This document shows positions 1 through 64,000 of a stretch of 64,000 nucleotides of DNA, one piece after another (position 1 is the stretch's first letter; the number at the start of each line of letters is the position of its first letter). Origin of the DNA: Apostichopus japonicus (taxonomy: Eukaryota > Echinodermata > Holothuroidea > Aspidochirotida > Stichopodidae); contig NC_092580.1 of assembly GCF_037975245.1 (NCBI RefSeq), positions 22,180,501 through 22,244,500 of the forward strand. The letters run 5' to 3'. The position numbers and the translations under genes are program-made. The notes beneath the pieces are model-generated. The model had not been told where the DNA came from, did not search any database, and saw only the letters and a list, made by a program, of their open reading frames with translations.

Positions 1-290
1 TTTATGAGTTGGCATGTTTACAAATAGGTTTTCATACGTTGATCTATGTTGACTACAAATGAACTTTGACCTCCACCAATTTCAATAGGGTTCATGTACT
101 CAAGTACAGTATGCTTTACTTTTAAGGATTTTCAGACATTAACTGAACTTCAATAATTTCAATATATATGCCTCTTGAATTCTTGACATGCTTTTTTGAG
201 TTATCATGTTACCAAGCAAAGGGTCACTGGCACAAACACACATACACCATTTTCACCCCCCCCCACCCAAAAAAAAAAACCTCCCTTCCC
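1..290 (+). repeat. Interspersed repeat, 'ctttgacctc' family
   Basis: This left-edge stretch contains 'gaactttgacctcca', 'gttcatgtactcaag' and 'tttttgagttatca'. The same ordered motifs recur at about 40,140-40,560, and more loosely at 33,060-33,545, so this is a dispersed repeat rather than unique sequence. It has no coding capacity. The left end lies outside the window. Confidence 0.5.
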
Positions 291-1328
291 CTACTGCAAA
301 GGGTCGGAAACAACAAAACTCATTATGAACAGTAGTTGGACAAGCATTGTTATATGTGTTGAAAAATAACACTACTTCTTGCACTTGCTACTACATCATC
401 CCAGTAAAACAAACTTTCAGTTTCAACCAGCAAGGGCAAACGTACAGCAGGAACCTATCCGGCATTTTTCCCAGTATATTGCCTGATCACTTCCTGAATT
501 GTCTCTGCATGCTGGCACTTAATGGTATACGGCATCGATATTTAGCGTTAACATCAACAGGTTTTTCACATGAACTCTGCATGTCACCAGAAATAGTTAC
601 AAAATGCAATGGGGACTGACTTTTTGCAAGTTACAACCTTGACTGAAGTTAGACTGATAAATAATGTTTCTCCTCAGCACTAATAAGTGACAAAACTATG
701 TTATCTGTACTTAGTTTAATCAATGAGAAAACGTAAGACAATTCTAAATATGAATGGCCACAAGAAACCATGAAATAATGGCAAGGCAAATCCAAATATG
801 CAATTCAGTGTAGACACATTGGTTGGAAAAATGGAAAAGAGGCAGCAACTACTGTAGGTTTCGAGATTAAAAGTGCCAAAATCTTGCCTGTGCTTTCACA
901 GTATTGAGTAGATAAAGCACTTAAGCAAATCCTCCAAAGTTGGGATGGTCACAAGAAATCATGAATAAATTTGCAAGGCAAATCCAACAAATTGTATATA
1001 TGGGTATCTGAGTCTTTGTGTGGAGAAGCTAAACAGAGTCAACAGACTGAAGGTGGCCATTTCATGGGAAGAAATTATAACCAGGTCTCTCTTGTTATTC
1101 TAAGTTATTCTACAACTGTGAGGAGACAGGTAAGGAAGAAGCAATGTTAATTAATTAGTAGCTTTCCATCTACCTAAAAACAAAGGTACATTATAAATGG
1201 GGACAGACAACTTCACGTATATTCCAAAAGTACAGCTTGCAGCCAAATTGTTATCGCATACAACCATCCATATGGATTTCCTGTAGTCTATCTCAATCTC
1301 ATACTTTTTCTTTATGTCAGTATATTGA
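291..1328. other. Non-coding stretch, nothing recognised
   Basis: AT-rich sequence with short homopolymers. I see no exon with plausible splice sites and no structured repeat. An ATG-less frame around 347-619 has no recognisable protein and AT-typical composition. Confidence 0.5.
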
Positions 1329-1783
1329 CAGGGATGAGACTGAGCCGGGGAAAAAAAATCTGAAATTTATCGATCGCCGTCCTGGGAGAAGGGTTTAAGG
1401 GGAGGGGGTGTCCCCCTCCCCTTTAGAAATTTTTTGTCAGGTAAGGAGGGCTTAGATGCAAAATGGTGGACTCTAGATGGAATCTATCACATCACATAAC
1501 TTGCCAAAAAAGTGTGGAATTTCTGCTTGTATAATTTATCCATTAGCTTTTTTGAACCAAAAAAAGGCTTTTTTGCTTGCTTTGTGCTACTTGATTCCAC
1601 CACTGGTCAAATTCGGTGTTCCTTCCCTTCAAAGTCCAGCATGTTCGGGGAAAAAAAAAAAAAAAAAAATTTAATCAAAAAAACTAATAATAATAATAAA
1701 AAACGCGAATTACGAGAAAAAACGCGAAAATGAAAAAAAAAAAAATCGGATATCCGCGTTTCCGCGGAAGAGTCTCATGCCTG
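1329..1783. mobile_element. Non-autonomous DNA transposon (MITE-like), 455 bp
   Basis: The ends are inverted copies: CAGGGATGAGACT at 1329-1341 and AGTCTCATGCCTG at 1771-1783, a 12/13 match when inverted. The element is flanked on both sides by TATTGA (1323-1328 and 1784-1789), which I read as a 6-bp target-site duplication. Inside are a strong GC hairpin near 1398-1428 (GGGGAGGGGG, short loop, CCCCCTCCCC) and A-rich tracts. There is no transposase. The superfamily is not assigned; a 6-bp duplication does not match the 8 bp expected of hAT. Confidence 0.72.
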
Positions 1784-3045
1784 TATTGAGTCTAACTTTA
1801 TTTGTCTAAATTTAAGATCACACACACTACACAACAAATTCTCATGGCTGATAGAACAACAAGACTTTGTTGTGATGCCCTTAGCTCTTGATTACATTTC
1901 ATATTTACTCATATCTAGAACTAATGAACATTATTAACTCTCCCCCCCCCCCCCCTAATACCCTACTGAAACTTGCTAACTTACATACATATGCAGCAAA
2001 AACCTTTTTGTACTAAGTCATGTGAGTTGATGAAATAGTATCAGATCAAAAGTCTACATAAATCAACCTTGCATTTCTTTCATACACAGGAGGTCACATT
2101 ACAAGCACGATAGCATGTATACATAGATGTCAGTATACTGTACAGTAGGAGACAGAATGATAATTGTACAAACACTCAATGTTCCTACAACATGTTGATT
2201 TATCAGCAAGAAATAATCTCTGGATAAATCAGAATCTCTTAATTCTCACCCTTCTTTTATGACAGATATATCTTTTAATAGGAAGAAATTTATGAACAAA
2301 TCACCTTCCAGACTATATGGTGGGATGTTGTTTTTTTGAACCGCCAACTGGCAGCAGGATTCTTGGTGAAATATATTCCTAAAGTAGCATTCACTAGCCC
2401 AGCTAACAGACAGGAAATCATTCTTTCAATTACCTTACTATACGGTCTACAGTAGTTACAAACAAACATCAGTCTGTATATCCAAAAAATTACACGCTGC
2501 AGACAAGACCGTTGTTCACTGTAGCTAGCTATCTGGTGCATTTAATTGTCAACATTACAGATCTATACAGTTTCAACTTACTGAAAAGTTTTCAAAACTT
2601 TTTTTTTCCCTTCCCTATCAGAGAAATAACAGGATGCAACAACCATTTGAAAGAAAATTTGCCAACGTTAGTCCAACAGGCAACTGAATATTTCAAACAG
2701 ACAAAGAGTTTTCAACAGCTTATTCAGTCAAATTCTGTCAAATGCAATTTAATATGAGATATATATATACAGTATATTTAAATGTAGAAAAACAGAAAGG
2801 TCCTTCTAGAATATAAAAAAAAATGTTCTATTCTTAGAATTCAAACCAAACATAACTGTTCAAGAAAAGAAACTTAATGTTGGAGAAAAAATGATGCGAG
2901 TCATTTCATTTATCATTGCATAATGACCGCGGGATACACACCTGACACTAATCAACATTTTAGATGGCAAACTTAACAGAAAATTGATGTGAATCCCGAG
3001 TCGAAAGGGAAAGCCGATCCTCTGTGTGTGCTAACATCTCCAAAC

Positions 3046-3126
3046 TTAAAACTGTTTTCTCATTTTATCCAATAATTTGTCAACGAAGCCCACCACTCTG
3101 AAAAGCGCGCCGTTGCCCTTGGCCAT
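3046..3126 (-). CDS. Possible small ORF or terminal exon, unknown function
   Basis: On the minus strand a GC-richer island reads from ATG at 3126 to TAA at 3046, 26 residues starting MAKGNGALFRVVGFVDKLL and rich in basic and hydrophobic residues like an amphipathic helix. The frame stays open upstream of the ATG for at least 16 more codons, back to a 'gtgcag' that could act as a splice acceptor, so it might be the last exon of a gene. I do not recognise the sequence. A chance frame is quite possible. Confidence 0.18.
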   Translation of the reverse strand: MAKGNGALFRVVGFVDKLLDKMRKQF

Positions 3127-4599
3127 AAAACACCGAGCATTCCAGCGTCGGGTTTCGATGACGTTATATAACTGCACGGTGGGTATACTGCAATTTTACT
3201 AGTTTAAATTTGCTCTGTGACTTTGTCGGCAAAACACAAGAGAGAGACAAAAAGAGAAATTACAGGTATAAATGAAGCTGATCAAGTTCAATAACACGTC
3301 ACCTGAATGTGCACGCGGTGAGATCATGGCCACACATGATATGAAACTGGAGAAATTGCGGTCTATTTTGTTGTCAAAGTTATCACAACTTTCTCAAGAT
3401 ATTTATATCTACAAGGAGAAATTTGTGTATAGTTGCATTTTTCAAAGGAGGTGGATGCATCTGATAAGGTATACATCAATGATGTTTCTTGATAACATCT
3501 GAGTATGACGTATCACGTTAGAGAGCTCTACCGGAGGTGTTTGTCAAATTGTAAATTGTATACGAGCTTGAATAGAGCACCAGGGTCTACTTGTCGTAGT
3601 CCGACAATTCATCATAACTGACCGACAATGTGCATCAAAACTTTCTGATCTTTTATTTTCAAGACCATATGACACAATATTCCCTTTTCACAGGAGTAAA
3701 TATATCCGTAAAGTATTGTGGTTCAATGGATTAGGTACACAATTTCAGTGTGGCCCCCTGGATCCATTTGGTGGCAGCCCCTGATTTACATCATTCCATA
3801 GCCATGCAAGCAGCCATGAACAGACGTAATTAAACGTTAGATATTGTGAATTGGTACACATGTATGCAAATCATACCAGATGCAACTTTATTTTCTTTCT
3901 CTCTTCCTTCCATCTTATTAAACCTTCAATGTTTGCAGTTTTTACTATCAAAATATATCTAAGTATGTGTGTGTGAATATATATTTATATTCATATATAT
4001 ATATTTACATTATTATACAAAAGCAGAGAAATAAGATTGACTCAATAATTGACAAATCATGAGTACTGTATTAGACAATATATTGGAGTTTTCGGTCCCC
4101 TGGGCACCTTCGCCAGCAACAGTTGGCAGTGAAATGAAAGTACAAAATGTAACACAATGAAAGAATGAGCTACATAACTACAAGTGGCACTATATATATA
4201 TAAACAAAACATAGAAACAAGAGTAATTTCCTTTATCTGACTCCTTAGGCAATAAAGCATCTTTGATGTTGATTTTCTTTATTTCTTTATTTCTTTCTGT
4301 ATGTTGTTTTTCAGTTCACTGACTTGTGCTGCAATCTGTGAAAACCTGTGCTAGGCCTCCCTTCCCATTATTCTTATATTAAGGACATAAAGTTCACAGT
4401 ATACACAACTACATGCCCTGGATAAGTTTCTGTGATTTCTTGCTATTAAGAATCTCCTACGTTCACTTCCTGTTATTTCTTCTTGCGAACACAGTCAACG
4501 AGAGATCGTAATCCTTTCTTCCATTCATCACCCCTCTTGCCTAAATTACTCCCTCCATTTCGCATTTAACGGTAATCTACAACTGCTCGTAAAGTGACG

Positions 4600-4830
4600 C
4601 CAAATACCTCACCGATCCTGAAGCATCGAGATGGCTCTGATGGAGGCATCAGGGGTTATTGGTTCTGACAGCAAATATTTCATCGCAGATAACGGAATGT
4701 GTATCTCCGAATGAACATTGCGGCATTTGTGGAGATAACGTTCACCCCGATTTAGCAATTAGCAGGGAACACAAACAAAAAACTTATGAACAGCCGGGCT
4801 GGTCAAAGGTCGGATGACCAACTAACATCC
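4600..4830. promoter_or_regulatory. Candidate conserved non-coding block
   Basis: This block is less AT-rich than its surroundings, with even base use, few homopolymers and homeodomain-like TTAGCAATTAGC near 4750. It lacks a long open frame. The look is that of a developmental enhancer inside or beside a guidance-receptor gene, but this is impression only and needs cross-species alignment. Confidence 0.15.
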
Positions 4831-6839
4831 CAACGATGTTACAGTACGCTAATTAGTGGACATCAGAAAGCCAAGAAAACAAAAACAGTTGAATCTATAT
4901 AGATGTATACATATTTATATATAAACAAATATATACAACAGAACCGTATCAATTGGTCTCTGCATGACAGAAAACCAATTGAGAAGCAAGCAGCTTGTTC
5001 TTTCTGAAATAATTTAATGCAATCTTTGCTGCATTAAGTAATAACGCTTCTAGCTGGCAGCTTTAATAACTAGAAAACTTATTTGGTTAATTATAAAAGA
5101 GTGACTTAAGAGTGGCATATTAGCCGAGCCAGATAAGGAAGAATACCGAAGGTTGTGAATATTTGACAACTATTAGTCCAGTCATTGACCAACCCGAATG
5201 CAAACCGTCGGCTTTGAAAAAAACCCCATAAAAGCTTGCCTGGAAGATGTCCTTATCAAAGAAGGGAAAGAAAATACTGTACTTTATATTAGACTCAATC
5301 GCCAATGGCAGGAAGGACAATCGTCAATGTATTTTATAATTTGCACAAAGCTTTCACTCAGAGAAAAAATCTGAATTTGATAGGCACAAGGAAAAAATCT
5401 TGCTATTGGCAATAAATAAAAAACTTAAAATGGCATATAAAAAAAAAAGATGAGAATGAATGGCAGTTTTATCAGCATATCTGTCATTGTATGAAATGCA
5501 AAATGTCAATTTTTCCAAATTCTCCAGATTCTGTCAAAGGTATATTAAAAGACAGATTCTTACTGATCAGTTTTTACTATCAGCTATTCTGATCTTTAGC
5601 GATTCATCAAGCCGCAATCAACAAATTTGTAACAAACAGGAAAAAAAGTTAAAATTTTCACTGATATATATTTTCTCCCCTTCTTAGGTTTCTGTAGAAT
5701 TGTTACATATGTCTTTGTAATCTTCAAATCTTCTCATACAGATGAATAATTAAAGTGTGTGTAACCTTTGTCTCTTTGCATTTTTCAAAATGCATACATT
5801 AAAGTTAGAAAATGTTTTCTCCAGAGTATGTTAGGTTCCGCTTATGTATTGCTGGTAATCGATTGTATTGATCTTTGCCACAATTTCCACATGCAATGAA
5901 AATACTTCCTCTTCTATCGCAGCAATGAATTGTTTACATTTCTTTTAGCCAACTTTTCTGCTTAAGTAATTAGCTCTGCCATGTTTCCAGTAAAATGCAC
6001 CTTAAAAGAAAATAATCCAGTCGATGCACAAGTTGCAACAATGCCTTTTCGTTTACCAAAAGTGACCTCTATATTTACACAAGGAAGTCGTCTACATACT
6101 TTCTTTTTAAGTGATTAACCAAGTCATTATTAAGCTATAGACCTGTAATAAAGTGTCTGCCGGATGTCAGAAGTCTGCAGAGTAATAGAATCTACAAGAA
6201 GTATATCAAGCAAACCTTTATCTATCATCATGAGAACAGCCAATTAGCTGGGATACATAAAATTTAGTTTGGCATCCAAGGACTAATTTGAAAACTTGAT
6301 GTATCCTTTCACTCCTTCCACTCCCCCCCCCCCCCCACCCCTCCCAAATTGCTTTATCACCAATTGACACATGTTCCATGCCCATTTTCAAAATAGAATC
6401 AAGAATTGAAATATGCATTGAAATATGCATTTAAATATTAGCACATTAATACCATTAAGTACAATATAAAGAATGCTGAAGCACAAGGCATACATGTACT
6501 CTATACAATTACTGTATACCTCCATATCTCACACACCGGCCCGCCCTTTCTGTATTATACTGCCAGAATATTAGGCTCTTCTTTAGCGATTGATAGATTC
6601 TGTCTAGAAATGTGACACGATGACAATACAGATACCTATTCAGCTACATAGTTTTCATGCCTATGATTATAAGCCATATGGAATGCAATGTCCTTTATTT
6701 TGTACACAACACTACAGCTTAAGCCTAACATGTATCACCTGTTTATTTCCGAGTTCACTCTATCAGCTGCTGTATTTAGCGATTACATATAAAGGCATGA
6801 ACATCCTAAACTTACATCCATGATAATAAACACTATGTC

Positions 6840-7640
6840 TAACACAATAGTCCTCATTTCCTATCACACACTGAACTATTGCCTTTTATACACGATATAT
6901 ATGCCATATCTTAAACATATTGGCTCTTATTTTCAATATACCGTATTACTGCCTTATACATTACATCACTAGTACATCGCAGCCTCTACTGTACATTCAT
7001 GCACCAAACATCATTTTCTAGCACTATAGTGCATTGGCCCATATTTCCTGTAAGACACTGTACTAACTGCTCTGTACAATACGTAGTACACAATTCATTG
7101 TTTGTATTAATATATAACCAAAACTTCCAAAAGGCAACTTTACTGAATCTATTCATTGGTATGTGATATGAACTACTTAACACATTGGCCCATATTTCCA
7201 ATAAGACACTGTACTAACTGCTCTGTACAATACGTAGTACACAATTCATTGTTTGTATTAATATATAACCAAAACTTCCAAAAGGCAACTTTACTGAATC
7301 GATTCATGGACTGGTATGTGATATGAACTACTTAACACATTGGCCCATATTTCCAATAAGACACTGTACTAACTGCTCTGTACAATACATAGCACACAAT
7401 TCATTGTTTGTATTATAACAATGAAACCAAAAGGCAGCTCTACTGCTTCTATTCATGTACTGGTATGTGATATGAACTACTTAACAATTGGCCCTTATTT
7501 TCTATATACCACACTACAGCAAGTTAAATATATGTACATTACATGTGTAGTATTGATTTTGTTTGTGTTAGTTCTAATACCTGCAATATATACAGTAAAC
7601 TTAAGGCAAAGCAACACAAAGAGGCCTGAACACCAATACT
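6840..7640 (+). repeat. ~150-bp tandem repeat, about four copies
   Basis: The phrase ATTGGCCCATATTTCC occurs at 7033, 7184 and 7339, with a decayed copy at 7487 and an older relative near 6920, giving a period of about 148-155 bp. The first three copies share long identical stretches including 'taagacactgtactaactg' and 'ttccaaaaggcaactt'. The unit is AT-rich and non-coding. Confidence 0.75.
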
Positions 7641-10600
7641 AACTAGAATCATTTATGTCCTAGCAGCATGTCTTATACACAGCTCATTGCTATTTAATAA
7701 AACTATATACAGACAACTCTTATTAACTGAGCTGGTACATATATATTGGCATTCCTACTGAGCAAATGCTGCTTCATAGACAATAAACAGCTATTCCCTA
7801 ATTACATTAGTGTTCTAGTTGAAAATTCTCCACTCGTGGAGTAGCAATTATGCTACCGTACAATATTGCCGGGAGAAGGTGAGATTCAAACAGGGTTTCG
7901 AGTGGGAAATTATTGTAAATGTTCAGTGGTAGCCATAGTAATGAGATCTTTGAATCAAGGGCCATACAGTATGTCTCGACTTACAATAAATGCATGCAAT
8001 TTAGTTAACGTATATAATCCAACTGTGGCTGGGAAAAGTATTATAAAACACCTCTGTTACGAAAAAAATTTGTGCCTCGTAATACCAAGCTTGGATTCGG
8101 TTGAAAGTGAAATGAAAATAAATAAGTCGGACGTGATATTAGACTTTAAAGGTTATATAATTAAAAAAAAAGCATAGCAGAGCAGAGCCATTTAAAGGGA
8201 AGGATTAGGGTAACTATCTGATAGTAATGTACAATGGGTAAAATTAGATTTTTCAATAACTTGGTTTCGTCGAGATCTCTCCTTTAAGGAATTACACAAA
8301 GGATTCACTACTACGCAGAATTTATTTTGCACCTTTTGTTCACAGTTTGTTTAATGCAGATTCGCAGGCGGGGTGGCATGGTAACAATATAGCTGGATTT
8401 AATTGTTATTCAGGATATTAGATATGCTGGACAAAGAGTGTAATGAACAAAAGGTCACATGGCCTTCGAGGTTACATAGACTATCATCAAATCTACACAA
8501 TTAAACTGGTGCATGACAAATGTTATAGAAATAGAAAAGACAATTTTAAATAACAAATTTAAAAAAAATTAACAAAGAATAAGGTGATAAAGATCATGAC
8601 AGACAGAACAAAATCTTGTACGCAGATTGTTAAAACTACTAATGCTACTTGTGTAAATTTTATTACAAAAGTGATAGCCATGTACTTTCCTGTTACTATG
8701 ACAACAACAAAGTTAATAATCTGGAAACATTGGGAGAAAATGAAAGTTTCTTTGATACCATCAGTTGAAGGGACGGAACCTTGGGCTTACAGTGATATTA
8801 TTTTCTAATATTTAATGACAGTGTTAAAAGAAGTGAATAAAAGCTAAGGGAAAAAAAATGATAATTCCATGCATCCCGGCAAGGCAGAGTTAGATACATA
8901 GAGTGAGCTACAGTATGAACACAAAGTTATCCCTATAGTGATAATTTCTCCACTGTTTTAATCCCTTTGTTTGTAACTAATTGCATTATACCTATACCAC
9001 CATTTTCTATTACACCTTGCAGTGCAGTTATTGTTGCGACTTATACTGTAGCTGACATAGTTTGTTCTCTGCTTTGTGTCAAACACATCTCAAATTACGA
9101 AAAAACATTTAAATTATCTAAATTAACAACAAACGGCATCAACCTCGATTGACTGCTAAAGTTGACAAGTTACCATTCTAATAGGACCATGCTGAGGAAT
9201 GTGGTCCAACATAATTCGAATGAGAATGTCGGATTTTGTTCTTTTTTAGCAACTCAGAAATATCACGACCAAACACTAAAGTGACACATACCCTTGCGGT
9301 ACTTAAACAAGTTTGACAATTACCACAGCAGGAATACATAGCAGCACAGCATGCAAACAATAAACTGTTATGAAATTCCTATCTTGTTTGCTGGCTTAGT
9401 CCTTTGTTATCAATTGGAAGGGGTACAAATATTCTCTACGATGATTAAGAACCTACAAACTACGAGGGGTAGCTAGGTCAATACAAAATTCTGAATGCAG
9501 TCGTCGAAAAATTGCAACATGAATTTATGAAGTTGTGGAACAACAGGATTTCAACACAATTGATTGTATATGTTTTCTAAGAACTATAAGCTCAAAACTG
9601 TTGACGTTGTTTTACAACGGATAGCACAAAGTTAACACAGAGAATACAATTCAGGATAAAAATGGAGGAAATATATTAAGAGGTCTGGTAAATAGCATTT
9701 ATTGCTTTTCCAAACACTAATATATGTAGTACATGATCAAAGAGAAAGGTGTCACTCTTAAGTGACAATTTATAAGTAAACTTGCCAAAGCATAATAAAA
9801 AAATTCACAGCCAATTCAGTGAGGTAAACATGCAACACTGCTTGTGTATGGGTTGTTATTGAGTCAGAATACTGTATACAAAAATGAAATGATCTGTACC
9901 ATTGAAATATCCTGTATTATCTACCAAACTATGCTAATTGGAACTGTAAACAATTAACCTCACCACGGTCCCCTGCCTTCACATTCATCCTCCCTCCCTT
10001 TTCTGTCCCCCCCTCCCTTCTCCCTCTTTCCCCTCACCCTTTTCCTCCCTCTCACTTGCATCAATATCCCATTCCTGCTTTCCTGACAACTATTTCAAGA
10101 AATGTTTCACCTGAGAAAGTTTCAAAAACTTTCAAAACTATGTGTGATGTACTTGTGTTACCCATTTGCGAGAGAGTCAACAAATGACACAGTTTTTTAT
10201 TTCTTTGTTAAAACCATATAATATGAGTATAGATTTATAGCCTGGACCAGATGATAAAATCCATACCAACAGAGGAAACCTAGCGCTCCACTTTACACCA
10301 AGAATATTACACTGTGAGGCAAACATATGTGTGTAGATTCACAACAACAAAGAAGTAGTGTAATACCCTGGGAAGTACTCTGTTTCAAAGATTTTCACAA
10401 ACTGTCAATATAACACCAACCATACATGTAAAAAAGGATCCTTACATTTAGTGACTACGAAGACGATTGATGATAATCATCGTAAATTAAATGCTGTGTT
10501 TATGCCGTTACTTGTCAACTTTACTGGCCATCAATATACAGCTTTACATCCAGGGAGGTAAATTGTAAACTCTAGATCGATTTTTATTTCTTTGCAGTTG

Positions 10601-13600
10601 GCAGAGATTATGCCACGGTACCCTACATTTCACCAGACATTAACAGAATGAAATGTTTCTTAAATGCAACTTTTGCAATTTGTCACTAAACGATTGGCTA
10701 CTTTCCTATATTTACACAATCTAAAATTCATTTGAATTGATATACCAATTCATTTGCAAATTCTAAGAAGACAATTTTACAATTTTTTATTTCTTACCCT
10801 TTTATCTTTTCTCTTTGAAGTGACTTTATCTACTGATGCATCTACTTTCAGTACTTCAGTTTATAGAGAACAATAGTCTAATGTAGGACTCAAGCCAAGA
10901 CTGTTTCTCTCCATAAGTACTAGATCTGTTGGTAAAGTCTTTAACCTCTCTCGAAACACTTTAAAGGGTTTTCTATAGAATAAACAAAGTTAACAGCATA
11001 CATGATTTCAAAATAAGAAGTAGAAATAATATTATCCTCCTCTGCAAAATCAATTCGGTAGTAATATACTGTAGTTTCAGGAAATAAATGAATAATTGAA
11101 ATCAATCCCTGATAAGATATATGTAATACACACACACACTATGTAAGAAGACTACAAGTTTCTTTTGAAATAAAGCGAACGTGTGCCAGTCAGTTTGTAA
11201 AAGCTTGTATATGTCAAGTTTCAAGAGGAAAAAGAAGAAAAAATATGCAACAATGGAGTGTGTGAATGTACAATATTCATGAGTTTAACAAGATTGGCCT
11301 CCCCATAGAATAAGCACATTAATGATTCAGTGTATATATATATACCCACATACCAAACCAGTCAACTAAGAGGGATGTCAATCCCCTAAAACTGCAGAGA
11401 TTCAACGTACTGCAAATATTACTACCCATGCTGTTCAGGAGCTGTGATGATAGGACTTGCATGTACTGTAATACATACAGTATTGTCGGTAAGGTGCAGT
11501 CAAAAACAAATAAAAAGAAACCTCCCTAAATCTTACTGGTTGGCAAAGTTATGAGCAGCAATACTTATTTTGTCTGTCTCCAGTACACTTATATACCTAA
11601 CTTACTAAATTGGTAGTTACATTTTAGCACTACACCCCCAATTCCACATACTGCCCACACCCTCCTCCATCTACCAATCAGGAAGGTAAGCAAGGAGGAA
11701 CGAAATAGATTAAACCATATTTTGCTATTCTATTTGATAGAGACAATTGTGATGAAAGACTACTGTAGATACCCCTCCTCTCTCCTCTCATCCCACCCTC
11801 CACATACAGAGCCAAATCCAATCATCATGACTGATGTATTTGTTAGAGACAATTGTCATGAAAGACTGGATACCCCCCTCCCATCCCCCCCCCCCACAAG
11901 CAACCTCACTCCAATCGCTACAGCTCAAGGCAAACCCAGACTTCATCACTGGTCTATCTGATAGGTTCTTGTGAATAACATCAACCCTATAGATATCACA
12001 GTTGTAATCTTCTTTCACACACAAAAATTATGACTTTAGCAAGTATAAAATATGTATTTGAAATTTTTTTGCAAATATGAAAAATTTACATAGATTCAAT
12101 GTTACTTAAATCTTCCTCGAAACATTATTGCCTTTATAGACTATTTTACGTTCATCAATTCAGCAATTTTAAAACATCCAATCAATAAAATAAAATAAAA
12201 GACAGTTTAGAATGTTTGCCGAACGTTAGCGACATTTTGATGATGAAATTCAAGACGAGGGCATGACGACCTTCACTTTATTGAACAGCCCTTAGGATTC
12301 TTTCTGATATGTTCCTTTAATTACAAAATCTTGCACCTCAAGTGCTACCTATTCAAGTAAGAATGCTTCAGCACTGTGACTCATGCCGTTTATCACCACA
12401 TAGTATATGCACGTGCGTAACCCTACAATACGGTGTGTGCTGATCGAGCGGAGAAAAAAAAGGGGTTCGACTATCGAATAAAAGTCATTTTCCCAGTTTA
12501 TATCTTTTCTTCTCATAAAATTCACTACAGAAATGAAAGATAATCCGTCGCTAAACATGCATACTGAAGTACCCACACAAAGCATTTCTGGTATATTACA
12601 TGATTTCATTTTTACAAAACGTGTTTTGCTGTATTGTTTTCTTTTCTTCTGTTTTGATTACATGAAAGTATTACATTTTGAGTTTCCTTACTTTTTTTTT
12701 TTTGGGGGGGGGGGAGGTTCTTGCAAACTCGTCAAGCAAAAGTGCTCGCTCTTTAAAGACTGCACGTTTTTCTGATAAGCCAGGCACGGAAAAAGAATAA
12801 AAAGGGGGGAAAAAAGAAAAAGAAATTGAAATTGCATCGTAACAAATCAGTTGTGAATAATGAGTATTGGCTGATAATGCTCAATACAATCCAGAAAGAA
12901 TAACTCTTTACACTCGTGTCATCATCATTTTATTATATATATGCAAAAAAATATCATTAAGTAAATGGAAAAAGACCCTTGAAAGATATGATGAACAATC
13001 GGCTGATGATGCGGAAAAGGAAAGAAGGTAATAAAAATAATAGCGAAATTAATTACATAACAGCTCCATTACTCCTCCTAGTTCTGACAAAGATCATCCA
13101 TGTAATATCTTCAAGTTCAAATGGAAATAAGACGGATTACTTCTCGATGTATTCTTCTTCTCTCTCTCTTCTTCGGAGATGCGCGTGGAGATGCAACGTC
13201 ATCAATCACATTACAGTTACGGTTTCTACTACTGTTGTAGGTTTCCACAACAGTCATGCAACAATACAGTTCTGTAACATCAAACATCTGTGACATGTCA
13301 CATTGTTGATCATACATCATAGAATATTAAAAATCTATAATGGAGCTGAATATTATACATATACACATGTATTGTTTTGTTTGCTATTTTTTGACATCTT
13401 TCCACGATTTTAAAGCTATTTTTCTATACCTTCGCTGTTTGATACATATCTAATAACAGTGTATTGTACTAGGTCATTAGATTCAATAAGTCCATGATTC
13501 ATTTCAAATACATGGTCAAAGTAAAAATAAAATAAAAGAAAATGATTTTTTTTTTTTAAATTTTCCAATTGGAATTTTGAAATGTGTGTAAATAAACTAC

Positions 13601-13713
13601 TGAACTTGAAAAAAAATGTCTGGGAAATGAAATGATGACGATAAAAACCTAAAGCAAAAATCCATTAAAATATCGCTTTTGTATATAAACTAGATTTCAT
13701 GTCATGAAAATAT
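7641..13713. other. Non-coding stretch, nothing recognised
   Basis: About 6 kb without a recognisable exon. It holds pyrimidine-rich tracts (9,990-10,060), poly-C or poly-G runs (11,887; 12,704) and short AT microsatellites. The small open frames on both strands encode nothing I recognise. It is most simply read as intron or intergenic DNA. Confidence 0.4.
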
Positions 13714-14262
13714 CTATCTAGGATGCTGACTTACTGTACAACTCCAATTAACTGGGACTTTATTTTCAGCGATACAGGTACTTCGTAGGTTTGGAGGGGA
13801 AACAATGGCCTCGACCAGAACTCCAATAATATCTCCTATATGAAGGAATCGTTTAATTCTATCACCAATTTGCCATAATCTGATGCCCTGATCATCACAA
13901 CAAAGACCAAATACAATGTACTGTGTGTCTACGATGTGTCTTCTTCCTTTATAGCCCATACGTATTAAATTTCTTACGGATACACACGTACCTCGAATAC
14001 ACAATACAAAACGGGTAAGGAATAACTCACAAACCTTTCCCCAAAACCTTCCCAAATCAAAGAGAATACTTGTTAGGCTGCGCACAAAATATGACCAAAA
14101 ATTCTTTCTTCTGAAAACACCAAGAAAGGTCCTGATCACAACAGTTCGGACGCGAATTGAGTCAAAAGAAATCAGAGCACAAAAAGAACGTTTTAGACAC
14201 TTTGGGTGGTAGCATGAGGCATGGAGGTCATTGGCCGGAGTGTTTGGACTAAGAGGACACAC
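13714..14262 (-). CDS. Unidentified 182-codon open reading frame
   Basis: This is the longest open frame outside the recognised genes. The minus-strand product begins MCPLSPNTPANDLHASC, has a basic middle and a hydrophobic C-terminal third (LWQIGDRIKRFLHIGDIIG). In DNA this AT-rich an uninterrupted 182-codon frame is unlikely by chance. Near its 3' end the sequence ACA|GTAAGT is a consensus 5' splice site, so the coding part may stop at an intron. I recognise no domain, catalytic motif or family. It could be an orphan exon, a transposon-derived frame, or a product of the locally higher GC content. Confidence 0.3.
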   Translation of the reverse strand: MCPLSPNTPANDLHASCYHPKCLKRSFCALISFDSIRVRTVVIRTFLGVFRRKNFWSYFVRSLTSILFDLGRFWGKVCELFLTRFVLCIRGTCVSVRNLIRMGYKGRRHIVDTQYIVFGLCCDDQGIRLWQIGDRIKRFLHIGDIIGVLVEAIVSPPNLRSTCIAENKVPVNWSCTVSQHPR

Positions 14263-14344
14263 AGTGTTAATAGGTTACCAGTTTACACTAGGCGAGGTAG
14301 AATGAGAGTGCTGAGATTGCGAGGAGACAGGTAAGTGAGAAGTA

Positions 14345-14347
<3 letters not shown>

Positions 14348-14375
<28 letters not shown>
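14348..14375. repeat. (AT)n microsatellite
   Basis: About 14 uninterrupted TA dinucleotides, with no coding role. Confidence 0.9.
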
Positions 14376-14379
<4 letters not shown>

Positions 14380-14780
14380 AACTAACAGATTTAGGAAGTA
14401 ATAAATATTTTGTTTACATTCTGGAATGAGCTTATTTTTATCCAGTATCGTATATAGCAAAATGTTAAAACAAAATAAGGAAGTTGCAACACAAGTGCAC
14501 AAGATGTCAAAATGCACAAGATATCAAGTGCACAAGGTGTCAAGCTGGCTAGCAATTTTCATACTCAGAAACCGTGGTATCTTCAATATCTTTAAAATTG
14601 CGGAGCCTCCTTCGAGACTGCTACACAAAATTTGAACTCTATTTAAGTGTCTCCCGATATTTTGTACAGTATGGAATATTTCTTCTTACACAAAAATGTA
14701 CACTTAGCTGAGCTCATACTTTGTGTGTTACATACTGTATATTTCAACTGGACACACAGCCAACTATCACTTTTATTTTA

Positions 14781-14890
14781 TATGGCAGAGATCTTTGTGA
14801 AGAACAACTCCCCCAAACAGCTTCCGTTTAGGAGATATCCTGGTTTAAAAGTCATGTCTGGGAGCTGCCATTTTGTAAATCTGTGATGTT
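14781..14890 (+). repeat. Dispersed repeat, copy 1 of 2
   Basis: The motifs 'cagagatc', 'ttgtgaagaacaactcc', 'aaacagct' and 'ttttgtaaatctgtgatg' occur here in order and again at 59,215-59,325, 44 kb away. Motif 'ccgtttaggagatat' also resembles the inside of the TTAA element at 38.9 kb. A possible inverted partner ('ggtatatctcccaaacag') lies near 15,206, so this may be half of a palindromic MITE. Element ends were not found. Confidence 0.5.
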
Positions 14891-15250
14891 ATAGTGCAAG
14901 TAGCATCTATACTGTTTCCTTTCTATTGGTTTTACTTATGTTTCATTGTAGAATGTCAAACTACAATGTGTTGTCATTAAAATCATTGTTGCCAGAATAT
15001 CAAAAGAGCTTTCATATTTTATATTCAGATTTACAAAACACCATCTCCATTACCGAAAATAAAAATTATATTCATTGTATGAAAATTTATCAAGAAAAAC
15101 AATTAAATTGAAGTACATTTGGATCAATGCATTTTTAATGCTTCTATACTTGATCAAGTCTTCATCCTGGTGTGTGAAGAAGAAGCTCATGAAATCTTTG
15201 ATACAGGTATATCTCCCAAACAGAGTTCTTAAGATTTATCTTAGCTGGTT

Positions 15251-18200
15251 GGGAAGTTGCTCATGACAGTTATTTCTATCACGTAGATCGATGTTCATGG
15301 TTCGGCTTGTGTCTCCTGTTAGACTAAATATTCCCCATCTATTGCAATCAGACTTTTCCTACACTGTACCCTGTAATAATAACATTCAATTGTTTATACT
15401 TTCAAAATACTGGCTATATCTACTTAGTATGGTATATAACTTTCCCTTTGTTTGCTCAAGTTCTGTAAGAAGATTCCATTTTTGGTATCATTTTGACATT
15501 TTGTATATGCAATAAATAACCTACATCTGGCTACTATCTGATATACAGTACTGTATCCCTTCAAGAAGAACGTTGGTTGTTTTTGGGGGGGGGGGGGTGG
15601 TTTTTTGTGGTTAGTCTTACAATAATTCAAAATTTCCTTCTCACACCAGTCAGGCAGATTGTCTTTGCTAATTAATCTGGCAACGACTAATTTTTCCTAA
15701 TGGAAACAAGACATATTTTAGATAACACTAAGAGAAAAAATAGTAACTAATGAAATGTGTATTGGACATTTATTGTTAAAGCATGTTATATTTGTGCATG
15801 TACCTAAGCCACACACAGTATAACTTCTTTGTTCAAGTTAGTAATTTTGTTAAGCGTTTTTCTATGGCACAGTATTGTCAGAAAATGCCTGAGTTGGAAG
15901 CAATTGCAGGTTATACTGTAGGCATATGGTAACATATGTTAAGTGTGGCTAAATGCACAGTGTGTGTAAAATGTGCTGGTTAAAATGTATTGGCTGTTGA
16001 GTGCAAGGACAAAGTTGGTGGCATTACGGTATTATGCAACCTAGCACAGGAAATAATTTAGTGTTCAAATTTTGTGTAGCAGTTGTCTTGAACTATGACT
16101 CGTGAACTTGTCTTGACTTGTGAACTTGCAAACTATGACTTGTGAACTATGAACTATGTCTTGAACTATGTAGCAGTTGTCTTTAAGGATCAGTCTGAGC
16201 TTTGTCAATGGAAAAATATTCTGAGGACAGACAGACAGCAAGGGATACTTAGACAGTGCTTCGTAAATAGTGACTGCAATTGGGTCCGTACGACGAAAAG
16301 TACAAAAACCATCACCGGAATCAAGATAATGATCGAAAAAACACGTTGAAACAAATTTAGATAGAAATTTTGTGATAGTTTACCTTCAGAATGTTAGATT
16401 GGGAAGGAGGAGAAAAAGTGGGCGGTGCCCAGTGAGGGAGGGCGCAGTGCTTCAACTTTACAAGGTGGGGTTTAGGTAAATGGGTAAGTGCGGAGACGGG
16501 TAAGAGAGGAGCAAAGTAAATGAGTAATATTGCACCCAGCTGTTTGATGCTCGCTCGATCATCTGGTGATAAAAATCCAAGAAGCGTCTTACGTTTTTAT
16601 CTATTTCAATTTGGCTTTAATATAATACTCATATATATGGGTTTGGTATTGAATTATTCAACTTACTGGCAACTAAACTTCAAGCAGCATTGCTTTAAAT
16701 TGATAAGGTTCAATAATAACATGGCATCGATGTAAGCCACTTCCTGATTGACAGCAGAGCACATCACCGCCCGACTCTGTTGTTTTTCTTCTCTTGTTTT
16801 TCGTATGTCAATTTGTCTTTCCCTTCGCATATTTGATTAATCTTCTACTTCACCATTCAAGCTATTACAGTCCTAAGTGGATACATGCCCAAAGAACATC
16901 TCGGCAGAGGAAGAACAAACAAAATGTCTCATTCCGAAACATGAATTAAAACTCGACAGAAAAATCAGATCAAAGGTATTTGTAAATATGTATTGGCAAT
17001 TAGACAATTATTACAAACATGGCAAATTGTGTTGTAAGTACTGCAGATATGAAAGTACTTGATTTGAATGGAAAGAGATATAACCAACTTTACCCGGGCA
17101 TCTGTGGCAAGTAAATAATTTACAAATTTACCAGTGCTCGAACATAATTTTCTGTGAGATCAATAGAATGAAAAAATTGAACTTTTCTCCTTTACTAAGA
17201 GCTCCTTTAATGACTTACTGAGGTACAGTAACTCAGTTCTTTCGGTTATATTGAGAAACTATGGTAACTTCAGCAGAGTTAAAATTTATGTGTATCACAT
17301 ACGGTGCTAAATCAAGTTCCTGCATTTGGCCATGAATGGTGATGATTGTGTCATAATTAATGTGGTACACACTATATGTACATTGAGGTTTATCAGAAAT
17401 CTCACCCAAAGAGCCTCAGCTGGCCATGTTGATCGCCAGTTCCCTGTTCAGGCTGTTCTGTAAATTTATCTTCATGCCTTTATTGTACTTAGTATAATGC
17501 CCGGTAGGCTTTGTTTAATTTATGTATGTGAAATGCTATACCAAAAGACACAAGAATGCTTTTAGTCTGTGGCAACCATTCACATTCAAAAAATGATTTA
17601 CTGCATCTGGCGGGTAACGGTTTACTTCTTCATGCACGGTGAGACAGATGAAAATCTCTTTCCTACTGACATACGGTAAGGGGGGGTGGGGGGAGAACTA
17701 ATTTCTAATGTGAGATCTTCAAGATGTGGTCTACTAGATACTGTATAGAGCTTAGACTGAAGAACATCATTACAGATGAAATGTTTTTATCATGTGGCAT
17801 GCTCACTGTAAGTACATTAACTCCAAGATTGCAACCATATTGCATACTGTACATCGCTATATAGGCCATCAGTGATTGTGTGTCTGACAATATTACATGT
17901 TGAGTATTGCATCCTATCCTTTATGCACAAATGTATTAAGTGTCATTTAACCACACTGCATATATACAGTATATATATTTCCCATATGTTAGGTTTTAGC
18001 ACATAAATCAAAGTTTAAATATTACAGCCCTCAAAGGCTATAGCTAAAACCGTGACATAAGAATGTGTTTTATAAAAGTACTTTCCACAATTAGGACAAC
18101 ACACATGGAAGGTATAAATATATAGGAAATAACCATAAATCAATATTTATGATGTCACTTTGGATATAGGTCTCATTTATATTTCTTTTCATGTAAAACT

Positions 18201-21200
18201 ATTTATTTATTCATATTTTTGTTAAGCAATGACCAATGTTCGGGTAACCCCCCCCCCCCACTCAGACACCCATACCAGGAAGAATCCGGTGTATAGCACC
18301 CACCTACTTTTGCCAAGTTACCTACTAAGGTAACAGTAATAATATCTACAGTAGGTTAAAAATGGACATGTAATAGGAATAACTTAAGTTAAAAATATAG
18401 CAACGATTCACACCATGTATTAAACACCGATAAATTCTGACATGTACAGTACCTTGTATCCACAAATTTAAGAAATTACTCGTACATATCAAATTATATT
18501 CGGGGTCCGTATGCAGAACTGCTGCACATCTTCTGTGCACTTATATAGCAATTTAACCATTTTCCATAGCATCCCATAGCACTTTGCATCTACCAAAACT
18601 TGAAACCCGGTGATGGATGAGAAATACGGACTTGAAGTTGAATCATATTTAGCTACAATATATTTATCAAGCAAGATAATTTTTATTCTTTAATTATTCA
18701 GCCAGTTTCACTCCATGGGTAATAATTTAGTCATGACCAGTAAGTAGCACAACACCTCATTCACAGGTTGGACAATGACGCCCAACCAAAACATATTGAG
18801 GAAACACGCAGTTTTGACGTCTGCTCGATTGCACTGCCACCGTGGAGAGAGAATTCATATAAAAGGAAAAGGTTGCTGAATGTAGCTACGTTCGTTCTCG
18901 TACCATATTTGTCACATGAGGGTGAAAACTAGGATGATGTAGTGGGGCTTGGGAAGGGGAGGGGTGTTGAGAGGGGAAGAAAGGGGAAGGGAATGGGTGA
19001 ATTCTGAATTAGGAATTTGTATGTCTATTAATCATGAAAAAAATGAGAAATTCATCTAAAAAAACTCAACTGGAGAAAAATTGTTAAGGTATGATACCAA
19101 AGAATGAATATACTGTAAAATTAATTTCAACATAAAGAACCACCACTTTCAATTATTTTCGACAATACGACAGATAAAAGACCACCCACGCTTTTGTTGA
19201 CTTATTTGGTTCATACCCAGGCAGGATGAGGCCAATATGCCAATAAAGTAATTAACATGATATTTCATCCAAACTTTTGCATAAAGAAGAAGCCGAAGGC
19301 ACTTACAGTATATGGCTGAGACGTATGGATCTTAGAAGAATTGTCTCTATGATTGACTTTCAAAACATTTTGTTTCCAACAAAAAGCAAACTTTTAAACT
19401 TTTCTGTTTTTATAAGTATGGTGGAGAACTATGTACGAGAACATGTTGAGGTGTCAATTAAGCTGAAGAATGAATAAAACAATAATATGAGCCATAATTG
19501 GGTTAGGGTGTGGGAACTGCTCGCAGAATATCGACAGAATATTAAACAAGACAGCAAAGTGGAGGAAGAGACGCTGCAAGTACTGTCATTATAAACAGAC
19601 ATCTATGGATCTTCTCTTGTTAAGGAATATCGGACAAAATTTGAATAAGCATGACACATGGATCGAATCCCAATCTCAAACTATATATAGCCTGCTGCAA
19701 AACACGTTCTTGCAAATTTCAGCAACTCCTTGGACTTTATCGTGAATCGTGGAGAGAACTTATCAAAGACCTCCACCCTTAATAGAGAAAGAATGTTGTG
19801 TGTTCTCTGCCACTTAATGTGGAAAATGAAATACAACCTAAAGGCAAATACAAGACAAGTAGCCCTTGTGGATGCTTCCATTACAACAAAATATCAACAG
19901 CTAGAGGTATAGCTAATGAGTAAGGATTTTCTATAATGTGTTCAAGAAAAGGTTTGATGATTTCCATACATTCATTTCTCTGCATTGCTACTGCAATATT
20001 AACATACCTTGACAACTCCCTAAATTGATCTTATTCTGTCCTCAGAAATGAGAGCCTCGAATTATGTTAAGTTCTTCAATGATACACGCACTGACACATA
20101 CATATGCAAAGACCTTGAACATATAAAAGACTGTATACAGCAAGGTTGTACCAATTCATCATCTCTTCATGTTCAACAAAATTCTGTCACAGAAATTCAT
20201 TTCCTTTCTTTAAACCCAAACTCCCCCACCCCCCCTCCCCTTTGTTGTATGTTTTTGAGAAAGAAGAAAGAGCTAAAAAATTAATGTGCTGTTTCTGTGT
20301 GAAATGTAGACCTATGAATGGAGAGTTTTTGAATGGCTTTAATAAGAAGTGTAAAATTTTAACTAGTTTCTTTAGTAGATAAAAAATTGATATATGACAA
20401 TTTCATTGTGATAAATTTCCACCTGGCCTTGTTACAGCAGACTCAAATAAATTCTTGATTAATGGTTCAAGGATAACAGTCCATGCTTAAATTGAAAATC
20501 TAAACTTACAAAAAGAATGAGAGTGGGAATACCCTGAATAACAAAGAGTAATGGAGTTTCCATAATGTACACTTACTATATATGGCTGAATATTCAGAAT
20601 GCAATATTTTCGGTATATATACAGCATGTATCAGGTTGTGTATGGGGATGGGACAAGTGCATATGCTATGCTCCCGGTCCCCCCCCCCCTGTCCCTCTCC
20701 CCCAAAGGTCAACAATTTCCTGGGTAGGAAACTGTCTTTCTTGCTGCGGGACACAATTTTATACATGAACTTTGTCAATCGTCACAAAACAAATTGATAC
20801 TGTTGCAAAATAAAGCACCATGCATTCTGCATCCCAGCTTAATCGTCATTCTACAAAAAATGAACCCTTCCCCTAGAATGGTGTTCAATAACTAAAAAGG
20901 TCCACATCTTCAGTAAATGCATCACCTAATATAGAAAATCCTGCATATGGGCCTCTATATGATATGATATTCTGTTCTAATGTTTCAATATTTCATAAAG
21001 GAAAATAGACTACTTTGAATTTTATGCACTTTAAGGTATATAATCAAAGTGAGAGATCTTTTCAACCCAAAATATGAAATGGATGTCAATAATTAACAAG
21101 CTTAATTATTCCTTCTCAGTTCAAGATGTTAATGTTTAAGGAGTGCACCTTTAAACCTAGATATTTACCATGTGCACTCATTGACTCTACCACTGTGGGA

Positions 21201-22849
21201 TGATAATTAAAACTTAACAAGCAAGTCTTTATACAAATATATTAGTCTATAATGTCTATTAAGCAGATTCGTAGTAAGTCTGTACTTGTAATCCTATTCT
21301 AATATGTAGTTGCCTGTATTTGTGCTTCTCCCCCACCGTCCCTCCCCCCCTTCCCTCCCCAATGGGTTGGTACTCTTACTAGTACTCAGATGTTGGAATC
21401 TAGAATGTACACTATAGTGTAAGACTAGTACATACAATACTCATAATCATTCTAAGAGCCCTGTACAGCTCATTCTTGTACTAATTCTCATACTCACAGG
21501 TGAGTTGTAATTGTACTTTTATTACAAGACGGGGTCTAAACTGCCATCAATACGACGGCAATATACTCTACAAACGTGTGGCTAGACACCTGTATCTGTC
21601 AAAATTAAAAAATCGTCCTCCTGTGCATGGAGAAATGAAACTGAAAGTGTTAATTACAGTAACAGTCAAACAATGACCAATTATGGAAGCTCATCCGATT
21701 ATCCATTGTAATTGTACTGTAGGTGAATGCACTGTAGGACAGAAACTGCGCATGCTTACATGCATCACGTATATTCACTTTCGATAACTTAGAACACAAC
21801 TTTGCATACGTGACAATGTTCATTTTATGGCCAATCAAGTGTTTGCTATAAACGTGTGTCAACTGGTAAGTCCACGAGTATACAGTAGTCTTTCCTTGTG
21901 ACAAAACACAGATCTATGCAGGTACTCTAGTTTCACAAGGCAACACTGTACACAACATATGACATACACAAAACTTCTTGAAGCTTAGCAAGATATTTAA
22001 AACTTTTTCATGAGCTGTGTTTTATCTAAATTTACCTACAGGTATTAAATATTTATGTATGTTGATCACACGTAACATTAGCTGTGTGTTCTGTTAGCTC
22101 TACACTTGGACAACCTGGTTTCATTCATGGGGATGACAGGACGGTGAACTCAGATGAACAGAGGAAGGTAATAGATTGCAGAGAAAGAACCTGATAATCC
22201 AGAGGAAAGTTTACCGTTGGTTGATGGAAGTGGAACATATTCTGAGCATACTGGTGAAATTTCAATTCAATTCCTACGTATCGTGTTCGAGATAACAACA
22301 TTTGAAGTTGACATGTTTTATACCCAAAAGTGAACTTGAAAGCTAACAGGTGTGTTGTCACAAATGCACATGTATTGATCTGTATTCAAATGTAAAATTC
22401 AAGGTTTCCTCCTTCAATACTGGGACATGTTGATAGGATTGCACTATGTCAGTCAGTACTACATTAATAGCTTCACATCTCCTTACCAAATGAAAGTTAC
22501 AACCAAAAGTCAAAATAATTAGGTGCAAAGGTACAGGGGGGAAAAAATAGCATTTCGCTTTCGATGTGAAACGTTGACCTATGATGTCACACCTGTTTGC
22601 TTCAAGTTCACTTGATATGGTGCAAGCTATGAACCTTTCAACTCTCGATAACTCAAAATCGGAATGCAGGAATTGCAAGCAAATCTCACCACGATGACTG
22701 GTATACGCTCAATCTTTCTTTAAGTCCAAACTAAACTTGCCTCCGGAGACTGGACAATCATTTTAGGATAACAAGTCAGCTTGATATGCCCTTGAGTTAA
22801 ACCAACATCAGTAAAAATACTTTTAGTATGCCCAAAACTTCCACCTGTG
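15251..22849. other. Non-coding stretch, nothing recognised
   Basis: No exon with both a convincing peptide and splice sites. Contents are AT-rich DNA, poly-C/poly-G runs (15,586; 18,249), a G-rich tract (18,940-19,000) and short repeats of 'cttgtgaactatgact' type around 16,090-16,170. Frames at 16,877 and 19,277 were inspected and not recognised. Confidence 0.4.
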
Positions 22850-23000
22850 TGTAACTATAATAAAACTCCTGGCTGAGAAAGAGACGCCTCCATACCGTGC
22901 AATATTCACAAGACGCCTGATTGATTTTATTTCGTAATAAACGAGGCGTTCTGGTCTGAACGGCCGAGACCATGTGTCTAAACTTACACCATCTTCAAAA
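22850..23000. promoter_or_regulatory. Candidate regulatory block with homeodomain-like sites
   Basis: The inverted pair ACGCCT and AGGCGT flanks TGATTGATTTTATTTCG and TAATAAACG, a composite resembling Pbx/Hox-type TGATTGAT sites. The block has no open frame and its composition differs from the flanking AT-rich DNA. This reading rests on motifs alone. Confidence 0.15.
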
Positions 23001-26000
23001 GGTGAAATCTCCCTTAAAATAGCTTCTATTAAAACTAAAAGAACCCCACCACCTCACAGCTTTCAAAACTTGACGATGTGACTAACATGATCAGAAGATG
23101 TGTGCAAAAAATTCAAACAAGTGTCCATCTCTTAACACATGACGTGATGCAAGTCAACAAATTCTACCCGGGGAATTAAAACTTTAATCGTGAGAATTTT
23201 GGCTATGAATATTGTGACAAATTTTGCAGTTATTCAACCTGCACCCTAACTGTTCATAATTCATGACAAACACCTTATACTGTCCTAACAGGGGAAATTC
23301 TTCAAAATGATCATGAGCTTTCAGTGAGGTATCAAGATCTATTAAAAGATTTAACAGACGGAGCAGAAGGTAGAACATGTGGCAGCCGCCAGATATTGTG
23401 CGGTACTCCTTATAGACTGCTGTGGAAAAATGCACTGGTGAAGGTTTCGCGATGACAAAAGCACTGCAAGAAATCCACAATAGCTAACAACTGCTTGAAA
23501 TTCCCCAACTACTGTTTGATGGCTTTTCAAGAAAAGTTCAAAAGATTTCAAAATTTATGAGCTATAGTAATGATTAGACCTGACAGGGAGGGATCATACA
23601 GGTACACAGTCAGTATCAGAGGTCAATTCATGGGTCTAGAAACTGGAGAAATATGGGATCATCTCATTTTGATCATGTAACAAAGCAAAAGTGAAGACTT
23701 CATAAAAGGAGATTTGGCGACATACTTGGCCCCCCAGTCCAACCTGGCTCTCAGCTTCCCAGGTAATGATGACAGCAATGTTAACATATAATTACATCTT
23801 GTTCCAACAATATGTTACCTTACCATTTAGCCATGTGCACTCACATACCATGTTATAGATGCATCTGGATTTATTGGCAAACTGTCATGAAAGTCAGATG
23901 TTACACATCTTGACATCATTTCTTTTAACATCTCATTTCAAACACAAGATCGAACTCCTTTGGTGTAGCTTGAAGGATAATTACTAACCCCGAGTTATTA
24001 CACTACTGTACATGCCATGGGAAGCTAATCTCCAGTAACACGAAACATTGTTTCGTTTCAACACCTTAAAACCAAGCAACAGGGCATAATTTATCCAGCA
24101 TAGCTACGCAAAATGCTATACATAGCTATACAAGCATAAAGATGCACAGCAAGTTTCCACTCTGGAACTAAAGCATTCAATCAGAGAAAAAATTCAGTCT
24201 ACAAAAGAGCTACACTAAACTGGAACACTAAATGATTCCCTTCCATTTCATGATTTTTCCCAAAATCTTGGTTTAGCAAATATACTTGAGACAAGCTGCA
24301 GAGATGCCAACCTCTTGACACAAAAAAGACTGAATATCCTAAAAAATCAGATTTTGGAGAGAAAAATCAGATTTTCACAAAAACTAGACACTACCACTGG
24401 CCCATTGGCCCCGGGCCAGTAAAATGTCAGAAATGTGTTTTACTGGTAAGAACGGGCAAGTAAAATGTTTGCTTTTGCATTAACATTTTATGAGAAAAAA
24501 CTGTAAAGCTGCCAATTCCGCTTGTTTCCCGCCCATGTAGGCTCAATGTTCAAGGTGTTTATCGGGGTTTGGGGGTTACTTGTACATGTTTCTATGCGGT
24601 TCCGCTTCCTTTAAAAATAACATCAGCATTGGGTTTGTGTGATTAGTGACTATTGTTGCTTTTGATGGAGCATCCAGATAAATGTTACAATGCTTTCACA
24701 TATAATCCATTTCAAAGGCTGCAAGTATATGCCATTAACAAATTCCTTATTAGCATTCAAACATGGTCTACATTTCAAAAATTCATACCAACAATGTTAC
24801 AGGCCTTCTTAAATTGAAACCTATTTCAATGTTCGATTTCTAGTCGGACACACATCAATGCACTTAATTTTGTCAAGGAGCAAATAAGAGAAATATCTTT
24901 TGAACCATGCTCTCGTTTTTATCAGCCAATCAGCACATGATATTCATGTTTTGCAGCTGTAAATACACTCAATGAATCTTGCCAAATTCAGTACCAGCAA
25001 TCGCCTAACGGAGAGAGCAATGAAAACATGATTTAACTGTGCGGTAAGGTAGGCTTTTCATTACCACAACTGTTACATCTCAACAAGCCTTTTTTAATGA
25101 CAAGAATGCAGAGTGTCTTCATGTTCTTTTGGGGCAACAGACTTCACATCTGTATCACTGCATCCTGAGATCAAATGAAACCACAAAATGAAGCCGTGCA
25201 TTCCGTGTAATAGTGTACTGGATAAACCAGGTAGATTATAATTAACGTATCTGTGAAAACAATACATCCTGCACACATGTTTTTCTAAAGCTGTCGGAAT
25301 GATTTATCCTGAAAACATATTCATATTAGCTTGCAAGGTTGAGAAGTCAAATGTATAGTACTGGTACCTCTGTGTAGACCACAAATTCAGATATTTATTT
25401 ATAGGGAGCTTTGATATGATAAGGGTCTTTTTGAAGTACAATCAGTGAAGCGAATCTTCAAAGCTGAAATTGACAAAAGTGGTTGATTTGTAATAACCAA
25501 AAAATTCCCCATAATTTTCACATACTGTAGTCAAACTTCAGTGTTATGCAATTCTTATTAGTGTTTACAGCACTCCATTCATATTGAATTATACATAACA
25601 GAGATATGGGTACAACTGGAATACTACAACATATCACAAATGCAAACCTACTAAACAGGAAATTGGGAAATATCTGAATAGATGTGAACAATTAATAGGA
25701 TTCAATTTAAAAATCTCCCGAACCATAGATCTCTTCTTTGAGATTATAGTGAGAGATTAAGCACAAACGGTTCAAAGCCAACATAAAATGATAAAAAAAT
25801 AACTGTATCCCTGGATATCTATAATTTTTCCATTTCTCCTATTTCACTCTTTGGAATAAAAATAATCAAAAATAAACATTGTACAACCTTTTCAAAAGTG
25901 GACTACTTTTCATTAGTACACATGATTTTTTTTTTTTGGATGGGGGGGGGCCTATTCCAGGGAGATTGACGGCGTCCTTGGAACCGTGAAAGACAGTCTG

Positions 26001-26219
26001 TCTCAAGAGGTCGTACGCAATTCTGCCTGTGTATGAACAATTTACTCCGCTACAGCCCTTGTCCAACTGATACCAATGTTGTTTTGGAATCTCCCGATTT
26101 GTTGTCACATTGTATCATTTCTTTTCCCCCCAACGTAACTGGAAATGTAACCTGGTTTTTATGCTAATTGAACAAATCTCTCCCATCAACTGCAAACTTT
26201 GTAAAGGAAAAAACGCCAA
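23001..26219. other. Non-coding stretch with a small hairpin
   Basis: No gene recognised. At about 24,416-24,448 CCAGTAAAA and TTTTACTGG form a perfect 9-bp stem around a 13-base loop, next to the GC-rich 'ggcccattggccccgggcc'. A minus-strand frame near 25,866-26,108 includes IPKQHWYQLDKGCSG, which I could not assign to a family. Confidence 0.35.
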
Positions 26220-26470
26220 AACAGGTGACGACGGCCTATCAATTCCGAGACTCATATGCATGTCAGATTAGATGACAAAGTCATTAGAACTAGCTGAGTT
26301 GCTGACAGAACCGATCTGACTGGCTGCCTCAAAGAGAAAATAAGTGGGTTTATTAGGTTAAAAATACCGCCAGACTCGTTCCTGCGTGATTAAGATGACG
26401 AGATGGCGCTCTGTGTCACCTCCACTAATTGATGTAACCCAATTGTCACTTGAAACCTGCACACCTTTAA
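26220..26470. promoter_or_regulatory. Candidate conserved non-coding block
   Basis: A complex, low-repeat segment with clustered transcription-factor-like motifs, including TCACTTGAAA (NK-type), CTAATTGATG (homeodomain-type), CATATGCATG and a TGACGAGATGGCG run. No frame stays open across it. It lies within or downstream of the plexin gene. Function is inference from motif density only. Confidence 0.18.
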
Positions 26471-29400
26471 CTAGGGCAGACTCCAAATTTAAATGTATAA
26501 CAGTAAGACATGAAAGGGATACAAGGAATTAAAATGCAAAGAATATTTACAAAACAAGAAATACCAGTAAAATGAAGGGAAAAGAAAGAAAGAAAAAAAA
26601 GAAATAAAGAGAGATGAAGTCTTAATCTGTAAAAAATTATCTCCTAAATTTCTAAAGCAATTTTGACCAAATTTAAACACAGTGACTCATTTTTTTTTTC
26701 TCCCTTATTACCATTTCCTTTTCTTTCTTCTTTTTCTCTTCTTTTTTTGGTTCTAGGGCTCAAGCTGATTTCTGGGGAGCGGGGGATTGATTTTGTTAAC
26801 GACGTCGGATGAACTACTTTATATTCAAATCTTGATCAGATTTGATGCCAAACTTGCCCTGAAGGTGAGAGGCTGTTGATATTTATCTGTTTCTGTAGTT
26901 TCACTCCCTTCAGTGATGTCACGGCCCGACCTACCTTCACTACTTTCCAAGGAGATGTTATTAAAAAAAAAAACTTGCAAAGCGCAACAGGAAGGCAGGA
27001 AGGAATAACACCTTTCTTGTTGAACAAGATACATTCCTGTAGTTTCAGCAATAATGTTATGACTTTTTTATGACCTGACTAATTTGGAATAATGGTAAGC
27101 AAGATATAACGTGACAATTGGAATTAACTATAGACTGCGTAGGGATCGAGTTGCCAACATGCCATGGGTGGATCCATACGTCTTACGGGATTATTTTGGA
27201 GTTTCAGAGACTCCACACGACCAGACTTTATACTGATGTAGAACCTAGACACTAGACAAGAAAATACAATATATAGTGCATGATCATCTTATCTAAGTAC
27301 TCTGGAGTAGATTATTCATTTATCTTTCATAATTTAAATTAAATAATCATATAAAATGTAGGACATAAAATTCTACTCAAGAGAGATACATAGCAGGCTA
27401 CTTCTAATGGTTTTTATGCCTCTGCATACTTTGAGGGAAAGGATGACAATGGCCCTAATAACCTTTGTCTGTTAATACAGATCTATGATAACAAACCAAT
27501 CCAAACTTTGTAGGTTCAACTACAAATAATGAAAACAACACAAATTTCTTTTTGAGTTCTCCCTCTTGGTATTCTACAAATAGATTCTATTATTATCATT
27601 ATTTTTATTACTATTATTATATTTATTATTTTTAAACCTTTGTGTATTTTATATCAAATCCATCTAATCGACTTCCCAACTTTGTGTACGCCATTAACTT
27701 CATTTTCTCATCTGTCATAGCTTCAAGCTGTTTTTTTTTCCTTCCCCTTTTTACCTTTTCTTTTCTTTTCTTTTCTCCTCCTTGGTATTTGCAAATTGCA
27801 ATGGCCTTGAAAAAATTTACCATCAACCTGGTAAGACTTATAATTTAATTAAAGCTCTTAACATTTCTGAATACTTCTGCCATCAAGTTTCCATGCCAAG
27901 GTATACAGAGGAAATTAGAGACAAAAAAGAAAGTCACATTTCATTAACATGTAGATAGGATGCCAACCAGAGATTTGCAACATCTTCAGATTTCTTTCGT
28001 AAATGCCAACCACTCAGCTGGCATGACACATAGCAATCAAGTTTTTAACCTGTAATGTTTAAATGTTTTGCATGATCAAATTTTTTTTAACCTGATAGAA
28101 CAAAATGTCATCAAATAGGGTTTTGAATGATTTGAGAATTTTTTTTCCCCTTCTTCTTCTGCTTCTTTTTTTTTTATGACTGGTAGCATATAAAATATTA
28201 AACAACCCAAAATCAAATAAAAACCATCCAGGAAGGAAAACAAGCCCTAGAGTCCTGTCATATTCACAAACAAGGATTGAGTGTCAGTTTGTTAAAAGAA
28301 ATAATTGATATTAACAAGTCTGGGCTGGCAAAAACAAAATATATGTAAGAAAACTTTGGCTAGCCAGCATTTTTTGAAGGGTTAAAATGTAAATATTTCT
28401 TTGTCTGCTTCAGAGAGGAACTTTCAGAATGACTTGCCATCTATCAAATGGATTTTCAGGCAGAAAGGGTGAAGGGGAGTTGAAAAGAGGAATGGTAAAC
28501 ACTTTGTGTAGACACAGATATATGCAATCGGCAGGGAAAGACCTATAGGGAACTTAAATCAATTTAATATATTTATATGTAAATTGTTTTATTATTTGTA
28601 TACATTTTTTTGTTTATATAGATATATAATTTTTTTTTTTTTTTTTAAATAAAAGCGACTGAATCTATCATGCTATTGGCAGACCTGATGTGATGAATAT
28701 TTGCTAACTCAGAAGAGCATAAAATTGATTATTCAAATGTTAACCTTCCACACTTTAATCAAAATGATAACAACTCGACCTGTAACAGAGAATTTCTCCT
28801 AACGAGTGAAAAATCTGTCTGCATGCTTGACCAAGTGGAAAAGAATCATGAGCTTTGAGCGATACAGTACAGCGGCCGCAGAGAGTCTCCCTTTGAACTG
28901 CACCCTGGGTAATCTAAAATACATTTAAATTCCGTACCAGTCTATAATGCTCACAAAAAAGCCAAACACGCTTCATGAAACAACAGTGTAACTGATTAAC
29001 TCTGCAGGCGAGACTTCGGGAACATTGGGTCTGGTAGTGCAGAAAATCATCAGTTTAGAGATGTTGAACATGCGATAGGGAAAAAAATCTTAGAATACAC
29101 TACAGCAGGCACACAACAGTGCCCATTTCCCTTGAAAATAAAAGTGCATCAAATTTATCAGATTCAAGGTGGTTTTGTCAGCGTTCGGATAGCAAAAATT
29201 TATATGTAATAAGAAGTTGTGAGATTGATGGCGAATTATATTTCACTTTATTGGAAGTGATGGTTTTCAATTGCATCAGCGCGCAGAAATGGGTGTACAG
29301 AAACAATGATTCTAGCACACAAGATCACTGGTTAACCAGATTAACCATGGACAAAGTAGGGTGCTTTAGTCGTGAAAAGACAGGTAAGCAAAAATACATT

Positions 29401-31116
29401 GTGTAAAGAATTTTCTTGCAAACAACAGCTAAACTTATCAAATTAAATATGCCTCTTCAGCACCTGACAGTCAAGAAAAACAAAGAATGTAGATTTGAGG
29501 GATACTTTGAAGAATTGAAGAAAAAAGTAGATTTTCATTTAATAGGAAAGGGTACAAATCAGGGAAAGGAATGAACACTTGTAAGTGAAAAGGGAACTGA
29601 ACAAATACAGACCATCAAAGCTCACAACTAGACAAAATGAAGGGATAAAATCGCTACCGAGTTTATTTTAAGAATATTCAAACAAAAACAGGATGTCGAT
29701 ACTTTCACATGCAATGACGCAGCCAGTTTCTTAGTAAATTCAGTCATAAAACCTAACCAGACAGAGTGACTCAACTAAACAGTCTGGACTCTGAAGATGA
29801 GTATTGTCCATAAAATCAGTTTGTTTACATGCCTTACATATTCAGGGATCTCCTAGGACTGAGAGTACCATAATTCTAAACACATGCTGAAAGTTTACAT
29901 ACATGTATGATTCACATCCCCCTTTTACACACCTTTTGTCTGTAAACACTTTCTCCATGTAAAACATATCATAAAACATACCATAGAACATAGATAAACT
30001 TTTTTGAGCAAGAGGTTTTATCGATGTGCCTCAATTTAACATTTACTAAGAGCACAACATCACAGTTGCCTTACAATCTCTTAACATATGTATGCCGCAT
30101 ATATGTATATAGTTTGCAAAAGTATTTCCTGTATGCAGTCAAAAAGGTTTTTCAAAAAATGGGTTAGTTATTCTCAGGGATCCAAAATGTTGTACTGACA
30201 TAGTTCTCGTACTCAATTAATAGCCAGTTACAAAAGATAATCAAGGACGTTACGACAGAGCAGACTTTGCAATCCAATTACTTCATCTAATGAGTTTGGT
30301 GGTTCACAATTCAGACAACTAGCTCACAGTTTGTCATTAAGTTTAATTTATTCTTAGTTCATGTAGGGTTACCATTTGCATTCCGTGGGGCACCACCGCA
30401 TGATTATGCGGCTAGAAAATGACCGACAAGTTAAATACTACTTAATGTACAGTGTTTCACACATGAGAATCTTAATGTTACTAAAGAACCATAGAAAGAA
30501 ACCGTTACCATATAAACATGATTGTTAATACTGCACCTCTTCCAACCGTATAGCCAATGTTACATGGCTTTTCCCGCCAAGCTTGTGGAGCTACAATGCC
30601 GCCATCAACCATACTTGCAGGTTGAAAACGACTATATGAAGCTTTTTGAACAGTCACGTACGGTAACACGTACTACATATGTAGTTATCTTTAGTTTATG
30701 TATTGTAAACACAGTGAAATTTTGCTACAAAAAATTGGGACAAGTTGCCAGCAGGAAAAATGTATCATCTATGCAAAAAGAAACATGGGACAATCCCGAT
30801 TAGTCAAGACTTATGGTAAACCCAAATCCATGTAGGAAAAAAAACAACCTTATCTAGAAGATTGTCAAAGTTTGAGAGTGAACTATAAATAATTCTGAGG
30901 CTTTAAGAAGGTCTGGCTAATTTTTTTTTGCATGTTGGGTAGATATTCATGCACCATTGTATTAACATTTACAGAACCTGTGACTCTTTAAGATAGAGAA
31001 AATGGGTTTCCGGGGAAAAGAATGTGTTTCTGATGAACAAGAGTGGGGTACCATCATCAAACGGCTTGTCAGAACAGCAACTCTAAGAAAACTAAAAAGA
31101 CAAAATATCTACTCAC
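26471..31116. other. Non-coding stretch, probable plexin intron
   Basis: This lies just downstream, on the minus strand, of the last plexin exon I can identify. That exon ends in a consensus donor, so at least the first part of this block should be intron. It holds polypurine/polypyrimidine tracts (26,570-26,760), poly-T runs and AT-rich DNA. I searched for the expected second PSI exon (a codon remnant followed by Cys-x-x-Cys) and found no convincing candidate. A plus-strand frame at 29,119-29,406 ends in CAG|GTAAGC but encodes nothing I recognise. Confidence 0.4.
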
Positions 31117-31213
31117 GATTTTATTGCACCGCAGGAGTAAAATCGATAATCAGTTGTGAGGAAATTCATGTCCGTTTCTGAAGAGTATATATGGAGTTTC
31201 ACTGTCACAGAGT
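31117..31213 (-). CDS. PLXN: Plexin coding exon 7: entry to second PSI
   Basis: 97 nt from CTCTACAAAAG|ACTCTG to AAATC|GTGAGT. The carried-over G plus AC makes Asp583, followed by SVTVKLHIYSSETDMNF and YRFYSCGAIK. Plexins have a comparable 'VKL.L...ET...F....F.FY.C' stretch just before PSI-2. It leaves in phase 2, so the next exon must begin by completing a TCN serine codon. Confidence 0.85.
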
Positions 31214-34200
31214 CTTTTGTAGAGAGATAAAGAAAGTAAAACAGAAAATTAAAACTTAATTCATTTTAAGCCAAGACTTTTGAAGCTTGCTGCTCTTTCT
31301 TGTGTTTTACTAAGACTGGTATATCACAGTTATTGTCATATTGTTGGATTTTGGGCATTCACATGTACGTTTCCAATAACTGCACAAGGTGTAGGAGTTT
31401 AATACTATGTATGAACATGCTAAACATGTTAAATAATATGGAGTAGGAATATACCGATTGTGTGGGGGAGGGGGGGGGGAGTTACTATGTATGAACATGC
31501 TAAACATGTTAAATAATATGGAGTAGGAATATACTGACTGTGTGGGGGGAGTTACTATGTATGAACATGCTACACATGTTAAATAATATGGAGTGGGAAT
31601 ATACTGACTGTGTGGGGGGAGTTACTCTGTAAGAACATGCTACACATGTTAAATAATATGGAGTAGGAATATACTGACTGTGTGGGGGGGAGTTACTACA
31701 TGTATGAACATGCTACACATGTTAAATAATATGGAGTGGGAATAAACTGACTGTGTGGGGGGAGTTACTTTGTATGAACATGCTACACATGTTAAATAAT
31801 ATGGAATAGGAATATACTGACTGTGCGGGGGAAAGTTACAATGTATGAACATGCGATACATGTTAAACAATATGCAGTTGGAATATGCTGACTGTGTGGG
31901 AGGAGTTACTATGTATGAACATGCTAAACATGTTAAATAATATGGTGTGGGAAACATACTGACTGTGTGGAGGGAGATACAATATATGAACATGCTAAAC
32001 ATGTTAAATAATATACAGCGGGAATATACTGACTATTTAGGAGGTGTAACTATATATATGAACATGCTACACATGTTAAATAAGATGCAGTGGGAATATA
32101 CTGACCTCCGGCTACCACCTCAGGTAACTGATCTCTCGTCGGACTTCTACACTCCAGTGTACTTTCATTAACTGTCGCCGGAATTCGGTTTTCATTGAAA
32201 CGACATTCGTAAGATTGACCTTCTGCAAGTGCAGGTAGGTGAGTGACGGTTAAGTTTATCTGTTCATCGAGATAGGAGGGATTTGGGAGGGGAATAAAAT
32301 AAAAAATATATAATTAGGCATTTTACACAATATGACTACATTAATTTACTTTGTACTATATAAGGAATAATTTATATATATATATATGATTGTATATATA
32401 TATATATCTTAACTGTACAATCAAAGCCTAACTGTGATAACAGAGTGACTTACAATTTGTTCGTCCTCCTCTATTGCCAGTGAAGGAGGTGTCACAGATG
32501 TAATAGCAGCACAAGTTTCTTCATCATAGGGCAGCCATCTGCCAGGTACCTCATTACTTGCACAATCCAGGTACCTTGTACAACTGTGAACATCAAAGCC
32601 ACAACATGCAAGGAACTATGAATTTAATGAAATGACAACACAAAAAAAAAAAAAAAAAAACATTTTCCTATTCCTCACACTTTCAAACACCTTTTCATCT
32701 CTAGTCACCAACTTCACTCTGAATAAGTTTGTAATGGATCAAACCTAGACACCCTTATTAGGTTTGTCCACTTGTTTGAAGTTACTTGAGCGAGTGGAAT
32801 AATGAATTAGATTCCACGTGATTTGACACATTTCATATAATAGCACTTTGGAATGCAAAAGGAGAGAGTTGGAAAATTTCCATTTTTTTTTAAATTCTTT
32901 GGACAATTATTGAAATTTGGCTGAGCTAATGGCTAATACAACACTGTAATGTGATTTTAGTATGTAATAGCATTACAAAACTTTATGAAAGCAATTTAAA
33001 AAGCTGCTCGAAGCCGCAGGGTAGGCTGACAGGAGGTGAAAGTTCACCGTGGGCACCAAATGTTAGGTTTCTTGACCTTTGAACTCTGAACTTTGACATA
33101 CAACATTATCAATACAAGTTTACACGGTCAGGCACCTACCAACCAAATTTGAACTTGATTGGGCTTACAGTCTAGGAGAAATTTGTGACACACTTTTGCA
33201 CACAATTTAGACCAATTTTACCTTTGAACTCAATTGAACTTTGATCCCAACCCTATACACCTAAATCTGTCTTATTTTAAAGTTTTTCTCATCATTCTCT
33301 ACATATCATATGGTTTAATGCCTTTTAACAACATGTTGGCATGCAGAAAGTGGCTAAGAACTCATTTTTAAGTTTCTTGACCTTTGGTCTCTGATCATTG
33401 ACCTGTGACATCATCAATCACACAGGCACGAGTTTACAAGGTCAGCCAACAATCCACCAAGTCTGAAGTTGATCGGACATACAGTCTAGGAGGAGATTGC
33501 GACACACTTTTTGGCTCTCACACGCACGCACTCGCTCACACACTTCCTCACATTTCTAATGTGGAGTGAAGTACAATATCTCATCTCTCTAGATACAACA
33601 TTACATGTCAGAAGATGAGATAATTAATATTACTAATGGACAGATTACTTAAACTGTTCCCCACGCAACTGGAATATATAGGAAAGGCAATATGCAAAAA
33701 AAAAAAAATATTTATTAGTACTTACTTCAAAATACTTTTAATTTGTACAACAATCAATTTGTATACAAAGTCTCAGTGAGTGCCCTTCAATGCCATACAC
33801 ATCCTACAGGACATTACCACACAGACTCACACCCACACATTTAACCCATTAACAAAACAAAACTTATATATACTATATGATTCACAATTTTGCCACAATA
33901 TTGCAAACTTTAATCACAAATTCATAGAAACCTCTTCTTTATTGTGATTGAAGATATAATTTCCCAATAATACTATGCTTAATCCATCATTTTAGCAAGC
34001 TTCTATCAAACATGCATAAAATAATATGCATGCATCATTTATTAAATCAATTCTTCTAAATCAAACTTGTGTTAAAGATATCTCCAGCTCAACGATAGGA
34101 CTAAAATAAGCATAGAAAGAGTAGAATGTCACAAACACTTGCCAAGGTCGGGAGGGCCGACTAGCGACAGAAACTGTGAAGCGATTCTACCAGAAGTAAT

Positions 34201-37200
34201 TCAGAGCATCGAATGATGGTCTCGCAAACTCCCAATCAGCTTAACATTTTCTCTAGCCATGATATTGACAGATTCATGAACCAATATATGCAATTAAGAG
34301 GTAGATCTACAAGCCCTTGGGATTACACAGCATAGTGTCATTTAAAAACAATACGAGCGACTGCATGATGACTAAAGTTTTATCACAGCCACTCGCAGAC
34401 GAGATAAATACATCATGTTGTAATTTTAACTCTGTATCCATTGACAAAAAATCAATTGATGAAGTATTGAAGGTCATGTCCAGACCTCCCTGTAAACCTT
34501 GTTAAGTTGCACAATCCTGCCAGATCGTATCGTCAAGTATCCATTTTTTATTTTGCCATTCTACTGGATAGGGATTGTCAGGCTTTTTGGCAGAGAAAGT
34601 GAAACAAATGTCTCTGCATCATTGACCACTGTGTCATCCTCGATCTCCCTCCACCCCCCACCCCCACCCCTCCATCTCTCCTCTCTACAGAATCTCCCAA
34701 TCCCCTCATATCACATAAATGAGTTTAAACAAATAATACTTATATCTATGCTTTTATCTATATACATGTACAACCCTTTCAGTCAAAAGATCTTTATTGT
34801 TGCTTTGCCAGCTCAGTCAATATTTAACAAGTTTCATACTGACTGCTCAAATGTAAATTGGTGACATAACATCTTAAATTTTGGCTGGAATGTAGCATCC
34901 AGACAAATGTTTATTTTGCACAGGACTTAATAAACGAGCTTTGGAAAAAAAACAGCTCTAGAAGAGAGGGATAATCACAGACGTTGCCTGGAATAGGCTA
35001 GAGTCTTCTGAGTAACACCGGTTTAAAAATGCTGATATGAAGACTAAAATGACCTGAAAATCAACAGGAACCCACGCATCCACCTACCTACCCCTTACAT
35101 ACATCCATTCATTCTCCCATCTTTTCATCTTTTTGTTTTGAGTGTGGACATCATGAAATTGTAATGTGCAAAAGTAAGTTGGCCTGAAGTTTCGATCCTA
35201 GCAGGATCTTCTTCAAAGGCTAAATGACAAGTAACAGTAACAGAAGGGACAAAAACACGCACAGAATACAGACAGGTTAATGAGCATGGTGAACACAAAA
35301 TTGTGAAATTCATAAAATTGTGAAATACTTACCTTTTCTTCAGTGTACACCAACCGCAGCTCGGGTCCCCAAATAAAGTATCTGGTCTAATGCACTCCTC
35401 ACAAGTAGAAAATTGACTGCAATCAATAACACTCATTTTCAGAACCTATAAAAACCCGAGGAAAAAAAAAAAAAAAAAGTTGGAAGAAAAGACTCTCCCA
35501 GGTGTTTTACAAATATTTAAAGTAACAGAAACACACATGAAAGTTATACACAGTTTGACCAAATAAGTTGGCCTAACAAACACCTGGCTGTTAGATGAAT
35601 CATTTGTTTAAGGGATGACTTGAGGCACAAAATTAATTCTGAAATATTACAGACCATAACCAATTACGGTTTATCAGTCCATTTCACTAAAATGTACTTC
35701 TTTAATCTCTTTAACTTTGCGGGCTTATTGATCAAAGAGGCGGGAGTAACCAAGACTAAGTACAAAACCCAGTGCGCCACAGGCAATTTAAAAATCAACA
35801 GGAAGTGACCCCAAAACACGTTATCGGTCTCAGTATTTTACAAACCGTGATAGTTACAGGTCTGTCTCCTCACTTAAAAACTTACACTTTTCTGTCTAAT
35901 CATTTGGTAATTACTGTAGCAACTCGAGGGGTGACTGCCAACTTCTTCTAACTTAATATGTCGAGGGGAGACAGGAAAGTATTGCATAGTAAACCTCCAT
36001 ATATGTAATTTAATTCCACTTTTCCTGATCTAGCATATATTGCAAAGGAAAATGTTCATCTTTTGAACTAAATATCTCACAATTAGTGACATAGGTTTTC
36101 TTAAATTTTACCGTTTCATTTGTCAGCACCAGCAAGGTTTCATTGCCATCCACAAGTGTTGTATCAGCAAGTACTGGAGCACTAACATCAACGACTTCAT
36201 AAACTATGCTATCTGCTCCGTTCAAGTTTGCCTACGAAAAGAAAGATATTTGTCAAAATGGTAAAATGTGAATTAAACAAATTAATGGTATGGTTGTGCA
36301 CGGTGGTCACTATGCTTTGGCATTATATATGCACAGTAGCTGCACTGATAGACACTGCAGTTGCTCTGTTCGGAATATTAAGTCAACTTGTAAACACTTT
36401 TTCAATAACAATTTTGACCTACAAGACCTTAACGAAAACTGTCAGAATAGCCATTTAGTATTTTGTCTTTTGAGACTCTTTTAGAGCCAAGGTCTGTCAT
36501 TTGCAGGTCTCAAACCTGTAGGTTCATCGTATCTTTAGTGGAATGCCATACAAATGCAACATTGTACCTGCATTCCCTTACCACAGACAAATGTTATATG
36601 TCACAATATACCTTGTATTATACTACAACTACACACATATTAGTACTACATAACTATGCAATGCAAAATTATCACATGCGTATGGAGTACATCAACAGCA
36701 AGTTTCTTTTAAACAAGTTGCATTTGCAATTCTCACAATGTTTTGAAGGATTCAATGGACCCTGTTCATAGACAACTTCATCAAGTCGGATGTACTGGTC
36801 TCGCCGCCAAATAATGGAAATAATTCGAGGCCAGAATGAATAGAGACCAAAGACATGTTTGAGAGAGAACAAGACCAGGCTGTAACAATGGTATTCACCA
36901 GAGGAGAGATATTATATTAAATACACACAGAGACAATTGGTTGAAATGCTGGAGTTTTAACAATGAATAAATATTCACTGATGTTGATGTTCTGTGAGAT
37001 ATGAATAAATATCACCTTGAAGTATTTTTACGTTGCAGTCAAGTCACAGAAGCTTTAGCTTCTGTGAAGACATGAATACTCCCCCACCGTCCTCCTCTTC
37101 GCCCACTATGTTCTGTTGGAATACTGTATGTATAATTGAAAACGTATTGAGTTAGAAAATTTAGAACAGTACAAAAACTTCCAGCCTCCACCCGGATTCG

Positions 37201-40200
37201 AGCCTCCCGCTTTATATGCGGACACCCTAACCATTAGGCTATGGACGCTGATTGTATGTCCAGAGATTCGAAACCGCTAAGGAAGGTCTTTATTCCACTG
37301 TAGGCGTTTGTCACCTATATGGAACAATACTAGAACTGATTTTGGTGATATATTTGCCTTACTCCAAAGATCAAACATGATTCTAACCAACTCGGTTATA
37401 TACACACACCCAGCAGTGTTAACTCAATAACCAACAGCTAACCTTAATGGTGCTCAGTAGCTTCTTTTTTGTAATATTAAAGTTTTTAAATTGGTAACAA
37501 CATTGTGGAAATGATGTGGCATATCTTTGATGCATGTATAGCAATTTTCATGGTCACTTCAATATACAGACCCTTTAATAGATTATCATTGCAAGAATAC
37601 AGTACGACTGCTACTTACCTTCAAAAGGGTTCCTTGATCTGTACCTATGAAAGCGATTGTATGATTCCGATCGGAAGGCAACTGTGCGACGACGACGGAC
37701 GAGAAGGTAGCATTTCCCTGTTCTAAAATGGCATACTCTATAACTTTATCATCTTTATGTTGCTCTGGGTATTTGAATATGCCGCTATCAATACCACATG
37801 TTAATTTGTCTACAACCTCTTGGCGTTGGCAAAATTCTCTATTCTGTGAAAGAAATGGTCAGCATCATTTTGCAACTTAGAAAAAAAGCAAATCCAACCA
37901 TTTACATCATGAACTTAGTATACATGTTGTATACGCAATATTGCATTAGTGATGAATATCATAAATTATCTACTCATATCCCTTCCCATCCCCATCCACC
38001 AGGGTTCGGTTTCTTCCGGAAGAAACCTATTTCTTCCGGGGACGTGGAAGAAACTGGAAGAAACCTGTTTCTTCCAGGTTTCTTCCAGTTTCTTCCGGAA
38101 GAAACTGGAAGAAACCGGAAGAAACTGGAAGAAACTGTGATAATTGGCATATAGGCAGCACAGCCCACATACATGATAAAGAGACAAATAGCTTACCACC
38201 ATGTGACTGAAATGCATGCCATTGAAACCATCAAAATATGATGTTTTTGTTTTGAATATAATTTTGGGTTTTTTCTAGACCAAAAGATGTTTGCTTATAA
38301 ATCACAATATTGAAGGAATACTTATCATCTCGCGATCCCCTCATCAACCAGAATTGCATAACTGGCCATACTTTATGAATGATTAACCTGGATTGGCCCA
38401 TGCACTGAGGATTTAATACAATGAACACCAAGCAAATAGCGGAACAATATAGATCTATTAGATTTTGGCAACTCCCTAAATTGCAACTTGTAGTTAATAG
38501 GAGGACTTGTCATCCCAACAGCAAAAGAACAAACACCCACAATTAAACACAGCTGACCATGAGCCAGCCCTCATTTCACACTACAACTTTTAATCTAATC
38601 TGTAACCCTCAAGAGTTCAATCTCCACAAAATATGGTCATGTAGTGGTCAATGTAATCGTAGGAATGAGGGTGCATTGTAGTAGGCCTACACTAGTTTCC
38701 AGGGAACACTTGTCCCTCCACTCAGAAACTAGTTTTTAACTAAGAACTGGGCTATAATCAGGACCATTCTGGTCTGCAAAATATTGCTTGCCCATAGTTG
38801 TTCCCTTAAAGGACTAGTTCAGGTGTCACAAATGTTTATCTTATATGAAAGAGGACAATAAAAGAAACCCTATAGTGAAGAAATTATTCAAATATCTTTT
38901 TCCGTTTAGGAGATATTCAAGTCTAAAGTTCTATCTGATTGTGTAGGAACTGCTGAAATCAGACTACAGTAGCTGTGACGTCATATCCTCACAGTCCTGA
39001 AAATCTTTGTTATTTTATTAAAATATTTTGTAAGATTTTATGACTTACAACCAAAAGATACGTCAGGAGATCTCATATGTGTCAAGGGAAGTATTTGACA
39101 TTTAACATCTGAAGAATGTTTGATGCAATTTTTTTAGATTTTTGAAAAATATGCAATTATTTTTTAATGAAATATATTGACACATGTTAAGGAAGTGAGG
39201 ATGTGACATCACACCCTTACAGTTAGTCTTTCTACACCAGTCATTTGCAAAGAAATTTTGAAATCTTCAAAGTGTCATATCTCCTTAACAGAGCATGCTA
39301 TCATGGTAGTTTCTTCACTTTTCTGTTCGTTTTTTTAAGCTCTTTCATACAAGAAAGACATATCAGACACCTGAACCAATCCTTTAATTGTCCGATGCTA
39401 CAGTAGCCTAGTACTATATTGTGTATGTACAGTATATGCTGGAGGCAGGTCATGTGCTCCAAACCTAGATATAGACTACCTAGATGACACTATAGTGCTT
39501 CTTGTCCATTTATTACATAGTTAGAAATCATTGCAGGTTGTTATGAAACTTTATCAAAAGTTTTTCCCCAAAAAATGAGTTTCTTCCATTTTGTCCGGAA
39601 GAAACTGGAAGAAACCTATTTCTTCCGAGTGGAAAAAACCACGGTTTATTCCGCGGTTTTTTCCACCCCCGGAAGAAACCTGCGAACCCTGCCATCCACA
39701 CCGGGCCAGATCTTGTGTAGGGCGTCAGTGCAATGCAGCAGTTTGTCTATTTTCTACAATTCTATTAGTTATTATGACCAATACATGGAACCAGCATTAG
39801 ACATCGACAAAGAATTAATTAAGAAGAGTGGACGACACAGTATCTGAATATCAGTAAATGTTTCTCGTGGCAGAATTAACATTAAGCATTCCCTTCTTAT
39901 AAATACATTATCCAGGAATATTAAATATATTTGCTATTATTTTCTTCATCATTGTTTTCCAGCTTTTAGTTATATGTATTTGTTTATGTGCACTAAATGG
40001 AGGAGGGAAAGCCTACTGGGAAATTATAAACAAAACCAACAGGTTAAGTGATTCTTTGCCAACTGTGTGCCTACTTTTATAGTACAGTAAAATGGATCCA
40101 AATATTCATTAAGTTCATCAAAGCTTTTACTTTTGGTGATTCAGACCTCTTGTTATCCCAAATGACCTTTGATCTCCATAGAAATAAGGTTTTCATCCTA

Positions 40201-42132
40201 AGTTGCACCAGCATACTAGGTATGGAATTCAATCTTCACTTTTGAAGTTTAGACTTCTGTTGACCTCACATGACCTTTGAACTCCAAAGAAAAGAATAAG
40301 GTTCTTGTACCCAAAAAGGTGAATCCACATACCAGGTATATATGAACTTTATGCAGGCTTTCCTTTGGAATTGTCATCTTTATAAGGCATTCATAATTTG
40401 ACCTCTGTTGTTTTCAGATGACCTTTGACCTCAACAGAAAACAATGGTATTCTTGTACTCCATTAGGTGGATCACATCAAATCACTTATCAAGTTAATCC
40501 ACGGTGTACTTTTTGAGTTATCGTAATTTTCAATTCAAGGGCATCATTTGTATAAATACATACTCACTCACACTGTATGCCAGTCAAACCGTCATATAAA
40601 TTTATTGTTAAATGATCATTAAAAGGCAAACTAATTCTGAAATAATCTGAAAAAGGACTTGCGTCAAATGTCTCAGGGATATGCTTCCAAATTAAATATT
40701 TTCCCAAATTGATTCACAGATTGATGCAAGGCTCATCAGTTCATTTACATACCTGTGTGAAGCATTATAAATGTGCTATGTTATAGAATCATACTGTAGC
40801 TCAAAAGGAGAGGAGCTCAGAGGGCATATAATGCAAAAGTTGTATGTTTTTAGAAGATGTACTCTTTATGAGGAAGAAAACATGGAATTTCTTGACGGTT
40901 CTGGCTACTGTATATATTGCATATACTGTATATACAGCGGTATTATAAATATTGTGGGCTACAAATACATAAAATATCATCTTAAGACACACCTACTGTA
41001 AAAGTTCAATGGTTGACAGGAATTGCAGCTCACATTTTGGGTAACAGCTTGAAAAGTTTAACATTTCCCCCCCCCCCCTTTTCTACCCCTCATGATATAC
41101 TGAAGAAAAGGTGTTACCAGTACTCACCCCAGTGAAACAGTTGGAAAATTGCAAGTAGTTACTGTGACTAGCATTTTTGTAATCGCATGCACAAGCCTTC
41201 ACAGCAGCGGAGAAGGTTTCTTCAAGACGGCCCATGTCATAGACACAAAGAGCGGACTGTGTACCGGGATTTAGTTCATATTCAGGGTCGATATTCTCGG
41301 TGAAAACGATGAACAATTTATCACCAAGAAGGTAGGAAGCCTGAGCTATGCTGTATACCGTGTTATCTTTGCCTTCACAAGCTAATTCCACTTCTGTGAA
41401 AGAATACAACGCATCAGTCTGATCTTTCATACAGAGGCGAGTGAGTTTTGGGATGATCCAGCTCTCTTCGTCGTTGGCGTTCTTTCTCCGGGAGGATAGA
41501 AAGTAGACGAACCCATTGTAGAAAAATGTTCCACTGTAATGTATCAAAAAGCTATCCACAGCCGATGAAGATATGATGCTTGTTGCACGATTCCGCTGTA
41601 ATGTCTGCAGCTCTATCTCAATAATCGGCGCTTTTGCTGGCGACTTTTTCACCCCTCTTGCAATATAAAGACTCTCACTTTCCCTCTCTCTACCTGGTGC
41701 AATGACACCGACGGTGGTGTACGGGGAAACCACCGCTTCAACATCCTCCACGGAAGATACGTGATCTATGTCATCAAGAGGTCTGGATTCGCACCCTCCG
41801 TCACCTGCTGAACCACATGTGAATATCTTTTCTTGGGATGCAGATGTTTCCAATATCTTGTATATGTTCTCTTCCCCATATGACAGTTGACTCTGGTCAA
41901 GCTCAAGATCCTCTGAGAGGTAGAAGAGTGCAGTGTTACCAGCTACATAGACTTTATCTGCATGAACTTTTAACAGCGTCAACGTTCTATTATAATTTTG
42001 GTGACTCCGGAATGCCTCCACAAGATAGTGGTCCGCATCGTTTACATGAGGTTCACAATCAGCCTTCGTTAGTAAAATGAATGTGATGAAAAGAGAAAGC
42101 AACTCCGGTCCTCTAAATGGAAACCCTTTCAT
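31117..42132 (-). CDS. PLXN: Plexin, 5' part (seven coding exons, incomplete)
   Basis: Plexins are single-pass receptors for semaphorins that steer axons and cell migration. Seven minus-strand exons join in phase (42132-41128, 37843-37619, 36231-36112, 35445-35333, 32583-32454, 32259-32106, 31213-31117) to give about 615 residues. Residues 1-25 are a signal peptide (MKGFPFRGPELLSLFITFIL). A Sema domain follows to about 450, with the plexin-type SALCVYDMGRLEETF near 306. PSI domain residues are Cys459, 465, 468, 480, 483, 489 and 495, with the core CGWC. An IPT-like segment and FYSC at the entry to PSI-2 close the visible part. Length so far matches the ectodomain start of plexins A and B (full length about 1,900). 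The last segment looks slightly more A-like, but subclass is open. Transmembrane and GAP exons are not seen. Confidence 0.93.
31403..32105 (-). repeat. ~70-bp minisatellite, ten copies, in plexin intron 6
   Basis: The phrase ATGAACATGC recurs at 31411, 31491, 31561, 31631 (variant), 31704, 31774, 31845, 31915, 31986 and 32058, so the period is 70-73 bp except for one 80-bp step. The array fills about four fifths of the 892-bp intron and runs right up to the exon 6 donor. Most units carry GTCAGTAT (minus strand), a copy of that donor. A minus-strand frame across 31,649-32,002 is only the repeat read as protein. Confidence 0.95.
32106..32259 (-). CDS. PLXN: Plexin coding exon 6: IPT-like segment
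   Basis: 154 nt from GATGAACAG|ATAAAC to GCCGGAG|GTCAGT, entering in phase 0 and leaving in phase 1. It encodes INLTVTHLPALAEGQSYECR and ECRSPTRDQLPEVVAG, matching the plexin 'YxCxF ... CxSPxxDQ(L/V)P' block. Its donor GTCAGT is the right-hand end of a minisatellite (see finding). Confidence 0.88.
32454..32583 (-). CDS. PLXN: Plexin coding exon 5: end of PSI and linker
   Basis: 130 nt from TGTTCACAG|TTGTAC to CAAATT|GTAAGT. With the two bases carried over it completes Ser488, then reads CTRYLDCASNEVPGRWLPYD and ITSVTPPSLAIEEDEQI. The 'Trp-(L/P)-Y-(D/E)' and 'V-x-P' pattern is the plexin linker before IPT 1. Confidence 0.9.
33060..33545 (+). repeat. Duplicated interspersed repeat, ~305-bp period
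   Basis: Two diverged copies in tandem: 'tttcttgacctttg' at 33,068 and 33,372, and 'acagtctaggag' at 33,170 and 33,481, with 'gacacactttt' after each. The second ends in CA-rich 'cacacgcacgcactcgctcac'. It is related in style to the 'tgacctttgacctc' repeats at 1-290 and 40.1-40.6 kb. Confidence 0.65.
35140..35220 (-). mobile_element. Possible mobile-element 3' fragment
   Basis: On the minus strand this reads 'gaagaagatcctgctagga' then 'tcgaaacttcaggcc'. I have a general memory of 'gaagatcctgc-aggatcgaaac-tcaggcc' strings near the ends of reverse-transcriptase elements in marine animals, but cannot name the family. No coding domain remains. Confidence 0.25.
35333..35445 (-). CDS. PLXN: Plexin coding exon 4: PSI domain
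   Basis: 113 nt from TTTTTATAG|GTTCTG to AAAAG|GTAAGT, entering in phase 0 and leaving in phase 2. It encodes VLKMSVIDCSQFSTCEEC and then DPSCGWCTLKK, the textbook plexin PSI spacing C-x5-C-x2-C and C-G-W-C. Confidence 0.92.
35446..36111 (-). other. Plexin intron 3
   Basis: 666 bp between Sema and PSI exons. AT-rich; nothing seen beyond the splice signals. Confidence 0.75.
36112..36231 (-). CDS. PLXN: Plexin coding exon 3: end of Sema
   Basis: 120 nt, residues 411-450, from TTTTCGTAG|GCAAAC to GAAACG|GTAAAA, phase 0. The peptide begins ANLNGADSIVYEVVDV and ends LLVLTNET, equivalent to the 'LYVMTEKQV' strand that closes the plexin Sema domain. The donor GTAAAA is weaker than the others. Confidence 0.85.
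36232..37618 (-). other. Plexin intron 2
   Basis: 1.4 kb without coding sequence. It contains one tRNA-like relic (37,184-37,248). Small plus-strand frames at 36,228-36,771 are not recognised. Confidence 0.7.
37184..37248 (-). pseudogene. tRNA-like relic (SINE head or tRNA pseudogene)
   Basis: On the minus strand the sequence begins GCGTCCATAGCCTAATGG, an A-box-like start, and contains a near-perfect B box GGCTCGAATCC (37,194-37,204). Six of seven acceptor-stem pairs form between GCGTCCA and TGGAGGC, and a CCGC/GCGG anticodon stem can close a 7-base loop. The T-stem does not pair and the whole is only 65 nt, so it cannot be a working tRNA. Confidence 0.6.
37619..37843 (-). CDS. PLXN: Plexin coding exon 2: Sema domain
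   Basis: It starts after CTTTCACAG and ends at TTGAAG|GTAAGT, 225 nt, phase 0 at both ends, residues 336-410. The peptide runs from NREFCQRQEVVDKLTCGID to IAFIGTDQGTLLK, which matches the 'GT..G.L.K' turn of the last Sema blades in plexins. Confidence 0.88.
38000..39691. mobile_element. Non-autonomous hAT-like DNA transposon, 1.69 kb
   Basis: The ends are perfect inverted CAGGGTTCG (38,000-38,008) and CGAACCCTG (39,683-39,691). Both flanks carry the same 8 bp, CCATCCAC (37,992-37,999 and 39,692-39,699), a target-site duplication. An 8-bp duplication and CAGGG termini are typical of the hAT superfamily. Just inside each end is a dense array of GGAAGAAACC / GGTTTCTTCC (38,005-38,137 and 39,578-39,690), the position where hAT transposases bind subterminal repeats. 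No transposase frame is present. A second element is nested at 38,810-39,383. Confidence 0.85.
38810..39383. mobile_element. Palindromic TTAA-target MITE, 574 bp, nested
   Basis: TTAA stands at both borders (38,806-38,809 and 39,384-39,387). The ends AGGACTAGTTCAGGTGTC and GACACCTGAACCAATCCT are inverted copies (16 of 18). Inverted similarity continues inwards through 'agtgaagaaa', 'ggagatat' and 'gtgacgtcatatcctcac', so most of the element is one large palindrome. TTAA duplication points to the piggyBac or Kolobok superfamilies; I cannot choose between them. It has no coding capacity. Confidence 0.85.
40140..40560 (+). repeat. 'tgacctttgacctc' repeat, about three tandem units
   Basis: Motifs 'atgacctttga', 'aaggtt..t.gtac' and 'tttgaagttt' recur every ~125 bp in diverged units, ending in 'tttttgagttatcg'. 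The same order of motifs begins the window at 1-290. Confidence 0.65.
41128..42132 (-). CDS. PLXN: Plexin coding exon 1: signal peptide and most of Sema
   Basis: This exon encodes residues 1-335 and ends exactly on a codon at CACTGGG|GTGAGT. The ATG at 42132 starts a clear signal peptide, and no other start fits. The Sema part carries NRTLTLLKVHADKVYVAGN, the GEENIYKILE blade and the Cys-rich KACACDY segment before NCFTG. Reading past the donor gives 14 non-homologous codons and a stop, which supports the splice site. Confidence 0.92.
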
Positions 42133-42161
42133 TTTTACTTGGTAGTAGGTCCAACAGGATC
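42133..42161 (-). promoter_or_regulatory. Plexin 5'UTR end with overlapping upstream ORF
   Basis: The 5'UTR part of the first coding exon appears to start after 'catgtatgcag' (acceptor at about 42,162-42,163). The first three bases are ATG, opening a 15-codon frame (MILLDLLPSKNERVSI-stop) that overlaps the plexin ATG out of frame. If the acceptor is right, scanning ribosomes meet this start first, so it could damp plexin translation. Confidence 0.4.
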
Positions 42162-42163
42162 AT

Positions 42164-45100
42164 CTGCATACATGTGGTCGGGCAGCAATGATATATGGAT
42201 ATATCTGTGGTGCAAATAAAGAAAGACAAGCTGTCTGAAATCTATTACAAATCATTTTGTCGGTATAAAGTAAGTGTCAAAATTACAATGAACAGAGGAT
42301 GTCACCTGATACCCAAGAGTGTAACGATATCTGTGCTTGCGTTACATGTAAACAACATTTATAAAAATGATAAATGATCTAGCATCAATTTTCAGCTCAG
42401 CTACTGATGATGCCTGCATGCTCAGCATGGTACTATAAATGTAACTGTACACCACACAAGGAGGGCAACTGAAATCGGGATTGGACTGGAATTGTAGAAA
42501 AAGGAGGTTGAGAACAAATGTAGAACTGAGGGAGGAGAGGTGAAACAAGAAATGGTTGCATAAAGGAGGGCCACAGATTAAAGGAATATATACATATACT
42601 GTAACACTCCAGTGCTAGGTAAGAAATGAGTGTAACTATGGTTCCTTGCCAATTCTAATAAAGGTATCATCTGATAATCTGCCCTGATAGATCAAGTGTA
42701 AACTACAATGTAACATATAATGTACACTGCATCATTTGAGAACTCTAAAATGCAGTCCATAAGTGCATTATTTTACAATGGATACTGTATACCTTGCTAT
42801 AAGGAGCACATAACTGTCTGCTCACCACTCCAGCTTAGCTTTAGACAACAAAAAACCTGTATACTACTGTCAAGAGAGCTTAAATGAAACAACCAAAAGA
42901 CTGACTACTGTACCACTGATTATCTTGTCTCTCAGTTAAGGAAATCTGCCTTCTCACACTATTCACTAAGAGTCTGGATGAGGAAACTACATACTGGTGA
43001 CATTCTGCTGGGCAATAATTTAAAATTTAACTCCATAATTCTTTGTATGAGATTTATATAGATTTTGGAATTTTTGGATAGAAAATTTGGATAGAGATTG
43101 GAATATTGAAGAGAAAAAGGTAAGCGTTCTACAAAATAAAACCTGTTCATACAGATTTACATTCATGTGGCACCAAATGTACAGTACAATGTTTGTATAA
43201 AATTGTATTGTGAGATACCAGAAAAAGTAACCCCCCCTAATCGATCCATTTGAAGTTTTTCCCTACAGGTACGACACAATTATTCTCAATCAAAATAATT
43301 TAACCCTAACCCCTCGGAAACTTAACCACATAATGACAAAGCAAGGTTGGCCTATTTTACTTCTGATTGCGTGATGTTTTGTTGTTTTTTTACTTCATAA
43401 CATTTATCTGGGATTCTTTCTTATAATATTTGAAAGAATAAAATCACTGGATACTAGGGTTCGCCATTGATATCACATCAAAATGGACAACAGTCACAAC
43501 ACATGATCAACAACTTGAGGAGGCTGCTAGCCAAGATCCCATGTTTTAAAGCTTGTTGGAAACCCTGCAAGTTACATTAATGTTAGTATAATATTATAAT
43601 TTATAATTTTAGGTTTACAGTCTTGTTCAGGGCCAAGGCCCTCTCACACGACTTTACAACTTAACCCTGGTCATTGGTAACTTGTCACACCTACACACCA
43701 AAGTGTGCACAATTTAATCAATCTCTCCTGGGGCACCACAGTGCACCACAACCACGTGTCCCCGGGGGACTTCCCATAGGGTGCAGCCACAAACCGTCGC
43801 TAACAACTATATTTACAAGCTACCTCGCAAGTCCCCATTTATACACCTGGGTGAAGAGAGACAATGGAGATAAAGCCCCTTGCCCAAGGACACAACATAA
43901 TGATCTGGCCAGGGCTCGAACCTGTAATCCTTAAATCACAAGTCCACTGCCTTAACCACTTCACCACAACGCCCTCCTAGTAATAACAACTAAATATGAG
44001 ACTGGAACAGATCATAATAACAGCAACGAAATTGTAGTTTTTGCACAGAGGTAATAAATATATAAACCGTCAGTGGAGCTTTAATAATGTACAGCTGTGT
44101 GGATTCTGTACGTGTATATCTAACCTGAAGTGCTTTAGGTTTCATCAAATACTTTTATTACAGGTTCTCAGATCTATTTGTCGGTAATGCCGGATGGTGG
44201 CCAATCCACTGAATTGTCGGATAATTGCCTGACCTTATGACAGATGCCTGGCCGGCCTTATTTGTGCCTACTGTAGGTGTAGACACAACTCTTCTTTCTA
44301 GATATCTAATTTGAAACATGTTGATCTTTTGTAAGTCAGCCCACTGTAAGGAAAGTACTGTACTTCAAGCAATGCATAGTTACTAGTGATGATAACGGTC
44401 AAATAACTTGCTACCAAGTCTACTGTACCACCTTTCAAACCTTACAATGCAATGCGCCGTTGAACGAATTACTCATTAAAATGTGATTGAAGAATTCCTT
44501 AAAACATTTGTTGGGGTTCATTTGCATAAAATTGCTATTTTAGTTAAGCAATGGGAGATAATTCACAATACACTGTGCAAACCATGTGACGGCACTTGTA
44601 CAGTGCACTGCCATATCATACTTGCGTTAGGCTATAGTTCCAACCTGTTCTTTCACTTACGCTAGCGCACCAGGAGGTCTTATCAACAGTACTAAAAGCT
44701 TAGTTGAAAAGTCTGCAGGGAGTGTACATCAATCAACCCTTATTGTTAAATGGTAACGTCCATTGTGTAATTATGGAACAATGGCACGTTGCTTGATTCA
44801 CATCAACATATAAGGGAATATCATTTAATTAATGATGAAATTAAAAAGAACCCACATGATTTTTTATCTCTCTTTCATTACTTCAAACAAAAATGTAACT
44901 AAAAAATGGAGAACAATGACAGTGTTTTATTTTACGATTTTTGCAGACCAGGTAGTGACTGCTTAGACTGGGTAGTGGTTTTACCCATTCCAATTACTAC
45001 TCAGTACTGTGCGCACTGTGTATTGATTTGGAAGGTTTAGTGTGTCTATTAAGAACTTTATTTAAAGCATATTCAGCAAGATTTGTTTCTTTAGAATAAT

Positions 45101-46840
45101 AACAGCCTACAGTTAATTGTTAGAAATGACAGTTTTCACAATATAAGGGCTTTGAGAGGTAACATTAATTTGCCAGTTCAACTTGTAAGTTGTGAACTTG
45201 AAACAAACTTGTAATGCAGGTTATTTTATTAATTATCCAAATCATTTCAATATATCTAGCATTCAAACCAAATGAGAAGGATTCCTACCCATAAACTTAA
45301 ACTGAGTGTAACTATATATTACAAGCTAAAACTTCTCTATACTAAAATCTAGCATGACATAAATTTAAGGATAATTTTAACAGAATGGACAAATTTGCAA
45401 TTCCATTGTAAGTATGTAGGCTAGTACTATCATTTAAGTAGGCCCTCTATTGTTTCTTTCTAAATAATTTCCCATAAATGAGGTCTTTTTCTTGTAATTT
45501 AGAAAACAAAGAGACCCACATTCTTACACATATAGAATTAACATCATTTACACTCTCTTTGGAGAAACTGATACACTGGATAGTATTAAAAGGCCTAGGA
45601 ATCATCGCAAAAGGAACCTGTGTTCTAGGCTACATGTATAGTAAAGGCTTCATAACTAACACACCTTTGTAATTGATGCACGCACCTTCAATTCAAATTA
45701 GCAACGAGCAGGCAACCTTAAATTTTTGCAGCAAAGCAGAGTTACATATGTCATGCATTTGAATCCATTTTCAGCTATGTGCTGATCAAATTGTGGTTTG
45801 TTTTCTTAAGCTTTTTTAACACCCTCTCCTCAGTTTTGCACGTAATTTTGGCATTTTGAAAACTTACTCCATAAAAATAAACCAAAATTACCTCAGCATA
45901 ATACCACTTCTCTCTGCCATCTGACCTGTCTGAGCGTAGAAGGTTCAGAGCATAGCAAACAGCATCCAGGGTGAATGAAGGTATAATTACCAAAAAGTTA
46001 CAGTTAGCCTATCAACGAATGTGTCAATTTCGGGGTATGAAGAAATTGAAAGGGCAGACATTTAGTAGTCAAATTCTGCTCAATTGTACATTGCATACAG
46101 TAGGCACTGAACAATAAATATTTTGAGATCACTACATTTCTGAGTAACCACACGTATGAAAAACGCATACAGTTGAGCGATTTGGATTTTTCCTTGAGAG
46201 ACATTGTTGATCAAATCCTTAAGTGCATCAATTATGAGCCCACCATGCGATATGGTGTATCATTCTAGTGTACAGCAAAAAGAATAGCAATGCGACCATA
46301 GAATAAAGTTATTAGCATGCACTTAAAATGCACCAATTCTTTTACACACTCCTAACTAGCATTTCTGTTTCATTCCTAAATCCAACTTTGCTCATTATCT
46401 CTGGAACTGTTACTGTTAGTACATTTTAGCAGCATGTTATTGTTACTATGTTAGTAGGCCTATCATATTTTCTACTGTACTACAGATATATTCTTTCTGA
46501 ATCTTTGTAATTATGACCAAAAGAAAGATCAATATTTAACAAAAATGGACAGTATGCCTACCTTAGACCTCCAACTACTAACGTTAATACTGTAAGTGTA
46601 ACTCACTGGCATTAAATCTGGCCCTAACGTTCTAGTACTAGGCCCTCGGCTTGGTTTAATACTGAGTCGTTAGTGTTATTGGTAGCCTACTACCAGTACC
46701 AGAGGCTAGCCTAGATTAGAAGAAATGGTAACTTGTGGCCTAACGTATAGGCTAACTGAGTAAACAAGAACCCGATGTTGTCATTGAAACTCAATAATCA
46801 GTTAAAACCATAACGACGAATTGAGACAATTTACACTCAC
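42164..46840 (-). other. Probable plexin 5'UTR intron
   Basis: 4.7 kb between the first coding exon and a putative 5'UTR exon. It contains a tRNA-derived SINE (43,615-43,977) and otherwise AT-rich DNA. Frames at 42,195, 44,483, 45,478 and 45,775 are not recognised. Confidence 0.5.
43615..43977 (-). mobile_element. tRNA-derived SINE
   Basis: Read on the minus strand, the head 'gttgtggtgaagtggttaa' resembles an RNA polymerase III A box (TGGTGAAGTGG), followed by a perfect B box GGTTCGAGCCC (43,912-43,922). After the head comes 'tgtccttgggcaaggggct' and 'cacccaggtgtataaatgg', a conserved 3' domain that I recall from SINEs of several marine invertebrate lineages. The 3' boundary near 43,615 is approximate. 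Promoter boxes look intact, but there is no sign of current activity. Confidence 0.8.
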
Positions 46841-46930
46841 CAAGTACGCATTTTGACGAGATGTGTAGATCTTCAAAGCTGGGTCGATAGTGGTTCCAGT
46901 ATATAGTGAGGAAACGTTAGGTAGACTGCG
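46841..46930 (-). other. Putative plexin non-coding first exon
   Basis: On the minus strand the sequence TACTTG|GTGAGTGT at 46,841/46,840 is a strong 5' splice site, preceded by non-repetitive, moderately GC-rich DNA and located upstream of the plexin start. The 5' limit is a guess. The exon holds one ATG (ATGCGTACTTG), which after splicing to 42,161 would run at once into TGA, another tiny upstream ORF. The only evidence is the donor and position. Confidence 0.4.
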
Positions 46931-48254
46931 GCCACTTTTCAAAAGTAATGGTATTGGTACCAAAGGACGTAAGTATAGGCCTATATATTATGTGTGTTTG
47001 TATTACATGACCGCACCTCAGCTCAGAAGTCAACCAAGTTAGCTTACGGTCGTGTGCTCACGTACCCGCGTAGCGATAGTTGGCTCTTCTATTGGTCCCA
47101 AGTAGATAAATTATGAGTGTAGTTAAGGACACAACAAATACAGCTAGCTGTGCAGTCTCGATACAAAGCGTGTGGGTAGCACTCGCTATGTGACTCAGGT
47201 TTCAAATCGCAGTATCACATACCAGAGTGACTAACATCCAATAAACTTCGCCAGCTTAGTTAGCGGAGATCGGTGAGAAACAATTGCTGACGAAACTATC
47301 CTTGTTGGAGTCAAGTTTATCTGCCAATGAGCTTCTTCCGAAGATGCAAAATGGACAGAACATTCGTCAGTTATAACCTGAAGATGACATTTTGTACCAG
47401 GCATTAGAAAAATGTTCCTTACTGGCTCGCGATCTCTCAGAGCCCAAGTTTACAATGAACTTATTCTTCGATAATTTCAAATCAGGGGATTCCAGTCCCA
47501 ATGTAACGAGGGCGCCAGTCGAATTTTTACGACCCTGACAAAAACTTATAATTGTGCATGTACTAAAGCGCCATTTATATCCCTACCAAAAAGAAAATGT
47601 ATTTTGTATTTGAGGTGGTTAAACCACACAGTTTTTTTTTCTACAAGGACATTTACGGTAAAGTTTAACACATGGACATATATTATAGGTATACAAGATG
47701 CAGATTTTCCGCGAAAGTTGTGTTGACTTGCTCTGAACAGTGGCTCGATCGCTTAAAATCTGTATTTACGATTAAACTTACTTTTTAACTCTTATTTTGA
47801 TCATTTTATTATTTTTTATTGAAAACACATGCGGCGAATTAATTCTTTGGAAGGATATATGATTACTTTAATTAAAGGGATAACAAGTATCGATACAATA
47901 AAGTAGACCGGTACTGTATGTTATATTATTCACGACGTTATCATAAACACGTATGTAGGCCTACAGAAACAAATCGGTACAATAAACTGAATAGGAAATT
48001 GTAAGCAAGTTGTGCCGAAAGAAGGAGTCATTCATTCGAGTTTTCTACTCTGCTATACCGAGTCATGATCCAGCATCACTGCCTGTGCCCGTCCCCGCCA
48101 GTGTTCTACCCCTGGAACCGTCGGCGGTGTGTTACATTCAAGCGCACCTCGTGTGGCCCCTTCTCCACTATAGACGTAGGCCCTACGTACAGGTCAGGAA
48201 TGTAAACAAAGCGGTCTGGTTACGTAATAAGCTAACTCTTACTAGCTCTAACTT
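46931..48254. other. Intergenic spacer, likely plexin promoter side
   Basis: CpG-richer than average (46,900-47,550), as expected near a transcription start, with several TAGGCCTA palindromes (46,976; 47,956). No coding exon recognised. A plus-strand frame at 48,010-48,285 is Pro-rich at first and not assignable. Confidence 0.35.
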
Positions 48255-49220
48255 AGATTTATTTCTTATTTATCTATTTATCTGATTGGCATGAACATAT
48301 TTCTCACCTGTGTTCGCATGTTGCTAAAGGTTTTGGAATAATCGGTAGATCTAAACAGATATTGCCAAAACATATTCTGCGCACCCTTTATTTAACTCTC
48401 GTTTATTCCCACCTCTGCTACTGTAGCCTTGCTTGGTCTGGCACTATTAATACCTCTCTAAAAACGTGATTTGTGCTCCAAAAACGAGCTATCAGACATA
48501 TTACAAATTCTGCTCCACGTGAACACACCAGTGCACATGTTAAGTCAGTTAACTTGTTAAAATTAAGTGACTTCATCGAAGTAAATATTGCAACTTTCAC
48601 ATATCGCTACTTCAACAATTTCTTACCTTGAGGTTTTCTAATTTCCTCATTCTTAACTCCCGAGTTCACAATTATAATACACGTCAAAACAATGGCCTTC
48701 GTCTTCCTGGTAATCGGCCAACTTTTTCCAAGGCAAGCTTGCATTATCAAGCAATCAGCACCTGGAATTCCATACTACGCAAAATGTACACTCCTTACTG
48801 GTTACAACTTTACAAGATCCCTTATAAACCACTACATAAGACTTTAAGTATCTAGTTTTTTTTGTACGCTGTAGCCATCCTTTTGTTATTGTATTCCTCT
48901 TTTTTCCCTCATATTTATATATATTTATTGGGTGGGGGGGTGGGGGTGGGTACGTGTTGGTGTGCGGGTGGATCTTAGTGTTACTTTTTTTCCTGTTCTC
49001 TCTGTTTATTTATGGAAGCGCTCTTCTAGATAAGCCCCTTGGGGTTTTTGGAATTCTTCCTTTCACAATTTCCCTTGTTGTTTATACATTTTGCCACTTA
49101 TTTAACTTCTCTGTATTGAAATTGTGAATATTGAAATGAAATGAATTGAAATGTGAAATGATGTGAAATCAAATCAAATCAAATCAAATCAAATCAAATC
49201 ACATGAAATGAAATGAAGAG
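48255..49220 (+). mobile_element. Degenerate LINE 3' end (reverse transcriptase C-terminus)
   Basis: The plus strand reads HVAKGFGIIGRSKQILPKH, LRTLYLTLVYSHLCYCSLAW, VLQKRAIRHITNSAP and, after a frameshift, VHNYNTRQNNGLRLPGNRP and STWNSILRK. These are the familiar C-terminal blocks of non-LTR retrotransposon reverse transcriptases ('LQKRAIR', 'YNTR', 'WN.L'). Two in-frame TGA codons (one before FVLQKR, one after NNFLP) and the frameshift make it dead. The 3' tail ends in an (AAATC)n run at 49,166-49,200. The 5' part is missing, as usual for truncated LINEs. Confidence 0.82.
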
Positions 49221-49299
49221 TTCCCGGCTCATCTGCCGTGTTATAATGCTCGACAAGTACTCAGTGCTCGAAAGTGAGGGCGTTTGTGGGCGCCGTGAC

Positions 49300-49725
49300 A
49301 GGCTCAGAATAAGTTGACCTGATAGCTAGACCTGATTATAATGCTTAAAGTACCGTGTTTGTCCAAAGCATTCTTATACCATTCACATTACTGCACAACT
49401 TTCTCAGGCAAACCATTCCATTCAGTCACCACCCTATTTGCAAAAAAATATGCCGAATATTAATCCTACTTCGCAACTTCTGGAGTTTAAGACAATGACC
49501 TCTGGTACAACTACAAGGTGATATAGCTTTGTTGTTTTGTAATTGTTATCACAATAGCCCCAAATTTTTGCTCCATACACTGTTTCCTAATGCACGTGAT
49601 TTGTGGTTCTGGTTCACAAAAATCCTCAACAACATTGAACCAATGTAAAAATTCCCCTTTAGTGGAAAATGCTGTTAAAGTAGATGGTATATAGTCAAGT
49701 ACACGGTAGACGTGGATGACCATTT
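49300..49725 (-). mobile_element. Second degenerate LINE 3' end, opposite strand
   Basis: Minus-strand translation gives TRGHCLKLQKLRSR, then in another frame YFFANRVVTEWNGLPEKVVQ and WYKNALDKHG. These are the C-terminal 'TRGH..KL.K...R', 'FF..RVV..WN.LP..VV' and 'F...LDKH' blocks of a CR1-like LINE clade. Several stops and a frameshift are present. An upstream frame (49,511-49,723) probably belongs to the same relic. Confidence 0.72.
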
Positions 49726-50745
49726 CTCTAGCATATTTAGGAACAAATCTGAAGACATGGAATCAAATTTATCATAATCATACGATTTCGGTTCCCAATG
49801 TTTCATCGCCCTGCATATACTTTTATCTTACTAGTATGCTAATGACATGCATGCGCAATATACAAATTAGAAAATTTCTAAGTAGTGGCTTAACTTCATT
49901 ATTTTCAATTTGAAAAGAAATAATTTTACCTCTTTTTTTTTCAATGAAACTTTAAAGCATTGGCAAATGTATATCAACTTGAAGAACTCACTTATAATTT
50001 CGTGTAATGTATACAGCACTATGCTACATATAAGAATACACATTGGCAATATATTTATGCAAAACATTATAATGTTGTATGTTTACTCGTCAATCATTCA
50101 TGAAAGTGTACAACCCTGTCTTCCTACAGGAGGCTGTAGCGGTTGTGGTGAAGTCAATACGTGCAGTTTACAATGGAGCTATTGCGGTGACTTTGTAACC
50201 GTATATCGTATAAACTCCCACAATAGGCGGGCTACCTTTCCCAGATCCGACCGTTCCAGTTTATATTTTCTAAGCAACGGGAAGGAAATTATATATAAAC
50301 ACTGACGCAATGAGAGCTCTACATTAAAGTGAATCATTATTACAAACAAATCGTCATTTTTGGTTTGCTTTATAATTATGACATCAGATGGTGTAACTTA
50401 TAGCTAGCCATTAATCTCAGTGAATAGTTTTAGAGGGTTATGGTAGCATAAGGAATGGTACTGTGGATATATTTTCGTGTTTGCAACTATATATTAATAT
50501 GTTATCATTAGGAGCTGTGATGATGATGCCCCTTTAACTTATGAACATATATACTTCGCGTTACCACACTGTTTTTCTTTTCAATCAGACAACCGCAGTG
50601 AGTTGAGTTACGTTAGATCCATTTTAAAATGAAGTAGAGCGTATCAGATGACTATAGGACTCATGTCTTTCTTGGCGAATAACATATTACATTGTTATAG
50701 AAGACCTAGCCTAACTATTTCATTTGTGACAACAACAAGAAAATA
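49726..50745. other. Spacer upstream of the receptor gene
   Basis: About 1 kb of AT-rich DNA. Poly-T at 49,933. A plus-strand frame at 49,910-50,305 carries Cys-rich VQPCLPTGGCSGCGEVNTC near its end but has no family I recognise. The receptor promoter and 5'UTR must lie in its right part; no clear TATA box chosen. Confidence 0.4.
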
Positions 50746-50830
50746 ATGCTTTTAAAGATGGGAAAAGACAGTCTATTCTTGATATCGATAATTGGCATCT
50801 GTTGCTTTTGTTTGACATCCTACACCAAAG
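50746..50830 (+). CDS. Receptor exon 1: signal peptide
   Basis: Starts at ATG 50746 and reads MLLKMGKDSLFLISIIGICC; a second in-frame ATG follows at 50758. It ends ACCAAAG|GTAAGC in phase 1. A basic start and hydrophobic core make this a good signal peptide. Confidence 0.75.
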
Positions 50831-53800
50831 GTAAGCATCAGCAGTGTTTCCTAAACAGGTAACTTGCGAAGGCTCGTCTCCCTCCTTTGTCTTCTCTCAC
50901 TCTACCAAACCCTCACTCCACCAAACCTTCTGTCTACCGAACCCTCACTCTACCAAACCCTCACTCTTCCAAACCCTCACTCTTCCAAACCCTCACGCTA
51001 TACCAAACCCTCGCTCTACCGAACCATCGCTCTACCAAACCCTCACTCTACCAAACCCTCGCTCTACCAAACCCTCGCTTTACTGAACCCTCACTCTACC
51101 AAGCCCTCACTCTATACCTGAACCCTCGCTCTACCGATCCCTCCTACCAATCAGCCCTATTTCCATTTGACCTAGAAATCCTATGTCCGTTTTGTGTACA
51201 GTTTATACGGTTATGTCCCTTGATTTTGATAAATTCAACTATATACGCGGTTGGTACACTGAGATTTTGATCTTCTCAGTGTAGACAAGGACTATCGGGG
51301 CAAAGGCATAATACTCCCCCTCCACCACCCTCGCCCCACCCTTCTCGCACACCAGCATGCTGAACAAATTTGTGATTTTTCGATCTCTCATGAAAAACAA
51401 ATTCTAGCCTATCAATATTATGATCGTTTTCTTCCCTACCCGTCTGACTCAATTCCTTGCATAATTTCGGCAAAGTTTTTAAAGTCTCTCAACGACTCTT
51501 TTTGATGTAGTGATTCTAAAATTAAGCTAAAGTTAAGCTAAATTAAGCTAACTTAAGCTAAAACTAAGCTAAAATTAAGCTAAATTAAGCTAAAATTAAA
51601 GATATGTAAAATGGCTGGAATGCTTACAACTTTACAATAAAAGCTTTATATAGCATTTGGTAAACGGTTTTGGAATTAATGATATTTTGTGGTATTTATT
51701 GCTTTGAGAGAACCTTAATTTCCTTCCCGATGTTAATTGTCACCGCGACAACAGTTGAAGAAGTCACACTCGTCATGAATGATGGTACTGTCACTGTAAA
51801 ATCTAACCCTCCATTCCATCAAGCGATGTTGCTCTTGCTTGAAATGAATCACTTAACATCTATGGAGGATAAAACGATTCGAAACACCGTTTATGTATAG
51901 TTTGTTGTATAGTGTTCTGTACATTATGCATTCTAAGTATTTTATATATCGATATATAGCTCATACCTCGGTATATATGTCTTGCTTTAGCTGAGTCGAC
52001 GGTCCTTCTAACGTCGGAGATAACCAGAGAGACGACAACCCCTCAATGGGCTACCTTTTGGACAACTAGTGAGTATATAAAGTGTAAGTTTAAATACCAT
52101 ATATGTGCACTGAACCCGACACACGTTATAAGCCTACTATATATTGGCCAACCACTACAATTACAAGATGATCAAACCGAAACCTCCGATTGACATTCCA
52201 TATTATAGAGCGTGAAAACTATCGAATCAAATTGAAGACTATACTCTATATATCTTACAAATGTTACGTGATGAGAGGGGGTTGGAGAGGGGGTTACAGC
52301 CCATGCCTGGGGTCAGTCAGTAGTAAATTTACCATCATTTCAATAATATACTTTAGGCTTAGTAAAGACTTGAAAAAGGGGGTCCGGTGACCTGTCTAGC
52401 TACACCCCTGTAAGAACCGTACATATATGATGCCATGGGCCTATTGTCAGTTCAATGTAAGGGGATCAAGTTGTTTGATTTGTGCCCGGCCTTTCTTATT
52501 CTTCTCTTGAAAAGTATCATGAGTAAAGATATCATCACTATGTTTACGACGATAGAAGATTGAAATGGACCGTTCATAATTGCAGCAGACTCCCCCAACC
52601 CCCCCCCCATCCCCTCCCCCAAAAGCAGATCTGAGCGTGAGCATTGACACGACTTACTGCAGACGTATCGGTTGTTTGTTACAGAATATAGTGCTGTGGA
52701 AACAACGGCATCGCCTAGAACATTACCTCTGGAGACCACAGCTGGACCCGTTGAGTCAAGTCAGGATGTTACGGAAGACTATCTGAATCCAGACTTTTAT
52801 ATAGATTTGGTAATTACATCATGGTTGGAGTAGCTTACATACTTTTTTATATTAAGCGAGGGGTATACTTATAGGGTGGTGGTGGGGGGGGGGGGGACGT
52901 ACCGATAACATGATAATTATCGTAATGGAAAGTGCAATTTTGTCAAACGGTACAGCCGGGCTCTGACTTTTTCTACGAAAGCCTCGAAGCTCTCTCTCTG
53001 TAAAAACTACACTATAATATAGAAGATCGTTCATTGATATTCTTTGAACATGTTGTTTGAAAGATGGCCACTCTTAAAGAGAAAAAAAAAATACGGATAA
53101 TTAATTTCAAGATAGGGTTTAAAACAATAGCTAGTCCTCTAAAAGTGTAGACGAAAATAGCCACAATGGAATTGCTTGGTTAGCACAGAGTACCACACGA
53201 GGCATTCAGAACGAGACGCATTAATATATGTCACACTGTAATTCTTACCCGAAAGAGGGTTAGCGCCCTCTATTTAGAAAAGTATCGTCATAAAGTCTGT
53301 AAACATGGCTCTGCAATCGGTTGAAGACACTAAAGTAAATCTTATAATCATATGCATACCATAGTTGGTGATGTTGTTCAAATAACTTCAGTTATCAGAG
53401 TGATACCTATAATTTAATGTACTTACTAGGTCGTGAACCTTCAATACAGGTACCACATCTCCGAATATACTTAAGCATGTACTTTCTTTCCAGATTCTCC
53501 ATTAATGCTCACCCATCCCTCCCTCTCTCTGTCTCTCCCACCTTTCTCTACTTTTATAGATACAGGAAACGGATGCGCCTATTGTGAAACGAACTTTGAA
53601 TGCTGTAAGATGGATTGGCTCATCGCTCTCTGTAGTTGGCCTTGTTGCTTGTGTCCTTACTTTGACACTGATAAAGTGAGTAAATTAACTTCCTTTAATG
53701 AACGAGTACGGTAACGTGCATGGTAGGCCGGCCCCCCTTCCTCCTCGACTTTAATTAGCTGGCTATAATATCAACATAAATTATCCATGTTCAAAGAAGT

Positions 53801-54894
53801 AGATCGACGTTTTGTAAGCACGATAACATATTTTGCACGATGTCGCTTTTGTTCAATATCGGCTACATGCATGTGCACAGGATTTGGATCCATGGATATA
53901 CGTTATAGTGTAAGTAGAAGGCAAAATGTGAGTTCTGGTTATGAGTTAGCAGCTGCTCTGGTCTGCAAGATATGTACCTTTAAAATGTGCTTAGTGTCTG
54001 GAATACTCCTTTAAACGACTAATGCTCCTCATTTCAGTCCTAAATTTTAATGTCAATCCTTTGTTTGATAAATTCTAAAAACTCAACAAAACCTAGTTCC
54101 TTTACTACATATCAACTTAATATCAACATATCCCACCCCTCCCCCTCCCCAGATGGCATTCAACACCATTTGTTCATGCATGCTGAATTTGTACTACTGA
54201 CATGTACAAATGTCATGTCATTACTGTGAGGCCACAAAACTATTTTTTCCCATTGAGGTTTGGCTTGCATCTGAGGAACTGAACTAATGATCTGTGTATT
54301 AGACTACATAGTCCAGTCACTTTACTTGATAAAGGCTCAACTGTTTCAACGGACATTCCTCAAAAAAATAATAGTTAACAAAATACAACCTGGAACGAAA
54401 GCAGTGTTTTTAATTGTCTATTAACATATCAAAAATATTATTGTGCTTAAGTCGTCCTTTAAATTGTCATTATCAGCTGGCAACAGTCCTAATGTTAAAG
54501 ACTAACAGCAAAGAAAGAGTCACTTCGTCATGGTGCAATATTAATCTCCATTGGCTATTCTTAATCCGCATCATTGTACATGTGCTATCACAACTTTCTT
54601 TGTTTTTTCTCTTAATTTCTCAACAGAAGTCTTCGCGTGAAACAACCCACCAAAATCCATGTCAACTTCTGTTTGTGTTTGATCGGTTTCTACGTGTCAT
54701 TTTTGGCGGGAGATTTATCCTCCCCTCATCAAACACACTGCAAAAATACCTCAGCAGCCATACAATACTTCGCTTTATCAACAGTGGGGTGGATGACTGT
54801 TGAGGCAGTTAATATGTATTTCTTATTTGTGAAGTATGAAACGATGAGCATACAATACTTCATTCCCGTGTCGTGTGTGTTGGTCTACGGTAAG

Positions 54895-54982
<88 letters not shown>

Positions 54983-56468
54983 ATTTAATTTTCTTAATCG
55001 CTCCCATGAACAGTTTATAATGTTCATATTCTGACTGCATGCATGTTATAGATTTAAAAGGCCAACGACCATACTGTTTGTATCAATAAAGAGTGGGGAC
55101 TCGGGGCAAGGGGTAGGTGGTATAGATGGGGGTAGGGGTGGGAGCGCTGAGCGAAGTATGAAGTGTACCTTTTGTATTTCTGTAAAAAGGAGGGAAGGAC
55201 AGAACAACGCATACATTGCAAGCGTGCGATCCAGGTCAGGGTGGGTGGGTGGGGGAGGAAGTTGCGTATGAAACTTTTATGGGTTTAGTGGTAAATCCCA
55301 AAGAAATTCGAATTTCACCGGAATGCAATCTCATTGGACAAAAAGAAGCAATGATCCTATTTTTTCAATACCAAAAGAGCATTACATTTAGATATCATGT
55401 TTTCACCTTAAATATTAAAGAAACATAATGGGGGGGGGGGGGGTTGGTTACTGGAAAGAGAGAACACGTTATAATCTAAAGCTGTCTTGTTCTGATCTAC
55501 AGGTTATCCTCTTATACCAGTTCTTATTGCAGTTTGTCTCACCAGCCCAGATAAATATGACTGGTAAGGAAAAGAGAAAACTACTTGCACATGCAGTTAT
55601 ACTTGTTGTCCTAGTGATTGGCACTCTTGTTTATATCAAAAGTGCAAATATCTTTATGAAATATAAACATGAGCTTATGATATCAAATAAAAGTTGCAAC
55701 GCCACTTTCATGACGTTTATCTGGGCGTTTTGTAATTTAACTTTTAAATGAATAATATTGTTATGATTTCTGTAATTGAATTAGAAAATACATTTGCCAT
55801 CTGATTTTCGTTTGTAAGTTTTATCCTTTTCTATTTTTCATCGACATATACCCTTGAGACGGTTACATTTTAATGTCCAAATTCCCTATTTGATGAGGCC
55901 ACGTCTTTTACGCTCATGTTGTTGGCCGAAGGGTATGGGTAAGGGGTGGGAAATAGTCACAAGTTGGGAGATTTACCGACAAAAATCCTCTAAGCTGCAT
56001 CACAACTTTGAATTATTTTGATAAATAATCTCTGTACAATTTACTATCGTTTCCTTTGGTTTCAGCTGTTTCTTACCACCAACCGGAAGTGGCCATTTCT
56101 ACGGTTTTCTGTTCAATTTACTGGTTCTCGTCGGTTTCAACATCACCATTTTCCTCTTGGTCATCCGAAAAGTAGTTTTTAGAAAAATTATGATAACGAG
56201 TGCTGAGCAAAACAGAAAGAAAGAAATCATAGCGAGGATTCGACAGTTTGTTTTATTTTGGGTTCTCCTTGGACCATCATGGATTTTTGGATTTCTTTCT
56301 ATTTTACCGAACAGGGAAATGTTTTTCTCTGAGATCTTATTTTGTATTTGCACTTCGCTTCAAGGGTTCGTTCTATTTCTATTCGTTTGTGTGAGAAATC
56401 CAGAGGTTAAAAAGAAACTATGCGAAAGGCGTCACTCTAACAAAAATGACTCGCATGAGATGGAATAG
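50746..56468 (+). CDS. Adhesion-type seven-helix receptor (class B2), 376 residues
   Basis: Seven exons join in phase (50746-50830, 51991-52068, 52685-52809, 53560-53675, 54627-54889, 55503-55563, 56066-56468) to 1,131 nt. Residues 1-26 are a signal peptide, 30-96 a Ser/Thr-rich stalk. The 7TM domain follows: TM1 109-134 (WIGSSLSVVGLVACVL), TM2 ~146-163, TM3 ~177-202 with MTVEAVNMYFLFV, TM4 ~208-233, TM5 ~253-277, TM6 ~302-325 with LLGPSWIFGF, TM7 ~331-352 with TSLQGFVLFLF. The last two are signature motifs of adhesion GPCRs. Cys173 and Cys243 or 244 can form the conserved TM3-ECL2 bridge. Most relatives have a long N-terminus ending in a GAIN/GPS module; here none is seen. Ligand unknown. 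A possible ATTAAA poly-A signal lies at 56,682. Confidence 0.9.
50895..51140 (+). repeat. 16-bp minisatellite, about 15 copies
   Basis: The unit is close to CTCTACCAAACCCTCA with point variants (ctctaccga, ctcttccaa). Because 16 is not a multiple of 3, all three plus frames are open and each reads the same 16-residue cycle (for example STKPSLYQTLTLPNPH). Confidence 0.92.
51516..51600 (+). repeat. AT-rich tandem repeat, 11-13 bp unit
   Basis: About seven units of 'aattaagctaa' with small length changes. Non-coding, in receptor intron 1. Confidence 0.85.
51991..52068 (+). CDS. Receptor exon 2: Ser/Thr-rich stalk
   Basis: From TTGCTTTAG|CTGAGT to ACAACTA|GTGAGT, 78 nt, phase 1 at both ends. 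It encodes ESTVLLTSEITRETTTPQ, about 40% Ser/Thr, a likely O-glycosylated stalk. Confidence 0.75.
52069..52684 (+). other. Receptor intron 2
   Basis: 616 bp, AT-rich with a poly-C run near 52,600. Nothing coding seen. Confidence 0.75.
52685..52809 (+). CDS. Receptor exon 3: Ser/Thr-rich stalk
   Basis: From TTTGTTACAG|AATATA to AGATTTG|GTAATT, 125 nt, phase 1 to 0. It reads YSAVETTASPRTLPLETTAG and ends DYLNPDFYIDL. The Thr/Pro/Ser content again suggests a mucin-like stalk. Confidence 0.75.
52810..53559 (+). other. Receptor intron 3 (where a GPS exon would be expected)
   Basis: 750 bp. I looked for a GAIN/GPS exon (paired Cys, Trp and a His-Leu-(Ser/Thr) site) and saw none. Contains a poly-G run at 52,884 and a CT-rich tract near 53,520. 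Confidence 0.7.
53560..53675 (+). CDS. Receptor exon 4: TM1
   Basis: From CTTTTATAG|ATACAG to GATAAA|GTGAGT, 116 nt, phase 0 to 2. It encodes IQETDAPIVKRTLNAVRW and then the first helix. No GPS Cys or His-Leu-Thr/Ser cleavage motif precedes the helix. Confidence 0.85.
53676..54626 (+). other. Receptor intron 4
   Basis: 951 bp with no recognisable exon. A plus-strand frame that runs into the next exon in the wrong phase was dismissed. Confidence 0.75.
54627..54889 (+). CDS. Receptor exon 5: TM2 to start of TM4
   Basis: From TTTCTCAACAG|AAGTCT to GTCTACG|GTAAGA, 263 nt, phase 2 to 1. It contains SLRVKQPTKIHVNFCLCLIG (the 'K.R....IH.N.C..L' pattern of class B TM2), ECL1 Cys173 and STVGWMTVEAVNMYFLF for TM3. 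Confidence 0.93.
54890..55502 (+). other. Receptor intron 5, with long (AT)n
   Basis: An uninterrupted TA microsatellite of about 74 bp fills 54,900-54,973, starting 10 bp after the exon 5 donor. G-rich runs lie at 55,236-55,257 and 55,430-55,443. Confidence 0.85.
55503..55563 (+). CDS. Receptor exon 6: TM4 and ECL2
   Basis: 61 nt between TGATCTACAG|GTTATC and GACTG|GTAAGG, phase 1 to 2. It encodes YPLIPVLIAVCLTSPDKYD, the second half of TM4 and ECL2 up to Cys243. Confidence 0.85.
55564..56065 (+). other. Receptor intron 6
   Basis: 502 bp, AT-rich, nothing seen. The open frame from 55,428 continues into it but shows no homology after the donor at 55,564. Confidence 0.75.
56066..56468 (+). 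CDS. Receptor exon 7: TM5-TM7 and tail
   Basis: From TTGGTTTCAG|CTGTTT to the TAG at 56,466. It encodes TM5, a basic third loop (AEQNRKKEIIARIRQ), TM6, TM7 and a short tail NPEVKKKLCERRHSNKNDS ending in HEME. The 'N-x-E-V-(R/K)' start of helix 8 is typical of adhesion GPCRs. Confidence 0.93.
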
Positions 56469-57336
56469 AAAGGAACTTAATCGTTTTAATTACAAGCTAA
56501 CCCCTGCAGACCATTTTAACTGCTCAATGTAATCTACACCCATCCCTTCATGGGATTCGACTTCTACGACCACGACTACGACCTCCCCGACCCCCCCCCC
56601 CCTCCCCCATCTCCAAGTTATAAAACCCTAGATCCACTATTCACAATCGTTATCCTATAAGGTTAAGTATAATTTAAGCTAATTAAACTAATCACGGCGC
56701 ATAATGGGTCGATGGTTAAAGCAGTTGTTAGGAACTATTTCAGCTAGCTTGCTCAATGTATTGCCTGTAAAAACCTATCCTACTACACTATAGTCTACTA
56801 CCCACTTTGTACTATACAAACAGTTACATAATACCTGTTGTATCTCTGCAGTTATTTCAATTTTCCAAAGGTCAGTATACCTATAGTTTGCTATTATTTA
56901 CAGAAGAAGGTTGCTAACGATAACGAACGTTCGTCGTGCATTCCAATGCTTACAGGCATACCAATAGGTTCGCACATTCATCACAAGTTCGTAAGTTGTG
57001 AGCAGGTTTTTCCATCTCACACCTAACTTATAGTAGGTCTAGTTTAGGACCGAGAAGACACACAGTTTGAGAAATCATTATACGGTCAGGTGAACTCGTG
57101 AAACAAGAACTGTTATATACTGCAGGAGCTTAGTACTTTTGCCGGGTGGAAGGACACAATTAAGTCTGGACCACAATTAGGAGTCAAGGGAAGGAAGGCT
57201 GGTGTTTATCATTTTCAATTAGACTAACTCGACGGACAGAACTCTCAACAAGTTATTTTGGAACTGGTTCCTATATATTACTTCAACCAACGGCTTGTAC
57301 AAGAGAGGGGTAAAAAGCAGACTAGTTGCTATAGTT
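56469..57336 (+). other. Spacer between receptor and caveolin
   Basis: Holds the receptor 3'UTR (possible ATTAAA at 56,682-56,687), a poly-C tract at 56,587, and presumably the promoter and 5'UTR of caveolin first exon A. No TATA box could be chosen with confidence. Confidence 0.5.
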
Positions 57337-57537
57337 ATGGCTGACCAAAGAGACGTAGACGTGAAGATAGACGGGAACAGGCAGGCCGACCCACACAAAC
57401 AACAGGCGTCGAGTTCTAAAGGGAAGGCTCAGTCCACCGACAATCAAGAAAGCAAGCCATTAATAGTGCCAGAAGGATTAAGCCTGGACCAAAGAGACCC
57501 CCAGGGATTGCATGATGAAGACCATTCAGATCTAAAG
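57337..57537 (+). CDS. CAV: Caveolin alternative first exon A
   Basis: 67 codons from ATG (MADQRDVDVKIDGNRQADPH) to CTAAAG|GTAAAT. It is hydrophilic with a Gln/Ser/Lys-rich middle, and its last 20 residues carry the caveolin 'RDP' motif. In the transcript it would splice over exon B to 63,398. Confidence 0.85.
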
Positions 57538-60500
57538 GTAAATAAAATACTACAGAAGAGAAAGTTCAGGGCCCGGGGTAAGGTTTTGACAACAGTATAT
57601 TTAGGTTATAGAGAGAAGAGACGTAAGGTCCTTCCCCTGCCCAGCCCTATCCGTCCGCTGGTAAACTTTACAATATTTTAGGGTTATCGTCCTACCCGTA
57701 CGATTTAAGCATTTCTATTTAAAAATATTTGTATTTCATAATCCTTTACAGACCCATAGCTAGGCACGGAAGCGGTGTCGACAGTTATAGTTCATAAGTT
57801 ACAGGACACACATATTGTGCCCCTCCTTAAAAGGTGGTACACGTGTAGGCATATATGAACCCAACAATGTATTGCTATTAAAATTACACGGAAAGTTACG
57901 ACGGTGTACGGTCCGTAACTGAAACCAAATGAGGGACGCTTTACCTGCTTGAAACGTTGTCTTCCTGGCAATACTTAAATCTTGACAAATAAAACAATAC
58001 ACATATGGTTTCAAGGGAGGAGAGGCAGGTCCCGGTGGTCCGTATAGTCATGGAAGGGAAGGAGGAGGAGATGGAAATGATATCACCACTTTGCACCACT
58101 AAGCTCCGTTACCCCAGAAAACATTTCTCAGAATGCGAACCCCTACCTTTACGACCCCTCCACAGGACGGAAATCAGCCAAAATTTGTTCCCCCTCACCC
58201 TCCCCAAAATTCAAATCTGGCAACGGGCCCGATTCATGGAGTTGTTGATATCATAAATGTTATCAAATTTTTACTTCTGCATCCGTAGTGGGTCAAATTA
58301 CTCTGGGTCTTTATGCCTTGACACCCAAAGGTACCGTGGATAACTCCCTCCCCCCCCCCCATTGTATATATTTCACGGTTTCTGTATATTGTCTTGTTTA
58401 AAGATATTCATGAATTCCACAAAACCACTCCCCTTACACCATCCATGGACCGAACAAATATACCAGAACAGAAAAATAACTGTTCTACATATTAGCCTAG
58501 ATTCACAGTGACGATAACAGCTAGAGGTTTCTTGAAACAGTAAATAACAGAATGAGATCAAATAGCTTACCTTTCTTAATAATTAACTTCACTTGTTACT
58601 ATCGTTCAATTAACGCTGTTTGTATTCGTGACACGTCTAATGACAGTAACTGCATGATGACAATTGGCTAAGAAAGCGACAAGATTGAAGAAAATGAGTC
58701 TCGACAAACAATGCAGTTCAAGGTATATACAAAGATGGGACTAAACAACGGCCTCTCCATCTCCTTCTCTTATCTGTTTCTTCTCTGAAAGTTAATCGCT
58801 GCAACTCCTGATGGCGGTCAATGTTAAACTCTAGTTTACCATTAGAATTGAAAATGATCTCTTGCTAGGGTAAACGATGCGGGGGGGGGGTGTGATTATA
58901 GGGGCTATATATGCGTATTCATTGCCCCCCCCCCCGCAACCTTTCTGAGATGAGAACTTGCCGCTGTTCGTTAGTTGATGCTCCTCCCTTCGTAAATTCC
59001 CGCCGCGAACAGGTGGAACAACCCATTGGAAAGAAGCCGTAATGAGTGCGGCTTATTATAAGCGTACGCTTGGTTTCTGCCTTGGACATCAAGCAAATGA
59101 TACAGACTTCGCAGAGTAACAGCAACCTGTACACAAGTATGCCTCGTTGTACGACCTTTAATGGTCAGATCGCGAACAAGCTTCACTGGAGACGAAAGCC
59201 CAAACATCATCTTTGGCTATTATGACAGAGATCCTTGTGAAGAACAACTCCCTCAAACAGCTAAGAAAAATATGGCTCCGTTTGAGAGAAGTCTGTCTTA
59301 GATTTTGTAAGTCTGTGATGACACCGTGCCACTAGGATATGAACTTTTGACTTTTTCTTTGTTTTCCTTTACATATTTCAAGCATCCGTCACATGTAGGC
59401 CTACTTAGGCCAATAACGAATGGTCGGGTGTGTGTTTCCTTTTACCCATCTCGCCCGTCGGCCTGCAACGCCTGAACTTTTCCAATGATTTAAGTAACAT
59501 ATTAAGATTGTATCCTATGTTTCGCCTTAACAATTTCAGGTGTGATTTTCTTAATTCTGTTGAAATTTGAGAATGATCGTTTGAAGTCATTATCTATGAT
59601 TATTGCTGTCGTTTTGTTGTTGCTTTTTGGAGAAATGTCTAAACTATAATATCCCTTATTGTTGTTGTATATCATATAGTGTCTAGCAACGTAAGATCTG
59701 GTGATGTCACGTGATACCGTGTATATAGCTTTTCTATTCATTTCATTTCTTTGGCAACCTGTCGTTTGCACAGCTTTCGTATTTGGTCGAATGTATATGC
59801 CGGGTAAAGAAATAACCTTGAAAATCAAGGCAAAAATTATCAAAGATTTACTGTCCTTGATAACAATACAACGCGGTATCACGCATGGCTAATTTTGAAA
59901 GAAGTCGCTATACAAAAAATATTTTCAATTTCATCAATCTGTTGTTAACCAAGCCCTCGTCGACTTGAAAGGGTAGGCTACACACTATAGAACATTTTGT
60001 AGGACTGCCCTATATGCGTTGCACTGCACAGTAGTAGACACGATACAAACCATTTGATCGTCCGACGTTTTAACCCATTAATGCGATAGAGTACCGTATG
60101 TTTTGAACATGGCGGACAATATAGAGACCAAAGTCTATGCGAGCAAAGCCTCGGGAGCTCGTGTTATTTCGTTTTCGACGGTGATAGACGAAGAAAGTCC
60201 AAGACGTGTTGTTGAGCCGGAAGATCAGCAAAAGAGTGGAAAGGGGGCTCCGCCGTCCGGCAGTATCTATGCGACAGTAGGGACCCATCATGCAACACCG
60301 TCTCTGCCACCGCCCAGAACGTTCACTGATATTGATAACACAGACAACTGGGATACACCAAACGATAAAAAGATATCAACACAAGATCGTGATCCGCAAA
60401 ATATCAACGAAGATATCTTAGTGAGTTAAAAAGATCAGACGTTTCGTGATGAACGTATCTTGATACAATTATCATATACGGTAACACGAGTATAACGTGG

Positions 60501-63500
60501 TCATAGATATATCATTCATGCTCTTTCGTTCGGTGTACTCGATTACGGTGAATATTTCTTTCATGGCCGTGGCTATTCTTACGACCAGGAGTAACAATTA
60601 TTTATAAACTATTCTTACGAAATCGGCGAATTTCCGGTTACGCATGCGCAGTAAAGTAAATAAAGCAACTGCGCATGCAGTAGGGGTAACCCTAACCCTA
60701 ACCCCTAACCCTAACCGGAAATTATTGTTACTGCTGGTCGAAAAAATAGCCACGTTAAAGCAACTGCGCATGCGTAATCGGAAATGATTGTTACTCCTAG
60801 TCGTAAAAATAGCCACTTCGTTCTTTCATACCATGATGTTTCTTGCTGACACGAGAACACGTGTATCAAACATGTTCATATGCGCATATATACATCAACT
60901 TTAGTTTCTATCTCTATGTATGTTACTCGGTTTTATTCCATAGCCTATAGTATTTTCAACATGTAGGCCTAACTTTCGCGAATAATTCAATTGGTCATGG
61001 TTTTGTTATAACAATATATTATTAATTAATATTCTTACAAACATATAATGTGGCATTGAATTAATTTTATTTTGTGAGGATGGCTCTTCATCTCATTTGT
61101 TTTGATATAGGCCAACGTACTTAATTACTCTATTTCTAAATGAACTCATGGAAAACGAGAATTGGAACTCACTTTGCAGGAATGTAATTCGATGTGCCCT
61201 AATTTCAGCATCTGTCACTGGACTTACGGATGGATAAACATACAGACACACAACAGTATACACGAATATGCTCGGATAAAACAGTAGGCAAGGGTCTGCA
61301 AGCAAAATCGATAGACTTGTCTCAACCTGTTGTACACTTCCTAAGCTACTTTCCTCATCAAGTATTTCACTTGAGTAAATCTGTGTAGTTTGTTTCGTGT
61401 TGCTAAATATGTGCTAGCTCACACTACCAAAGGCTACATAGGCCTACCCATCCGCCTCGGTCCGATTCCACGAATGCGGTCTAATCCGAGCTTGAGAATA
61501 CATCACAAGCATGTGTTTTCGTATAGTTATATATGTGTGACTCAGTGGTCTTGCGGTATTGCGGTGTTTCTGGCAATTTGTGACAGTCCACTTTGCGAGT
61601 CGCAGCCTCACATGATCAACGCCGCACTTTTACGCATACCCGTTGAAGCGCGTCGCCCTCTGCACACTGGCACATGGATTCACGTGCCCATCGGCTGGAC
61701 CTATAATACTGTTTGAGTATTCAAGTACTACACCTAGCCAATTTACCCATATTCAGTACATTTGCTGTGTGTGATAATCTCATTCAAAATCTGTTGGCTC
61801 GTTTTCGAAAAGCTGTTTCGTTTCCAAGAAATATATACACATTTGGGGAAGCTCACTGAATATGTGCAAACTATGACGTGGAGTGCTGCGCTCATCGAAA
61901 TTTCTAAAGTTCGTCCTTAATAAGTTAAGCTCTAATTAGAAGCCCACATATATCATTTGAATAATGTAATGTTCAATTTTTCAAGGAAGACAATAAAATA
62001 TTTCAAATAATCGCCTTTAGGCCACAAACCTGTGTTCAGTGTCCTTGAAACGAAGGTTGTAAAAACGATGGATAACATAATCGAAATTTAGGCAGTCACT
62101 ATCTTTACATCGTCAATGTGCATAATTAGCTAATGTTTATTCAATAATAACACTAGAATTAAGAAAATACTTGTAAAATAGTCAATCTTTGAGGGAGTTT
62201 TTTGACTGGAGATTTAATCTTGTTAAGACCCTAGTATGAATAGCGTAGTGTACCTTCTTTTTCACAAAGCTATTTTCCCGTATCTATTTGCTGTACTGCA
62301 CAGAGAATGCCCGCGACAACGTTTTCGATTGATACGAATTCACGCCCTCTTTAGAGAAATGTCCAAGACGTTTGTATCGGACAGATCCTCGTGCATGTCA
62401 AAAACAGTGAGCAAGCACATTCGTGGTAGGCAGAAACGGACTCTGAGGCATGTACAGTTTCACGCGAGAAAAAGAGTATTACGAACGACTTGGCTAGGAC
62501 TATGGGAGTTGCAGCTATTTTCGTGAATTAGGACAATGTTCTTGATAGGTGTCCGTAGACCTTTTAGGGGATTTGAGCAAGCTATCTGAAACGATCAACC
62601 TTAAAGTGGTTCGCTACATACTTATGCAATGCCCAAGACTCAATGTTGGCCGGGCAGGAGGAAATTTCCGGTCTTGGATTGCTATCTGTAGAGAGTAGAG
62701 CAAAAATTCATTAGGTTAAACCATGCACATAAAATCTTTAACAACTATAGTTCTCCCTAGCTCACCACTAATTTAACCAAAACCTCTGTTATTCATAATC
62801 AGGGTACTCGATCAAAGCATCCCAATTTCTATGTTATTGATTCTAAGGGTTGTGTTAGCTCTACTTTCTACTTCACGGCAATTCAGGATTGGAAAGCTCT
62901 TCCAAATCATATTAAATCCAACAACCCTTCTAGTCTTTTTAAAGCTGAGTTAGGGAAGTATCTCATCTTATATGGGGTGTGGGGAGGGGGAGGCACATTT
63001 CTGAAATATGTGCAATATGTGCGTTTTAGAGTTTTATTTATTAGTTTTATTGGAATTTACCATTGAAAGTGCAGCTTTTTGTCCTTAGGGCCCGATTGGA
63101 AATGGGCCGACGTTCTGTCAGCCCAATGGGTTTATAGCTCCTGTTACTCTTTTCGTTCTTTTCAATCTGTTCCGTTCTATTATGTCATCTATGTTATTTT
63201 TTGCATCTTAAACAATCTGAGTGCGAACAAAACAAACACACAAACAAACTTTACGGCTGTAAAGTAAATGTTGACTTTATTACTATGTATTACGTCATAC
63301 ATGCAATCGACTTAAGTTACGTCACAGTACACTGTATACGTTAATTCTTGTCACTCCAGAAGCTTTGATTTTTATCTTCATTATCCTCTATTTTCAGGTT
63401 TCATTTCCAGATATTTTTGCCGAGCCGACAGGACTTCACAGTGACGACAAAGTATGGGTGTGTACGTACAAAACTTACAACGGTAGTAAGTTCTTGTGTT

Positions 63501-63766
63501 ATAGGATATGCACCTACATATGCGCGGTCCCTGCAGCTTTCATCTGGGGTATCACATTCGCCTGTTTAGCATTTTGTCACATCTGGTATGTCGTGCCTTT
63601 CTTGAAAGCCTTCCTCATTGAATTGAAATGTATTGGAAAAGTCTTCATGCTCTGTGTCAAGTCATTCTGTGATCCTATTTACACCTCCATTGGGCTCATT
63701 TATTCAAGAATTAGAGTCAATTTTATACGGTCTGACGGCAATGGCGGTGGACAGTATCCGGTATGA
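57337..63766 (+). CDS. CAV: Caveolin, isoform A (189 residues)
   Basis: Caveolins are hairpin membrane proteins that oligomerise, bind cholesterol and shape caveolae. Exon A (57337-57537, residues 1-67) joins the common exon C (63398-63766, residues 68-189), both phase 0. The acidic N-terminus ends in LDQRDPQGLHDEDHSDLK, matching the vertebrate 'NRDPK.LNDD' segment. Then come the signature FPDIFAEP (70-77; vertebrate FEDVIAEP), the scaffolding domain DKVWVCTYKTYNGSKFLCYR, and the intramembrane hairpin with AAFIWGITFACLAFCHIW and conserved Pro112 and Pro134. Cys145 and Cys158 align with two of the three palmitoylated cysteines of human CAV1; the third is Phe here. The length is close to the 178 residues of CAV1. 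A TTG-initiated extension upstream was rejected in favour of the ATG. Confidence 0.9.
57538..60108 (+). other. Caveolin intron between first exons A and B
   Basis: 2.6 kb. Contains poly-C/G runs (58,350; 58,881; 58,925), the second copy of a dispersed repeat (59,215-59,325) and, by inference, the promoter for exon B at its right end. Minus-strand frames at 58,971-59,210 and 59,502-59,882 are not recognised. Confidence 0.6.
59215..59325 (+). repeat. Dispersed repeat, copy 2 of 2
   Basis: Shares 'cagagatccttgtgaagaac', 'aactccctcaaacagcta' and 'gattttgtaagtctgtgatg' with 14,781-14,890. Ends not defined. Confidence 0.5.
60109..60420 (+). CDS. CAV: Caveolin alternative first exon B (isoform B, 226 residues)
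   Basis: 104 codons from ATG (MADNIETKVYASKASGARVI) to GATATCTTA|GTGAGT, phase 0, so it can join the same exon C. Like exon A it starts Met-Ala-Asp and ends with a caveolin-type segment, STQDRDPQNINEDIL. The middle differs completely: Ser/Pro/Thr-rich with PPSGSIYATVGTHH and LPPPRTFTD. An own start codon implies a second promoter just upstream of 60.1 kb. An exon A-to-B-to-C product is unlikely because no acceptor precedes the B ATG that I can see. Confidence 0.82.
60569..60816. mobile_element. Inverted-repeat element carrying telomere-type repeats
   Basis: The left end GTGGCTATTCTTACGACC and right end (inverted) GTGGCTATTTTTACGACT match at 16 of 18, and each side carries a second, inner copy (60,608-60,651; 60,718-60,753). 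ACTGCGCATGCG-type palindromes recur inside. The centre (60,687-60,716) is five TAACCC units with one extra C. No target duplication was found, so the superfamily is open. Confidence 0.7.
60687..60716 (+). repeat. Interstitial telomere-type repeat (TAACCC)5
   Basis: TAACCC repeated five times with one inserted C and the last unit short by one base. This is the metazoan telomere hexamer, here inside the inverted-repeat element. Confidence 0.9.
62700..63250 (+). mobile_element. Degenerate LINE 3' end
   Basis: The plus strand reads IRLNHAHKIFNNYS, TKTSVIHNQGTRSKHPNFYV and FYFTAIQDWKALPNHIK, then SSLFKAELGKYLI. These are the C-terminal blocks of a CR1-like LINE reverse transcriptase ('LNH..KI.N', 'H...TR', 'AI.DW..LP..IK'). 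One stop interrupts it. A 3'UTR with 'gattggaaatgggccgacg' and an A/C-rich tail follows. Confidence 0.8.
63398..63766 (+). CDS. CAV: Caveolin common last exon C
   Basis: 122 codons from ATTTTCAG|GTTTCA to TGA at 63,764. It holds the signature, scaffolding and intramembrane domains and the C-terminal helix with conserved Cys in ELKC and SFCDP. It ends in a Gly-rich GNGGGQYPV, a little longer than vertebrate CAV1. No AATAAA is seen before the window ends. Confidence 0.93.
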   Translation, partial: VSFPDIFAEPTGLHSDDKVWVCTYKTYNGSKFLCYRICTYICAVPAAFIWGITFACLAFCHIWYVVPFLKAFLIELKCIGKVFMLCVKSFCDPIYTSIGLIYSRIRVNFIRSDGNGGGQYPV

Positions 63767-64000
63767 CAAGAGGATGCTTAATCGCGAGGATTAATTAGCA
63801 ATTTGTTAGATATTAACCATGCGGTTGTATACGGAGATAGCTTATCCTCCATAGGAATCTAAGATATAGCGAGAAGGATGGAGACACCCGCTAATTGATA
63901 ATATCGCAATTATATAGTTCTTTTATAATAGTATACAGTCAACGTAATGAGTCATACATAGATAGGGTTCGGTTCAGTGTTATTAAATCAATGTCATCGA
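63767..64000 (+). other. Caveolin 3'UTR side, window end
   Basis: AT-rich DNA after the caveolin stop. No poly-A signal identified in these 234 bases. Confidence 0.5.

Follow-up and report, generated by a model that had tools for sequence, protein, structure and literature searches.

Caveolins are proteins that give small pits of the cell membrane their shape. The caveolin locus in this window (the whole stretch of 64,000 nucleotides of Apostichopus japonicus DNA analyzed here) raises the question of whether one gene makes two caveolins with different N termini. An earlier note on this DNA had proposed two interchangeable first exons, arisen by duplication and driven by two promoters, that join one common exon. 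Our best reading is that two alternative first exons feed a single core exon, the A-core junction being backed by the open reading frame of a relative and the B-core junction being predicted from sequence. We put at about 0.78 the probability that this is one single-copy caveolin gene in which two first coding exons alternate, each presumably under a promoter of its own, ahead of one core exon. The features are as follows (a slash marks the exon end).

57337..57537, + strand, probable alternative first coding exon A (67 aa; phase-0 donor AAG/gtaaat; relatives P0004 and P0005)
57478..57513, + strand, pin-motif-like segment within exon A, LSLDQRDPQGLH (alignment to the human Cav1 pin region)
57538..63397, + strand, A-core intron, 5,860 bp (exon coordinates; A-core junction matched by P0004)
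59509..60108, + strand, candidate promoter region of exon B (CpG observed/expected, 1.18)
60109..60420, + strand, probable alternative first coding exon B (104 aa; phase-0 donor TTA/gtgagt; coding score)
60373..60408, + strand, pin-motif-like segment within exon B, ISTQDRDPQNIN (rank 1/127,876 of window peptides against human Cav1)
60,421-63,397, + strand, predicted B-core intron, 2,977 bp, the last part of the A-core intron (exon coordinates)
63398..63766, + strand, common core exon, ending in the stop codon (PF01146, 132 bits)

Translation confirmed the coordinates of exons A and B, their open frames, their phase-0 ends, and the RDPQ segment before the splice. Both exons start with Met-Ala-Asp, and RDPQ occurs twice in the six frames of the 64-kb window, once per first exon. 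The translation of exon A ends in DLK before gtaaat, that of exon B ends in DIL before gtgagt, and the core opens with GTT after ttttcag. The description of a short charged and a longer Ser/Pro-rich N terminus also held, as the 67 residues of exon A are charged and include no tyrosine, and the 104 residues of exon B are Ser/Thr/Pro-rich, with tyrosines at Tyr10 and Tyr54.

The core exon matches the Pfam Caveolin family (PF01146; cutoff, 25 bits) at 132 bits alone, at 145.9 bits when joined to exon A, and at 155.9 bits when joined to exon B; neither exon A alone nor exon B alone has a Pfam match. It contains most of the hook, the signature-like FPDIFAEP, and the scaffolding, spoke, and C-terminal strand regions. 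The closest solved structure is human caveolin-1 (7SC0; 4.3e-36 for A+core and 5.4e-38 for B+core), with residues 81 to 213 of B+core aligning with residues 42 to 174 of the 7SC0 chain at the latter value. The core and the pin region align with this chain, but the pin residues differ in part, and the solved chain has one N-terminal region, unlike the two of the window gene. The structure 9DN0, which we take to be the sea urchin Type I protein of PMC12330381 (its PDB listing title is just "Caveolin"), belongs to the same family and is far behind (50 versus 128 bits; 3.6e-12 for A+core and 6.5e-12 for B+core).

In PMC12330381, the pin motif is reported in Type II caveolins only, and assembly of many subunits into an amphipathic disk is a further mark of this type; residues 1 to 48 of human Cav1 are predicted to be disordered, residues 49 to 60 form the pin, which contacts neighboring subunits at the rim, and residues 61 to 81 form the hook. 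In the window gene, FPDIFAEP aligns with FEDVIAEP of human Cav1, which places the Type II signature motif in the hook. A pin motif ahead of the hook, as in Type II caveolins, is likewise found at the sequence level, clearly in exon B; in exon A, the assignment comes from the alignment with human Cav1 and from P0004, the exon's own score against the human Cav1 pre-splice peptide (21; z = 4.7) lying within the window background. The 7SC0 alignments, together with the coordinates of a second caveolin gene (contig C2), put the beginning of the core exon near human residue 66, so that the tail, the pin, and the first few hook residues sit in the first exon. A four-row MAFFT alignment in which the RDPQ ends of both first exons fell opposite the core was discarded, and an AlphaFold2 monomer model of P0004 (two-row input with the window core; mean pLDDT, 42) was set aside.

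Homology searches with A+core and B+core returned P0004 and P0005 as the sole relatives. P0004, found by protein search on a contig of 1,116 bases, is a protein of 193 amino acids, of which residues 4 to 193 match residues 2 to 188 of A+core (125/192 identical). It is a single open frame across the A-core junction, at the point where the window has the 5,860-base intron, and the joining of A to the core is supported for this reason. A transcript is the simplest source of P0004; an intronless copy would read alike. In the same peptide scan as above, the exon A pin scored 106 against P0004, the next best peptide reaching 25 (z = 12.6). P0005 consists of exon A with read-through into the intron, with 1 of the 67 exon residues changed (compared by eye). 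Exon A has a single match in the genome (671.6 Mb, 35 contigs), at this locus. Its donor scores 7.21, in the top 2.4% of 3430 GT sites, its frame stays open in 3.6% of 5000 shuffles of its own bases, and its coding score is reached by 1.7% of 2746 sampled stretches.

Exon B carries the more recognizable pin. Among the 127,876 ungapped window peptides compared with the human Cav1 pre-splice peptide, the end of exon B ranks first, with a score of 47 versus 25 for the next (z = 7.3). Shuffling the bases of exon B gave an uninterrupted frame in 0.26% of 5000 trials (0.12% for the core), and none of 2740 stretches drawn from 51 kb of the window reaches its coding score. With two exons as its training set, this test is weak and only supportive, because 1.7% of stretches score as high as exon A and 7.3% of 2738 as high as the undoubted core exon. 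The donor scores 4.66, in the top 7.4% of 3430 GT sites, with a poor exon side (TTA). Exon B also has a single match in the 671.6 Mb and 35 contigs of the genome, at this locus, and no relative was found at an E value of ≤10 among 20 candidates (query, residues 1 to 104 of B+core). A genome search with PF01146 gave five matches, of which one is on contig C20, namely the core exon at 63398..63766, and tblastn of the window gave no second caveolin core (next best E, 0.47). Because of these two results, the core is the sole caveolin partner found in cis for exon B. In addition, no signature-type match was found in stretches L007 and L008, which cover about 19.8 kb beyond the window. The claim that both first exons can join the core thus stands as far as the reading frame goes, and P0004 supports it for A; for B, splicing to the core is predicted from the frame and the splice sites.

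The remaining PF01146 matches lie on contigs C2 (two) and C17 (two). The C2 matches can be read as two exons of one gene, located in stretch L009, which is interrupted by a phase-0 intron at the position seen in the window gene (donor GTGAGC; acceptor tag/GTTGGC). This gene resembles the window gene in its pin segment with QDRDP, in the position and phase of that intron, and in having human Cav1 as its best PDB match. It differs in having one pin-bearing first exon in the stretches scanned, and its core is apparently divided by another intron. Across L007 to L013 (seven stretches, 66,000 bases), a pattern scan gave eight RDP places and some pin-like scores of up to 30 (in L007), and one pin-bearing exon was recognized, that in L009; this place alone scored against all three pin queries and precedes a phase-0 donor, the other places being judged by eye. 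The two C17 matches (L004 and L005) are about 10.8 kb apart and are probably neighboring genes. One of these two exons, L005, scores higher against 9DN0 than against human Cav1 (50.9 versus 39.2 bits).

As for the proposed pair of promoters, the 600 bp upstream of exon B have a CpG observed/expected ratio of 1.18, a value that 55 of 2536 equally long segments reach, whereas the 600 bp upstream of exon A are ordinary in this respect (0.61; 952/2536). Two promoters are thus plausible, the CpG-intact DNA before B being consistent with an unmethylated promoter there; the CpG content says nothing for A. Only the stretch before B was used, because the CpG downstream of it comes partly from an inverted-repeat element. 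This element (60569-60816), which starts 148 bases past B, is 248 bases long, has 35-nucleotide inverted ends that are 91% complementary and inner inverted repeats, and looks like the remnant of a small DNA transposon.

The position of exon B between A and the core would also suit a cassette exon inside the A transcript (A-B-core), an outcome that the earlier note had named as one that would refute its reading. Splice sites were scored with weight matrices, and no in-frame support for this order was found. The six in-frame AG sites inside the open frame of exon B all score below -3, versus 10.63 for the core acceptor, a value reached by 14 of 3509 AG sites. Seven acceptors score at least 8 within 57,540-63,400, and only the core's own keeps the frame of A; when A is joined to any of the other six, a stop follows after 2 to 40 codons, giving 69 to 107 aa in total. 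In-frame splicing from A to B thus looks unavailable, and we consider an A-B-core transcript very improbable. A fair acceptor upstream of B, at 59,774 (score, 8.05), leaves room for an intron in the 5' untranslated region, and the transcript of B might then begin with another exon. We also considered exon B as the relic of a decayed second caveolin gene that has lost its core, with A-core alone being expressed. Exon B is absent from every protein found, and its end resembles the first exon of another caveolin, as expected of a paralogue relic. However, its 104 open codons, coding-like usage (0/2740), in-frame donor, and CpG-intact upstream DNA point to an active exon, and the tblastn search of the window turned up no remnant of another core, which makes this explanation rather unlikely.

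The origin of the two exons is a separate matter. The earlier note took A and B for duplicates of one first exon, and the Met-Ala-Asp start and the RDPQ shortly ahead of a phase-0 donor are indeed common to both. However, 194 of 2000 shuffles do as well as the best local alignment between them, which lies at the exon ends. Before the pin, 605 of 2000 shuffles align as well, and since this likeness is within chance, the statement that the middles of the two exons are unrelated holds. The end of exon B is closer to the first exon of the C2 gene, where no shuffle of 2000 does as well (752/2000 for the part before the pin), than is the end of exon A (470/2000). Conversely, the part of exon A before the pin is closer to P0004 than any of 2000 shuffles, and exon B compared with the first part of P0004 is matched by 444 of 2000. 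The sequences thus suggest a conventional pin in B and a diverged pin in A, which leaves a recent duplication of one into the other unsupported. Duplication of one first exon is in our view quite unlikely; these comparisons weigh more against a recent event than against an old one, whose copies may have diverged beyond recognition. A further possibility, which we hold only tentatively and think doubtful, is that the exons swap the pin itself, giving two kinds of rim lock per locus, and that A and B derive from two old caveolin lineages whose neighboring genes fused, with loss of the other core.

Under the preferred reading of two alternative first exons on one core, both phase-0 donors would be spliced to the single core exon, and each first exon would supply a different, probably disordered N-terminal tail together with its own version of the pin, the segment predicted to contact neighboring subunits along the disk rim. 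The core would supply the disk-building, membrane-inserting part. Because the first exon encodes both tail and pin, switching it would alter the tail and the rim lock jointly while the body of the disk stays constant. The same disk might then display a short charged tail without tyrosine (A) or a longer Ser/Thr/Pro-rich tail with two tyrosines (B). We infer the separate promoters and the functions of tail and pin from these features. In Cav1, Tyr14 has a role in tail function, and by analogy the tyrosines of exon B may be linked to control of the Tyr14 type.

Alternative caveolin starts are already known, because in humans, mice, and zebrafish a single gene is said to yield Cav1 alpha and beta by way of distinct mRNAs (PMC7536398). 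In that account, beta is alpha minus its first 32 residues, and one of the references listed there deals with alternative transcription initiation and splicing. The earlier statement that the vertebrate pair differs only by start choice was thus imprecise, as the two forms are translated from distinct mRNAs. Like CAV1 as described in PMC7536398, the window gene has two N-terminal forms on one core, the B form being predicted; unlike CAV1, it combines two unrelated tails with a separate pin segment in each first exon. What sets it apart from the known alternative starts is the presence of the pin motif in the swapped exon. Tail and pin swapped as one cassette on a constant core would make a natural test of their contribution to disk assembly, one that leaves the membrane-embedded part unchanged. 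If exon B is confirmed, alternative caveolin N termini would be no vertebrate peculiarity. Searches of open-licence PMC articles on caveolin isoforms, first exons, and echinoderm caveolins gave no paper on such a gene among the matches listed.

The neighborhood of the gene includes exons matching the secretin-type 7TM receptor family (54616-56468, + strand), the last open frame of which ends 0.87 kb upstream of exon A. Downstream of the caveolin gene, a 911-codon open frame (L007:7012-9747, - strand) is by eye like another 7TM receptor. In vertebrates, CAV and MET genes share a neighborhood. A large exon at 41083-42159 (- strand) shows weak Sema-domain similarity (0.0034, under the Pfam cutoff); its best solved match is Plexin A (7.8e-13), with hepatocyte growth factor receptor (MET) appearing only at an E value of 0.13 and above. 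Two kinase motifs were also sought in the window by pattern, and no instance free of a nearby stop turned up; such a scan would miss a gene that is cut by introns or located outside the window. A CAV-MET neighborhood is thus unsupported here. Repetitive open frames at 31310-32032 (- strand) are made of a recurring unit and are likely a tandem repeat.
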